This document shows positions 1 through 64,000 of a DNA stretch of 64,000 nucleotides, one piece after another. Below the pieces are notes generated by a model. It saw nothing but the letters and a program-made list of their open reading frames with translations, made no database searches and was not told the DNA's origin. The translations under genes and the position numbers were made by a program. Positions within the stretch are counted from its first letter, which is position 1; the number at the start of each line of letters is the position of its first letter. Source of the DNA: Balamuthia mandrillaris (taxonomy: Eukaryota; Discosea; Longamoebia; Balamuthiidae); the NCBI GenBank assembly GCA_031835245.1, contig JAVKOQ010000040.1, positions 208,501 to 272,500 of the forward strand, in the 5' to 3' direction.

Positions 1-1293
1 TGGGATTCGTGCTAGTGGTGTCTTGACTGATAGCAACGATCCTACTTGGCAGGTGGTTCATGCTGCCCGTGAGGTTATTGTTTGTGCCGGCGCCTTTGAC
101 TCGCCGAAGTTGTTGTTGCTGTCTGGTTTGTGCTTGTTTGCTTTCCTCTATTCTTCTCTCTCTACCCTATTTCTCTGTTTCTCTGCTTCTTTGCTTCTCT
201 CTTCTCTTCTCACTCAAACTCGAGACTAATGGCAATTTTCGTTCTTAAAAGGAATTGGACCGAAGCAACATTTGGAGAAAGTTGGAGTGAAGTGTGCAGT
301 AGACTTGCCAGGAGTAGGAGAACATCTGTTGGACCACCCGGAAGGCGTTATTATTTGGGAACTCAATCGTCCTGTCCCTGAAATCATCCGTCAAAAGTAT
401 GAGGTTGGACTCTTTGCTAAAACTCAATTTAAGGACTGGTCTGACGAAAAGGGCGTTACCGGTACATCTCTCTCTCTCTCTCTCTCTCTCTCCCTCTCTC
501 TCTCTACCACTCTCCCTCTCTCCTTTTCCGCCTCCTCCCTTAGATTCTTTCGTTATTCTATTTTCTTTTCTTTCCTGTTTTCTCTTTCAATGGCCACAAA
601 AGCTCATTACTCTTCTGTTATTCTTCCTCAAGATTTGGAGAATGGCATTCCTGACCTGATGTTCCACTTTGGATTGGAATCGTTTGACATGAACACAAAG
701 CTTCATGGCTATCCAACCTGTGTCAAAGCAATGAGTCTTACACCAAACGTCACTAAAGCCAAGAGCGAAGGGACAGTGCGGCTTCGCTCCGCCAACTACA
801 AGGATTCCCCGGTCATCGACTTCAAGTACTTCACGGACCCCGAAGGCCACGATGAAGCTGTCATGGTGGAAGGCATCCGGTTAGCTCGTAGAATCGCTGA
901 GTTCCCTGCTATGAGAGCTTGGATCAAGAGAGAGGTATCTTTCTTTCCCTTCCATCATCCCTGATTCTCTCCAGTCTTTCTTACCTCTCTGTTCATTTTA
1001 AAAGCTGGCGCCAGGAATAGAGGTAGAGTCAGACGAAGACATCTCCGCCTACGTCAGAAAGACAGCCAACACGGTGTACCACCCAGCCGGTACCTGCAAG
1101 ATGGGCGCCAACTCGGATGGGATGGCGGTTGTGGACAACAAGCTGCGGGTAAGAGGGGTTGGTGGGCTTGCGGGTGGCCGATGCCTCCATCTTTCCCAAC
1201 ATGCCGAGCATCAACCCTTGCCTCACCGTCATGCTGGTAGGCGAGAAATGCGCTGACCTCATCAAATCGGAGCCTCTTCCTGCTCGCTTGTAA
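1..1293 (+). CDS. GMC-family FAD oxidoreductase (choline dehydrogenase-like), 3' part
   Basis: This is the C-terminal half of a GMC flavoprotein that oxidises alcohols using FAD; the N-terminal FAD-binding part lies left of the window. Exon 1 carries the GMC signature-2 region ([15 protein letters not shown]). Introns at about 126-251, 462-602 and 935-1004 have GT/AG ends, and the second holds a CT microsatellite. After splicing the C-terminal domain reads well, including [12 protein letters not shown] with the usual active-site His. One oddity: the frame breaks near position 1170. The conserved [15 protein letters not shown] stretch is only readable if one G is skipped in gggcttgcggg; otherwise translation ends at 1256. 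In the shifted frame the protein ends naturally at TAA 1291-1293. Either the gene is broken or the base is a sequencing error. Substrate unknown. Confidence 0.85.
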
Positions 1294-1330
1294 AATCCCC
1301 TCTACATTTCAATTAAAGCATTGCTTTGTA

Positions 1331-1524
1331 CTCAAGGCTTATCAACTGTGCGCCGCCTGAGTTCGCTTATTGCTATACTCCAACAGCTCAACGTGCCATT
1401 TTCTTCTCTCTCTCTCTCTCTCTCACCCGCTTCTAATGCGTTCTTGAGTTCTAGCTTCTTATTCGATGTTGAGCTGCTGGAGTATAGCGCTAAGCGAACT
1501 TTTGTGTGGCTTTAGGGCCTTGAG
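1331..1524. repeat. Imperfect inverted repeat / hairpin
   Basis: The segment 1360-1394 is an imperfect reverse complement (about 31 of 35 bases) of 1466-1500, around a loop of about 70 bases containing a CT run. An outer 8-bp pair (ctcaaggc 1331-1338, gccttgag 1517-1524) extends the structure. It lies just after the GMC stop codon and could be a small MITE-like relic or an mRNA 3'-end hairpin. Confidence 0.6.
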
Positions 1525-1689
1525 CTCTTGCCAGGTCGAAGAACACGGCCTTGTGACAACCTTTTGGGTCGCAGTACACCTACCGCACCGGCCACCTTTT
1601 TGCCGCTCACGCTTTGTTGAAGCAAAAGCGCAGTTACGAAAGGACCCCTCCTCCTATTTTTCAGAGCATGATCTCTCTTCAGCAGGACC

Positions 1690-1692
1690 TGA

Positions 1693-1755
<63 letters not shown>

Positions 1756-1790
1756 GAGAGACAGAGATACAGAGAGAGAACAAGTGAGTG
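1690..1790. repeat. (GA)n microsatellite
   Basis: Nearly pure GA dinucleotide tract with a few interruptions, between two convergent genes. The rest of 1294-1975 shows no credible coding region; open frames crossing the repeat are low-complexity Arg-Glu or Leu-Ser strings. Confidence 0.9.
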
Positions 1791-1975
1791 AGATAATACA
1801 ACCCTGTTGGGTTGCAGGCAGTGGCGACTTTGGCTCAGACGGGACCAATGCCGTCAGAGACAAGAAGAGAGAAGTTTACAAGAGTGCTGCGGTTCTCCGG
1901 GCCACACCAACCATTTTTTTCTGCATGTGTGTATGAATGTACAAATACCACAACTAAGATGAAAAGAAACCGGTC

Positions 1976-3899
1976 TTAGGCTTTGCCTGGTGGGTTCGTG
2001 CCTCTCCACCGGCACAACATGAGCTGATAGCCCAACAAAAATGCCCCACAAACAAAACTGCTGGCGGCAGCAAACCCGAACGAAAAGTTTCGTGTGGAGA
2101 CAGCCAACAGAGGGAAGAGGATCCTGCCTATGCTCCCCGCGGATGTCATGTACCCCATTTGTGTCCCTTGTGGCTTGCGACCCAACATCTTGGCAAATGT
2201 CGAGATGATGAGCACTTGACTGATGGGAGAACCCAAGCTCCAAATCAATATCGCTCCTGTGAACGAATAATAAACAGAAGAGCGAAGAAAGAAGTAGAAC
2301 AAGCACAAGAACAAGAAGAAAGAAAGTACGAAGCATGAGTACAACGAAAGGGCAAAAAGAATGAAGAACGAGAGAAGAGAGTTACCAGCCAAGAAACGAG
2401 AGAAGCGAATGCTTCCATCCATGTCAAAGTCAAGGAAGAGCAGGGAGCCAACAGCAACCACGATGAAAGACAGAATGAGCAGCAAGTAATTGGGGATCTT
2501 CTTTCGTGCAAAGTCAATCACAAAGTAGACGGCCATTCCACCAAGACCAAGATAAAAGAACATCATGCCGGCTTTCGAGACATTTTCCGTTGATGCTCCA
2601 ATAGATCGCAGATACAGCGGAGTTCCCTATTTCGTGATGGGAAGAGGAGGAGGAAAGGCTCAGAGGTTAGAGAACGACACTAAAAAGCTAAAGTTTGAAC
2701 CCATACCTCCGTCTCAAGGAGGGCAATAACGCCTCGTCCCACAAAGTTAAACAAAATAAAGAGAGTTATTCCCACGAAAGTGAACCAATACTCCGTATCC
2801 CGTTTCGTTACAGTTCCAATCGGTTGCTTCTCACTCTCTTCTTTGGTCGGTGGAATGGACTTCATCATGAAGACCCACCAAAAGAAAACCAACAAGTTGG
2901 AAAGCACTAATACCCATCCAGGAGAGGTATAACGGTCGAAGGGAACCGGTCCAATGGAAAAGTCGACCAAGGTAAGCAAAGAGCCTAACCCAGGCGTTAA
3001 GGCGAAACCGGCAAACTGACAAGCTGCCAGCCATGCCATATATCTATTTGTAAAATGGAAGAACGTAGGAAACAACAACAAATAAGCAACAACGAAAAGC
3101 AAACAGAAAGAACAACCTAAGAAGAAATAAAAAATACTCACTTGACGAGTTCTTCGGAGGAAACGAGATAAGCAATATGTGCTCTGCTAACCGAAAGCAC
3201 ACCCGTAGCGAAACCTATGATGGTCCTCGATAGCAACAAGACCCAAACGGATGTTATCTCTGCGAACGCGTACAACAGGTTGCCAACAAACGCGAGAAAC
3301 AACGAAAGCAACATCACATCCTTCACCGATCGTTTTGTGCTTAGCCATCCCAGCACCAACGATGATATCAACCGACCTTTGGTGGTGTTAGAATATCAGA
3401 TGATATTACGAGAACAGCAGCAAAATGAAACGTCAAGAAAGAAAGAAACAAGAAGACAACAACAGAGAGAGAGATAGAGAGAGAGGAGAGAGGGGAGAGA
3501 GAGGAGAGAGAGAGAGAGGAGAGAGGAGAGGAGATCAAACCTAAAGAAAAGGCGCCAACGATAACACCAACAAAAGCAACGTCGTTCAACCGCCAGAACA
3601 AGAACGGCACCGTGTGGTCATCCTTGGTCACTCGGTCCACATAACCGGCCAACGAGGGGATGACGAGCCCTCTGGAGGCCTCGCCCACCAGGGTCACCAG
3701 AAATATTCCGACAACGTTCGTCACGAACTCCTTTTGGGTGAAAGTGGGGCGCGCGGTGAGGCTCCCCTCTAGCAACGTCTCCTGCGGCAGGTCCGCTTTT
3801 TCCAGCCGATCCTCCAGGTCCTCTAGTTCCCATGAAGTTGTGTCGTCATCACTTTCACTCCCTGTATTGTTCTTACAAGTTAACAGAAAAAAAAGTAGG

Positions 3900-3939
<40 letters not shown>

Positions 3940-4078
3940 CAACAGGTGAAGAGAAGAAGAAGAAGACGAAGAAGAACAAGAAGAACAAGGGGCTACCAGT
4001 GGGATCATTGGAAAGCGAAGTGTAGCGGCCTTTGCCGACTTTCTCTTCATTCGTTTTCTCAGTGTCATTGTTAAACAT
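1976..4078 (-). CDS. Major facilitator superfamily transporter, MFSD8 (CLN7)-like
   Basis: Predicted multi-pass membrane transporter. Exons join into an acidic cytosolic N-terminus (SESDDDTTSWELEDLEDRL) followed by about twelve hydrophobic segments. The first half has the MFS loop pattern (LLLSRTIIGFATGVLSVSRA) and the second half contains GTPLYLRSIGAS. The arrangement resembles the MFSD8/CLN7 group of lysosomal MFS proteins; substrate is not predictable. Intron edges fit GT/AG on the minus strand (for example near 3890-3995, phase 1, splitting a Gly codon), and introns hold GA runs on the plus strand, that is CT in sense. ATG 4078 was chosen; an upstream in-frame extension to about 4123 would add a hydrophobic Leu-rich stretch. 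Intact as far as I can read. Confidence 0.75.
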
Positions 4079-4443
4079 TTCTTCCAACAGAAGCGAACTA
4101 CAGAAGAAGAAAACAAAAAACAAAATGAACGATGTGGAGAATATTAGGCGATGAAGGAGAGAGGCGAAGCGAAAAGCAGGAGTTTTCAGACTTCACCTAA
4201 CCCTGTTTTCTGTTCGTTTTCTTCTGCCTCTCTCCCGTTGTGCCGTGCCAATCTACATGCGATCTCTGCAATTTTTCTGTGATTTTCTATTGGTTCGGGT
4301 GTTAATTTCGGGAATACGGCATATTTTGGATTGGTCCACGTGGACATAGTATCGGGATCTGGAGTTTTCCTATTTACGTCAGTTAATTTCACATGTACCT
4401 TAAAATTGATCACCTTAAATTGGTGTGTATTTTCTGTATCTCT
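4079..4443. other. Intergenic spacer
   Basis: Between the divergent-side 5' end of the transporter and the 3' end of the BRCA1-like gene. A 75-codon open frame at 4186-4413 (minus) has no recognisable similarity and no splice partners. I see nothing else here. Confidence 0.5.
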
Positions 4444-6601
4444 TTACGATGTATCCCGATAGTAAGGCGAAGCATCCAACAATCTGAAATGAGACAAACT
4501 GTCCAGCAGCCACAACAATGACAGCGGCCTCCTTCCACACCGTCTTTCTATCTTTTTCACTTCTTCTGTGGAGCAAGTAGGATCGCACAGCACATAAATC
4601 GTTTCATGCCCTTCCTCCTCTTCATGTTCCTCTTTTCTTTTTCTTTTTTCTGAACTTCGTTTTTTGTCGGTGTGGTTGCTTGCCTTCCTCGTTTTTTGCT
4701 TCTTCTGAAGGGAAGAAAGAACCGTTCCTCCTCCGGCTTCAATGATGCTCTCCAGTTCTGTCTTTTTGGGGTTCGGAGGATCAAACTTTCCGGCAAGAAA
4801 AAAGGTTTTGCCATGAAACAGCTTTTTTCTAGTGTTTGTCGCGGAAGTTGAAGAAGAAGAAGAAGAAGAACAAGAAGAACAAGAAGAATTGTTAAGGCGA
4901 GCTTTGGAGGGAGCACCAGTGGCGACCGTATCTCCTCGAATTTCGAACAGGCTCTCCTCCAAAAACTTTTTTTGTTTTGAGCTGTACTCTATCCCTTTTT
5001 TTTTAATGTTAACACAAATAGAACAGCAAAAAGTAGAGACGGGAAGAGAAAGAGAAACGTACAATCCCAATTGACAATCCACACACCACCCTTCAACAGA
5101 GAGAGAAAGTATTTGATAGTGCGACGCATGGTCAGGCTGGAATCAGCCGTTACCAGATGTGTCACTTCCTTAGTGAACTTGTTAACCATTTTTCCTCCTA
5201 GCTTATTACATACTTGTCGCAGTTCCGCCTGTTTGAAATTAAAAAGAATAAAAATTCAGAAAAACAAATACAAAGAGAATAAGGAGAAGATATACCGTCT
5301 TCTTCTTGTCTAACCCGGTGCCGAGTAACACGAACTTGGGAGATGCAGAAGGTTCGGTGACGGAGGCAAATACGGCGGCCGTTGGATACTCATCTTGCGG
5401 CATGACGTCCTTTAACAAAGGTTGATGAGTTTCATTCGTTGGTTGAAGCGCTTTGCGTCCTAGTTTCTCATTATCAACATGGCTTCCCTTTCTCCTCCTT
5501 GTAGTCATTTGGTTGATTTGTTCTTCGTCTTCTGTTTCTTCTTCTTCTTCTTCTTCTTCTTTTTCTTCTGCTGTACATGCGATTGTGCTACTTCTTCTTG
5601 TTATATTCTTATTGCTCATGTTTTCTCGTTTATACCGTTTCGCAGTATTTTCTTTTGCGCTTTCGTTCTCTTTTTCTTCGTCTTCTTCTTCATTTTCCTC
5701 TGCATCTTGCTCTCGTTCTGCTTCCTCTTCTTCCCGTTTGCAACGTCGTTGTCTTTTACTGTTATTACCATTCGACACGTCTTTCAATGGAGCTCTCTTT
5801 GGCCTCCGTTTTGAAGAGGCAGTCGGAGACCGAATAGCAAAGAGAAATGGCGAAGACGAGGTTGTGGGGTCACTGGCATCTGGGTCAGAGGTTAACACGT
5901 CTTGGAGCACTTCTAAGGCGTGTTCGTGCTCATGAACCAAATGAGGATTGACTTCCGTTATATCTTGTGATGAAGGAAAGAGGGCAGAGTCATCGTTGAG
6001 GCCTTGTTCTCGTTGTTTCTCTCTCTTCGCCTTCTTAGTGTTGCTAAGATATCGCTGAAAAGAACGAGCAGAAGAAGAAGAAGAGGAAGCAGCAGCACGA
6101 GAAAGAAGCTGTTGGAGGGTTTCATAGGCAGTGGCGAGGTTGCCAAGGCAATTGTTCTTTTGTAGGGAGCGAGGAAAAGCGGGCACTTGACAGAGAGGGC
6201 AGGCGTTGCGCAGCTTGAGGCCCTCTTTGATGCAGTCGTGACAAAAGGCGTGGTTGCACGGAAGACTAAAAGGATCGTTAAATGTATCTCTGCTGCAGAA
6301 GCAAAACAATAAGCGCGTTAGGAAGCACAGAAGACAACGCACAGAGTGAGAGAATGAAGAAGAGAAGGGAGTGAGAGAGAGAGAGAGAAGCAGAGAAGAA
6401 GAAAAGAAATCAAAAAATGTGGTGAAAGGTCGAGCAACGTGAAACAAACCAAATGGCGCACATGAGCTCTTTGCCGATGGCTGCTACTTGAAACTTTATG
6501 GCAGAGAGTACGTCCTCATTGGCGCCGCCCACTGATTCTTCTCCTTCATCGTCGTCGGCGCCGTGCTCCTGCTCGTCCACTTCAGCCCTGCCCTCCTCCA
6601 T
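4444..6601 (-). CDS. RING and tandem-BRCT protein, BRCA1/BARD1-like
   Basis: Probable E3 ubiquitin ligase of the DNA-damage response. After a short acidic N-terminus comes a C3HC4 RING finger split by an intron: MCAIC, then CNHAFCHDC and CPLC, followed by a helix (NCLGNLATAYETL) like that after plant and animal BRCA1 RINGs. The middle is low-complexity, rich in Glu, Lys, Arg and Ser, and includes basic clusters. The C-terminus has two BRCT-type repeats: first KFVLLGTGL to VTHLV to GGVWIVNWD, second KTFFLAGKF to ESIIEAGGGTV to YVLCDP to LLWLLDSL. The RING junction (ATT TG|C AGA) and the GCG-GAA junction after TGLDKKKT preserve frame. It is shorter than vertebrate BRCA1. ATG 6601 is the first in frame with the acidic leader. 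Orthology to BRCA1 versus BARD1 cannot be settled by eye. Confidence 0.8.
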
Positions 6602-6894
6602 CTTTCATTATGATTATTTTTTCTATATCCCCTTGTATCCAAACAATGCAAGGAATGCTTGTCATTTTATTGTCGACATATCCATTGAAATTCCATGGGT
6701 TCCCGCCTTTTTTTTCCCAACAAAACCGGTGTTGGCGCCTGCTGCTCCTCGCTTTGTCTCCCTCTTCACCTGTATATATACGATAGACGGAACCATAAGC
6801 ATATGGCTACGGCCATTGAGGAACTTGGCGCTGCGGCCTCGGTTTTTGAGGGCCTCTTTGCCGTTGGTCGGTGCGGTCATGGGCGGCCTTTCCT

Positions 6895-9584
6895 TCAGGC
6901 AACAGGCAGAGACCGAAAATAGTCCAACAAAAGAGAGATCCATTCCTCCTTAGGCAGGTTGTGGCTTTGTTGCTTCTGCTTCTCCTTCTTCTTGTTGTTG
7001 TGGCGCGGCTGCTTCTCTGATCTTGCCTCCGTTGTTGTGGTAATTTCCCCGCTTCTACTCTTCCGCCTGCGTTGCACCTCCTCTTTCAACAACCGCACCG
7101 GCAACGCCAACAAACAATCCGTCTGCGCGCCATGTCGCAAAAGCTCCGCCACAAGATTGTCGCTGGGCTCGTTTGTGAGAATGGCAAGAAGAAGAGGTTT
7201 CTTTCCTTTGACAACGTGATCTGGTTCAGCGCCATGGCAGAGCAACACTCGGACAATTGGCAACGCGGCATCTCCGTGCACTGCCAAAAGTTGAAGGATG
7301 GTCTTTTTCTCTCCTTGTGTGCGGTTCGGATTGGCTCCGCTTTGCAGAAGAACTTCCACGCAATCAAGATGAAGAGAGAGGCACGCGGCTACAAGGGGAC
7401 GAGTGGCAGATGTGATTGCAGCAGAGGACGTGGACGTTACTGGTGCTGTCTCTTCTACGTCGGCTCCATGTTCAACTAAGAGTCTGTTTGAAAAAAAAAA
7501 AGGTATTAAGCGTACTACAACAATTCGAATGGAGAAAAGCTAAAGATACAAAAAGAAAGTAGTCTCTACTTGATAACTTCTGGATAGCCACGATCAGCAG
7601 CACGAGATAACACGGTGTGACCAGTATAATAATACGGGACGTTAACCTTAGCGCCAGCTTGCAACAATAACTGTACAACAGCTGTTATGTGCTTCTGTAA
7701 TACGTACGTTGGAAAAAGAAAACTACGTTCAAAAAAAAGACGAGAGAAGCGCTAAACCTTGTTATTTTTTCCGTTTGATTTAGACCAGCCATCCAAGGCA
7801 CATTGCAAAGGTGTTCTGGTTAAACAAGCAGACTGGTTTGGGTCCCATCCCAATTCCAACAATGTTTTTACTGCGGAAGGGCGCCTAAAACAACACGCTT
7901 CATAATTTTCAAACAAGAACAACAATTCAACAAAACTAAATGGAACAAAATAGAGAAAGAAGGAGGGAGAGGGAGAGAGAGGGAGAGAGAGGGAGAGAGA
8001 GGGAGAGAGCAAACCTGTGTGCAAAGGATTAACGCGTGCGAGATCAATTGCACGAGGACGGTGCTTCTCCAGTAAATGGCGAAGTACTGCAGCATTTCCT
8101 TTGCGTGCTGCCAGATCTATTATTTGAGCCATTTCATAAGAGGAAAGGGGATCAGCAGCAGCTAAACACAAGTCCATCATGTCCACATCGCCTCTTTGAA
8201 CGATCACTTTGAGGGTTTTAAATTGTGTTGTCTGATGCATAGCCCGCAGGTTTCCAGCTGATAGCAGCATGTTGAATATTCGTTTTTGCTTAGCTGGAAC
8301 AAGAGCAGATTGGAAGTATGAAGATAAATTCCAAAGGCAATGAGTAAGGTTGGCAAAAGAAGCGAAACAGAAAGAGAAGAAATAACGAAGCAGAAACAGA
8401 CGAGCAAGAAAAAGAAGCGGAATAAGAACTAGAACAAGACGAAGAGGCACAAGACGAAGACAAAAAGAAAAAAACAGAAAGCAACACGAACAAACGTTTT
8501 ACCCCAACAAGCAACCTCGATAGGCGAGTCAAAAGCAAAAGAAGTGAAGCCTCCACCAAGTCTTCCAAAATAAAACAAAAAGCTACGAAACAGCATGTGC
8601 TCTACAATCCGTTCATAGCTTGTAAAGGGCGCCTTTGCTTCATTCACCTCTTCCTCGTCCTTATTTGCTTCTTTCTCCCTCTCTTCCTCGATTTCGTCCT
8701 CGACTAGGAATTCTTCCGTTATCCAAGTGCGCACTTCAGTAAAAGCCTTCATCTTGAATCCGCCTTGACTCGCTGCTATCAAAGCCGCATTCCATTTTCG
8801 ATACAATTCATTTGGAAGTGCTATTCCATGTTTTTGAATCCACTCATCCTCATCTCCTTCCACAAAATGTTCTGGTTTTATCACAGAAACTTCCAGTCTG
8901 TGGAGAACCGCGCGAAAGAGTTCGTAGTCTCCACTGCCGGCAGTGACAGGCAAGTATGCTGCCATTCTTTGTACTTCTGTCGAGGCATGGAGAAGCTTTT
9001 CGTTGTTCCATAACCACCATGCCGCCCGCTTGCAGCTGTGTTTCACTGCTTTTCTGAAAGGATCGTCGTCCATCCAGTAGTTAAAGTCGTTTGAGTCAAC
9101 AACCGGAGGAACAAAGCTGTTGATGAGGTTGCCAAACTCCAGCTTGAGTGTGTCGAGAAGAGAAACATCATCCAAGTTGACGATGCATCGAAAGAGTGGA
9201 AAGACAAAAGAGGGGGAACGTTGCATCTCTTGCGAAATATACTGTCGAAAGTGCTGAATAAGGTATCGTACGGTGGCCACACTGCCTTGGCCACTATTCT
9301 TCCTTTTGCATGCCCAAGCAAAGAGTTGCATTGGATTAAGAGAAAACGTTCCAGCTTTGTTTGCTTTCTCCGCTTGACGGTGAAGAAGGAGGCTGGAACG
9401 AACTTTGACGGACATACCCGTCGTAACTGCTTGATTGACTAGCAAGGAAGTGCTGCCGCTAGACACCTTTTCCCATTGTTTGCAAAGCCGGATGGCTTCC
9501 AGCCGCCAATCTATAGATGTGTAATGAACTGGTTGGCGAAGGAAGAGAACATCGAAGAAAAGAGACGAGAAGCTAGAAGCGAAG

Positions 9585-9626
<42 letters not shown>

Positions 9627-10450
9627 ACGAAAGGAGAAACCTGAAGGAAGACGGTTGGGAGGACCAAACTCGGTGTGTACGATGTAGCGCCAGAGGGGTT
9701 GGTTGTCGCGAAGAAAGTCTCTGGCAACACAACAGGTCTGTTCCAGCACGAGAAGGCTTTTGACGTCAAGGTATTGCATCACGCTTACCAACAGTTCCAC
9801 CGGGAGAACATCTTCAACACATTGTTTTTTTTTTTGGTTTGTGAGAAAAAAGAAGAGACGAAAAACAAAGATGAAGCAAACCAGTTACCCCAGAAGCAGA
9901 AGAGGTCAGGGTCGTAGTTGTCCTCATAGTTGTGGCAGGGCTTTTGAAGGTTCACAACAGCAGTCCACGGCCAGCCCCGTCTTTGCAATGCCCTTCGGCG
10001 GTCGATCCACGCCTGCTTCTGTTTTAGTTGTTGCTCCTTCCGCGCTGCCTCCAGGTAGTTTGTGGCTTGCTCTCTCCGTGCTTGGGCGGAGGCAACTTCA
10101 TCTTCTCCTTCCTCTTCTTTTGCTTCGGGTAGACGCTCCTTGGTGGTGGTGGTGGTGGTCGGTTGTTGTTGTTGACGTGCTAGAACAGTGGCTGCTTTCC
10201 TTTGGCGTTGCCTCTCCAGTCGGGTCCTGCTCTTCTTGCTGTTGGCTTTCTTCTTCATTTGCGCCGCTACTCTCCTCCTCTTTATTTTTCCCACTGGCAC
10301 AGAAGAAGGGGGGCTTTTTTTTTTTTGGCTGGTTTGTTTTCTATCGCTGAGAGGGAGAGGGAGAGTGCAAGCGGGCAGTGTCCCCCGCTTTGCAACAAGC
10401 TCGATTGGTACTCCCTCCCCAACAGGGATTGTGGGAAGCGGCCCTCCCAT
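6895..10450 (-). CDS. F-box and ankyrin-repeat protein
   Basis: Likely substrate adaptor of an SCF ubiquitin ligase. The N-terminal exon is strongly basic (MKKKANSKKSRTRLERQRQ) with coiled-coil character and a poly-Gln/Thr patch. It splices at about 9889/9817 to form a canonical F-box: FWDVLPVELLVSVMQYLDVK. A central region follows, then C-terminal ankyrin-like repeats: AARKGNAAVLRHLLEKH, AVKTLLELGWDPNQSA, GHTVLSRAADRGYPEVIK, CVEVLLQSGANPNRTQ and IVRVLLCHGAEPDHV. It ends in a basic Lys/Gln tail. Several introns contain GA-rich repeats (for example 7970-8005 and 9589-9622). ATG 10450 is the first start in the long basic exon. Exon edges in the middle are approximate. Confidence 0.7.
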
Positions 10451-10916
10451 GTGCCATTGCAGGAGCGCTCATGATGGCTTGCACAATGGCCAACGAGGCA
10501 GGCAGGAGCAGCGAAGAGAGTGTTGGAAATTTTCAGTGCGGTGGTCGGGTCTCGAACCGATGTTCCGCGGGTGAAAAACAGCCGAAAAACACCGTGCCGA
10601 CAGTAATAGCTTACAGCTGGGAAGAAAGCGGAAAAAGAAGAAACACCCAAGGTGAAATAAGTGAAAGCCGTAGGCCTTATTTTTGTATCAAAAAAAATAA
10701 TCTCGTAGAGATTACAAGCGAGAGCTTTTCCTCTCTCTCTCTCTCATTGTTATTTTTAGGTCTTTTTTTTTTTCGGTACTGGAAAAAAAAATCCTATTCT
10801 TCTTCTTCCAAAATTTTTTTTGTCTGGTTCGTTCGTTTTAAACCCACCGATCGCAACAGTAACAGCGAACATCAGAGAGCCGAACCTGCAAGCTTGAAAG
10901 AAGCAAACCTTCGAAA
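10451..10916. other. Divergent intergenic region
   Basis: Probable shared promoter region between the minus-strand F-box gene and the plus-strand SH2 pseudokinase gene. It contains short CT and poly-T runs at about 10730-10770. No gene recognised. Confidence 0.5.
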
Positions 10917-13013
10917 ATGCAAAAGCTGTTGGCCCTGAAAGCCAAGGCGAAGGAGGAGGCGGCCGCTGCCGCCGTGGCCGCTGCCGCCGCCCGCGGCACC
11001 TCCAACCTCGGCGACAACCTCAACCTCAACATCGACGCCGAGGAGATCGAGCTGCACGAGAAGCTCGGGGACGGCCGCTTCGGCGAGGTCTGGAAGGGCT
11101 CCGTCTACGCCCTGAACGTGGCCGTGAAGATCCCCTACGTGCAGGACCTGGAGGGCGAGGCCCTGGAGCGGTTCAAGCAGCAGCTCTCGGTGATGAACAC
11201 CCCCCACCCCAATACCGTGCTCTACATGGGAGCCTGCAGCGAGCCCGGCCGCTTTCGCATCGTTACCGAGCTGATGGATGGAAACCTTAGAGTACGTTTG
11301 GTCTTTTCTTTCTTTGGGAGGAGGAGGGAGACAAACTCAAACCACTAAAACAAAAAATAACAGAGACTGCTTCGTTCGCACCAACGGCTGAGCCTTTATG
11401 AAAAGATGGACATGGCACGCTGCGCTGCCCTCGCGCTTACATGGTTGCATTGCTTCAGCGATCCACCTATTATTCATGGCAACCTCACAACCTCCAACTT
11501 GCTTTACAACATGGTCCCTTCTTCCTTCCTTCATTCTTCTTCCTTCTTTCTCCTTCTTTCTTCTCCTCTCTCCTCAAAGACTGATTGAAGCTGTTAGTCG
11601 GGAAACAAATTCACCGACATTAAGTTAACTGGCTTTGGTCTCAGTCAGATAAACCAGTCTGACACGCTGCGCTGTCATGCCCCAGAGGTGTTGGGAGGCT
11701 CTCCCGCTGACGAAAAGAGCGATGTCTACAGCTTCGGTTTGGTGCTGTGGGAGTTTTTGACTCACTTGGAGCCGTTCTCTCAGCTCACGAACGAACAGTT
11801 TGTGGAGGTGGTGTTGAACCGCAACGAGAGGCCTCCAATCCCTTCCAACTGCCCTGCTGTTCTGCGTACGCTCATTGAGGAGTGTTGGCAACCTGATCCC
11901 AAAAAGAGGTATTCTATCCTCAATTACCAAAGCTCTTCCCCACTCTCTCTCTCTCTCTCTCTGCCTCATTTTCTTCCTTTCTGTTTATGGTGTTTTGTTT
12001 TTCTTTGCTGCTGTATTCGCTGCATGTTGTTTGTTTTGCTCACTCGTTTATCTCGCAAAGACCGAACTTTAAGGAAATAGCCGAACGGATGGACGTAGTG
12101 GTAGTTCACTCTGCTATCTCTGATGCCGTAGGCAGAAGTTTTTGGGAACGTTATTTTTTGAAAGAGGGAGAAGTGAACAGCAAAACATTTTTCCGGAAGC
12201 TATACAGGTAACGCTACTTATTCTCTTCTTTGACTCGTCTTTGCCCTTTCTTCTTCTGCTAATTCTCTTTTGTATTTCTCTTATCTCCTTTCTTGCGTCT
12301 TCTCTCTAGTCACTACCGAAAGCCACTACCTAAAGACACAGCACCAATGGAGGTTATTTCTCCTTACCTCACTCTATTTGGTACCTCTACGGAGCGTCCC
12401 ACAAAGAAACCAGCCAACGAGCTTCGCAACAAAGCGCCTCTCACCAAAGAGGCACTAATGGAGCTGTACAAGTTGAGAGGCTTGAAAGCATTGCTCGTGC
12501 AGTTGGACTCCACGAAGCAAAACTCAGTGGTCAGTGTGGAAAGGTTTGGAAAGATTTTGGAGTGGTTTGGTCCTTTGCTCGAGGACAACTTGGACACATT
12601 CTTGGACCGCGTACGCTTTTTCTTCGCAATGTGTTGTTTGCCCTTTTCTGACCCATAACCACGCATAACAACAAAAAAAGATACACTTGGTCCTCACACA
12701 ACCATGGTTCCACGGCGCCATAGAAACCGCTGAAGCAGAGCGGCGGCTATCAGACCAGCCGCAGGGCACCTTCCTGGTGCGCTTCAGCAACAATCCGGAC
12801 CATCCAGGAGCCTACACCATCTCTCGGGTGACCACCCCTCAGCTCTCCATAGGGCACATCCGCATCACGCATGCTCCTGGCCAGGGCTTCAGCATCAACG
12901 ACGAGCGAGACTATCCCTCGCTGGGAGCGTTGGTGCAGGACCTGCAGAGCGCGGGACATCTGAGAACGGCTTGCTTGGGCTCCAAGTATCTCAGCCTCTT
13001 CAACCTGGAATGA
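10917..13013 (+). CDS. SH2-domain protein with kinase-like domain (SHK-type), predicted pseudokinase
   Basis: Domain order matches the Dictyostelium SHK family: short Ala-rich N-terminus, kinase-like domain, linker, SH2 domain. The glycine loop (LGDGRFGEVWKG) and beta-3 lysine (VAVKI) are present, as are the APE-like HAPEVLGG and DVYSFGLVLWEF. The catalytic loop reads HGNLTTSN where HRDxxxxN is expected, and the metal-binding DFG reads GFG (KLTGFGLSQ). Both catalytic Asp residues are therefore absent. The SH2 domain begins WFHGAI and has the phosphotyrosine-binding arginine in GTFLVRFS. Introns at about 11293-11363, 11515-11605, 11909-12060, 12208-12309 and 12611-12681 join in frame. The protein probably works as a phosphotyrosine-reading scaffold; this is inference, as some pseudokinases bind ATP. 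Short plus-strand spacer 13014-13393 follows with no gene seen. Confidence 0.85.
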
Positions 13014-13393
13014 GATATAGAGACACCCCAGATGGAATGATGAGATTGGGAGAATGAACAACAAAGAGAGAAGGAAGGAAGGATCGTTGCTAAGGAATGA
13101 TCACGCTGAGTGAACTGTGGGGAGAATGAAAGAAAGGTTTTGTAAGCTTAACTTGCTATGGATGGCTTTGGGCGGCACTTCCTCTTCCAGAGCTCTCTTC
13201 TCTCTGAGAGAAAGTGAGAGACCAACAATAAGACTTTACGTCAGTTTTCACCTAAGAAAGAAAGTACTTACATCATTTTTACAGCACAAATCCTGCTGCT
13301 TTTGAGCACCGTGACTTATTTTTTTGTGTAGCAGAGAAGAGAAGGGAGGAAAGAGAGAGAAGGGATCAAATCCTCTCCCACACACACCACAAC

Positions 13394-16300
13394 ATGGCCG
13401 ACGACTTGCTTGGGCGGTATGCTGAGGGAGGGGGCTCGCAGCTGATTCCCACCACGCGGGTGTTCTTCAAGAAGACCAAGCGCGGCAAGATCGCGCGCCT
13501 CGTCCGGGAGCACTACCTGCGTTTCAGCAGGGAGGAGGTGGAGAGGGAGCAGCTCTTCCCCGTTTCCATGGCCGTGCGCTCCGCTTTGTTGGGCAGCTTT
13601 TTCCCGCTGCAGAGGCAGGAGGCCGACATCGCTCAAGGGCAGCAACAGGAGGCCACGGCCGAGTTGCTGGCGGAGGGACTGCCGCGTCACTACGTTATTC
13701 CAGATGTGGAGACCACTAAGCATTTCTTGGAGCTGTTTGAGTTTGACCACCGCCTCACTGACATCATATGGCTGGGCACTGTGCTTCATGAGGTCATCTC
13801 TCTTTGCCATCCATTCTCTTTTACTCTGTGCTGTCTTGTGCTGTCATCCTCTCGTCTCCTCAGTTCTCTTGTTCTCGCTCTATGTTGTGCCCTTCTCGCT
13901 TCCCTGCCTTTCTGCTCTCTTGCTGTTCTCTTCTCTTCTCTTCTCTGCTCTGATTCTTGTCCCGTTCTCGCTCTTGCTTTCGCTCTCTGTGCTCTCTTCT
14001 CTTTATTGTGGTTATTGCCCTTCTCCAACTGTAAATGATATGCTGTCTGTTAGATGCGAGAGGCTTCCCAACGAGCATATAACCGCTTAAGGTTTCTCTC
14101 CTGCCGACAATATTTGTCTTCTGAGCACGATGGTTTTTGTTGCTAACTGGCATTGCCTTTAATCAACTGTAGAGCGGTGGTAGGTGATCCACGACACCGT
14201 GGAATGGTGTTCCAAAATGAACACTTCGCAGAAACATGGGTACCTCGGCTCGATACCGAGACTCCAACCCAGCGAAACCAACGAGGTTCTTCTTCTTGCT
14301 TTTGCCACTTTCGTGCTCTCTTATATCTTCCAATGGTTGCTCATTATGCTTTCTCATACAGCTATAAGAAAAGCAGTGGAATGGGTACAGGACTTTATAC
14401 AACGCGAATGGGAGAGAACTACCGTCCTACAACAACAAAACAAAGCCATTCAAGAAATGGAAGCAGGCAACAAAGACGACGGGGAAGTAGAAGTTGAAGA
14501 AGAGGAAGGAAAGGGAGAAAGGAAAAAGAAGCGAAGAGGGAGAAGAGGAAAGAAGAAGCTAACAGCAGATCAAACGCTGACCGTCATGCCGCAAGTCATT
14601 GTGCTAACTCAGTCAAAAGATTTGGTTCTAGTTGAAGAAAAAGGAACGACAGTGGTTGGTGGTTCTTTGATCTCTCAGAACAAAGCAACAGAGTCAAACG
14701 TGAAATGTATGACCTGTCAAGAATATGTGGATAGCTTCTTTGCTGATGATGTACAGTTAAAAGAGCTTTGCGACTCATTGACCCAACTGTTGCTATTGGG
14801 AGAAGACCGGTCCAGTGATAAGGATCTTGCTGGAAAGGGCTATGAAGAGGTTCATTCTACGTTCCTATGCTCTTTCTTCTCTTTACTCTTTTGGGTTTTC
14901 GTTCACATATGTTGATAACATATTGTTGCAGTATCGCGCTGATGATGTGTTGGAAGCAGAGCTCAAATCAGGAGCTATATGGAGAGGAACGTTGAGAGTC
15001 AGCACTCACAACAATGCTGAAGCCTACGTCCGCACAAATGACCATTCAGGCCTATCTTCCGACATTCTCATACAAGGCAAAGCCAACATGAATCGTGCCA
15101 TTCACGGTGATCTCGTTGCGGTGGAACTGTTTCCTCGTGAACGATGGGCTGCTCCTTCTGTGACGTTACGACGACAGGGATCAGGTCAAGGTCAGGACCA
15201 GGAGGAGGCAGGGGTGGAACAAGGAGATGATGCAACAACGACCGGCCGGTCGAGGAAAGTGTTTCCTACGGGCAAAGTGGTTGGCATATTCCAGCGAAAT
15301 TGGCGGCCGTAAGTTCCCTTCTTCCTCTTCGACTTTATGCTATTTTACTCAGTTTTTGTTCTTTTTATCTGCATCAGTTACGTAGTAACATTGCAATTAG
15401 AGCACGGCGAAAACTCGTCTGCTTCAGAAAAACTAGATAAAGAAGATAGTGCAACGTCACAAAGTTCTGCAACACAAGCTGTGTTATGCATACCAATGGA
15501 TTACAAGATCCCTAAGATACGCATCCGTACTCGCAATACCGAGTTTTTGAAAGATCAACGCTTTATTGTAGCTATTGACAGTTGGGAAAAGGATTCCTTG
15601 TATGTTTTTCACTTTCGTTCTTCAGTATTCTTTGATTTCCGTCTTTCATATTCTCATCTCTGCTGAACCTAGCTATCCGAATGGACATTATGTGCTCTCG
15701 TTGGGTCCTATTGGTGACTTGGAAACGGAGACAGCAGCACTGCTAACTGAAAACTCGGTGTCTGCTCCTCCGTTCCCTGCTGCCATCCTGAATTCACTGC
15801 CCTCATTGACTGGCCCCGACGCTTGGGCCGTTACTGAAGAAGATGTGGCTTCTCGGCGTGATATAAGAGGTTCTCTCTACTCTCATCTCTGTATTGTACT
15901 CTTTCTTTTTTCCTCGTATCTGTTATCCAACTTTTTTATCTGTCTGCAATATAGAGTCGCACCGTGTGTATAGCATTGATCCTTTAGGTTGTCAAGACAT
16001 TGATGATGCGTTATCAGTTCGGTTTTTGAACGACGGAAAAATCGAAATTGGCGTTCGTATCCTTTTGCTACTTGCCACAGGGAAAAATGAAAAGTCGAGG
16101 CATCTCGGAACCTTTCTTCTTTATCTCTTTAATCACCATTTCGTGGAAAGAAATATTCTTTAACTCGGTATCAACACGTTAACAGATATTGCCGATGTAA
16201 CACACTTTGTGCCACACAACTCGTTGTTGGATATTGAAGCCAGGGCTCGTGGCACCAGCGTTTATCTTGCTGATCGTCGCTTGGACATGTTGCCATCCGT

Positions 16301-19106
16301 TCTCAGTGAACATATCCTTTTTCAATCTTGCTCTTTCTTTATCTTCCTACTTCTCCAACTCTTTAATATTGTTCGTCACGTTATTTCCTTGACTCCTTTG
16401 CACAGCTGTGTTCTCTAAGAGGAGGCCAAGACCGATTTGCAGTTTCTGTTTTGTGGACCTTTGCATCCGACTTTCAAACAGTACACAACTCATTTCTTGC
16501 ATATACGCTTTTCTGAACATTCAAACTCACTTTTGGTTTTCCAACAACTAAGGTGGAACGAACTTGGTTTGGAAGAACCATCATCCGTTCTTGTCACGAG
16601 TTTCATTATGAACTTTGCCAAAGTATCCTTGATGAAGCGTTGAGTGAGAGTGAAAGAGAAAAGCTTCCTGATTACGATTTGCTTCGCAAGGAGTTGCTTG
16701 TATTGCTTGAAGTGTCCAGCAAGATGCAGGTTTTCTTCTTCTTTTTTTTCTTCCTTTGGAATCTGTTGATTTAAATTCTGTTTGCTGTTTGTTCTTTAAT
16801 AGCGAAAACGAACAAGACAGGGTGCACTGATACTCGCCAGCACTGAAGCCAAATTTGAGCTCAGCGAAACTCGCTCTCCAACTTCCATTCATATCCTTTT
16901 CCGTCACTTTTCTATTTTGTGTTCCTCTTTCCTTTCTGTTTGCTTTCTTTAACTCTTTCGCACTGGCAAAGAAAGAGCTTCCTGTACATGACTTAGTCGC
17001 TGAGTTCATGATTCTGGCCAATCAATATGTCGCCGAGCAGATTTACTCAGCCTATCCAGATGCTGCGCTGCTGCGTCGCCATCCCTTTCCTCGCAATTCC
17101 AAAAAGTTTCAAGAACTTATAGAAGCTGCGGAGGCACGTGGCTTCCACATTGACACCACTTCCAATAAGACGTTGGCTCGTTCCTTGGATGCTGCTGTTG
17201 TGCCGGAAGATCCCAGTGTAAATCGCTTGCTTCGTCAATTAGCAACTAAAGCTATGGAAGAAGCACAGTAAGTTATTTTACTTTTTTCAGTTTTTAGACC
17301 AAAGTGTTGCTTACATTGGCTCTTTTTCTCTCTTTATCTCTCTCCTTCTCTCTCTCTCTTTCCAGATATGTATCAACTGGATCTTATGATATTCATGATT
17401 TGTATCATCATGGATTGGCTCTTAACATGTATACACATTTTACGTACGTTGCTTTCTATTCTCTCTCCTCTCTCTCATGTACTAATTATCCACACATTTC
17501 TCTTTTGTTGCCATAAAATGAACATATAACAGCTCCCCTATTCGGCGTTATGCAGGTAAATAGGATTTCACGAAACAGCAAGTAATGCACATTTGACTAA
17601 CATGTGGTTTTTGTTTTCCCTCTACAAAAGACGTGATAGTGCATAGACAACTTCTGGGAAGCTTGATAAGGCCAACTAAAGCTCCGGCCTACTTCAACGA
17701 CGAGAAGCTGGAAGAAATCGCGCAGCATATCAACAAAAAGCACCGCAATGCCAAGCATGCTTCTAAAGATTCCTCTGAACTGTTCAAGACCATGTACTTC
17801 AAGCAAACCCCAGACAACGTAACTATTATTCTTGCTTCCTTTTTTTTTTCTCTTTCTCTCTCTCAACTTCTTACTATTTGTTCTCTTTCTGTTCTGTTTT
17901 TCTTTTCTCTCCTAAAGCTGGTGGATGGCATTATCTATCAAATGAAAGCAAACGGATTTGTGGTAGCCATCCCGAGATACGGCCTCAAAGGAGCAGTCTA
18001 CCTGCGCGACAAAGACGGCCAACTTATCGTTCCCTCAAACGCTCTCTCCTTGTCTCCCACTGCTTACACCTCTGATCTTCGCATCGTCGACTATCGTTTC
18101 GAGCCAACGCAACAAAGCATTCTTCTTAAAGTCACCTCTGCAAAGGAACCACAACAACAGTTGGTAGGCGTTCATTTGTTTGATCACGTCACGTTGCATG
18201 TTGTTGTAGATGAGAGCAGAGCGCATCGTCCCTCCGTCAAGTTGGAGCTGGTTCACTTTGGAATGGATCCAAAGCTGAAGGAGGAAGCGGCCAAGCAATA
18301 TGCTGCAGGTGGCGGTACTCGTGTCAACACCACCAAAGCCGTTTTGGAACACCAGAAGGAATTGGCCGCTGCCGCCGCCGCCGCTACAGGTTCGTTCTCT
18401 CTTCTCTTTCGTCATTTCACCTCTCACTTTCCCTTTTCTCCTTTCACTTTCTCTTCTAACTTGTAAAACAGATGAAAGCGATGAGGAGGAGGGTACCTCA
18501 TTGATAGCACCTACTTTTAGGGTACATTCCATTTACGTTTCTTTTTCATCTCTCTCTCTCTCCCCTCTCTCCTCTCCTCCCTCCTGTTCCTTATCTCATT
18601 TTTCCTTTGAACCAACATTTGTTTAAAAGACGAGAAAGATGGTAACGAGCCGAAAACTGCTGAAGGAACTGGAATCCTACAAACAAACCAAAGAGGAGGA
18701 CAGTCTCTACGCGTTATGCCAACGCCTTATACTGGCTTCTCCTTCAAAAACAGAAGCAATAGCCACAAAAGCCGGAGGAGATGAAAGCGACAAAGAGGAA
18801 GAGGAAAAAGAAAGAGAAACAGCAAAACTAGCAGCGAGCGAAGGAGGAAGGGGCAGGGGGAGAGGAGCAAGAGGAGGAAGGGGTGGAGGCAGAGGAGGGG
18901 GAACGAAGAAACCAACAACAGAAACAACGAGAAGGAGGGAGGAAGACTTGGTGGTGCGAAGATGGAGACCGGAGCAGCTGAGGAAGGAGAGAAGCTGGTA
19001 CAAGAACGTGCATGGCTACCACGAAGTCGTTGTGGAGGACGAGAACGATGCCTACTCTTCGCAAGCTACCATCGTGGAGGCTTATCACTGGGATGGCGCT
19101 TATTAA
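13394..19106 (+). CDS. DIS3L: DIS3-like 3'-5' exoribonuclease (RNase II/RNB family)
   Basis: Processive 3'-5' exoribonuclease, catalytic subunit type of the cytoplasmic RNA exosome. The order matches animal DIS3L: degenerate PIN region ([19 protein letters not shown]), two cold-shock-type OB folds ([31 protein letters not shown]), RNB domain, S1 domain. The RNB active site is intact: [15 protein letters not shown] supplies the metal-binding Asp residues, then [48 protein letters not shown] is reconstructed across two introns. Many short introns interrupt the gene (for example about 14091-14171 and 14287-14361), and exact frame continuity at these junctions supports the model. After the S1 domain there is an extra tail: an acidic stretch, an Arg-Gly-rich box near 18840-18905 and an aromatic C-terminus, absent from typical DIS3L. 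ATG 13394 fits the family start. Confidence 0.9.
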
Positions 19107-19474
19107 CCGGTTCGTTCAAAAAGAAACAAACCAAGGAGCAAAAAAAAAACAAAGAGTTGCTCTAGACATGAGAGCGGTAGATAGACAGGAGATACGACGA
19201 GAGAGCGGAAATTTGGGCAGAAATTCGAGGAAACCAAACCAAATATAACAGCAAAGCAAAAAAAAACAAAAGAAGAAGGCAGAAAAAAAAAAACGGTTGC
19301 GAGTGCAGGCCTGGTGGTGTGCTTTGATCTTTTTCTCTCTCCGTGTAGTAGTAGTAGTTGGTAAGTAAAAGTTCACTCTTGTCTTTCTTCCAATAGTTTT
19401 TTTTTTTTTGAAGATTGATTATTATACAATTTGGTAGTGGTAGCTCCGGGTCTCAAACAATCTTGAAGGAGAAG
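19107..19474. other. Intergenic spacer
   Basis: A-rich and T-rich tracts, including poly-A at about 19141 and 19259 and poly-T at 19397, between two plus-strand genes. It probably holds the DIS3L mRNA 3' end and the promoter of the next gene. No coding region seen. Confidence 0.5.
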
Positions 19475-20591
19475 ATGCAGTCGGCGGCAAGAGGTCCTTT
19501 GCAGCAAGCGGTCCGATACGCGCACACGGTGCCGCCTCCAGGAAACTCCGAAAACAACCGCCTTCAGCTCCGAAATCTCTCGGTGGACTTGAACGAGTGG
19601 TCCGAAGAACTAATTCCTTTTGTTTTCGAGGAGTCCGTATTTCTTCTGCCTCTTTTGCTCTCCTCCTCCTCGCTTCTTCTGCATCTCGTTCTTCTTGTTC
19701 TTGTTCTTCTTCTTTCTTCTTTCTTCTTCTTTTTGTTCGTCTTGTATTTATTTTCTGATCTTCTGCTGCCTCTGCTTCCTTCCTCGCCCATTCGTTTTCT
19801 CTTTTGTAAAAAGTCTTGGGGTTGGCAATCCAATTCTCCGGGGCATGTGCACCGACCCAGAGGTAATCGGCTCCATAGCGCGAGCCTTCCATAGGCAACT
19901 AACCAGCCTGCCAACCGTCACCACACGTTCCTCGGTGAGGCTCATCTTGGCTGGCTCTCAGCCTGCCCTTGACTTTGCAATGCCGAACAACGCTGAGGAA
20001 CAAGAAGGTGAAGAGGAGCAAGGGAGGCGCGTGCAGGTTCATCGCCATCGCTACTTCATCCCGATGAGCGGTCAACGCGCGAGGCTTATTTTGCCATTTG
20101 ATGAAGAGGTGCAAGAGTTTGGTGCTCATGCCAACTCGTTCTCTTCTCGACAGAACAACCAGACCGATAGCAACAGAACAGAAGAAGAGGAGGAGGAAGA
20201 AGCAGAAGAGAATGGTTTCACAACCTTTCGAAGCCCTCAACTAAGGAATGCAGCTGAAGGTAAAGAGAAAAAGAAAGATAAAGAACGAGCAAATAGTGGT
20301 GACATGGAACAACTTTCGTCTGCCTTGGCAAAAGCGAGGTCATCGGCAGACCCTCACGCCCCAAACGCTGAAGGCAGTGGCAATCCCCCCAAAGAGACGA
20401 ACACAAAGGGGTCAAGGGTGACGGAGAAGAGATTCGTCAACGTCGTAACTTCCCTGGTCCTGCTGGTATTTATCTACAAGCAATGCCCTTGGGATACCTA
20501 CAAGTTTTGCTGTGTTGACTTTATGGAGAATCTTAGCCCTGAGATGATCCGATTCCTTGAGGAGCCTCCTGTTACCGTCGAGGCTAACTAG
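19475..20591 (+). CDS. Unrecognised protein, possible mitochondrial inner-membrane protein
   Basis: I do not recognise a family. The first ATG (19475) begins a basic, Ser/Ala-rich leader (MQSAARGPLQQAVRYAHT) that looks like a mitochondrial presequence. A single intron of about 200 nt (donor near 19634, acceptor near 19812) joins in phase 2 to a long exon. This exon has a folded-looking region (LGVGNPILRGMCTDPEVIGS, then SSVRLILAGSQPALDF), an acidic low-complexity linker, and one hydrophobic segment near the C-terminus (FVNVVTSLVLLVFIYK), followed by a short tail with two cysteines. Topology is probably single-pass near the C-terminus. Alternative: an outer-membrane or ER tail-anchored-like protein. 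Confidence 0.6.
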
Positions 20592-21191
20592 GTTTTGCGT
20601 CTGCCCATTCTCTTTTATCACTCTCCAGTATTGTTTATAGACTTTGTTTCATCTTCCTTTTTTTTTTTTCTTTTTTTTTAGCATCGTCTTTTACCAGCCT
20701 TTGTGCTTAACCATTGCATTCAACCAAAGAAGCCGCTGTAGAGGAGTTGTTGCGTATGCAAATGCTTGCCCATCTCCAAGTTTTGTCCGCCAATGTCCGC
20801 TACATCTATTGGAAAAGAAGCTAAGGCTCCTTCCCGTTCCTCTTCAACTTTTTTTTTGCAGAGCATCGGATGTCGTACACCACATCGATTCTGTACGGCC
20901 AGCGGTTACGGAGGACTTTGAGATTGGCAAGCATGTGCACGCTCAACTCCTCCATAGTGGCTCACGAGAACGTACTTTGCCGCCTTTGGTACTTCTTCTG
21001 TGTCCTCACGTTCGTCGCAAGAGATCAAGAGAAGAATGAGGAGATATGACAGATGAGGAGAAGAGGCAGTAATCACAAGCTGTTGTTTTGTCCTGTTTTT
21101 GTTCAAATACTTCCTGTCTTTCAAAAACATTGCCCTTTGTGGTTGCTTTGAGAGGAAGAAAGGAATGTTCCATCATTTTACGTTCCTGTGC
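20592..21191 (+). other. Spacer with possible short unassigned exons
   Basis: Between the preceding plus-strand gene and the minus-strand isomerase. Two stretches look coding on the plus strand: about 20735-20820 (AVEELLRMQMLAHLQVL) and 20863-21051 (MSYTTSILYGQRLRRTLRLA). They could be joined in frame by a 42-nt GC-AG intron ending in a poly-T tract and CAG. I found no convincing start or upstream exon, so this may be a small gene, a 3' extension, or chance. Confidence 0.25.
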
Positions 21192-22115
21192 TCACTTTGA
21201 GACAACCTCGCTTGTTCCATCTTCATTTCCAAAATAAGCTGTTTTACGTTTGTGTTGAATAGAATGAAAGCGATATAACCAAGAGAGAGGCAAGAGAACC
21301 ACGAGGGTAAGACAAAGACTAGAGGGATGCTAGAAACAAACAAAGAAGTGAAGAACGGAAAGCTGGGAAAGAAAACACCTACCAACAGAAGCCATGTCAA
21401 CAAACAACCCAGTCTCAACAACACCAGGCATCAGTTTGATCCGCTCATGGATGCCCTTCGGGTCCTCTATAAGCCCAAAGTCAACGTCAAGGATGAAGTT
21501 GCCATTGTCAGTGACGCAAGGGCCAGCCTTCCTTACGGCCATCCTCAGAGCTGCCTTTCCTCCGAGCTCCTCCTCCAGCCGCTTCTTGACTGGCACAAAG
21601 GCAGAAGGGATGACCTCCACAGGCACGCCTTTCTTCCATTTCTCACCCAACACTTTGCTTCGTTTGGTGGCATCCGCAACGACCACAAAGCGCTTAGCAT
21701 TGGCATCCACGATCTTTTCTTGCGTGTGACAGCCTGCACCAGAGTTACACAAACAACAGCTACAGAGTGAGTGTGGCTGAAATCAAAAAGTGTAGCAATA
21801 ATAACCTCCTCCTCCTTTTATCAACTGAAGGTTTGCGTCCACTTCGTCGGCACCGTCGATGGCCACGTCGATGACAGGATACTTGGCCAAGCTGCCCAGC
21901 ACGAGCCCTTCGCTCTGCTCGATGAGCTGCGTGGCTTGGAAGGAGGTCGGCAGGCAGATTATTTTGTTGGCCAAGCCAAGCTCCTTGACACGTTCATCCA
22001 ACCGCTGCACGGCGTAGACGATGGTGGAGCCGCTGCCTATCCCCAATACCATGCCTTCATGCAAAGAAAGGTCATCTATGGCTTGGTAGCCCGCTGCCTT
22101 CTTGCCTGCTTCCAT
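21192..22115 (-). CDS. RPIA: Ribose-5-phosphate isomerase A
   Basis: Interconverts ribose-5-phosphate and ribulose-5-phosphate in the non-oxidative pentose phosphate pathway. Family motifs are clear: [16 protein letters not shown] (phosphate-binding loop), [11 protein letters not shown] (catalytic Asp region), LIKGGGGA across the first intron, [16 protein letters not shown], and [17 protein letters not shown]. The last exon is short: an intron of about 135 nt ends at aaaacag and adds [15 protein letters not shown], the expected C-terminus, with stop at 21192-21194. Start ATG 22115 gives a bacterial-length protein with no organelle leader, so probably cytosolic; an in-frame non-ATG extension exists upstream. 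Active-site residues appear intact. Confidence 0.92.
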
Positions 22116-22338
22116 TCTTTCTTTCGTCTTTCTTTTTATAAAATTATTTTGGCTGTACACAATATTATTATTGGGTTTGGAAATAATTGACGATTATGAC
22201 CGCAAATTCTTAAACTATTTCATGGTATTGAAAAGTAACGATTGTATTTGCAAAAAAAGGTGAAAATTTCGAATATATTCGGAAATAAATGTATGCGACA
22301 TAACAGCGAAATGGGAAAAAAAAAAGAAGCGGGGGGCC

Positions 22339-24383
22339 TCAGAAGTGGGCGGATGCGGATTCTTGGCAGCACCTTGAAGCAAACTCAAGAGAGTCAACCA
22401 AGAACGAACTCCCGCTCAGCGTCGATTGCATAAACGAGGGCGAAGTTGCTGCCCCATCACCACCGCCACCTGTCCGTGGATAGATCCTCAACTGAGTGTT
22501 TGTTGTTGGGGAGAAGGACCTCTTTGCTTCCTCGCCATCAACAGAGAACGAGGGAGGGGAGGACGTTGTTGAAGGTCGTTGGGGCTGCTGTTGTTTGCAA
22601 AGTGCAGCAAAGAGGCGAATGCTTTGGTAGAGAAAGGGGTTTTGCTCCTCCACGCCGAGCAAGAACGGGGGAAGAGGACGGGAGGGCCGTTCCGCTCGTT
22701 GACTCTCGAAGAAGCGAAGCGGCTCCATCATATCGCATCGAACTTGTTGCTGAGGATCTTTGCTGTGGATAGAGCACCTTCTTCTTCGTTCTGAAAGATG
22801 TGCGACGGGAGAACGGCTATTTTGGTGGCGATGATTAAGGCAATGGTTAATGTGGTGAAGAACTGGGTCTTGCTCGAAGGCGGAGAGAGCAGCCCGGACG
22901 GCTGCTTCTTTGTCCCAGTCGGTTACCATCAAGGAATTTCTTTGCGATTTCTCCTCCGCTGCTGACAACTGGAAAGCATCTCTCTTCAACTTGTTTATTT
23001 CTTCCATCGCTCTTTTGATCTCTGGAGACGCCTCTTCGTCCTCTTCTTCGTCCTCTTCCTCATCCTCCTCTTGCCCCGAAGATTTGATGCCATCCGATGC
23101 TTCCTCCTCTTCTGCTTCTGCTTCTGCTTCTACTTCTGCTTCCTTCTCCTTGTGTTCCTCGTTCGGTTTTTCGGTTTTCTCTTCTGAGTCAAGCTCAACG
23201 CGTTCTGCTGGACTTTGGTCCAACTGGAAGTGGAAACTGTCCTGCACAGCAGCCAAGAGATCGTCTTGATAAAAGCGCTGCAAAACGTCATGCCAAGCAG
23301 CGATTACGCCCTTAACACGCCGCCGCTCCTTCCTCTTACTCGCCTTTGTCTTTTTCTTTTCCTGCTGCTGCTGTTGTACCCAAAACACGTTTCTGCGCTG
23401 CTCCTCCGAAAGATGATGCTGCAGCATCATTTGAACGAGCTCCTTTCCTTTTCGCACGTTTCTGCTCTCCCAAACAAAGGAATGACAGTCCCCAAGGTCG
23501 GAAAGCCCGAACAAGCCGGAGTGAAGAAGAACGCAGGAGGGAACAGTGCCATGGTCGAAAAGGAAGGAACAGGTCTTGTCTTCCGCTCTGCGATAGCAGA
23601 GGCACATGACGAGAGCCATCGCGAGGTTGGCTCCCGCCTCATCAGCGGCTATCACCAACCTTGACTGGTCTCCACCGTAGTCCTTGGCATGGGTCAAAAC
23701 CCAGAGATAGGCCTGACAGACGTCCAGAAGGGCATCGTAGAGGGTGTGAGGAGGGCTTAGGCGGTAGTTGATGGAAAAGACGACGAAAGGCCCGCTGTTC
23801 TTGGCGTTGGGGTCCGCCGCCCTGTCGCTTTGCTTGCTCCTTATATAAGGTCTATGGCTGAACCATTGAGCCGTTCTTTTTGGTTTGTTTGTTTTGTCAA
23901 AGTGAGAGGACAATAACTTTGGTTGTTGTTGTCAGGTATGTATGTATTTGTCTCTTTTCTATTGTTTTCCTTCTTTCTTTTGTTGTGCGTGGTGTGTTCT
24001 CGAAAAGCAAGGACAACAAACCTGTGGGTGAGGGTCTTGCTTCCACCACGAAACATGCCGCCATGGATGTAAAACATGACAGGAAAGGAGGCAGGGCCAG
24101 GTTGATGCTGAGGCGCAGGCGGCGTGTAGTACTGTCGAGGGATGTAGACGTCCAGCTGGTGGAAGCGAGAGGAGGAGCTCTCCTTGTAGGGAACGTCCGC
24201 CACCACGTTGGCGCGCGGTTTGGTCCAGGCCGCCTTTCTGTCCAGCAGCCCCAGCCTCAGGTCGTAGAGGAGCAGCGCCAAGGCTCGACGCAGCCACACG
24301 TAGCCATGCCAGAGGGTGGCCAGCACCAGCGCTGGAAACAGGTGCAACCAGATCACGCTCAGCCAACGGGAGGCTGGCGACAT
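22339..24383 (-). CDS. Alpha/beta hydrolase-fold protein (HSL/esterase type) lacking the catalytic Ser
   Basis: An N-terminal membrane anchor (SVIWLHLFPALVLATLW) is followed by an alpha/beta hydrolase of the carboxylesterase/hormone-sensitive-lipase type. The oxyanion-hole motif is present (MFYIHGGMFRGGS), as is the strand motif FVVFSINYRLSPPHTLYDALLDV. The nucleophile elbow, usually GDSAGGN, reads AADEAGANLA: Ser is replaced by Glu. A large insert follows with Gln-rich, Lys-rich and long Glu-rich acidic stretches (about 23000-23350), far longer than in ordinary esterases. One intron (about 23865-24024) joins in frame. ATG 24383 starts the anchor; a longer in-frame extension upstream is less likely. 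Likely a non-catalytic membrane-bound member; the fold assignment is solid, the role unknown. Confidence 0.75.
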
Positions 24384-24972
24384 GATGACGGCAGTGGCCG
24401 CTAACCAGTTAGTAGTAGTAGTAGCAAAGTGGCCTTTTGTTTGTTTGGGTCTGTTCGTTTTCTTTGCTTTTGTGTCTCTGCGCCAGGGGCTGAAGAAGAA
24501 CTTAAAGAAGAAGAAGAGGTTAAACAAGCAGTGGGGTCGCTGCTATTTGACCTTCCGACAAAGTCTTGGCCGATAATAAGGCAACTCTGGGTGGCGGCCG
24601 GCGTTGCGCTACAACTTCCCCCTTCGGGAGGGGAAGGGGAAGGGAGGGCCAATGACAACCAGGCCCAAGCCTTCGCTTCGCCCTCGCCCTCCTCCCCCGC
24701 CGCCAAAAGCGGCGGCGACAGGAAGGGAGCACTGATCCTCTCCCTGTGAAATGTCCATCGCCCTTCCCTCGATTTGCCCTCTGTTTTGCTGCTACGCTTT
24801 TTGCGCGTGCTGCTGCCTTGCTGAACAAATACTGCTCTTTTGCTGCACCACCCCTGCACCCCCTCCAAACAAAAAAAAAAAAACGGGATGGCAAAGGGAA
24901 AGGAGGAGAGGAGGAAGAACGAAGCGAGACGAGATCAGAATGGGAGCAGTTGCTGAGCTTATTTTTTCTCGT
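24384..24972. other. Intergenic region
   Basis: Probable promoter region of the hydrolase and 3' flank of the carrier. It contains a GC-rich local hairpin at about 24698-24718 (gccgcc/ggcggc around aaaa). Open frames on both strands here are compositional and unsupported. Confidence 0.45.
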
Positions 24973-26758
24973 TCAATGGATAGGAGTGGAGAGGTGTCGC
25001 TGTACAAGTTCGTAGACGGTAAAAGTAACGGCGCAAGAAGGGAGCACCCGAAGGAGGTTCGTTCCCATCCCCCGATAGAAGCTCAACCAGCCCTCCTCCT
25101 TTGGAATGCGAGCTATGACATCACGAAGGCTGTGATACTTGTCGTGGTCCGTGTGGTGCTGGTGTTGGAAGCGAGCGCGGACGACTTCATGTGGGTAGGC
25201 TGCCACGCTTGCCACCACCTTTGCTCCAGATGAAGCTGCCACCAATTCCAGCCAGTTCAATTCCTCTGTTGAGAAGAGAGATCAACAGAGAAGCAGGGAT
25301 AAAGAGAAGAGAGAGAGAGAGAGAGAGAGAGCGCGAGAGAAGAGAGAAAAGAGAGATCAACAGAGAAGCAGGGATAAAGAGAGAGAAGAGAGAAGAGAAG
25401 AGGACGGACCTTCCCCTTTCCGTTGCCTAAGATACAGTTTGAGTTTTTCGTAAAGAGGGAACTGTACAGCGACATGGAGCACTCCCACTATCTGTGGGCT
25501 CAGACCATGCCACAACGCCAACACGCCTTCTCCTCGAACTATCTTTCGAAAGGCATGCCATATGCCTCTATAGATGATCCGTCCTCTCATTTCTTGTGTC
25601 TGTTATGCATTCATGGTTTTACTCAAAGAATTATTTTTTGTACTACGGAGTCTGTATTTGTTTTTGCTTGTGTTTGTGTTGAGTTTGTTGAAGTAAAGAT
25701 TTTATACATACCTGCAGTCGTGTCTTGATCAACCAAAGTGGATTAACAAAGATGTCCGTTGTGATGCCAGCCATCACAGCAGATATCATATGTGTTTTTG
25801 CATTTTCTTCGTAACCTGCAAATACAAAACGTTGGTAAACGTTTATGAAAAAAATCAAAGTTGTGTTACACAAGAGAAAGGCATCATACCAAAACCCTCC
25901 GTCAACAACCGTTTACTCTCAGAATAAGTAGCAAAGTAAATGGCCCAGTTTGGTACTAACGCCTACCAAAGTAAATAATAGGAGACGAGGAAATAGAAGG
26001 AGAGAAGAGAAAGAAAGAAGCACAAGAAGAACAACACAAAGAACAAGAATAAGAACATTATTGCGGAAAAAAAATGGAAGGAATGAAAATGTACCAGCAT
26101 GGTGGTACCAGCACCGTGATAAAAGCCTCTAAGGCCTTCTCTGTGCCAAGTGGCACGGAGAGTTCCTGAAAATGTTGAGACGCCATTGAACGCTGGACCC
26201 ATGGTAGCACTTGCACGTTGCACTTGCAATCGTGTTTTAATAACATCTCTGAAAAAGAAAACTGTATAAGAAAAGATTACAGTACATGCTTTTCAACAGA
26301 ACACCACTACAATAAAGAAAGCAGGAAAATACTCACAGAAAAGAAAGAAACGAGGAGAGAACAAACAATAAAACGAGAAGCGGAAAGCACGGACATGAAA
26401 TGAGAAAAAAAAAGATCGTAGCAACAAAATAAACAAAAGCGTACAGAGGACAAGTAATGATCGTAGCAGCAGCTCCAGCGACAGCGCCTGACATAACATG
26501 CGTAAGATGTGGGTACCACCTGCACCACAAAAGCAATACGTAGTCGCAGTGAGTTGACTGAAACAAAACAGGAGAGGGAGAGAAGCGCGAGGTGGCTGGT
26601 GCAAATCACACCAAAAACAAAAATGAAAAGATTTTTTGTTGTTACCGGTTATTTTGCATCTGTCGCAGCCAACTATGGTTTGTTGGGGTGAGAGCTAAAC
26701 AGGAAGAAGCAGGCGCTGGGGCAGGCAACAACGTCGGCGTCGTTGTGCTCTTTTGCAT
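24973..26758 (-). CDS. Mitochondrial carrier, SLC25A33/36 (Rim2)-like pyrimidine nucleotide carrier
   Basis: Inner mitochondrial membrane transporter with three tandem carrier repeats. The repeats carry the signatures VMSGAVAGAAATIITCPLDVIKTRLQ, built across an intron; NPLWLIKTRLQ; and YPHEVVRARFQ. The stretch NWAIYFATYSESKRLL and the HMISAVMAG segment fit the SLC25A33/36 and yeast Rim2 subgroup better than SLC25A32, so pyrimidine nucleotide exchange is the best guess. Exon 1 begins at ATG 26758 with a Pro/Ala-rich leader and joins at an Arg codon (CG|G) to WYPHLTHVMSG. Introns contain GA-rich repeats (about 25310-25400). The C-terminus after the third repeat is short. Substrate assignment is by motif similarity only. 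Confidence 0.85.
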
Positions 26759-27055
26759 TTTTTTGTTAAAAAAAAAAAGCGGAAAAAGTGGAAGAAGCTG
26801 AAGAAGTTGATGAAGGAGCGAGGAGAAGCAGCAGGGATAGAACCAAACAAAAAAAAAGGGTAGCGCCCAGATGAAAAGAAAAGGGTGGTAGCAGCAGCAA
26901 AAGCTCCCCTCCCTGCTACTTCTTTTTAGTCCTTTTTTTCGCTCGAGGCCACAATACCAAATTGAAGTTGACGTTGACGCACAACGAACGGACCAAAATA
27001 AAAACAAAACACAAAAATGCCTCCCCTTCCTTGCTTGGTTGGGTTAAAAAGCTCT

Positions 27056-27587
27056 CTAACTTTGACTTGCTCTTGGGTCGCCCTGTTTTTGTGAATGGAA
27101 TGTTCTGCTCTGCCAGCACTTTTTCTCTACTGTTGCTCCGTAGATTTTGTCCATTACAAGCGTAAATGCAGGGGCCACCGCTGCGTCCGGTTCTTGGAAA
27201 ATATCTGTCCTATCGCGAGATAAGATTTCGACAGCTATATACTGTAGACATATTTTTGCCCGTTGTATTCCTGGAGAATTCTGCGCGTCAATATGATGAA
27301 AAGACAACAAAACAGCTGTAATTGTTTACACGTGAACCCTGGGTTTTATTGTTTGTGTGTGTTGGTCCGCCCAATGGTTTGCTGTTTCGTGGCGTTGAGT
27401 GCCTTCTTCTTTGCTTAATTTGAACGTGTTTATTCGCGTCTAATTCCCCGCTGTTTCTGCTTTCGTCTGTTGAGTTGGTTTTCGTATGTTCCACCATAGT
27501 TTTCCTTTGCCAGCATCTCTCCACAGCATCGTTCTTCAGGTCATGAGCGTTAATTCCTATTTTCCCAATTGCTTTAACAATGCCCAC
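27056..27587 (-). other. Coding-like exons of unknown identity
   Basis: Two open minus-strand segments look protein-like. 27587 down to about 27345 contains GIVKAIGKIGINAHDLKND, and 27300 down to 27056 contains AKICLQYIAVEILSRDRTD. They can be joined in frame by a GT/AG intron (donor after aaacccagg, acceptor at ttctccag). No family recognised and no convincing start. The rest of 26759-27984 shows only the motif described next. Confidence 0.3.
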
Positions 27588-27619
27588 TCACCTATCCCTC
27601 ACAGCAACGATACGCCTCT

Positions 27620-27900
27620 TCACAAAGATAACGTCCCAATAGCGTGAGGGAAGAGAACAAAGTTCCTCACGCTCCTGCTCCTCCCCTGTTGGGGTTCCCA
27701 CCACGGCTGTGGACATAGACCCTGGAGTGCGAACCTTTTTGCCGGCGGAGAACAAAGAGTCGTGGAGCCCCTCAGCGGGGGGGGCACAGAAGCTGAACAG
27801 CTTCATTTATGCTGTGGTGCATATGTGCAAGATTGGCAAAATATGCAGGGTAAATGCAGGCGATGTTCAGATTGGACCATTGGACAAGAATGGTGAATGA
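27620..27900 (+). pseudogene. Possible Fanzor/TnpB relic (RuvC-I motif)
   Basis: A plus-strand open segment contains VDIDPGVRTFL, matching VALDPGVRTFL of the intact Fanzor at 31.06 kb in nine of eleven residues, including the RuvC-I catalytic Asp context. Flanking residues do not align by eye and no zinc finger or RuvC-III motif follows before the stop at 27898. It may be a fragment of an older copy. The same DNA is also open on the minus strand, so a chance match remains possible. Confidence 0.35.
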
Positions 27901-27984
27901 AAGAGAGGAGGTAGAAGAGTGTAAAAGATCAAGGCTTCTAAAAAATACAGTTGTTTAAACAGAGGTAACATACAAAATGAAAAC

Positions 27985-29088
27985 TCACTCGCTCAACTTG
28001 TGGACAGGGGTTGGAAGCTCAGAGACGCTCACCCAAGTTATGCAGTAGGAATCGCCGCCCCAACAAAGGGTTGGGTAGAGATCCTCCTGCCCTTCTTCCA
28101 AAACGCTTTTTCGTACTAGCCTATCGTCACAGTAGAGGTCGGTGATCTGCTTCCCGTTCTTGAACCAAGCTATTGCTCCTTCGCGAAGGTCAACGTACAC
28201 ACCTACCCTATCTTTGAGGCCGAAGCGTATGTCATTCAGGTGTTTACCTGTTTCATTGTTGAGGTAGAGTGTACCTACGAAGAAAATAAGAAGGTTAGTA
28301 GGAAGAATACGGAACAAACGACGGAACAGGGATTCAAACCATGGCAATGCAAACCCCAACAGGGCATCTGGGGAATGGTCTTATTGCCAATGGGAGATTG
28401 GAGAGTGGTGATGCGTTGCGGGGCGATGCCCACAAAGATGCTGCTCCCGCCAAACTTCTCAAAAAGCAGCTCAAAGTACTGTTTGCAGTTGCGACGGAGA
28501 GGGATGGTAGCGGTGGAGTTGACCCACTGGCTGGCGGACGACACGGGACCTCTTCTCGCACTAAGGTTGTGGTTCGAGACGATAATGTTTTGAGAGCTGT
28601 CCCATTGCCATCGCAGTTGCGCTGTTTGGAGGCAGTTATTTTTTTAAGAAACAGAAAGAAAAAACAAAAAGGGTAGCAAGAATGGACATACGTGTGACGT
28701 AGCCCAAGACGGCCACTACAAGTTCCGGAGGCAATTTGGAGAAAGGGCAGTCGGGCTCTCGCAAATGGCCAAAGAGGATCAAAGCCTTGGCGGCGTTGGC
28801 ATCGTGTGGGAGCCACGGTTTGTCCACATCTGACGAAGCGGTACCCCCAGGTGCTGTTGCAGTACCGGCAAACTGTTGTACCTTGCGGATCACTTTGGTG
28901 GCAGCAGAGCTAACCACCGGCGACGGAGGTGCACTTGCGTTCTCGCAAACTGTCATGGTCGTCGCTGTCGGCGTTGTCGTGGTGGTGGTCGTTGAGGTTG
29001 GCGTCGTGCTTGCTACCGTTTTGGTTGCAAGCGGTGGTGCGCTTTGTTTCTTTGTTCTGGCTTTGGGAGCGGAAGAAGAAACGCCCAT
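27985..29088 (-). CDS. SPRY (B30.2) domain protein with F-box-like motif
   Basis: Predicted ubiquitin-ligase adaptor or scaffold. The N-terminus begins MGVSSSAPK, compatible with N-myristoylation, followed by a Thr/Pro-rich linker. A short F-box-like helix reads FSKLPPELVVAVLGYVTR. After an intron (about 28690-28630) the SPRY domain follows, with NCKQYFELLFEKFGG, SSIFVGIAP, LYLNNETGKHLNDIRFG and VGVYVDLREGAIAWFKNGKQI, ending YPTLCWGGDSYCITW. The SPRY core is built from two exons separated by an intron at about 28274-28345. Stop at 27985. Similar in layout to FBXO45 and SPSB proteins, but too diverged to name. Confidence 0.7.
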
Positions 29089-29609
29089 TTTAGGACATCA
29101 AAAATAAAAAAAAAGCGTCTGGTTCCCTCCTCCTCCGCCTCCTCCTCCTCCTCCTCTTCCTCCGCTATTCGGCTGCGCGCAAATGAAAGTTGACAAGCTT
29201 GACAGCGGACGGGCCGTCAAACATACATTTACAACTGGTCTTTCGCTTCTCCCCTTTCTTCTTCTTCTTCTTCTAGATCTCTGCGAAGGCCCCCTCCCTC
29301 TCTCTCGTTTGGTGTCCGTCTTTTATTTCTTCCTTGCCGTTATTGTTGTCGGGTGGGCAACTTTTGTCGGCAAGATCCTGTCGTGACGTCCTTAGAACAA
29401 GTAAAGAATGGACAGCAAAAAAGTTAGAGATGATGGGCAGGTAAGTGAAATTTCGTTTTTCTGTTTTATTTCCCGAATTACAACACGACCCCTGTGGGTT
29501 CCTTCGGAGTTTTCACGGTCCGTGACACCAAATGCTTGGTTGTCGGGGCCGTGTGGAAACTATTTAAGCGACCGCTCCGTTCTTTCCAGTCGTATCCCCC
29601 AGTCCCTAC
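29089..29609 (+). other. Spacer with a candidate first exon and element left flank
   Basis: CT-rich sequence at 29125-29165 and 29255-29305 is probably the minus-strand SPRY promoter. At 29408-29440 a short open segment beginning ATG ends in a strong splice donor (gggcag|gtaagtg). It may be exon 1 of the zinc-finger/KCTD gene downstream of the IS607 element. A TATA-like ctatttaag occurs at about 29560, 50 bases before the recombinase start. Confidence 0.35.
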
Positions 29610-30524
29610 ATGTCACAAACCACCACCATTGACGCTACCACTACCATTACCCCACGACTCAGAGAACCCACCGAAGATCTGCACTACGTCGCCCCCACGA
29701 AGCTGATCAAACGCTATGGCGTCTCCCTCAGCGGGCTGGCCAAGTGGCACACGGAGGGCAAGGTGGCGGCCCTCCGCACCCCAAGCGGGCACCGCCGCTA
29801 CGCGGCAGAGCACGTTAGAGAGCTTCTTGGCCTCCCCGCCGCGGTCCCAGAACCCGAGGCCACCGAAAAGATCAAGGCCATCTACTGTCGAGTCTCCAGT
29901 CACGGACAACGAGAGCACCTCAAGCATCAAGTTGAGCGTATGCGAGAAGCCTACCCGAGGCACAAGGTCTACAGCGACATCGGCTCGGGCATCAACTGGA
30001 AGCGCAAGGACTTTGTCGCCCTTCTGGAGCGAGTCCTTGCTGGACATGTCGAGGAGGTTGTGGTTGCCCACCGAGACCGCCTCTGTCGGATCGCCTATGA
30101 GCTCGTCGAGCACATCTTCCGTAGGTGCGGAACCCGTCTCCTGGTGCACCGTCCGGACGACGAGGACGACGACGAGGCCGAACCAAGCAACGTCCTCGCC
30201 GAGGACCTCCTCTCCCTCGTTACCGTCTTTGTCTGTAGACACCACGGTCAAAGACGATATACAGCTGGCCAAGGAGGCAGCTCGAGCACGTCAAAGAGGC
30301 CGAGGCAAACCGAAAAGGGCGACAGAGGAGGATCCAAACGACGACGAAGAGGAGGAGGAAGATCCGACGCTGTTCAAGACGAGAAAGATACGTCTGAGGC
30401 CCACCAAGAAACAAGCCCGGATCCTCAACCGCTGGTTCGGAGGGGCGAGGAAAGTCTGGAACACCACTCTTCGAGACTGCAAGACAACGGAGAAAGAAGA
30501 AGAGGAGGAAAAGAAGAGGAGTAG
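29610..30524 (+). CDS. tnpA: IS607-type serine recombinase (TnpA)
   Basis: Site-specific recombinase that moves the element. Residues about 28-76 form a MerR-like helix-turn-helix (LIKRYGVSLSGLAKW, TPSGHRRYAAEHV), as in IS607 TnpA, where the DNA-binding domain precedes the catalytic domain. The catalytic domain begins IYCRVSSHGQ, with the nucleophile most likely Ser96, and contains YSDIGSGINWKRKDF, VVAHRDRLCRIAYEL and LLSLVTVFVCRHHGQ. Family similarity ends near 30262; the following 87 codons to the stop at 30524 read through the Fanzor gene in another frame and are Arg/Gly-rich. All expected active-site arginines appear present, so the enzyme may be functional. Confidence 0.9.
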   Translation: MSQTTTIDATTTITPRLREPTEDLHYVAPTKLIKRYGVSLSGLAKWHTEGKVAALRTPSGHRRYAAEHVRELLGLPAAVPEPEATEKIKAIYCRVSSHGQREHLKHQVERMREAYPRHKVYSDIGSGINWKRKDFVALLERVLAGHVEEVVVAHRDRLCRIAYELVEHIFRRCGTRLLVHRPDDEDDDEAEPSNVLAEDLLSLVTVFVCRHHGQRRYTAGQGGSSSTSKRPRQTEKGDRGGSKRRRRGGGRSDAVQDEKDTSEAHQETSPDPQPLVRRGEESLEHHSSRLQDNGERRRGGKEEE

Positions 30525-31668
30525 AGTGGCGTGGAAGCTGAGTCGGATGCAGGGCGTCTGCGTGGTTAAACCTAGAATCATATTCGATTACTTGGAAGAC
30601 GTCCCCTACTCCATCAAGCACGAGGCGGTAAAGCAGCTCCACGGCAATTACCTCACCTGCTGGACGCTCAAGAAGCAGGGTCATATCCGACGCTTCTCCA
30701 TCAAGTACAAGCGCAAAAAGGACCACCGCACCGAGTCCATCAAGATCCTCGGACATTACGTCCACTGGTGGAAGGGCTTCGTCTACCCTGACGAGCTCCA
30801 TGTGAACAAGCGTTGGAAAGAAGCCAATGAAACCCGCAAGAGGACACCCAGACGACGGCGGTTGCCGAATCCCCACGTTAAGCACATAGACCCCATGTTC
30901 GACCCTGTAGCGTACGCTTTAGAAGGCCTGGAGTTGGACGACAAGGGCCGACTGAGACGAACCTGCACACTGCACAAGGACAAGCGTCAACATTTTTGGC
31001 TCTGCGTGCCGATCCCAATCCAACATCATGAACGGGCTCCTGATAACCAAGGGAGCATCGTGGCCTTGGATCCAGGGGTTCGCACCTTTCTGTGTGGATA
31101 TAGTCCTACCGAGAGAACGGTGAGGGAGTTTGGACGCAACGACTTTGGTCGCATCTGGCGCCTCGGAAAGCATGCCGACGCCCTGCAGTCCAAAATCGAC
31201 CGCTCCCCACCGAGCCGCCGCAAGAGAAAACTTCGCGCTCTGCTCAAACTGAGAAAGAGGGTCACCAACCTGGTCGATGACTTTCACCGCAAGACGGCCC
31301 TCTTCCTGTGCCGCCGCTACGACCACATCATCATCCCTCCCTTTGGTGTGAAGGGCATTACGGCCACCCGAGGGAGGCGACGGAGGAAGATCGGCAAAAA
31401 GACCGCCAGGATGCTCTATTCCTGGGGACATTACCGATTCCGCCAGTGGTTGCTGCACAAGGCGAGGGAATGGGGCACCAAGGTCTACATTCGTTCGGAG
31501 GCCTGGACCAGCAAGACTTGCACCTGGTGCCTCCATGTGACTCACGAACAGAAGCAACACAACCGGCGTGAGCGAATCTTCGAGTGCGGACGCAGGGACT
31601 GTGGGATACGACTGGATCGAGATATAAATGGAGCTCGCAACATACTCCTTAGGAGCCTCTGTTGTTAA
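29716..31668 (+). CDS. Fanzor (eukaryotic TnpB) RNA-guided nuclease
   Basis: TnpB-superfamily nuclease; Fanzors cut DNA guided by an RNA made from the element's 3' end. The frame is open for 650 codons from ATG 29716, but similarity starts near residue 219 (FKTRKIRLRPTKKQARIL); the first 170 codons overlap tnpA out of frame. RuvC-I: VALDPGVRTFL (about residue 448). The RuvC-II position reads HIIIPPFGVKG without the usual Glu, while a Glu lies in RSEAWTSKTCTWC (about 593), as in Fanzors with a relocated catalytic Glu. A four-cysteine zinc finger follows (CTWC, then FECGRRDCG), then RuvC-III DRDINGARN (about 634). All parts are intact. The true start is uncertain: 29716, about 30048, or a fusion with TnpA. 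Confidence 0.9.
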   Translation: MASPSAGWPSGTRRARWRPSAPQAGTAATRQSTLESFLASPPRSQNPRPPKRSRPSTVESPVTDNESTSSIKLSVCEKPTRGTRSTATSARASTGSARTLSPFWSESLLDMSRRLWLPTETASVGSPMSSSSTSSVGAEPVSWCTVRTTRTTTRPNQATSSPRTSSPSLPSLSVDTTVKDDIQLAKEAARARQRGRGKPKRATEEDPNDDEEEEEDPTLFKTRKIRLRPTKKQARILNRWFGGARKVWNTTLRDCKTTEKEEEEEKKRSRVAWKLSRMQGVCVVKPRIIFDYLEDVPYSIKHEAVKQLHGNYLTCWTLKKQGHIRRFSIKYKRKKDHRTESIKILGHYVHWWKGFVYPDELHVNKRWKEANETRKRTPRRRRLPNPHVKHIDPMFDPVAYALEGLELDDKGRLRRTCTLHKDKRQHFWLCVPIPIQHHERAPDNQGSIVALDPGVRTFLCGYSPTERTVREFGRNDFGRIWRLGKHADALQSKIDRSPPSRRKRKLRALLKLRKRVTNLVDDFHRKTALFLCRRYDHIIIPPFGVKGITATRGRRRRKIGKKTARMLYSWGHYRFRQWLLHKAREWGTKVYIRSEAWTSKTCTWCLHVTHEQKQHNRRERIFECGRRDCGIRLDRDINGARNILLRSLCC

Positions 31669-31713
31669 TCTCTTACTAATCCCTCCATTTATATCTCGAT
31701 CCAGTCGTATCCC
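31603..31713 (+). repeat. Perfect 31-bp inverted repeat at the Fanzor 3' end (candidate guide-RNA scaffold)
   Basis: 31603-31633 (gggatacgactgg...aaatggag) is an exact reverse complement of 31683-31713, with a 49-base loop. The left arm lies within the Fanzor coding sequence over the RuvC-III motif; the right arm is 14 bases beyond the stop codon at 31668. TnpB and Fanzor guide RNAs derive from this part of the element, so a transcript would fold into a long stem here. The RNA role is inference. Confidence 0.75.
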
Positions 31714-31784
31714 TTTTCCTTAAATTTTTTCTAGGAAAAAGGCCGGCTTTGGGGGAAACTTTGGAGTCCGCAAAAAGCAAGTTG

Positions 31785-32909
31785 ATGGACGCAGGCTCCA
31801 GCAGCGCAGCCGCGCACAGTGGCCCGTCGAATCACGTCCTCGTTAAAGTGGTTGGAGGACCCAAGAATGGCCGCGTGCGAGTGACCATTCTCGCCTGCCC
31901 GGAATGCGGTGCCAGCTTTGCCTCCAAATCCCTCCTTCTGGCGCACATGAAGCAACGTGGGCATGGGCTGCGCTGTGCTACCTGTGGTTGGGCTTTCCTC
32001 TCTCGTGGTGCGTGCAAGCAACACCAGAGAAAAAAGGGCCACGCCTCCTCCACTGCTGCCAACAGCAACGCAGCAGTGGCTCATAAGCCAGAAGAGGACA
32101 AAGAAGCAGCAGCCACGCGCCAATCCCTCTTGCAAAGGCAACAAGCGGCTTTATTATCGGACTTTGCGCAGAAGCTTTGGGGCTTGATGCAAGGACTTAG
32201 CCAAGAGAATATGAAAGCTGATAAAACGATGCTTGCACAGCTACGGGAACAGCAAACGAAGGCGCAGGAGAACCTCAAATCCTTGTGCGGTGCCATGGCC
32301 AGCGCTTCTAGCGAAGGCCAAAAAGCAGCACAGCGGCTGTGTGAAGAGCAACTGGCAGCTATTCGACAAGAACGGGAGGATTGGGAAAAAGAAAAACAAC
32401 ACATTAGCAACGTCAATGGTCTACAACCGAAAGTGGTAAAGGTTAATGTTGGAGGTGAAGTTCCTCTCTTCTCTTTCTTACTGTCTACTCTCCTTTCATC
32501 CCTCTTCTTTTTTCTTCTCTCGGCTTGTTTTGCTCTGTATTCATTTGTTGCATGTGCGTTTTCTCTTTCTTCCTTGTGTCTTAACTTTGTATCTCTTTCT
32601 TTCCATTTCTTCTTCTATTCACCAGGACACGTGTTCACGACCTCAAGCACAACAATGTGCATGTGCACAGGATCAATGCTGGAGGCCATGTTCTCGGGAA
32701 GGCATGCCCTAACGCCAATGGAGGACGGCTCCGTTTTTATCGACCGCGATCCCACTCACTTCAGAACAATCTTGAACTATTTGCGTGGTAACAAGCCGGT
32801 ACTTCCAGAAAACCAGACTGGCCTTGAAGAACTCCTTCAGGAATGTGAATTCTACGGGCTTGCTCCGCTTGCTTCGCTCGTTCGTAAGGCGCTGGAGAGT
32901 GTATCGTGA
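31785..32909 (+). CDS. C2H2 zinc-finger and BTB/T1 (KCTD-like) protein
   Basis: Two C2H2-type fingers near the N-terminus (CPECGASFASKSLLLAHMKQ and CATCGWAFLSRGACKQH) are followed by a long Gln/Glu/Lys coiled coil. A C-terminal BTB/T1 domain of the KCTD type follows: VNVGGHVFTTSS, GSMLEAMFSGRH, VFIDRDPTHFRTILNYLRG and FYGLAPLASLVRKAL. The domain is split by an intron at 32455-32625 that joins at a Gly codon. Such proteins often act as Cullin-3 adaptors; zinc fingers suggest nuclear or RNA-associated roles. ATG 31785 is the first in frame, but open sequence upstream after an acceptor-like ttttctag suggests an upstream exon, possibly beyond the IS607 element at 29.4 kb. Spacer 32910-33187 shows nothing further. 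Confidence 0.8.
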   Translation: MDAGSSSAAAHSGPSNHVLVKVVGGPKNGRVRVTILACPECGASFASKSLLLAHMKQRGHGLRCATCGWAFLSRGACKQHQRKKGHASSTAANSNAAVAHKPEEDKEAAATRQSLLQRQQAALLSDFAQKLWGLMQGLSQENMKADKTMLAQLREQQTKAQENLKSLCGAMASASSEGQKAAQRLCEEQLAAIRQEREDWEKEKQHISNVNGLQPKVVKVNVGGEVPLFSFLLSTLLSSLFFFLLSACFALYSFVACAFSLSSLCLNFVSLSFHFFFYSPGHVFTTSSTTMCMCTGSMLEAMFSGRHALTPMEDGSVFIDRDPTHFRTILNYLRGNKPVLPENQTGLEELLQECEFYGLAPLASLVRKALESVS

Positions 32910-33187
32910 TGCAGTCCTTACCTAAATGCGAGGAGAGAAACTTGCGAGTTTAACGAAAACAAACAACAGTTGTTCTTGTTTCTCTTCTGTACTTGGAATT
33001 ATATAACGTTCTTGCTTTAAATCCATTTTAGATTCATTGCAAATAGGTTGTCGGCATGGTGGTTGAAGAGCTTTGGCGAGATGTTGTCTGGTCCTAGCAA
33101 CCAAGACTGAAGATAGAAAACCTCAAAGTTGGAAGAAGTTTTTTTTATTTGTAAAGTTGTTGCAAAGACAACAATCATTTGTCTCCT

Positions 33188-34342
33188 TTACGCTCTAATG
33201 AGAGGAAGGAAGCCAGGCACGTATCTGACGTTTTCGCCACCAAGGCCATCCAAGCGTTCCATGTGGCGCTGCCTCAACACAAAGTCCAAGGCACGAGCGT
33301 TGCCCTTAATGTGCTCGATTTCAGTGCTGCCAAAGATGGGGATGTAGCCCTTCTCCAGAGACCAACGAAGGAGGACCTGTGCCTCAGTGGCTTCTATCTC
33401 CTTGGCTATTTCCTTGACGACTGGATGCTCCAGGATCTTGGGTAGGTTCATTCTTTGTACCAGAGTGTTGTCGGCAGAACCTAATGGAGAGAAGGCTTCC
33501 ACCGCTATACCTTTCTCTCTGCAATACTGTTGGATGAACACAACAGTTAAAAATAATAGAAAAAGGCGGTGTGTAAGAGACGAGAGAGGAACGCAAGTTT
33601 TTTACCTCACAGAGTTCGGTCTGAGGAAGGAAAGGATGGACCTCAATTTGGTTGACCGCAGGGACAGTGTTGCTGTTGCCAAGAATCTCCTCGATCTGAC
33701 GCTTGTTGAAGTTGCTGACGCCAATGTCCTTCACCTTACCTTCTTGCTTCAACTTTTCGAACACCTTCCATGTGTCCATAAATTCCTCTGAGATCTTCAA
33801 CTGCACGCATTCCATCCAACAAAAGTAAACTTATTAAATACACAAAGAATGAATGCAACGGACAAACAAAAAGGCGGAGGAGGGCGTACGTCCGGATGAA
33901 GGTTGCCTTGGTCATCCCACAGCGGTTGAGGGAGCGGGTCATTCTGGATCCTGATGGGCCAGTCGATGAGCAGCAGGTCCAAATAGTCCAGGCCCAATTC
34001 CTGCAGGCTTTCCGTGCGGGATTGCCTGGCCTTCTCGCCGTAGCGATCCGGAAAAGCCTTGCTGGTGATGAAGAGGTGCTGACGGTCCACCACTCCCTGA
34101 GAGAAAAGCTCACGGAGGGCCTCACCCACCTGCTTCTCGTTGCCGTTGATCCTGGCGCAGTCGATGTGGCGGTAGCCAAACCTGACGGCCTGCTTGATGG
34201 CATCTTTGAGCTTCTCGGGGTCGGCCCTCCACGTGCCGAGGCCCATCACGGGGATCTTGTTGCCCGAGTTGAGGGTGTGGGTGATGGTGGCCAGGTTGTG
34301 TCTCGTTACTGCTTCGTAGTCGATGTCTTCAGCTGTTTTCAT
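33188..34342 (-). CDS. Aldo/keto reductase-family protein with altered active site
   Basis: AKR barrel protein. Family landmarks: IPVMGLGTWRADPEKLKDAI, GYRHIDCARINGNEKQVGEAL, LFITSKAF, DYLDLLLIDWP, VKDIGVSNFNKRQIEEIL, NQIEVHPFLPQTELCE and the NADP-site region PIFGSTEIEHIKGNARAL. The catalytic tetrad is Asp-Tyr-Lys-His in active members. Here Asp (HID) and Lys (TSK) are kept, but the Tyr position in A-x-x-Y-G-N-E is Asn and the His position in I-H-W-P is Asp. Two introns (about 33607-33545 and 33893-33795) join in frame. ATG 34342 gives normal family length. Either a non-catalytic member or one with shifted chemistry. Confidence 0.85.
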
Positions 34343-34894
34343 TGTGTCGGATGGGTGTTGTGTTCCGTCTGTTCGTTTTTGAAAGAGAGAGCGAGAATGA
34401 AAGGGAGAGGAAAGAAAGAATAAAAATAAGAGGTGGATGAGCTTTAACGGTGCTTGCTTTATCGTTGTTGGTGAGGCCGGTGAGGTGAGGTAGATGGGGA
34501 GGGGGAGCATGATTGGTTCGCGCTTGAGTTTTTCCGCTTGACTTTCTCTGGTTTGCCCGTGTCTTATCGCTTGCTTCCAGTTGGGTTTGAAACAACAACA
34601 AAGTGAAAGGACGGCCAAGTTCTACTGCGCGCGATTGGCCAAGCTCAACAGCAGCAGGAAGAAGGAGAAAGAAAAAAGAAAGAAAGAAAAGAGAAAAAGG
34701 AAGAAAGAGAAAGGGAAAAGAATGGAAAAAAGCAAAGGAAGAACTTATCTCCTATATCAGGCGTATTAATAATACTAGAAGGGGAGCCGTTTGCAAACGT
34801 AATACAAAAAAGGCCATAAAACCAACTAGCAAACACGGGAGAAACTCTCTCCCTTTGGTTCTGGCCAAGATGAAGATCCCGTTGGTGTATTTTT
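34343..34894. other. Intergenic region
   Basis: Purine-rich AAAG/GAAA stretch at about 34660-34735; no supported gene. Probably the promoter of the reductase and 3' flank of the next minus-strand gene. Confidence 0.45.
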
Positions 34895-35461
34895 TCAAGC
34901 GTCGGCGAGAAGGCGTTTGGTACCTCCGATAAAGGAGGGCTTGAAGGTTTGAGGCTCCCTCTCGAAAAAGTAAAAGAACAGGCCCAGGAAGAGGGCGTTG
35001 ACCGCTGGCAGAGCCCAACCAGGCGGCGTGACCAGCTTGCGTTGCTCCACGGCGCTTCTGACCATGCTCTCGACCACCATCTTTACGGCGTAGAGCAGAA
35101 AGTCGACGTTGACCTCGCGGCTGTAGGAGTAGGTCACCAAGCTGGAGGCGCTGCCGCTGAAGAGGGTGGCAATCCCCCAATAATAGTTGATCCACTGAGG
35201 CTGAGCGTTCTTGTTGTTGCCGGCGAGCAACACCCTGAGAAGGAACTGGCGGAAGCAAAAGCGCAGCAGCCTGTAGGTGAAGAGGTAGAGGGCCAGGGAC
35301 TTGCCGCCTTTGGCCGCTGCGGCGTAGGTGTGGCTCAGCAAGGCCGTGCCTCGCAGGCCCTGTCCCTTGCCCTCAAAAAAGGCTCCGAGGGACTTGAGCA
35401 CGCCGCCCACGACCAAGCCGTTCCTCGCGGCCTTGACCACTTCCACCAGCTCGCTCTGCAT
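34895..35461 (-). CDS. Small multi-pass membrane protein, weakly TMEM135/Tim17-like
   Basis: Single-exon gene of 188 codons. The N-terminal helix is followed by Gly-rich membrane segments: NGLVVGGVLKSLGAFFEGKG, LALYLFTYRLLRFCFRQFLL, WGIATLFSGSASSLVTYSYS, DFLLYAVKMVVESMVRS, and ALPAVNALFLGLFFYFFEREP. The repeated pattern of small-residue membrane helix plus LLYAVKMVVES resembles TMEM135-type repeats found in peroxisomal and lipid-droplet proteins. This is a weak match. Basic C-terminus (GGTKRLLADA). The 35462-35732 spacer to the divergent MON2 gene is short and pyrimidine-rich. Confidence 0.55.
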   Translation of the reverse strand: MQSELVEVVKAARNGLVVGGVLKSLGAFFEGKGQGLRGTALLSHTYAAAAKGGKSLALYLFTYRLLRFCFRQFLLRVLLAGNNKNAQPQWINYYWGIATLFSGSASSLVTYSYSREVNVDFLLYAVKMVVESMVRSAVEQRKLVTPPGWALPAVNALFLGLFFYFFEREPQTFKPSFIGGTKRLLADA

Positions 35462-35732
35462 CGCTCTCTGTTCCCGTTTCCTTTTGGTATTCTTTTTTCT
35501 TCTTTGTTTTCTTCTGCTTTCCTTTTGTACGCCAAAAATGAGCACGTGGCGATCCTTTTTAATTATGTTTCACCGGTTCGACTCTCGCCCGATGCAATTA
35601 GTTTTATTCGCTGGTGAAAAAAAAAGGAAAAAAAGCTGCACCTTACCCTCTTCTCTTCTCTTCTCTCTCTCTCACTTTGGTCGGCAGTGGCGAGGGCTGG
35701 GCTGGTCTGGGGATTAACGGTGAGAGAGCAAG

Positions 35733-36192
35733 ATGGGTTTGCTGGGCATCCTTCAGTCTGACCTTCGTGCCTTGAGCCTGGAGGCTCGTAAGAAATTTCC
35801 TGACATCAAAGAGGTGAGGCAAAATCTTTTTTTTTCCCTTTCTTTCTTTCTTTCAAAAAACAATCGAAAAAATCCCTCCTTCCATCGATTTTAATCGTCG
35901 TTTCTTTCGCAGGCTGCTGAACGAGGCATTTTGAAATTGAAAACTCTTGGGGAGAAGGGAGCTGATGAGGGTTCGTTTTCTCTTTGTCGTAAGGGACGCT
36001 AGCTTAGTTTCACAGATGTTGATAGACATAACCGACACATGTTTCTCTCTGAGCAGAACCAGAGTTGGTCAACAAAAGCGCTGACGATGTTCTACGTCCT
36101 TTCCTTTTGGCCTGTGAGACCAATAACACCAAACTGATCGCACTCTCCGTTGGCGCCTTTCAGAAGCTCATCTCTCATTCCGCTATCTCTGC

Positions 36193-36229
<37 letters not shown>

Positions 36230-38882
36230 CTCTCTCTCTTCCCTCCACTTCTCCCCTTGTGCTTCTTCTCATGTTATCAGTTCTTTTGTGCTGTTCTCTA
36301 TTTGGTAAACAAATTCTCCTTTTCTCTTTATGATGAAGGCAAAGCTACCACGTGTGATGCGAGTGTTGTCCACACAGGCTGACTTGGCAGACGACACCAC
36401 CAAACTGAAGGTCCTACAATGCATTCTCAGTCTCTTGAGCACGAAGAATGATCTTCACGGTGAAGCCTTGTCTCAGGTAAGCTACTACCATGTCATTCTA
36501 CGTCCACGCTATCTCTCTCTGTGTCTCCCTTCTGTTTTCTTGCATTGCCTAAGTTTCTTTCTGATGCACCGTTATGTTCCTGACGATTTGTTTTGCTTTG
36601 TAGCCGCTTTGTATTTGTTTTCGGTTGCACAAGAACAAAACACCCACTGTACAAAACACTGCAGCTGCCACGCTGCGCCAAATTGTTACTTTATTGTTTG
36701 ATCGCTCTGCTGCTGAATTGAAGAACCAAGGTACTTCCTCAGAGAGAGAGAGAGAGAGAGAGAAAAAGGGATTAACATATGTTTTTGTGTTGATATCAGA
36801 TGCGTCTACTTCGGATTCCATATCCAAACCAGAGCAAGGAGAAGAAATATCCACGTTATCGGGACAACGATTTCCTCAAAACTTGCCTCCTTGTATTACT
36901 GATACACACTTTTTGTTTCAGGTGAGTGCACAGGCAGTGTAATTAATGCAGAAAACAGTCGTATCTAACTTGATTTTTTTTTGAACTTCTTGTTCTGTTT
37001 GGTGCACCAACAGGACCTCTGTTCATTAAGCAGAGGAGACAATCCTGTTTGGCTTCCTTTACAGAACGTATCAAAAGCTTTCTGTCTGGAGCTTATAGAG
37101 TGTATTCTGGATAACCACTCAGAGCTCTTTTACAGAGTATACGAATATAGGCTGGTCCTCAAAGATAGAATATGCCCATTGTTAATCCAGTCCTTGCAAA
37201 TGAACATTGGTATTTGAAGTTTTTATTTTTGTTTGCTCTTTGTTAACCATGAAATTTTTTGTTGCTTCAGGATCGTTCCGTTACTCGGTCCGTCTTATGA
37301 GAATAATGAGCGTCTTTGTCAAAAACTTTATTGACTTAATGGAAGTTCGTATTTTGGATTACTTTTCAACAGCTGCACTGACAAATGTTCTTTGTGTTGC
37401 ATTCTTTTTCCAAACGCAAACAATAGATTGAATGTGAAGTCTTTCTAGAGCGAATCATCCGTATGCTCACCACAGAAACTCCCATTTGGTTAAAGACAAT
37501 TGCACTGGAAACATTACGCATATTTTGTGCAGACGTTAAGCTCATGCGGTACCATCTTCAGCACATTTTCTATTTTATTTTGTTATTTCAGTTCGAGTTT
37601 TCTTTTTAATCATTCTTCATAACAAGCGCCATATATTTAAATTATGATTCCCACGGGGTATTGAAAAAGAAGGGAGAAACTGAACGTTCAGCAGATGAGC
37701 GCTCAGGAGCAGAGGGGAGAATTTTTTATGGCATAGTACACGCTGTTGCTCAGTACATTCAACGCGTGTTCAGCATCAATGACCGGTTGTTACTAACTGT
37801 TGAACCTGTTCGCATGAAATGGTACATTACTACTATATTGTTTTCTTGAACTATATTGTTTTCCTGCACTAGTTTGGTTTGCTCATTGATTCGTCTTACA
37901 TATGATACAGCATCGACATGTTGAATAGTAAAGCTCCACCATCAACTACTAGCTTGACTTATTCGTTGATGCTTGGTCTCGAGTGTTTCATGTCCATCAT
38001 AGACGCTATCACCGACATCGCTTCCCTTTCTTCAGGAGTTTCCACTGCTGCTGATAGTACCAGTGGAACCAACAAAACTGAGAAAGCAGGAGAAACAGAG
38101 GAGGATGAGGAGGAAGGGGAAGAGAACGAAAAAGTTCAAGAGTCTCTTAAACGAGACGTACCGCCTAATGAAGAGATTAGCAAACAGATGGCAGCTATTT
38201 GTTGGGCTGGCATGCTTCCTTCCATCTCAAAACTCTTGTTCAGAACGGACGACATTGTAATCCTTCAAAGGTAACTTCTTTTTAGGTTTCTAGTTTGCCC
38301 TTCTCCCCTGTTTGCTTGTTCATTCAAACAAAATAGCTCACGAACCTTCTGTAGCATATTACGAGCCTATCAGCTTTTTATTCATTGTTGCGGCGACAAT
38401 CAGCTCTATGTGGCACGAAACGCATACTTGAACTCTTTATGCAAGTTTGCAGCCCCTCCTCACCAGAGATTCTATGCCTACTTGGATCAAACGCTTCTGT
38501 TTCTGAACAAGTGTGAGGAAGAGGAAGAACACAACAGTAGTCAAGAACAAGAACAACGCCAATACTTGAAGCTTTCCTTCTTGAAGACCATTGACTACTG
38601 TTATGGCGAGCAAGAAGAAGAAGACAAGTCAACAGAGCGAAAACGGTTTGGGGTTGCAGCCATTTTGCAAAGCGAGGCAGCGGCCTCGAAGACGTTACTT
38701 GAAAAGAACTTCTTGGCGGCCAAGTGTCTTCTCAACATCGTTAACTTTATGGGTCAACATTTAGATACGGCTTGGCTGCTGCTCTTGTCCACTCTGGAAG
38801 CTCTTGATTTTGTCATCCGCAATCCTCGGCAATTTGGTATCTACATTACATCCATTACCGATTCGCTCTTGCACCAATTGTT

Positions 38883-38916
<34 letters not shown>

Positions 38917-41900
38917 ACTTTATTTTTTCTGTGATAGGATCTTCCTTAACTACCGGTGGCGAGGAAGAGTTTTCCAATACAGGTGCAGCGACATCTGGCC
39001 TGGCTCAAGGCGGAAACTCCACCGTTTCAGGACAAAAACTCGGCGACTCGTCTCCTTCTTCTTCTTCGCTAAACCTCATTCTGCCATCTTCCACATCAAG
39101 CCTAAGTAAGGCAGCAAGTAGCGCCGCTCTCAACGCGTTAAGCTGCGAAATGGATGCGTTGTTTAAAGGCAGTGAGCATTTGGATGATTCATCCATCGTC
39201 TACGTGGTCAATTCTCTCTGCAAGCTCTCACGCAATGCGTTGGAGTCTTCTAACTTTAGCGGACCGCTCGACTTTGGTACCAACAAAATGGTGGAAGTGA
39301 TCCTCGAAAACCTATATCGATTGGACAAACTATGGGACACGGTGGCTGACCATCTTGTTTACGTTAGCAACCATCAACTCTCTTCTGTGCGTTCTGTCGG
39401 TGTGGACGCTCTTACTAAAGTAATCAGCAGCACGCTTTCCCGATTGCCTGCCGCACAATACTCTTCCTCCTCTATTCAAACCTCTTCTGCTGCTGAATAT
39501 GAACAAGTCGCAAATGGTGGCGGAGGTGGAGAGCCTCCTGCAACTTTGTTTTCCTCTTCCTCTTCGGTTTCTCTTTCACCGCGTAGTTCATTGACTGCCA
39601 GTCGTAGACCTCCTCCAGATCTCCAACTTCGGTTCGTTGAAACCTTGGATACACTTTCTCAGTCTAAGTATTCTGATACGCGGGACAAGGCGCTTCGGTC
39701 TCTAGATGTCATTCTTCAATCTTCCGGACAGGTTCTCTCCTCACTCTCTCTCACTCTCTCTCTCTCTCTCTCTCTCTGCTAGCTTCTCGTTTTTTGAAAG
39801 CCAACGCTCTAATCTGATACAACAGGCGCTATCCACGGCTTGGCCAAGAGTATTGTCCATAGTAAGGACAGTCGCTATCAACAATGACCAAGCCCACATA
39901 CAAAGGGCTTTCCAGAGCGTAGCCTTTATATGTAGCGACTTTCTTGCCAATTTACCTGTTGGTATGATATTTCATTTTAAGGACAGGCTTCTTTTTTGGT
40001 TGTCTTTGGTTTTGCTTTTTTGTTACGTTGTTTTATCATGTATGAATTTCATTTAGATTGATCGAAATACACTGCTTTGATAGATTGCTTGGCACAGTGT
40101 ATCACGAGCATTGGATGCTTTGGCTTGCAGACAGCTTTCATGAACACAAGCCTAAAGGCCGTTGGATTGCTATGGGATGTGGCTGACTTTTTAGCCAACC
40201 AACAAAAACGCTTGTTGACGCACAACGAATCAGCGTATGCTATTTATCTTCACTAGCTTTCTAAATGTTGTCGAATAGTACTGATTATGTGTTCTTTTGA
40301 AGTTCTTTATCTTCTACAAGTTCGAAAGAAGAAAGCGAGAGTTCCAACTCAACTGTAACAACTTCTCTCTATGACAGTGCGACATTAGATCGCCTTTGGA
40401 TTGCCACATTTAGGGAGCTGAAGCACTTATGCGTGGACTCTCGTCCTGAAGTCAGAAATGGTGCTGTGCGTAGTCTGTTCAAGACGCTTGCAACGCATGG
40501 GACCATCTTAGAACCTGCTACATGGGCAACCTGTATCTCTGAGGTTTCTTTTCTTTTTTTTTCTTTTCTTTTCTTTTCTTTTCTTTTCTTTTCTTTTCTT
40601 TTCTTTTCTTTGCTTTTCTTTGCTTTTCTTTGCTTTTCTTTTCTTTTCTTTTCTTTTCTTTGCTTTTCTTTGCTTTGCTTTTCTTTGCTTTGCTTTGCTT
40701 TGCTTTGCTTTGCTTTGCTTTTCTTTTCTTTTCTTTTCTTTTCTTTTCTTTTCTCTTCTTATTGCAATCACTTTTGTTATTAATGCTTACTTGCAATCTT
40801 TCTTTTCTGTCCTTTGTTTCTTCATCCTTTTTCGCTTTTTTCCCCCAAAGATTGTATTTCCGCTGATGACGGAGGTCAAACAACAGCTATCTCAGGCAAG
40901 TGATGACCGAGTAGATAACTCCGAAATGGAGAAGGGAAAGTCTCTTGTAATGTGGGTTTTTTTTCAATCTTTTATTTGATCTCTCTTCTTGCTTACTTGT
41001 TTTCTTTGGAACGGACAGCTTGGTTCATCATTCTCGAAATACAGTATTAAAGCAGTGGAATGAGACAGTGGCGTTGGCTCTCGATGGATTAGTGCAAGTC
41101 TTTCGTACTTTCTTTCCAAAGATCAGTCAGTTGACCGATTTTACAAATTATTGGCAACGCCTCATGCAAGATTTGGGACACTTTGCATCAAACAAGAGCG
41201 ACGAAGTTGCTCAGGTTTGTACCGACATCACACTGTTGCAAAATGACGTTGCTATAACCTAACTTACGTTTGAAAAACAGTGTGCAGTAGTGGCTTTGAA
41301 GGATATAATGCATAAGCATGTATCGGACGTGCGGTTCCAGGGAGTTCTATGGGAGTGCTATTGGACCACAATGACAAGAGTGGGCGAATGTCTCGTCGCT
41401 GAGCGTCAAATGAAGGTTGGCAATAACAAGGAGCAGACCATTCTTCTCCATTTTGTTGATACCATCACCAGTGTTCATCGCAAGTTTCACGATTTCTGCT
41501 CTTCCACTGATATCAAAAGGTTTCTTTGTCTTTTCTCTGTATTGCCTTTCTCTTTGCTGCTACTTGCCTGTAATAGTAGCTAACTTACAACAAATGCCCT
41601 CTCAGAATACTTACTATCATTGGGCCAATGCCGCACTATCCGCCGGACATGCATGAAGAGCTCTCTCAACTGCAAAAACGGACGCTTGCATTGATTGAAG
41701 GATTGGTACGCAATGACCTTTATTAGGCACTTTGCTTTGCATCACAATTAACATATATTTTTTAAAACAAACTAGCCTCCTGTTCAGGAAGACATATACC
41801 CAGTTATTATTGAGCAACTTTTGGATTATATTTCTTTCTCCATCAACTACACTCCTTCCAAAATCTCTTCTTCTGGTCATTCTCCTTCAGCTCCTTCCTC

Positions 41901-43354
41901 TCCTATTGCCACTGGTCGTAGTAACAACGACATCGCTTCTTCCTCTTCTGGTTCACAGCGTAAATCTCGCGTATTTTCTCATTCTTCTCCATCTCTCTCG
42001 CCAACGTCACCTTCTGCCACTCAGCTTCACTTGAAGCCATCTCTCTTCCATCCGTTGGCTATTAGTTGTATTCGTGTTTTGCTTCAATATTATACTCAGC
42101 TGGCTCCTTCTTCTGTTCGTGCTCAACTCTTTGAATATGCCATCAAGGTTTGTTCTACCTTTTTACTTTCTATCCTTCTTCTTCCTAACTTAACCTTTAT
42201 TTTACTGATTAAATGTACCAAAAAAAGGTTATTGGACACGTGATGATGACCAAATATTGTATTTATGCTTCTCCGTTGTGGAAGCAGGGAATTAACGCCT
42301 TCATAGCTATCGTGAAGAAAGGATTACCCGATATTCACTCTCATTCTGGTTAGTAGTATGAAATCTTTCAACTTGTCGTTGCTATAGTTTTTTTTTTTGA
42401 CTGTTTGCATTTTTAGATGCGAATCGTATTTGGACCCAATTGTATGCGTGTATGCAAGAATTTCTCTTTCATGACAGGCAAGCTTTTTTCTTTCATTTCT
42501 GTTACCTTTTATTGCTATATCTTTTTTCTGTTCCTTCCGTCCTTCCTCGATTCGACATTTCTAATGAGTACTTTTCAATAGATCTCTATTACCATTGTTA
42601 TCACCAGAACAACTGAAAGACGATGAAGAGTTGGACGCATCTCTCATCCGTCTGTTAACAAACACAATTTTGGCATTGTCACCAACATCCTCAGCTTCAA
42701 CCGCAACCTCAACAGACGAAGTTGTTGTGGCCAGTCAAAAGATTCAAGAACGTTTCATCGAAATCCTATTTGAGGGCTCGAACTTTACTCCTGCAAAGCA
42801 GCAAAGAGAGCTTTTCGGAAATACCTGCTACAAAGAACTCTTTGCTATATGCTCGCAAAACTATTCCCAAGGTTTCTTATTCTTCCTCTATCTCACTCTC
42901 GCACTCCCTCATTCTCTCATTTGTTATTTATTTACCTTCTTTTGTTAACTTTTTAAAAAATAAAGTTATCAATACAGAATCAGGCCACTTAATATCAGAG
43001 CTGGCACTTCCATTGTTGATGAAACGGGTAAAAGAAGTGCTGAATAATTTCATGGAAGAGGACCGGAAGAGCGGCTTCACCCCGTTGGCTCGGCACCAAC
43101 TGTTGGAAGTAGACCTCATCCTTTCCGAGTTACTGTCTTTGGAACTTCCCCCACCACTACAACAGCAATACCAACAAAGCGAGAAAGAAGAAACCCAAAG
43201 CGACAACGTAGCCTCTCATAGAAGCGGTAAAAGACGACATTTGGTGGCGCTCTATCCCATTTTCTGCCAGTGCATCACCAGTAAGGAGGCCAAGTTGAAG
43301 GACCTGCTGAAAGAGTTGCTGCTCAAAACGGGAGAAGAGCTGCGCATTTGTTGA
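35733..43354 (+). CDS. MON2: MON2 homologue (Sec7/BIG-related Golgi trafficking scaffold)
   Basis: Large Golgi/endosome trafficking protein related to BIG-type Arf guanine-nucleotide exchange factors but without a Sec7 domain. The N-terminus is diagnostic: [20 protein letters not shown], then [12 protein letters not shown] and [19 protein letters not shown], matching the MON2 DCB region. HEAT-like helical segments continue through many small exons (for example [29 protein letters not shown] and [15 protein letters not shown]) to the C-terminal [19 protein letters not shown]. About two dozen short introns were seen, several carrying CT repeats (36195-36245, 38883-38912, 39745-39777), one carrying GA (36739-36765), and one with a 200-bp TTTTC array. 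ATG 35733 matches the family start. Individual exon edges are approximate, but no break was found. Confidence 0.85.
40543..40757. repeat. (TTTTC)n / (TTTGC)n pentanucleotide array
   Basis: About 210 bases of pentanucleotide repeats, TTTTC blocks alternating with TTTGC variants, within a MON2 intron (the donor lies just before it after ATCTCTGAG). All-pyrimidine on the sense strand apart from the G variants. Confidence 0.95.
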
Positions 43355-43546
43355 AATATCGCCGATGCTGCACTTTGCAATTACAATTCGATGATTAACA
43401 ACCTTCATTACTATTAAAAATTCATTATTGCTTGCCTACCAACAAAAAAAGGAATTTCACCGCGGCTTGACCACCCGTTATGTCTCTGTCCGAGTACCAA
43501 GGCAAAAAACGAACCGTTCGTAACGCAAGGAGAACACCCACACAAG

Positions 43547-44282
43547 ATGAAAGGGGCGTTGTTATTTGGGTTGTTAAGCCTCTTACTTTGCTTGGTTGCT
43601 GTTGGTGGCCAAACCTGCCAGGAATGGGACGGAGAGCCAGCCTTTTGTAAACCGCTGCTGGAATACGAAGGTTTTTGGCCTACTGGTTTTTTTACAACCC
43701 GCAAAGCAACTTTTTGTTGACACTTTCCTTCTAGAGGGCGAGCTTATCTACCTACCCGATGGCCATACGCTGGCGAATTCTGTTCAAATGGCCAACTTAG
43801 TGCTGACAGGTGTTGGCTTGTTGGACGTGCAACCAGATGAAAAGTGCAGCCAAGTTTTGTATAGCGTTATGTGCGCCCAGTTGTTTCGACCTTGCGTACA
43901 ACATAATGGAGGTTTGGAACGTGATTCATATTAGTTCCATGCTTTTCTTAATTCTTTTCTTCTGTTGTTCAGAGTCGGTACCATTACCAAGGAACATATG
44001 CTACGACTTTTGTAGGGACTATGGTATATATGCATGATGTTTTGTTACACCAAAGTTAACTTTTATCACCGAACAGTAACGCTGTGTGCCAATTTCACAG
44101 CTCAAACTACCTTTCCGCTTGGTGCTTTTTTCGTCCTCCCTCCGGGGGTCTCCACTCCCATCAACTGTAGTGAACTAGATGTGACGGCGCAAAACACCCA
44201 CTTGTTCCCAGAAAATTCAACATTCCTAATGATGCCTGACGGAGAAGTCAAGGTTTCTCTCTGTTTCATACACTCTCCTCTC

Positions 44283-44317
<35 letters not shown>

Positions 44318-45976
44318 ATTCCTTCTTTTATTCTTTTACTTCTTACTTACTGTCATTATCCGTCGTCTTTCTTTGGAAGGAGGTTGAATGTTATGAAGGA
44401 ATTTACTTAGTTGGTGGAGCCAAGGACTGCAACCCACCATTGGAAAGGGAAGGCCCCAATGCGCCATGCATGTTCAAATGTCCTCTGCCTGCCTACACCG
44501 ATGAGCAATGGGACTCGATCAAAATTATGCAACTGACCATTGGTTTCTTCTCTCTGGTATGCTTTCTTTCCTTTCTTTTGTTCTGGACTTGAAACATATT
44601 TGCTGTCTAACCAACCATGATCATTGTTAGATCGGCACTTTCTTGCTTATATTGACATATTCATTGAGCCCAAAGCATCGGCGCTATCCCGCCAATCTGG
44701 TGCTCATGATCGCAATTTCTTCACACATTGCTGCTATTGCAATCATTCTTCCAGTATTTGACAATCACGAAACGATATGGTGCGGTCCTGATACCCAACT
44801 CATCAGCCCGGAAGCGGTAGTGGAAGCCAACTTCACTGGAAGTTTGATTGATGACACAATAGCAGGAACAGGTTTCATCTTTTCAATGAATGAGTTAGTC
44901 TTCAAGGCACACACTTGTAATTTGCAAGGCACTATACTTCAGTTTGCGTTTCTAGCAACAACGACGTGGTGGTGCATTTTAACCTTCAATATGCTTCTTT
45001 GTGTACGTTGTATTTTTCGTGTCTGTTGATCAACAATTTCATCTCTTTTATTCTAACCACGGTTCTTCGAGAACAGCTGTTTGCAACGAAGATATACCAA
45101 ACAAAAAGAAATCTTTTACAGATAGTGTACCATTCAATAGGATGGGGACTCCCGTTTATTTTTGCAATCATACCTGTTGCTGCAAGTAAGATAGCGTTAC
45201 AACCAGGCGGTACCTTGTATGCTCGTCCTCTCCTGTCCCTCATTTGAAGTCTAAAACCCAGCTTGTGTTGCTAATAATATTTATCCAGCTGCTTTGTGTC
45301 GCCCGAAGATGACAACATTTGGATGATATTTTTGTGGTATCTACCCATTGGGGTACTGATGCTGATAGCAGTGGTAGCCTACCTGGCGAGTGTCATTAAG
45401 ATTATAATCATGTTTACCAAGTTTCGTGGTGGAGAACGCACAACATTGATAGTGACCTACGTTCGGTTGTTACTGTTTATCTTTACCTTTCTGATTGTCT
45501 ATACTTTCATCGTATGTATTCCAACTTGCTTTCTCTTGGTGTGTTCTCTGCTTTAACTTTCATTACGAAAGTTTGCTTATGGAGTGCGAGTAGGAACCGA
45601 TCAATCTGACATAGAAGATGAATGGGGAAAGTACCTTTCTTGCTTCGTGTACTTGTACGGTAGGACAACATGTGAGTTGGACGAGACAGCGAGCAATTAC
45701 CCGTTGACCATGTTGAGGGGCTTCGGCTATAGCTCTCTTGGCTTTCTCTTGTTTCTTAACTTTAGTGTATCAAAGGAGCTGTTCCTGTTTTGGTGGAACC
45801 TTTTCCGTACTGCTCAGGAGGAAGGGGTCAAGGGACTTCTGGTATATCTCCAAATCGGTGCAGAGAGCAAACGTGCCGCAAAGAGACAGAAAACCTCGCA
45901 TGCCATGTCAGGTGGTACGTCTCGCCGCACAATGACTACCTTGAGTACAGACTCGCAGTCTGTTGCTGCTGAGTGA
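43547..45976 (+). CDS. Frizzled/Smoothened-like seven-transmembrane receptor
   Basis: Class F-like G-protein-coupled receptor of the type expanded in Dictyostelium. A signal peptide (LLFGLLSLLLCLVAVGG) precedes a cysteine-rich extracellular domain with Frizzled-like spacing (CQEWDGEPAFC, CSQVLYSVMC, FRPC, NICYDFC) and a second Cys-containing region before the membrane. Seven hydrophobic helices follow, including IMQLTIGFFSLVIGTFLLIL, NLVLMIAISSHIAAIAIIL, FAFLATTTWWCILTFNMLL, GWGLPFIFAIIPVAASKI, IFLWYLPIGVLMLIAVVAYL and LLLFIFTFLIVYTFI. The C-terminal tail is basic and Ser/Thr-rich. Several short introns join in frame, one with a CT repeat at 44289-44313. ATG 43547 is immediately upstream of the signal peptide. 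Ligand unknown; Amoebozoa lack Wnt. Confidence 0.85.
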
Positions 45977-46035
45977 TCCCAAAGCAGAAAGAAAGAAACA
46001 ATATGTAAACAATATCATCAACAATATAAACCTTT

Positions 46036-46181
46036 TCATTGAAGTAAGCCATAGCCCACATCTAACGAATATGCCATCCATATAAGAGGAACAATTGATA
46101 CTAACACCACAGCATTCAACACTCGCAACCGTAGGTATGTGTCCCTGTTAGCCAAGAATCAGTTTTCAGTTTTTCCCAGAG

Positions 46182-46214
<33 letters not shown>

Positions 46215-48035
46215 AAGGAGAATATACTTTCGAAAGAATGGCAGCACGTCAAACTTCAGCATGGCCCACAATACAAACAAAAAGAAAAAGGCGGACCAAC
46301 CGTAGATAACTGGGGCTGGCGGCCAAACGTAAAATAGAGTTCGACCAAATTTGAAGCAGATAGCTACTTCACACGCACATAGGGCAAGAGCCAGCCAGAG
46401 GTTTGCTCCTAGTCGTTGACATTTATCCTCCGTCAAATAAGCATAAGCCTCTCGTAAGGCAGGGATAGCCAATAACCACCATATCAGCAGACGAATGATG
46501 TTCAAGTGATGCTCTGGTGGTACCCATAAAATGTATTTCAAGAAGAAGCCACTTAGTTCGATTGTCTCTGTCACTAAATGCATCAAATATATCAGTTCAC
46601 TGATCATAGAACTCGAACATTGAGGGGATCAGGAACCCAAGTGTACCGATGATGAGAAACAAGACCGAGAAGAAACGTCCAAAGCTGGAAAAAATGTCCC
46701 ACTCATAGTGAGTCCACTCGATGGGAGAAAATTGCTTGCCTATTTGCACGACAACTGCCTTCGCCTTCACTATAAAGTTGCTTTCTGGGAGGCGTGACCC
46801 CGTCCAGTCAAACCGCCTCATCTCCAAATAATAACATGTCAATAGGCCAAGCGCCATTCCCCCAAAATTACAAATGGCTACATCCAAGATCCAATGGTCC
46901 CACCAACACTCTGAAACAGAGAGCGAAAACCCACAGAGTCAATTGATAAAGTACACAAACTAGAATATAGAAGGAGCTAAGGAGGGATAGGAAAGAACAA
47001 GAGAAGGAGGATAGTTGGCAGAAGAGCAAACATATCCTCGAAACATTACCGTGAAAGTTAGCAAGTATGTGCTGGAAGCTGTACTCGAGCAATTCCCACA
47101 AAATGCAGAGCACCCAACATAACCGCCAGTCGCGAAACATGATGGCCTTGCCCCACCAGCCAATCGTATGAGCCAATACAAAGACGTCATGCCAGGTGGC
47201 CCTTACCACCGAGAATGGGTTGTCTTTTTGCTCCGGTGTGTACACTCGGCAGTCCCCAGCGTAGAGTTTGTCATTTACGGCAGGTTTGACGCCCAACTCT
47301 GGGGAGAAGATACGCATGGCCTGTTGCACGTCTTTTTCGCTCTGCGTGAGTAGAGACGGTTAGAAGATCTTGCGCAAGCATTACAGAACAAAAAGTGATG
47401 GGGAGAACAGGCAGAAGGCTACTAACCTGCATAAGCAGAAAGACCAGAACAAGGAGATAAAGGATAGCGGTGCCATGAACGAGCCGCCAGAACACGGGGT
47501 GAGGATGAACTAGTAACCCGTCCCTCAGTTGTATCCAACAATAGAGCAAAAAGACAACAGCAACGCAACCCAAACCTGCCCGCAAATGAGAGTAAGGGTC
47601 ATCTTCCTCTGCGGTGGGATGTGGCCGGAAAAAAGCGCAGTAGATGATGAAAGCAACGGCCACAGCGAGGCCGGAAATTGTGTGGGGTTTGTAAAGGAAG
47701 CTTAAAGGAGTGTCTGTTTCTTCCACGAAAGGCTTTGTTTCTGTTTCTCGGAGCTTCAACGTCTTCTTGGGTGAATCTACTGAAAGCGACGCCCCTGCTC
47801 TTCTCTTTGCTCCCAGCCATAATAGTTCTTCGAAGCTTGCAGATCTTCGCCGTACTAGTGCGTGCTTCCGTGTACCCTCACCTTCTGCACCAGAGTTGGT
47901 GGCTTGTTGTGGTTCGGCTTCTTCTACCGAGCCGCAAGCTTTGCTTTGCCAGCTTTCTTTGTGTGCATGCTGCTGCCATCGAGCAGAAGCCATGAATGGT
48001 GCTCTTGGCATACTAGCGGATACGGTGGAGGTCAT
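46036..48035 (-). CDS. Phosphatidylserine synthase (base-exchange type, PTDSS-like)
   Basis: ER multi-pass enzyme that exchanges the head group of a phospholipid for serine. Core motifs of the PSS family: [62 protein letters not shown] (across an intron), GLLTCYYLEMRRFDW, FLKYILWVPPEHHLN and EAYAYLTEDKCQRLGANLW. The N-terminal 100 residues are a Ser/Lys-rich cytosolic leader. A final exon, reached by a phase-2 intron with acceptor ggctaacag, adds a last membrane helix (LNAVVLVSIVPLIWMAY), so the true stop is 46036-46038, not the earlier intronic one at 46116. ATG 48035 is the first ATG in frame; open sequence extends to about 48140 without an ATG. Intron repeats include GA at 46179-46205. Confidence 0.88.
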
Positions 48036-48177
48036 GTTGCAGCCAACTACCGGAGTCGAAGTGTTCGGTTGCTCTTCTTTGCTATTCTTCCTTTCTTTCT
48101 TAGAATTGCGGGGGCTGTATTGACCTGACGTGGTCGGCACGTTCTAAAATGAAGGAATACATTTTTAAATAAAAAAG

Positions 48178-48206
48178 CATATATTTATATATATATATAT
48201 AATATG
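48178..48206. repeat. (AT)n microsatellite
   Basis: Short run of alternating AT in an AT-rich spacer; flanked by similar tttttaaataaa segments at about 48160 and 48210. No other feature seen in 48036-48323. Confidence 0.85.
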
Positions 48207-48323
48207 TACATTTTTAAATAAAACAACCCAAACAAGACAACGAGAGCAGAAGAGGAGAATGATCAAGGAACGAATGGGAGAGGGTTAATCCAGCGAGGTT
48301 GGAACCCCCTCGGAGGGGCATGT

Positions 48324-49650
48324 TTAATCGTCGGCCGCAATACTCCCTCCCGTTTGAACGAAGCAGCAGACCAAGGAAAATGGAACGTAGAGGTGGCGCC
48401 CCTTCCCTGTTACTTTATTTATTTTCCGATATTTATTTTTTCCTCTTCGATGGAGGTTGTTCTCAGAGGAGCTGGACTCTTCCTCGCCATCGCCCTCTTC
48501 CTCAGAGGAGTTGTTGGATTCCTCCTCACCTTCCTCCAAGCTGGACTCCTCCTTCACTCCCACCTCTTCCCCCTCCCCCTTCGCCTCCTCTCCGTCGTTC
48601 TCCCCTCTCTCCTCCTCTTCGTCCTCGTCCCCTCTTCTATTTTTGTTGGGCGTCTTTGCAACATTGCTAAGTAACTGTACAGTGCCAGTAAGTATAAAAG
48701 AAGTGGATAGTGGGGAATTTTACCTTTGAAAGGATCTGGTAGGGGACTGAACAACCGTTTTGCCGTGAGACTTGAAGCTTCTTAAGGAATGACTGAAGAA
48801 ACGGATGCTTTGCTACATCTTTGTCTCTCTGGTAGAGCATTTGCTCGCAGTCAAGGTGCTCCCAGGTTGTTGTTCCATGCAGAAGGAACAGCGAGTATGC
48901 CAGACCTTCCATGTCGTCGTGTGCGCAGTAGGTCACATCCAACTGGAGCGCAGGATAGTGGTGGACATGAAGGAGCTCTTGCCAATGCGCATACCACGGC
49001 GAATTTTGTTGGAGGGGTCCGCTTCTCCCCAGTCCACAAGCAAAACGCTCTCATCCTCGCAAATGACGATGTTTGGTGGACGCACGTCTCGATGCACAAA
49101 TCCTCGCAAGTGGGCCTGTAACAAACCGAAAGTGATTTAAGCTTTGGAGGATAGCAACAAGGGAAGCACCAATCCGGTAAACCCAAGATGGTTCAAGTTC
49201 ACGTGTTTGAGACAAAAACCACTCAATGGGCTTGCCTACTGGCTCTGTGACTATAACTGAATGAGAGAGAGTTTTACCATGTTGAACCAGCTTGGGTATG
49301 CCAGCAAGATTATGGAGCTTGTGTAGGGCTGAAACTTCTCTGGAGTATCCCTTGTGTTGACGCGCCATCACTTCGACAGCCACAATGTTGCCTAGCACAA
49401 GAAGGAAGAGAGGGAGGGGGGATTGAGCAGAGGCAAGGGCAAAGCGGAGGAAAAAACAAATAGAGTTGGAAGAGGAAAGGGAAAACAAGGAGGACGATAT
49501 AAATACGTCCGTCACGAGCTTTGGCTGAAGAAGACTTGACTCGAGCCACCAGAACCCAAATGATCCTCGAACTTGAACGTGTGTGGACGTCGCAGGTAGC
49601 ATTCGGTGAGAGCTGGAGACTCACAGCCATGGTATCCAATTGGTGCACGT
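48324..49650 (-). pseudogene. Protein kinase-like gene with several frame breaks
   Basis: A kinase-like domain is recognisable but split among frames. Glycine loop in one frame (FEDHLGSGGSSQVFF, about 49550). Beta-3 strand in another (NIVAVEVMARQ, where the usual Lys is Glu). Catalytic loop FVHRDVRPPNIVI and metal motif VDWGEAD (DWG for DFG) in a further frame near 49080. The alpha-F/G region (TYCAHDDMEGLAYSLFLLH) is in yet another, about 48910. At about 49525, 49135 and 48965 no GT/AG intron of plausible length restores the frame. The C-terminal acidic Glu/Ser tail, after a normal intron, is open to the stop at 48324. Either a young pseudogene or repeated sequencing errors; the neighbouring genes are mostly clean. 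5' limit uncertain. Confidence 0.55.
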
Positions 49651-49933
49651 AGAAACTGGGAGCTAATTCAACACAACCGTTCAGTTGCAGTAGAATTGCC
49701 TCTTGCGCATCTGTCTTCTACAGCCATCACCACCCCACTCCACCTCAGTACTGAGGAGTCCTTTAGTTTTTCGTTCTTCTTTCCTCCTGCAGGTATGGTT
49801 TTTTCCACTGCTCTTGCAGGTATGAGGGTCCAGCATGGGGGGTCACGGCATTTTAGGCCGGTAACTTTTTCTTTGTTGGTTTTTTTTTTTCATTTTATTT
49901 TTTGAAGATCAAAGAGAAATAAAAAAAAGAGCC

Positions 49934-51080
49934 ATGCCAAAGCGTGCAACAAGGCAGAGCCGAGCTCCACCGTTTATATGTAAACACGTAGTGTGCACAA
50001 CAGAGGCTGGAGCACGGTTCGAAGGGAGAGATAGCAAGACACTAAACGCCCATGAAAAAACAACACGTGCACATCGGCTCTGCCCACGCACGGGAACACC
50101 ATGCCGAGCTTGCCAGTTGACAGGAAATATAGATGCAAGCAAGCAATGGATTTGAAAAATGTGGGTTAGCCTACAAGTCAGAGACAACAAAAAAGCAACA
50201 CGAAAAGGAAGAACATATGAAGTGCTCCGATAGTTGCCAGCTCTGCAAAGAACGTCAATACCAAGAGGCAGCCAAGCAGCAGAAAGCGGCAATGAAGAAA
50301 AATCGTGAAGAAGAGGAGAGAGAACAAAAAAGAAAAAGAGAAGAAGAGAAAGATGAAGCAATCGAACTTGCAAATACAAAGATGAAAGAAGTAGATCCAG
50401 CTGTTGGTCACATAAAACTAGAAGTAGCAAAGGCTGCGGTGGAAAGTGCTCTAAAAACAAATATAGTAGATGGAGTGATAATGTTAGCACAACACTTTCC
50501 AATGATCACAATGCACATACAAACAAACCTTTGTAACGAGCCTTGGATGCCACCAATTGACAAGCTGGTTGCGTTGAAGGATGTCATTGGTATCCCAGAT
50601 AGTTGTTGGCCAATGGTAATGCTTACCTTCAAGTTGGCAAAAGGAGCAAGCTTGTACTATGTCAAGAAAAGGATAAAGGAGTTGAATGCAACGATGAATG
50701 TGGAGAAGACTGAGGGTGGACGAGGGCACCTTTTCCCCTTCAAAGAGTTCATGGAGAGAGTGATTAAAGAAAACATCAACAAACCACCAACGTCAGGCTA
50801 GTGAAAGTCAAGCTTTCATTAGATAATTCAACAGCAGCAGCTCGTGGTCATAGATAGATGAAGCTTGGAACCCTAGAGACACTCCATGATGAGTGGTCAC
50901 CGAAAGCGCTCAAGTCTTCTCACAACTGTCGACCTTGGTTGATGTACCTTGGAAAAGAGGTCTTGAAGCAGAATTGGGAAGTCAGTTGAACGTTATCAAC
51001 GAAATAGCAATGAAAGGAAGCACACTTACGATTGAAGCAGAGGAAGTTGACATTGAGCTTTTTCTTACCGTGCCAAGGGT
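49934..51080 (+). pseudogene. Decayed element-like gene with zinc-finger N-terminus
   Basis: Successive coding-like pieces in different plus-strand frames: a Cys/His region (CRACQLTGN, then FEKCGLAYKSETTKKQH and CQLCKERQ), a Lys/Glu coiled coil, and a globular part (WMPPIDKLVALKDVIGIPDS). After the stop near 50799 come VKVKLSLDNSTAAARGH and LGTLETLHDEWSPKALKS, then RGLEAELGSQLNVINEIAMK in a third frame, ending at the minisatellite. The pieces run in the order expected for one protein interrupted by stops and shifts. From memory the layout resembles a widespread, probably transposon-derived eukaryotic family; I cannot name it. No terminal repeats found. Confidence 0.4.
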
Positions 51081-51938
51081 GAGGGTGTCTGTGTTGGCCT
51101 CCATGTTGGCCTCCATGTTGGCGTTGGCGTTGGCGTTGGCGTTGGCGCGTTGGCGTTGGCGTTGGCGTTGGCGTTGGCGTTGGCGTTGGCGTTGGCGTTG
51201 GCGTTGGCGTTGGCGTTGGCGTTGGCGTTGGCGTTGGCGTTGGCGTTGGCGTCGGCGTCGGCGTCGGCGTCCCTCCATCCTTTTTCATCTTTGACGTCAT
51301 GTGCTTTCTGAAAAAGTACAAAGAAATGAACAAAAAGACAAAGACAAGAAAGAAAAGATCTAAATCATTACCCTCATTGCTTGACGTTGGAACTATGTTT
51401 CAGAAAGAAAGAAATAGTATGAGAGGAGAGCGAGGGGAGAGGGGGAGGAGCCGAGAGGAGCAACCTACTGTTCCAATGGTGTGGCCATTGCAATACCCCT
51501 TGAGGGTTGAAGACTCTGTAGTGCACAGAGAGCGTTGTTTTCTTTGTTTTGGCGTCATGCAAAAGAGAACAAGGAGGAACTATGTTTGCGTAGCTCCCTA
51601 AAGGAAACGTCTTGCTTTGTGGCATACAGGCCCAAAAGGTTGACTGGACTAGACTCTCTGTTGTCTCCCAGTGTACAGAGGATCTGCCAAACACAAGCAT
51701 AATATACTCAGTAGGGATAGGTGCAGAAGAATAGAGAGGAAGATTTTGACGTCGTCGGAGGATGTTTTTCACACAAAACAGGAGAAAGAACGGTGACAAT
51801 AAATTCCAAAGCATTAACGTCTGTAACAAAAAACCCATCTTCCTGCTTTGTTGTCTCCTCCTTATCAAAACTTGGTGTTGTGCCCCGTTCTTTGCTTTTG
51901 AGCTGCCACGTCAGCTTTCCCGCGGTATGACTAGACAT
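50920..51938 (-). CDS. Unknown single-pass membrane protein with a Pro-Thr repeat
   Basis: Starts at ATG 51938. Exon 1 (TWQLKSKERGTTPSF, ALEFIVTVLSPVLCEKHPPT) joins through an intron with donor near 51750 and acceptor ggcag near 51685 to exon 2 (VHWETTESLVQSTFWACMPQ, SVHYRVFNPQGVLQWPHHWN). A second intron (donor a|gtaggtt, acceptor catag near 51394) leads to a membrane helix (LFFLVFVFLFISLYFF), a basic stop-transfer segment and a long Thr-Pro repeat encoded by the minisatellite. The end is uncertain: the frame runs to 50920, but a donor-like cacg|gtaaga near 51072 may end the exon earlier. Family not recognised. It runs antisense to the 3' end of the decayed plus-strand element. Confidence 0.45.
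51111..51265. repeat. (GTTGGC)n hexanucleotide minisatellite
   Basis: More than twenty near-perfect copies of gttggc, with one interruption (gcgcg near 51147) and a terminal variant gtcggc. It is open in several frames on both strands, giving Thr-Pro, Arg-Gln, Ala-Leu or Arg-Trp repeats. The Thr-Pro frame is the one joined to upstream coding sequence on the minus strand. Confidence 0.95.
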
Positions 51939-52063
51939 GAGAGTAGATAAAAGAGTTGTGTAAGAGAGAATGACCTTACTACCTACGAGGTTGAGCCGAG
52001 ATAGCCAATAAACTGCTCAAAAAAAAGGGGGAAGAAACGAGGAGGCTAAAGAGGACGAACGCG

Positions 52064-55000
52064 ATGCAGGCCACTAAGATGGAAATCCAGGAAGTAGAGC
52101 AAATCCAGGAGGTGAAGAGGGAAATACAGGAGGTGAAGAGGGAAATACAGGAGGTGAAGAGGGAAATACAGGAGGTGAAGACGGAAATACGGGCGGAGTC
52201 GGACGAGCACTTGCGCAGTGCGGCTACAGCCCTACTGCCCTCCTTAGTGGAGCGACAAGTAAATTTGCTTGCTCTTCTCAACACCCTCACTAAAAGGCTG
52301 CAAGAACATTATGGTATGGTTTTGTTGGTCATTATGGTGGTGCAGTAGAACGAAAACACCAACCAAACCAAAAAAACAAACAAACACGCAAAAGGGCCCG
52401 ATCGGGGTACTGCCGCGTCCACTAGCTCGCAATTACATGCACACACACAAACTGTCTCTCCCGACATGCCAGGGACGTCATCTAGGGAAAGTTCCTCCTC
52501 ACGAGAGGGTAAGATATCTTAGTTGGCTTTTTCTTGTCTCTCTGAGCTACCACTAACTTTGCAAACGGCAGGCCGACCGTCTGCAGGACTAGCCGACTTG
52601 CATAAGGCTTTTCGTATGGCCAAGGAGCCAAATACTTCCCCAAGCGCCCATTCCTTGCAGCACAAAGTTCCCGATACATTGCTAACCAGCAGGCGTATCG
52701 AGAAGCCTTTGATCTTATCATCTGGCAATAGCCTTTGCAGGGTGCCACTTGGAAAAAAAAACGCGGCTAAGTTCTGCTGGGTGAGGAACGTCTTCGCCTC
52801 CTATCGGCACTTTCGATTGCCGACTGCATTGGAAAGCACTTTGCAGCCCAAACTTGCTCGTTGTCCTAACGCACAAAATGTAAGTTCTTGGTTCTTGCTT
52901 TGCTTCTTCCGTCATTCCTTTGACTAACAGTACAGAAACATCTTTTTTTTTTTATAGCATGGCTTTCAAGTGGTATTCATTGATGGGCCTTATGAAACCA
53001 GTGATCTCACAATACCGAAAGAGTTCACGTTTTCTACGACAGATGCCAACTTTCAGTCTTGCGCAAGCCATCTATGTCGGCTTTCAGAAGATATGGAGGC
53101 GATTTTATCAGGATTGCGGAGCGAAGGCACTATCGAGATGGAGTTATATATTTGGCTCTATTCGTGCTTTATTTTTGGCTGTTCCAAGCGTTTGGACAGA
53201 GCATGGTAGGTTCTTCTCCTCATCGTTTTGTCATTGTTGTTTGTGTTTGTTGGTGGTTTCCGAGATAATAAGAGTCTAACGCACTGGCCATGCTATATCT
53301 TTCCAAGGAAAGGGACTGTGAAAGACAAAGGGTATCCTTTAAAGGATCCTCAACGGCTTAGCAAGGCAGAGTTGCTCAGTATGTTAATGGCTGGAGAAAA
53401 ATTACAAAAAGCTGCGTTCACCAAGACATGGCGTCCAGATGGGATCGTTGGCTTAGCAGGACCTGCATGTTCCAACCTGGTAAACAATGATCAGCTGATC
53501 ATATCGGAGTGTGTTTATGTTGGCTTTCTTGCCATTGAACACAAAAAGGACAGCGACGACTTGTCAGACATGTACAGAAAACTCATTATTATACTGTTGT
53601 GCCATGAATGACTGACTCCTCCCTTTCTGATTTTAGAAATACCTTGATAAACGAGATGTATCTGTTGTGCTGTCACCAGAGAAAGATAGGCATCCAACAT
53701 CCGTTGGCATTCGGTATTTATTGGGCAAAGGATAAATTCTTTTTATTTTGTATGGAAACAAGACAAGACAAAGACAAGGAAATGGAATACACACCCCACC
53801 AACTAATACAGCTCTCAAGTGCCAAAGGTGGGTCCCCTGAGCTTTTTGTTTTTTTTTGTTTCTTTTTGTTACAGCAACTCTGAATGCACTCGTTTCTCTG
53901 GGTGGTGATTTTCTCTAGATTCAGACCTGGTTTTGATCTTTAGAGCTTTGTGGTATCTTCGTCTACACGGTTTACACTTGGCTCACTTAGTGGAGACTGA
54001 TGTTGAGGATTTTTTCAAGAACGCCAACGTCTACTCATGCAATCCGACCACACGATTCGTTAAAAGAAGGAGACCTGGCGGTGCTCCTTCTGGTTCAAGT
54101 TCATCACCAGAAAGCAAAAAAGATGAAGGCCCACAGAGTGATGGCAGCAGTGACAAAGACCCTCCCTCTAAGCAACAAGGAACCAAAGATGAAGGCAATC
54201 ACTGTCGAGACGTGAAAGGAAAAGCAAGAGAGAAGGAAGGCGGTGCCAAGGAATGTATTGAAGGGAAAGCTGGCGATGTAGTTTGTGATAGAGTTACGGG
54301 ACAGAGATTCCTGGTCCTTTCCAAAGTGTTGAGCGTGGTATGTTTTTGCTGGTTTCAACTCGATCTCTTATTTCATATATCTTGGCTTCTCACTGCTTGT
54401 TTTTTTTTGTTGTAAAACCATTGGCGTGGTCGGCTTCATCAACCATGAATCAGGGACATCGCAATTGCGTGCAATTGGGCAAAGACCTGGAATGTGGAAA
54501 GCTGGTGGTGCTGAAGTGGAGGCTCGATGGGGACACCGATGCTTTCAACAGGGAGTTGAATGCTTTGCGCCGCCTGTCAGATTGTCCAGGAATAGTTCAA
54601 CTCATCGGAGAGGTCTATGATGAGAGGCAGGATTTGCATGGACTTGTACTGGAGCACTTGGGCAATTCCGTTTCGCTTTCACCACCAGCCATCACAGGAG
54701 CCCTATTTCGTCACTATATGCACCAGCTGTTGAAGGTAATGCTTTTGTTTGTAAGCTTTCTTTTTCTTGGTATTGCCTTTACCTAACAATTTGTTTGTGT
54801 GTGTCGTTATTACAATGATTCACCACCATTCCTCAGGCACTGAGTTGCTGTGAGGAAAAAGACATTGTGCACCATGATGTTAAAGCAGCCAATGTGGTGT
54901 TTACTGAGGATAAGGCTTGTGTAGTATTGTCTGATGTTGTCTGATGTTGTTGTTGTCTTATGTTGTTGTCTTATGTTGTTGTTGTTGTCTTATGTTGTTG

Positions 55001-55077
55001 TTGTTGTCTTATGTTGTTGTTGTTGTCTTATGTTGTTGTTGTTGTCTTATGTTGTTGTCTTATGTTGTCTTATGTCG

Positions 55078-55136
<59 letters not shown>

Positions 55137-55907
55137 CTTGTTGTTGTGCTTCTTCTTTTTCTTCATATTCTTCTGCTGAATGTTTGATAGGCCTGAGTAA
55201 TGAACTTGTTGGCTGATTGCTATTTTATGGTTGTTAACAGAGAGCAGTGATTATTGACTTTGATTTTTCAGTCTTTGTGTCATGGCACCCATACACAAAC
55301 TATCCTTGCAGCAGCGGCCACACTCCTCTGGAACTTGCTGCTGGCAGCTACATCCACTCTTCCAGTGCCATTGATGTGTGGTGTGCTGGTATTGTGTTGT
55401 TAATGAAGGTGAGTATGTTCACTGCTTGAATGTCTTGTATGTGTGAGCAAAAGCTGCTGATACTATGCATTCTAGTTATTGAACATTGAATTTTGGTCAA
55501 ATGACATTGCTTGGGACCTTGTGGCCATTCTACAATCAGCTCCAGTAGGACTCCGACGTAAACATGTTGTGGAGTGGCTTGCCTACCATTGGTACTTGCC
55601 TTTCTCTCATCTCTTGCTTCTCACTCCCTTGCCACAGCTGAAGTTTGGCCGCCCTTCGGATCTCTGATATGCTATCTTCTGACTTGTTGGATTTATTTTA
55701 TTTTTTTAACATTGATGCAGGCAAATGGATAAACGATGGGGGGAGGTGATGTTCATAGAAGATGCGAGTCATCAGTGGTATCCTTCCACTTTTTGCACAG
55801 AAGATGCTCTGGACCTTGCATACCATATGACAAGACCAGAACAAGACAGAATCACGTTGAAGAATGCCCTTACACATCCCTTTTTTCTTCCAATAGGCGT
55901 GTATTAG
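52064..55907 (+). CDS. Crinkler-like protein: coiled coil, PD-(D/E)XK nuclease-like and kinase-like domains
   Basis: The N-terminus is a heptad coiled coil made from four copies of a 21-nt unit (EIQEVKR). After a Ser-rich linker, a domain with PD-(D/E)XK features follows: WRPDGIVGL, then FLAIEHKKD (Glu-x-Lys), followed by DLSDMYRK and LAFGIYWAKDKF. A basic/acidic low-complexity linker leads to a diverged kinase-like domain: LVVLKW (Lys), RELNALRRL (Glu), DIVHHDVKAANVVF (HHD for HRD, Asp and Asn kept), VIIDFDFSVF (DFD for DFG) and AIDVWCAGIVLL. Nuclease plus kinase is a known combination in Crinkler (CR) effector proteins of eukaryotes; no N-terminal Crinkler header or P-loop NTPase was seen. 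Introns join in frame; one holds a large TTG array. Some exon edges before 52560 are uncertain. Confidence 0.65.
54935..55142. repeat. (TTGTTGTCTTATG)n and (TTG)n array
   Basis: Irregular repeats of ttgttgtcttatg pass into a pure TTG run of about 60 bases, inside the intron between the kinase catalytic loop and the DFD motif of the Crinkler-like gene. Confidence 0.9.
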
Positions 55908-56904
55908 AGCTGTTGTGGAAAATGATGTCTCTTTTTCTCTTTTATTCTCTTTTTTGTTTTTATTTTATACTGCTGTCAAGATCTAGGTTAGGGTTAAGGA
56001 ATCGGCCTTGTTTTAAGGCTAAATTTTGCCGGACAGGTATAAGGTGTAGTATCCTAAACATAAGAATACATCCAAAGGAAGAGTAATACTTAAAGTATTT
56101 GCCAAACAAACAGTTTTGTGTTTTATTAAGATGTAACAAAGTTATTTATAGAAAATATGGGAACCAAAGGAACCTCCTTGGTTCCCGTTCCATAGCAAAA
56201 TTTCAGACTTAGAAAAATTTCAACATTCTCTAAGTCAAAATGAATTGAAAAGGAAAATTAATGTTTATTAATTAAAAAAAAAGGAATACAATGTTATTGA
56301 AAATAAAAAGCGTTTTTGTAGAACTCAACATGCTCTCTATCCAATGAGCTTTATTTACAAAAAGTAAAAATGATTTATAACAGAGTAATTAATTATATAC
56401 ATAACTTTTGTATTTTAAAAAATAATAGAAAATATTGATAAAACTATTAAACAAATAAAAAGGGATTGATAGATACAGATAAATAATGAATAAATTATTG
56501 TTTAAAAGGTGTTTCATTAATATTGAATGAAATGAATATACATGGGCAGTTGTGCCAACAATATAAAAACAAACCTTGCAAAACAAACAATAATTAAATC
56601 AGAAAAACAACTTAAAAACAAAATCTTTCCTGAACAATCATTGTTGTAGATACAGCTACAATCATTACTATAATGAAAGATTTAAATAATAATGGATCCT
56701 CTAAATTATTCCAATACTTTCCTTGGTAATCTCTGAGGTAATTTTTTTCTTGATTCCAAATAGGATGATTTGCTCTCTTTTCCATTTAACTTTGATATAA
56801 AACACCATGTCCAAATCTATCATCATCACCAATTATTTGTTCCCATTTACATCTAATATTTTTCTACTACATCATTATCTCTGTTGTCATTATTGCTGTT
56901 TCTA
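55908..56904. other. AT-rich non-coding stretch with a hairpin
   Basis: Marked fall in GC compared with the rest of the window; no convincing gene. A perfect 9-bp stem (gggaaccaa / ttggttccc) lies at 56159-56186. A telomere-like ggttagggttaagg is at 55986-55999. Only very short AT-rich open frames occur. Confidence 0.6.
55986..55999. repeat. Degenerate TTAGGG motif
   Basis: ggttagggttaagg, about 80 bases after the Crinkler-like stop codon, at the left edge of the AT-rich island. Short enough to be chance alone, but paired with a longer match at 57541. Confidence 0.4.
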
Positions 56905-57599
56905 TTATAATAATAAGTTTGTCTCAAAATATTTATCATCATCATCCATAAATGTAAGTCTTCTAAGTCTTTTATATCTTCTTTTTGAAACTTGATCTGC
57001 TGCTATTGATTGAAATAAGAATTTATATTAATAATTAAAAATAAAGAAAATAATTAGAAAAAGAAAGTACCTTTGTCTTTTTCATTTTCTTCAAATTGCT
57101 GTTGTAACTCTTGAAGTACATCAGATTCTTCTTGTGTTTCTTTTTGTTTTTCATCATTATCATTATCATCATCATCAATCTCACTACTATCTTCCAAAAA
57201 TAATGAAACTATATCATCATAAGTAGATTGCCATTCTTCTTCTTCTTCTTCTTCTTCTTCTTCTTCTTCTCCATCATCCTTAATATCATCTTCTATTTCT
57301 TTTTCTTCTTCTTCTTTTTCTTCTTCTTCTTCTTCATGATTACACCACCAATTTGGATCTTTTATCTTCAAGTTTTGTTGAATAACAAGTCGCATACGAT
57401 TCACAATTTTTCTACCTAACTGATGATCCTTTTGAGCTGATACTTTGGTATAATGTGTATTATGAGTATTAAAACTATGAAGCATAGCTCGAGCTAACTT
57501 GACTCTGACTTCTTCCGGAACTGAAAGATCTCTAGCAGTCAGGGTTAGGGTTAGGGGCGGGTACTCAGAACCTACGGCATTCAACTCCCCATGGTCCAT
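56905..57599 (-). CDS. Acidic AT-rich-coded protein of unknown function
   Basis: Two exons. Exon 1 from ATG 57599 encodes MDHGELNAVGSEYPPL and a helical region (EEVRVKLARAMLHSFNTH, DHQLGRKIVNRMRLVIQQN), then a long Glu/Lys stretch from GAA repeats (57235-57340) and a Gln-rich end. A donor in gacaaag|gtacttt joins in phase 1 to an acceptor after caatcaatag, adding AADQVSKRRYKRLRRLTF and stop at 56905. Codon use is strongly AT-rich, unlike genes left of 55 kb. Residues PLTLTLTA are encoded by the telomere-like repeat. No family recognised; it could belong to a mobile element or be horizontally acquired. Confidence 0.5.
57541..57557. repeat. TTAGGG telomere-like repeat
   Basis: agggttagggttagggg, two complete TTAGGG units plus flanking Gs, at the right edge of the AT-rich island and inside the start of the acidic protein gene. 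Confidence 0.6.
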
Positions 57600-57688
57600 T
57601 CTATAAAACTCTAAGTCTATAAGTCTAACGGATAAAGTGGGTCAAAGTAGCAATTTTTTCAATTTTCGTATAGAAATACCTATATAAT

Positions 57689-58843
57689 CTAACAAGATAT
57701 AATCATAATATCATCATCATCTTCATCATCATTCTCCTCTGTCTCTTCCTCTTCATCCAAGATGGATATAACTGTAGTGGTAGTAAAAGTAGGAGATGAT
57801 GATGGGGAGGAAGTGTTGTCATTATCATCATCATCATCCGATTTGTCAAAGTCCTCATCATGGGCCACCAAGTATTTGGCCTTCAAAGCATCGAGATTGT
57901 TGGAGAATTCTGTGAGGAGATTGCGCCATTTATCATAGCAATCATTGTTGGTTCGACGTTGGGTAGGCAAGTGTTTGGCAATCTCCAACCAAGACCATCC
58001 ATCACGCAAGCGCCAAGTGACAAGTCTACGGATTTCTGGTGCCTGCCAAGCGATCCGTTGCCGATGGCCATTCTTCCGATATTTGAGTCGATTGGATAAC
58101 AATTGTTGTCGCTGAAGCGCTCTGCGAACTCGTTGTCGTCGTGGTGTTTGTTTTTTTGAGTCAGGACTCTTGTCATCATCATCAGCATCGAGAGAAGCAA
58201 GGGAGGAGGATGATTGCTCTTGACGAGAGGTGAGGAATGCTTTGTGAATGGGTGATCCGTTGACCAACTTGGGAAGTACAGGAGCTACAAACTCATCCAC
58301 CAGCTCATTCAAGCCACTGAAAAAGCTTTGTAGAATGCCAGAGATGTGTTGACGGCACAGCTGGCGATGAATATTGGGCCAACGAAGAGGAGATTTGTTT
58401 TTGGCCTCATAGGTGGCTGCAGCTTCAGCTAGCACATCCTTATCAAACTCATCTGGATGATTTTCTACCCAAGCGGTACAACATTCAAGCCACAAGGAGC
58501 GATAAAATCGTATTTGTTGATCTTTGGTTGGCAAATCTGTTCGTTTCATGAACCACCTAAAGAAGCAGTGTAAAAGAAGAAGAAGAAAGAAAGAGAAAGT
58601 GAGAGAAAGAAAGAGGAAAAGAAAGAAAAAGGGAAAAGAGACAAAAAACAAAGTGTGAGTGAATGTTAAAAGAAGAACAAATGAACTAAGACCAATTATA
58701 ACAATTATTGTTTAGACTATGAATGTTGCTGCTGTCACAATAAACCTGTGCGTTCTAGCTGAGCGCTAGGTCTAAGGGTGCATTTTTGAATGCAAGCAAG
58801 CAAACAAACAAGCTAAAAACTGACTGGATAGATAAATAGATAA

Positions 58844-58883
<40 letters not shown>

Positions 58884-59699
58884 TGGTGATGGTGGTGGAT
58901 ACTATGCAAACAAAACAAACAAACAAACACAAACAAACAAACCGTTGGCGAACAGCATGAATAAAACTCTGATAGTTGGTATCTGCAGACCAGTTGGATT
59001 GTTGCAAAGCATCTGAGGATAGATTGTGAAATGCTTCTTTGGTAACTAGCTCTGGAGCAATAACTGTATGTATGCAAGGGAGTGAGAATGAAAAGAACCA
59101 AAAAGAGAGCAAGTCAGTCCATCAAGTGATAGTGGTGGTGGTGGTGGTGATGGTGGTGGTGGTGGTGGTTTATTGACGCTGGTCAGGCAGCCAGCCCAGC
59201 CAAAGAAAAAACAAAAGAAAAAACAAAACTCAGACGAGCAGTAACGAACCACAATGTCGAGGAGGATGATAATCAGCAGTGGTAGTTGCAACAGAGGATG
59301 AAGATGATGAAGAAGAAGAAGAAGAAGAAGAATGAGGATGAGTGGTGGTAACATTGCTGACCAAGCGATTGGCCACAATAGCACGTTTTAATGTATCCTT
59401 GACGTAGACTTGCTGGGATCTACCACGAGGTACCCAACCTGCGATAAGGGCAGTAGTATCCAGTACATTGTTCTGACTGTGACCTTCCTGCAGTCCCTCC
59501 AAAATCAAGGCAGTGCAAAGGAAGCCAGCACGCAAGGAGTGAAAGGAAAACAATCCTTCAGGATAACCAGCCCGAACAGCCCGATCTTGCAACTTGGCAT
59601 TTAAAGTATCGCGTGACCATCCCCATAATGATGTTTGTTTTTGTTTGTCTGTCAAGCGCCAGTTGTGAAACTCGCGCAAATCCAAACCATGCTTGCATA
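57689..59699 (-). CDS. Tyrosine recombinase with C-terminal SANT/Myb-like domain, 5' truncated
   Basis: The upstream part carries the C-terminal catalytic half of a tyrosine recombinase: LFSFHSLRAGFLCTALILEG has the His-x-x-Arg motif, ALIAGWVPRGRSQQVYVKD the following helix and probable nucleophile Tyr. Ser-rich sequence follows, then further exons (APELVTKEAFHNLSSDALQQ; MKRTDLPTKDQQIRFYRS) and a SANT/Myb-like DNA-binding helix set (APEIRRLVTWRLRDGWSWLE, NDCYDKWRNLLTEF), ending in an acidic tail. Such recombinases move Crypton, DIRS or related elements; no reverse transcriptase was seen with it. The 5' part is cut by the LTR at 59700, so the N-terminal half including the first catalytic Arg is absent here. 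Introns contain GATA and CT-rich repeats. Confidence 0.6.
58825..58884. repeat. (GATA)n microsatellite
   Basis: About fifteen copies of gata/aata in a recombinase-gene intron. A separate (GGT)n stretch lies at about 59130-59170. Confidence 0.9.
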
Positions 59700-59934
59700 T
59701 GTTGGTTGAATCCAACCTTAGGAAGGAAAGAGTCGGTGACGAGACAAGGAGTGTATTCAAGAGAATAGAGGAAGGACAACGAGAGTGAATCTCCGACGTT
59801 GCTTCAAAGTACACCGAGAGAAAAGGGAAAAGGGAGAAAGGAAGGATGGGGGATACAAAAGAAAGGAGAGCTGAGGGTCTGGGACGGATCCAACATGAGG
59901 AGTCTTGAGATAAGTGTTGGTGATTTTACCAACA
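59700..59934 (-). repeat. 3' LTR of a Ty3/gypsy element
   Basis: 235 bp bounded by TGTTGG and CCAACA on the element's sense (minus) strand, the canonical TG...CA with 6-bp inverted ends. A polypurine tract (aagagggggagta) lies directly before it at 59935-59947, immediately after the pol stop codon. The matching 5' LTR would lie right of the window. Confidence 0.8.
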
Positions 59935-59945
59935 TACTCCCCCTC

Positions 59946-62900
59946 TTAAGAAGAAGTGGAAGGTGAAGAAGATTGTTTGAGGAGATCCCAATAACGTTTG
60001 ACGAGTTTGGGAGCATGAACATCTTTAGCAGGGATCCATTGGTTGTCAGAATGTGGGTAGCCTTTCCAGTGAACAAAGTATTCACGCTTATTGGCTGGGC
60101 CTTTGTGATCAAGGATTTCATCTATTTCGTACTCATCTGGCAGGAGTTCATTAGTAGTCGAGTCCTCTGGGGGGGCAACGAGCTTCAGCTGGTTGGGGCT
60201 GAATTTGTCTGGGAGGGTAACACTGGTGCTGTCCTGGAGGAGATATGCACCACCACGATTGCGGCGGATAACTGTGTAGGGGCCAGAGTACTCAGGAAGA
60301 GACTTGGGAGACCTGGGAGGCTTGCGTAGCATGACTTTGGAACCAGTGGAAAATTCGCGGAGTGGCTTAGAGGAATCATGTTGAGCCTTGATGTTGGAGC
60401 TGTGCTTCCGGGTAGAAGATGCTGATGCCGGGTAGACAATATCATGCATTTGCTTGGCATTCTCCAAGAGGAGAGTTTCGGTAGGAAGCTGGGAGGAGGA
60501 AGAAGAATAGTCTTGTGGAGTGGTAGCTGGGCGACCAAAGAACAGTTGGAAAGGGGAAGACTTGTGACGATGGGTGACGCGTTGGTTGATTGCGTATTGG
60601 GCAGCAGGAAGAAAGGTGTGCCAGTGAGACCAATCACTGTTAATGAGCTTGTTAAGGGTGTTGCGGGCCAGCTTGACATGGCTTTCTGCAGCTCCGTTGG
60701 CTCGAGGATGATAGGCCAAGATGAACCGGTGCTCAAAGCCAGAGAGTGTCTTGAGAGCTTTGATGATCGCGTTGACGAACTCAGTGCCGTTGTCTGACTG
60801 AAGGATCTTAGGGAGACCGAAATCAGAGACGACTTGATACAGGGTGCGGGCCACGTCTTTAGCAGTCTTGGCGTGGATTGGGCGGAGGGAAGTGGAACCG
60901 GGTAGCGATGTCTGTGGTGACCAGAACGTAGTTGAAGCCTTTGGAAGAAGTGGGAAGTGGGCCAAACAGATCGATGGCGACGTGATCGAAGGGGTAAGTG
61001 GCGTGGATGGTTTTGAGGGAATGAAAGCCGTGTTTGGTGACGTTGTGCTTAAGGCAGTCATTGCATTGTAGGCAAGTGCGGGAACAGTCAGCACGAAGAG
61101 TAGGCCAGTAATAGCCTTCATTCCAGATCTTGACGAACAAGGTTTCTGCTCCGTGATGTCCTTCTGTGTGGAACAGCTGCAGGAGGCGTTTCCGTTCGGA
61201 GGTGGAAGGGAGTTGTTTGCTGAGTCTGCCCTTGATGTGCCTGTTAAGAGCGGATTTGGCTGTGGATGGGGAGTTGTCAACCAAGGCGAGAGCCTTGAGG
61301 TCGCGGGGTTTGCGCTGAGCCAAGCGAGGGGCGTCAAGAGGGATGGAGGGAGGTGTAAGACCACCGTTGTCCCAGAAGGAGCGCGGGTACAGCCGAGAGA
61401 GACAGTCCTCGAGGATCATGTGAACGCCAGGGCGGTGGACGATCTCGAAGTTGTACTCGGAGATGAGGAGAGCCCAATAGTTGAGGGTGTAGTTTTTACT
61501 GTTAGAAGTGAAGAGGTAGGACAAAGCCTTGTGATCAGAAAAGATCGTGAACTTGTTGCCATAGAGCCAATCGCTGAAGGAGCGGACGGCGAAGAGGATG
61601 GCGAGCATCTCTCGTTTGGTGGCAGGATAGTTGCGTTGGGCAGGGTTGAGAGCCTTGCTCGCGAACGCGATGTACTGGTGTTTGTTGTTGGGTCCGATCT
61701 GGTAAAGGACAGCGCCAACACCGAATTGGGAGGCATCGGTGCCAACCAAAAGAGGTAAGGATGGGTCATAGAGTGAGAGCACAGGTGGGTTGGATAAGAT
61801 GCGCTTGAGGGCGTCAAAGGCGTCCTGGCAATCTTGGTTCCAATGGGGATGGACATCCTTGATGTACCGGAGGGCGTCAAGGGGCCGAACGAGTTGGGCG
61901 AACATGGGAATGAAGTCGCGAAGGTAGCCTGCAAAGCCAAGGAAGGATTGCATTTGTTTGCCGGTGGAAGGTACTTCGAGAAGTGCGAAGGTGGAGAGCT
62001 TGCGTTGGTCGGGAAGATAAGGTCGAGGACGGAGGCGATGAAAAAGCCTTGCACTTTGGAGATGATGCTGCGGATAGTAGGGATTGGGTATGTGAGGTCC
62101 AAAAGGAGCTTGTTCAGAAGGCGCGGATCGATGCAGACACGCCACTGGGTGACGTTGCCGTCAGCGTCCTTCTTGGGTACGACGGTGAGAGGAGAGTTCC
62201 AGGGACTGTCGGGTGGGGCGAGCACGATGACGCCGGTACGCAGCCATTCCGCCACTTGCAGATCGATAACGAGCATTAAATGGTGTGGGATGGGGTATTG
62301 GTGGCGAAAGACAGGAGGGTGGTCTCCAGTGTCCAGATGGAGAACCGCTTCGGGGAGGGTACAGGAAGGTCCTGTCGGTAGAGCCTCATTCTCCTGGAGG
62401 TATTTCTCGATGGCTTCGAGAATACGCTTGCGGATGTGTTCCTTGACAGCTTTCACCAAACGTTGATGTTGGCGTCGGGTGATGTCGTGGTCCTTGGAGC
62501 GAGGTAGTGGTTCCTCAGGGTAGTCGATTGGGATGTCTGTAATGCCCATGCCGGACTTGCGCATGAAGTCGCGGCCCAGGATGATCGATTGACCATCTGG
62601 TTGAGGCAACACGGAGAACATGTGATGGAAACAGCATTCGCCGAAGCCAATAGCGAGTGGCTCCGTTTCGGCGGCACATGTAGCGGTGGTTTCACGGTGT
62701 CCGAGTTTGACCATGTAGTTGGCTTGCTTGGTTTTGGCACGAACTAAGTCAACAATGGAAGGGTCCATAAAGGAGTGGCTGGCGCCAGAATCTATGACAG
62801 CGGTGACTCGACGGCCGTTGATGGTCATCGGGGCACAGATAGGGTCGTTGGGTCCAGGCATATCGTCAGTGACGGTGATAGAGTTGAGAGCCCGTTGTGA

Positions 62901-63782
62901 CTCATAGAACTCGTCGTACTCCTCTTCATCTCCGATAGAGTCTTGCTGCTCAGCGGCAGGAGCGGGTGTGTTGCTCTGTTGTTGCGTAGAAGACATGGAG
63001 TTGAGGGAACGTGAGCTGGGAGAGGACTGGCGTGCTGGTAGTTGCGCGCGTGTTTGTTGCGGCAGTGTTGACGTGGGGTTGCGTGTTGTGGGAGCAGAAG
63101 ATAAGGCTGGTGTAGCAGACGTAGCTGGAGAAGACTGCCGTTGTAGCTTGCGGGCCTTTTTTTGGCACTGATCTTCCGTGTGGTTGCGTGTTTTGCAGTG
63201 TGCGCAAACAGCACCGATAGTGTGGGGTAACTGTGATTGCCTTTGAGGTGATTTGCTGTGACCTTTATCTTTCGAAGAAGGTTGTGGAAACTCTGCTTCT
63301 ATGAGGACTGCGAGCTCGAAAGCAGCGATGACGTCTTGTGGCTTGTTGCGAAGAGTCTGTTGCTTGTACTTCGACTTGATGTGGGGAAGAAGGGCTCGTC
63401 CAAAGAAGAAGGCTTTGAGGTAGTCGTAGAAGGTGTCAGGAAGACAATTACAGAGTACAGAATACCGATCGATGAGTTGATGAACGCTTTCGCCAGGCTT
63501 CTGTCGAAACGACGTGACGGCCTCAATCGTTGTGGCCTCGATGTCTGGAAGGCGGTAGTGCCGATGGAAGAGGTCTCGGGCGACGTTCCATGGTTGGTCT
63601 CGTAGAGCGCTAATGGCCCAAAGACGTCCGTCTCCAACAAGGGTGGTGATGAGGGCTTGCGTCCATCTATCCTCAGGGTAGTTGTAGGCGTTGAGGTGAT
63701 ACTCCAGTTCCATGGTGTGAAGAGCGGGGTCCTGGCGCTTGCTGATGTCGAACTTAGGTAGTCCGGGGGGAAGGCGAGGCAT
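59946..63782 (-). pseudogene. Defective gag-pol polyprotein
   Basis: Gag begins at ATG 63782 and includes a retrotransposon-gag region (LEYHLNAYNYPEDRWTQALI) and zinc knuckle CAHCKTRNHTEDQC. Protease: VIDSGASHSFMD. Reverse transcriptase starts normally (VVPKKDADG, YPIPTIRS), but about 62050 it jumps to the thumb/connection region (SFLGFAGYLRDFIP): the palm with YxDD is missing, and the frame shifts. RNase H (VGTDASQFGVGAVLY, AILFAVRSFSDWLYG) and the integrase zinc region (FHTEGHHGAETL, CLQCNDC) are readable. A second shift near 60890 separates the first integrase Asp (AIDLFGPL) from the second (QSDNGTEF) and Glu (AAESHVK). The chromodomain near the end reads YFVHWKGYPHSDNQWIPA. Antisense open frames over this region are shadows. 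Confidence 0.9.
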
Positions 63783-64000
63783 TTTCTTCTGAGTAGGAGG
63801 GGAAGGAGTAGTTGTGTTGTTTTGTGTTTCTGGGACAGAGGCAACGTGTGTGCTGTTGGAAGCAGTTGTGTTGTTGACGGAAATGTCAACGGGAGAGGGT
63901 GAACTCGAACGAGGTGACTGTATGGGAGAGATCTGTGGAACGGGCGAGGGAGGAGAAACAGCGGCAGCGGAAGTGTTGCATGTGGAAGAATTGCCTAGTG

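Follow-up and report, generated by a model that had tools for sequence, protein, structure and literature searches.

The locus and its surroundings

The window analyzed here, a stretch of 64,000 nucleotides from a contig of Balamuthia mandrillaris (JAVKOQ010000040.1), contains two overlapping open reading frames (ORFs), which encode an IS607-type serine recombinase and a Fanzor2-type nuclease and lie upstream of a host gene. The features of this locus, in window coordinates, are the following:

29437..29440, + strand: RCAG target in the host exon, GCAG at this locus, adjoining the 5' splice site GTAAGT at 29441
29441..31664, + strand: predicted IS607-Fanzor introner copy with an intact left end, lacking the last 147 nt on the right (alignment with other copies)
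29585..29607, + strand: left arm of an inverted repeat of 23 nt whose other arm lies at 31594-31616
29610..30524, + strand: IS607-type serine recombinase ORF, 304 aa, with a MerR-like HTH and a resolvase domain with Ser96 (Pfam, PDB matches)
29716..31668, + strand: ORF of the Fanzor2-type RNA-guided nuclease, 650 aa counted from its first ATG, with the nuclease part beginning at about 30376
30016..30072, + strand: Fanzor N-terminal motif SPFWSESLLDMSRRLWLPT, encoded in the Fanzor frame by DNA that also holds recombinase codons, among them those for VVVAHRDRLCR (30057-30089)
31603..31633, + strand: arm 1 of a perfect 31-nt inverted repeat, at the broken right end, within the Fanzor ORF
31683..31713, + strand: arm 2 of this repeat, the inverted counterpart of 31603-31633, lying beyond the element homology
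31715..31734, + strand: replacement 3' splice-like site TTTCCTTAAATTTTTTCTAG (sequence inspection)
31735..32909, + strand: downstream host gene with C2H2 zinc finger and BTB_2 domains and an inner intron (Pfam on ORF 31749-32909)

The intron-bearing neighbour genes and the many copies of the element across the genome agree with the initial annotation, which had placed the locus in a eukaryotic chromosome. Bacterial contamination was ruled out by the 64.8 Mb genome, by these neighbours and by the presence of copies in protein-coding genes.

The recombinase and the Fanzor nuclease

The recombinase, thought intact in the initial annotation, does have that appearance: the ORF gives a Pfam Resolvase match (4.7e-16), and Ser96 lies in the motif YCRVSSHGQ. 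Its MerR match falls below the cut-off, its PDB matches are the ISC1904, ISC1926 and IS1535 proteins, and its dN/dS of 0.48 is only mildly below 1. As is characteristic of Fanzor2/IS607 elements, the recombinase gene adjoins a Fanzor2 gene.

The second ORF matches the Pfam models HTH_OrfB_IS605 and Cas12f1-like_TNB, with an OrfB_IS605 match below its cut-off. In an alignment of 13 Fanzor and TnpB proteins, the aspartate of the DPG motif (31069-31071), the glutamate of RSEAWTSKTC (31498-31500), four cysteines and a further aspartate (31621-31623) all occupy invariant columns (D281-P282-G283, E424, C431/C434/C453/C458 and D465). The catalytic residues that had earlier been picked out from the letters alone, including the relocated glutamate, are thus present in the window copy. 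Together they conform to the definition of Fanzor2/IS607 proteins given in the accessible part of PMC10711439, namely a RuvC DPG, a relocated glutamate (Ealt), a C4 zinc finger and a RuvC-III aspartate. The two nearest proteins are entered at NCBI as 'Transposase [Balamuthia mandrillaris]' and lie on contigs C11 and C770, and the closest solved structure by sequence is the mimivirus Fanzor2 9b0l. Structure prediction, which had been suggested as a check, yielded a poor AlphaFold model (mean pLDDT 61.5), used solely for fold look-up; its best fold match was still 9b0l. Between the window copy and the copy on C598 the Fanzor dN/dS is 0.11 at a dS of 0.61, and by such codon comparison the protein is under purifying selection. 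We infer from its sequence that the Fanzor would be active as a nuclease.

Boundaries of the window copy

A search of the same genome, likewise proposed in the initial annotation, recovered other copies of the element as well as empty sites. Alignment of these copies places the left end of the family in the window at 29441, starting with GTAAGT. The window copy is 98.9-99.6% identical to the copies on contigs C73, C11 and C718 and 85% identical to that on C598. All four extend 147 nt beyond its breakpoint at 31664, which is where identity with the window copy stops in each of 11 other loci compared, and the right terminus of the full copies, 147 nt past this breakpoint, reads ..TTTTTAATCCATCAG. 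By alignment, the window copy is therefore a right-truncated member of the family and not a complete one, because it lacks its right end and, with that, the conserved right-end region and the final residues of the Fanzor. Beyond 31664 there are 18 nt, followed by a perfect 31-nt inverted copy of the element's own 3' end, whose second arm (31683-31713) was present at the window locus only, among the matches found. Both the C73 and the C11 copy have the 23-nt inverted repeat in perfect form; in the C598 copy it measures 17 nt. With splicing at 31734, the BTB ORF would not be in frame with the ATG at 29408. No empty allele for the window copy was found in the genome, where only C39 and C43, identical here, were recovered.

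The initial annotation had described a complete IS607-Fanzor transposon with borders at 29585 and 31713; an ordinary element of this kind would have come to lie in an intron by chance insertion. Both ORFs are indeed open and both proteins look intact, and a 14-nt direct repeat has its outer ends at these two positions. However, homology with the other copies runs from 29441 to 31664. Furthermore, the left member of the direct repeat lies inside the element in five aligned copies, and the right member is part of the locus-specific inverted copy. Such a reading is extremely improbable and is refuted by this copy comparison.

Termini of the family and the target

The initial annotation had overlooked both the splice-site ends of the element and the copies that sit as introns inside genes. 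All 28 copies with both ends (79-2371 nt), detected mainly by a scan that required GTRAG and a terminal AG while leaving open whether RC preceded the AG, read RCAG/GTRRGT at the start and TCAG/ at the end (the slash marks the element boundary), which correspond to a 5' and a 3' splice site. It should be noted that this filter missed GTAGGT left ends, that two GTAGGT copies were added by hand to the 28, and that the 28 are not all independent, as C442 and C73:58778 both sit in copies of a single gene. A rescan free of the splice-site anchor gave 52 rows, including 32 family left ends by eye, the remainder being T-rich chance matches or second hits. RCAG/GT was found at 29 of these 32 left ends, the exceptions being C145, C770 and the nested C718. 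Three further both-ended copies emerged from the rescan (C73:122416 with GTAGGT, C25:323953 with GTACGT and one on C318, just left of 56538, with GTATGT). The right terminus, at up to 3 mismatches, occurs 94 times in the genome versus 0 times for a reversed control, and a 20-letter terminus gave 6 prokaryotic matches, which by eye share no flank similarity. Two other Fanzor families of the same genome (families 2 and 3) have other ends at the 5 and 2 loci read, respectively. The right-end RNA of the present family folds better than shuffled sequences (z -2.72), and the right-end region is retained in small copies.

Comparison of empty and filled sites revealed only CAG as common to both ends, with no target site duplication (TSD), and no terminal inverted repeat (TIR) of at least 15 nt was detected in three full copies. 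A purine is found at position -4 in 27/27 copies (C442 being left out of this count), versus 55/99 of the background CAGs in the flanks, and W is found at +2 in 24/27 copies versus 48/99. On these counts the common target is RCAG/NW. Borders that coincide with splice sites would also be predicted if the family had spread at the RNA level, through reverse splicing into mRNA and reverse transcription, with the transposon genes as passengers. We consider this improbable, given that the target preference, with R at -4 and W at +2, exceeds the splice context and that CAG is present at both ends. It is also disfavored by the nesting of one copy within another copy's ORF, and by some right-end-only copies whose flanks look non-coding by eye. 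Moreover, the family to which the encoded recombinase belongs moves by crossover at short identical cores, according to the accessible part of PMC10711439.

Copies as predicted introns in host genes

Near-identical introns occur at many unrelated gene positions, as is typical of introners. When the flanks were joined across the element, in tests that covered 24 of the 28 copies, 10 of 23 peptides showed homology spanning the junction, and the other 13 gave no clear junction-spanning match. The proteins matched are ADSL, DNMT2, PRP18 (with only about 5 residues on one side), phosphomannomutase, gamma-tubulin complex, RICTOR (two sites), BCCIP, HGTP_anticodon2 and a kinase (below the cut-off). 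For 9 of the 12 copies tested, the same genome holds a further copy of the host gene with an empty site exactly at the element junction. The 11 alignments of these sites span 379-406 columns at 92-99% identity, with a gap-free junction. In these 9 copies insertion appears to have created the intron, although the empty sites fit precise excision equally well. A tenth site, C73:155463, is empty on C318, which bears its own copy 13 nt downstream, and the empty allele C318:37407 has a T at position -4. For the C7 and C11 copies no empty site was found in the genome. Taken at the sequence level, a copy that lands in a gene would be expected to be lost from the message as an intron.

Given that the genes are intron-rich, it might be argued that IS607-Fanzor insertions have struck ordinary old introns, the splice sites being owned by the host. 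The window copy, which ends at a 3' splice-like site foreign to the family, is the one locus that fits such a history. Against it, the empty sites are intronless, with the exon bases joined directly in 11/11 alignments from 9 copies, and the splice sites belong to the repeated sequence of copies lying in unrelated genes. We regard old introns as a very improbable source of the family's splice sites, and for the 9 copies with empty sites the genomic alignments refute it.

Proposed mechanism

The family is, with high probability, an autonomous introner: an IS607-type transposon with a recombinase and a Fanzor2, whose ends are spliceosomal splice sites. Its first bases would serve as a strong 5' splice site (GTAAGT) and its last bases (..TTTTAATCCATCAG) as the 3' splice site. 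The recombinase would join a circular copy to an RCAG in an exon, the crossover taking place inside the CAG that both share. The pre-mRNA would then read exon-RCAG/GTAAGT...CATCAG/exon, from which the spliceosome would restore the old message. The structured right end may be the scaffold of the Fanzor guide RNA, with the first bases of the downstream exon as the guide. An empty allele, presenting RCAG as the TAM and then the target, would be cut and repaired from the filled allele, and the element would hence behave as an RNA-guided homing intron. In homing group I introns with endonucleases the empty allele is likewise cut and copied from the filled one. The element proposed here would share this cutting and copying, but would differ in being guided by RNA rather than by a sequence-specific protein, and in being removed by the spliceosome.

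A more elaborate model, which we advance tentatively as falling a little short of probable, sees the element as a self-contained intron maker. In it, the recombinase would insert at RCAG, the splice sites would silence the insertion and the Fanzor would be recoded with each intron to convert the empty allele. As the guide would be the downstream exon and the TAM would be RCAG, each new intron would recode the nuclease against its own empty allele. The predicted right-end RNA overlaps the 3' splice site, and splicing and guide-RNA production would therefore compete, as they do in IStrons. The model further includes a Fanzor N-terminus overprinted on the recombinase gene, both in amoeba and in giant-virus elements. 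To our knowledge few autonomous drivers of introners have been identified, and the reason why TnpB and Fanzor nucleases ride on transposons is debated. The family would offer a route, at the DNA level, to seamless spliceosomal introns. One genome holds intact copies, internally deleted copies and empty alleles, and the family opens Fanzor homing, the gain of introns and the competition of splicing with guide RNA to direct testing.

Relationship to known elements

Bacterial group B IStrons combine IS607 tnpA/tnpB with a group I intron, as described in the accessible part of PMC4227781. Like them, the Balamuthia element unites an IS607-type recombinase and a TnpB-superfamily nuclease in an element removed, here by prediction, from host RNA. 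Unlike them, it has spliceosomal ends, a eukaryotic host and RCAG rather than GG as the target, and it lacks the group I ribozyme of an IStron, no Rfam family of any kind, group I introns included, having been matched at the gathering threshold in a full copy, a small copy or the window. The crossover dinucleotide of ISXfa1 and the bacterial IStrons is GG in the accessible sources; the shared CAG gives a core of CA or AG here, GG being typical of the IS607 cases compared and not necessarily universal. The family may be viewed as a eukaryotic, spliceosomal counterpart of the bacterial IStron, and this analogy suggests that a single strategy, a transposon hidden as an intron and kept by an RNA-guided nuclease, emerged under two unrelated splicing systems.

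The introners treated in the accessible part of PMC9860276 arose from nonautonomous transposons, and TSDs or TIRs are present in some of them. The present family resembles them as a multi-copy intron family in genes that carries both splice sites and would leave the message length unchanged; it differs from the introners of that source in its autonomous parent, an IS607 element with a Fanzor, and in showing no TIR or TSD. Neither 'Balamuthia' nor 'recombinase' occurs in the accessible main text of that paper, though Balamuthia may be in its supplementary species tables. The Fanzor2 IS607-like elements ACa-1, ACa-2 and ISvMimi, as far as the accessible part of PMC3627910 describes them, also possess a recombinase and a Fanzor2 and no TIR or TSD, whereas the ends of the Balamuthia element are predicted to act as splice sites. 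The word 'intron' is absent from the accessible main texts of PMC3627910 and of Saito 2023 (PMC10432273). In the literature searched, which omits most subscription papers and supplements, no paper was found on Fanzor with introners or on Balamuthia with Fanzor.

Overprinting and viral relatives

The Fanzor ORF overlaps the recombinase ORF in another frame, and judging from the two reading frames the Fanzor N-terminus appears to be overprinted on the recombinase gene. Carriage of this family by viruses was considered and rejected: the 36 viral relatives are 27-44% identical, and no exact match to the family terminus pattern was found in viral contigs. The NCBI model P0003 fuses the recombinase and the Fanzor through an internal intron that deletes recombinase residues, and is treated here as an automatic model.

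Borders of the element and loss of its right end

A search of the organism's own genome (64.8 Mb, 775 contigs, written here as C with a number) recovered 70 matches to 29560-31760, thereby supplying the further copies that the initial annotation had proposed looking for. The copies on C73, C11 and C718 are 98.9-99.6% identical to that in the window, and the C598 copy is 85% identical. In all four the match to the window ends at 31664, while the copies run on for a further 147 nt to a common terminus, CCATCAG; as the left end of the family, GTAAGT, lies at 29441, the window copy comprises 2224 of 2371 nt. Thus, the IS607-Fanzor element recognized in the initial annotation is real, but it is not complete, its right end having been lost. 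This end is replaced by 18 nt followed by the 31 nt of 31603-31633 in perfect inverted orientation, an arrangement resembling the scar of a templated repair or a templated end-joining insertion. The coding features are:

29610-30524, ORF1, serine recombinase of the IS607 type (Pfam Resolvase at 4.7e-16; PDB hits to catalytic domains of the IS607 family)
29716-31668, ORF2, TnpB-superfamily nuclease
29716-30524, Fanzor-frame overlap, open over the recombinase gene (likewise in loci L099, L102, L105, L106, L108 and L118-L120)

Among the matches found, the 31-nt perfect inverted repeat (span 31603-31713) is specific to the window locus. A 23-nt inverted repeat links 29585-29607 in the 5' leader with 31594-31616 at the 3' end of the Fanzor coding region, 1986 nt apart; C73 and C11 share it without mismatch, it measures 17 nt in the C598 copy, and its pairing in RNA could draw both ends of the long intron together. 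The locus is present at identical coordinates with 100% identity on C39 and C43, a duplicated or allelic assembly that was counted once.

Splice-site ends and target preference

Both ends were identified in 28 copies of 79-2371 nt, three of them near full length (C598, C11 and C73:134193). All 28 have RCAG on the left flank followed by GTRRGT, and TCAG at the right end, in the form ATCAG in 27 and GTCAG in the copy on C1. The scan behind this list demanded GTRAG and a final AG (two copies with GTAGGT were entered manually); it thus partly imposed the GT and AG but left the RC ahead of the AG unconstrained. In an anchor-free rescan with element bases 7-34 only, 32 family left ends were judged by eye among 52 rows, and RCAG/GT was present at 29 of them, the exceptions being C145, C770 and a nested C718 copy. 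The latter lies within the Fanzor ORF of another copy (locus L033, around 6711 and 9086), where the RCAG/GTAAGT junction is gone and the right CATCAG is kept. Against a background of CAGs within the same flanks, R at -4 (27/27 versus 55/99, p 1e-7) and W at +2 (24/27 versus 48/99, p 1e-5) are enriched. The right terminus occurs 94 times at ≤3 mismatches, allelic duplicates included (46 exact), with 0 occurrences of the reversed pattern as a control in the same genome. The right 145 nt are present in at least 40 places (40 of 89 candidates scored) and the left 121 nt in 27.

Empty sites and reading through joined flanks

Empty sites, another check put forward initially, were sought in the same genome with joined 45+45 nt flanks, and an unfilled copy was found for 9 of the 12 copies tested. 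The 11 longer alignments for these 9 (379-406 columns, 92-99% identity) run across the junction ungapped, and the unit gained or lost is therefore GTAAGT...CATCAG, insertion and precise excision being indistinguishable in these comparisons. A tenth site, C73:155463, is unfilled on C318, where another family copy sits 13 nt downstream; these two copies (loci L069/L072), in two copies of one gene, are probably independent insertions. The joined-flank query found no empty site for the C7 and C11 copies. One RICTOR gene on C73 (locus L031, 4099-4542 and 5193-7564) carries two copies about 650 nt apart, one full-length and the other internally deleted, and both sites are empty on C318.

Homology spans the junction in 10 of 23 peptides translated from joined flanks (C1, C25:321534, C51:19044 and C125 were left out). 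The matches are to adenylosuccinate lyase, DNMT2 (across the conserved motif LGN/SLN), PRP18 (one side being covered by few residues), phosphomannomutase, gamma-tubulin complex, RICTOR (two sites), BCCIP, an anticodon-binding domain and, below the cut-off, a kinase. For C13:130717, a match to methylcrotonyl-CoA carboxylase (E 0.0023) also spans the junction below the cut-off and is outside the 10 counted; nothing clear crosses it in the remaining 12. At the window locus, inspection of the sequence places an ATG at 29408, followed by GGGCAG/GTAAGT. As a splice to CTAG at 31734 would bring a stop ahead of the BTB frame, which has an in-frame ATG at 31785, this host gene may begin in its second exon or be damaged.

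Proteins and overprinting

In a Fanzor/TnpB alignment ORF2 retains the signature DPG, the relocated glutamate (RSEAWTSKTC), the four cysteines and the last aspartate, in keeping with the intact-looking nuclease described initially. The mimivirus Fanzor2 9b0l is its best solved-structure match by sequence (E 3.8e-26) and also the top fold match (E 6e-17, with a poor predicted model). The ORF2 stop falls outside the element, and the C73, C11 and C718 copies are 11 residues longer. The NCBI protein P0003 (672 aa) is an annotation merging recombinase and Fanzor, whose predicted internal intron deletes the end of the recombinase domain.

The Fanzor frame lacks stops over the recombinase domain, at an identical offset, in 10 of 10 distinct recombinase-Fanzor loci recognized by patterns among 40 scanned; the open span is mostly 115 codons (L106, 102; L120, 111). 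Stop-free synonymous shuffles number 3 to 1019 of 2000 per locus. For the window (1019) and C598 (991) about half are stop-free, so that these two by themselves are hardly informative, and the argument depends on the viral loci. A motif conserved at the Fanzor N-terminus, PFW..LWLPT..WF, is coded at 30016-30072 over the recombinase gene, the region crossing its codons for VVVAHRDRLCR (30057-30089). FW begins 53 nt upstream of the DRL codon in the window and likewise in 4 viral loci, those of 18 rows in which the motif pattern matched. The PFW...P motif is also seen in a Balamuthia family-2 Fanzor (QPFWNQFSSLIGRRLIRPE), whose locus showed no recombinase ORF of 150 aa, and in proteins such as Lipomyces P0020, known here from protein alone. 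The Fanzor N-terminus is thus probably overprinted on the recombinase gene in amoebal and viral IS607-Fanzor2 elements. Between the window and C598, the Fanzor past the overlap (375 codons) has dS 0.61, dN 0.07 and a ratio of 0.11, and the recombinase (188 codons) dS 0.11 and a ratio of 0.48. The low recombinase dS fits a double constraint, and recombination between copies could also cause it.

A possible intron-like mode of transposition

Borders, target, empty sites, reading through and a conserved protein are observed directly, and judged from sequence the family seems to be an autonomous introner that combines IS607 with Fanzor. The recombinase would cross over at CAG and the spliceosome would remove the element from RNA, while right-end RNA could serve as Fanzor guide with RCAG as the TAM, and the element may home into empty alleles. 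Folding of the terminal 150 nt yields -53.5 kcal/mol (z -2.72), a value equaled by 2 of 200 shuffles. The right ends that were aligned, in 36 rows with one locus represented twice, have in common a hairpin, GTGRG-TTTA-CTCAC, ending 23 nt from the 3' end, whose covariation is weak since it varies chiefly by G/A opposite U. PMC10711439 places IS607 recombination between matching dinucleotides, PMC10432273 includes TAG and CCG among known Fanzor TAMs, and PMC4227781 describes bacterial IStrons, in which a group I intron is joined to IS607 genes. The Balamuthia family would work similarly to IStrons but lies outside that class, because Rfam at the gathering threshold found no group I intron in the full and small copies of L031 or in the window. 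We found no report of an autonomous IS607-Fanzor introner in the literature searched, most subscription papers being outside that search.

Other mobile elements

Two further Fanzor families were read in this genome:

L094 862-2616 (C1:481300-485300), also L095-L097 and L100: second family, terminal repeats TAAGGCGGCG..., not intron-like
L098 791-3234 and L099 (C57, C774): third family, IS607-like recombinase with Fanzor, ends CCGTTG...GGCGA, not intron-like

Splice-type ends are absent from both (5 and 2 loci read), so intron ends are not general to the Fanzors of this genome. The second family was found in at least some 50 places, at roughly 43% identity, with many open frames near 580 aa; L094, the copy read, has a C2H2-type start, and no recombinase ORF was seen in it. 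Elsewhere in the window, 59946-63782 on the minus strand holds an apparently broken Ty3/gypsy-like retrotransposon, whose chromodomain, integrase and aspartic protease regions are split between two frames.
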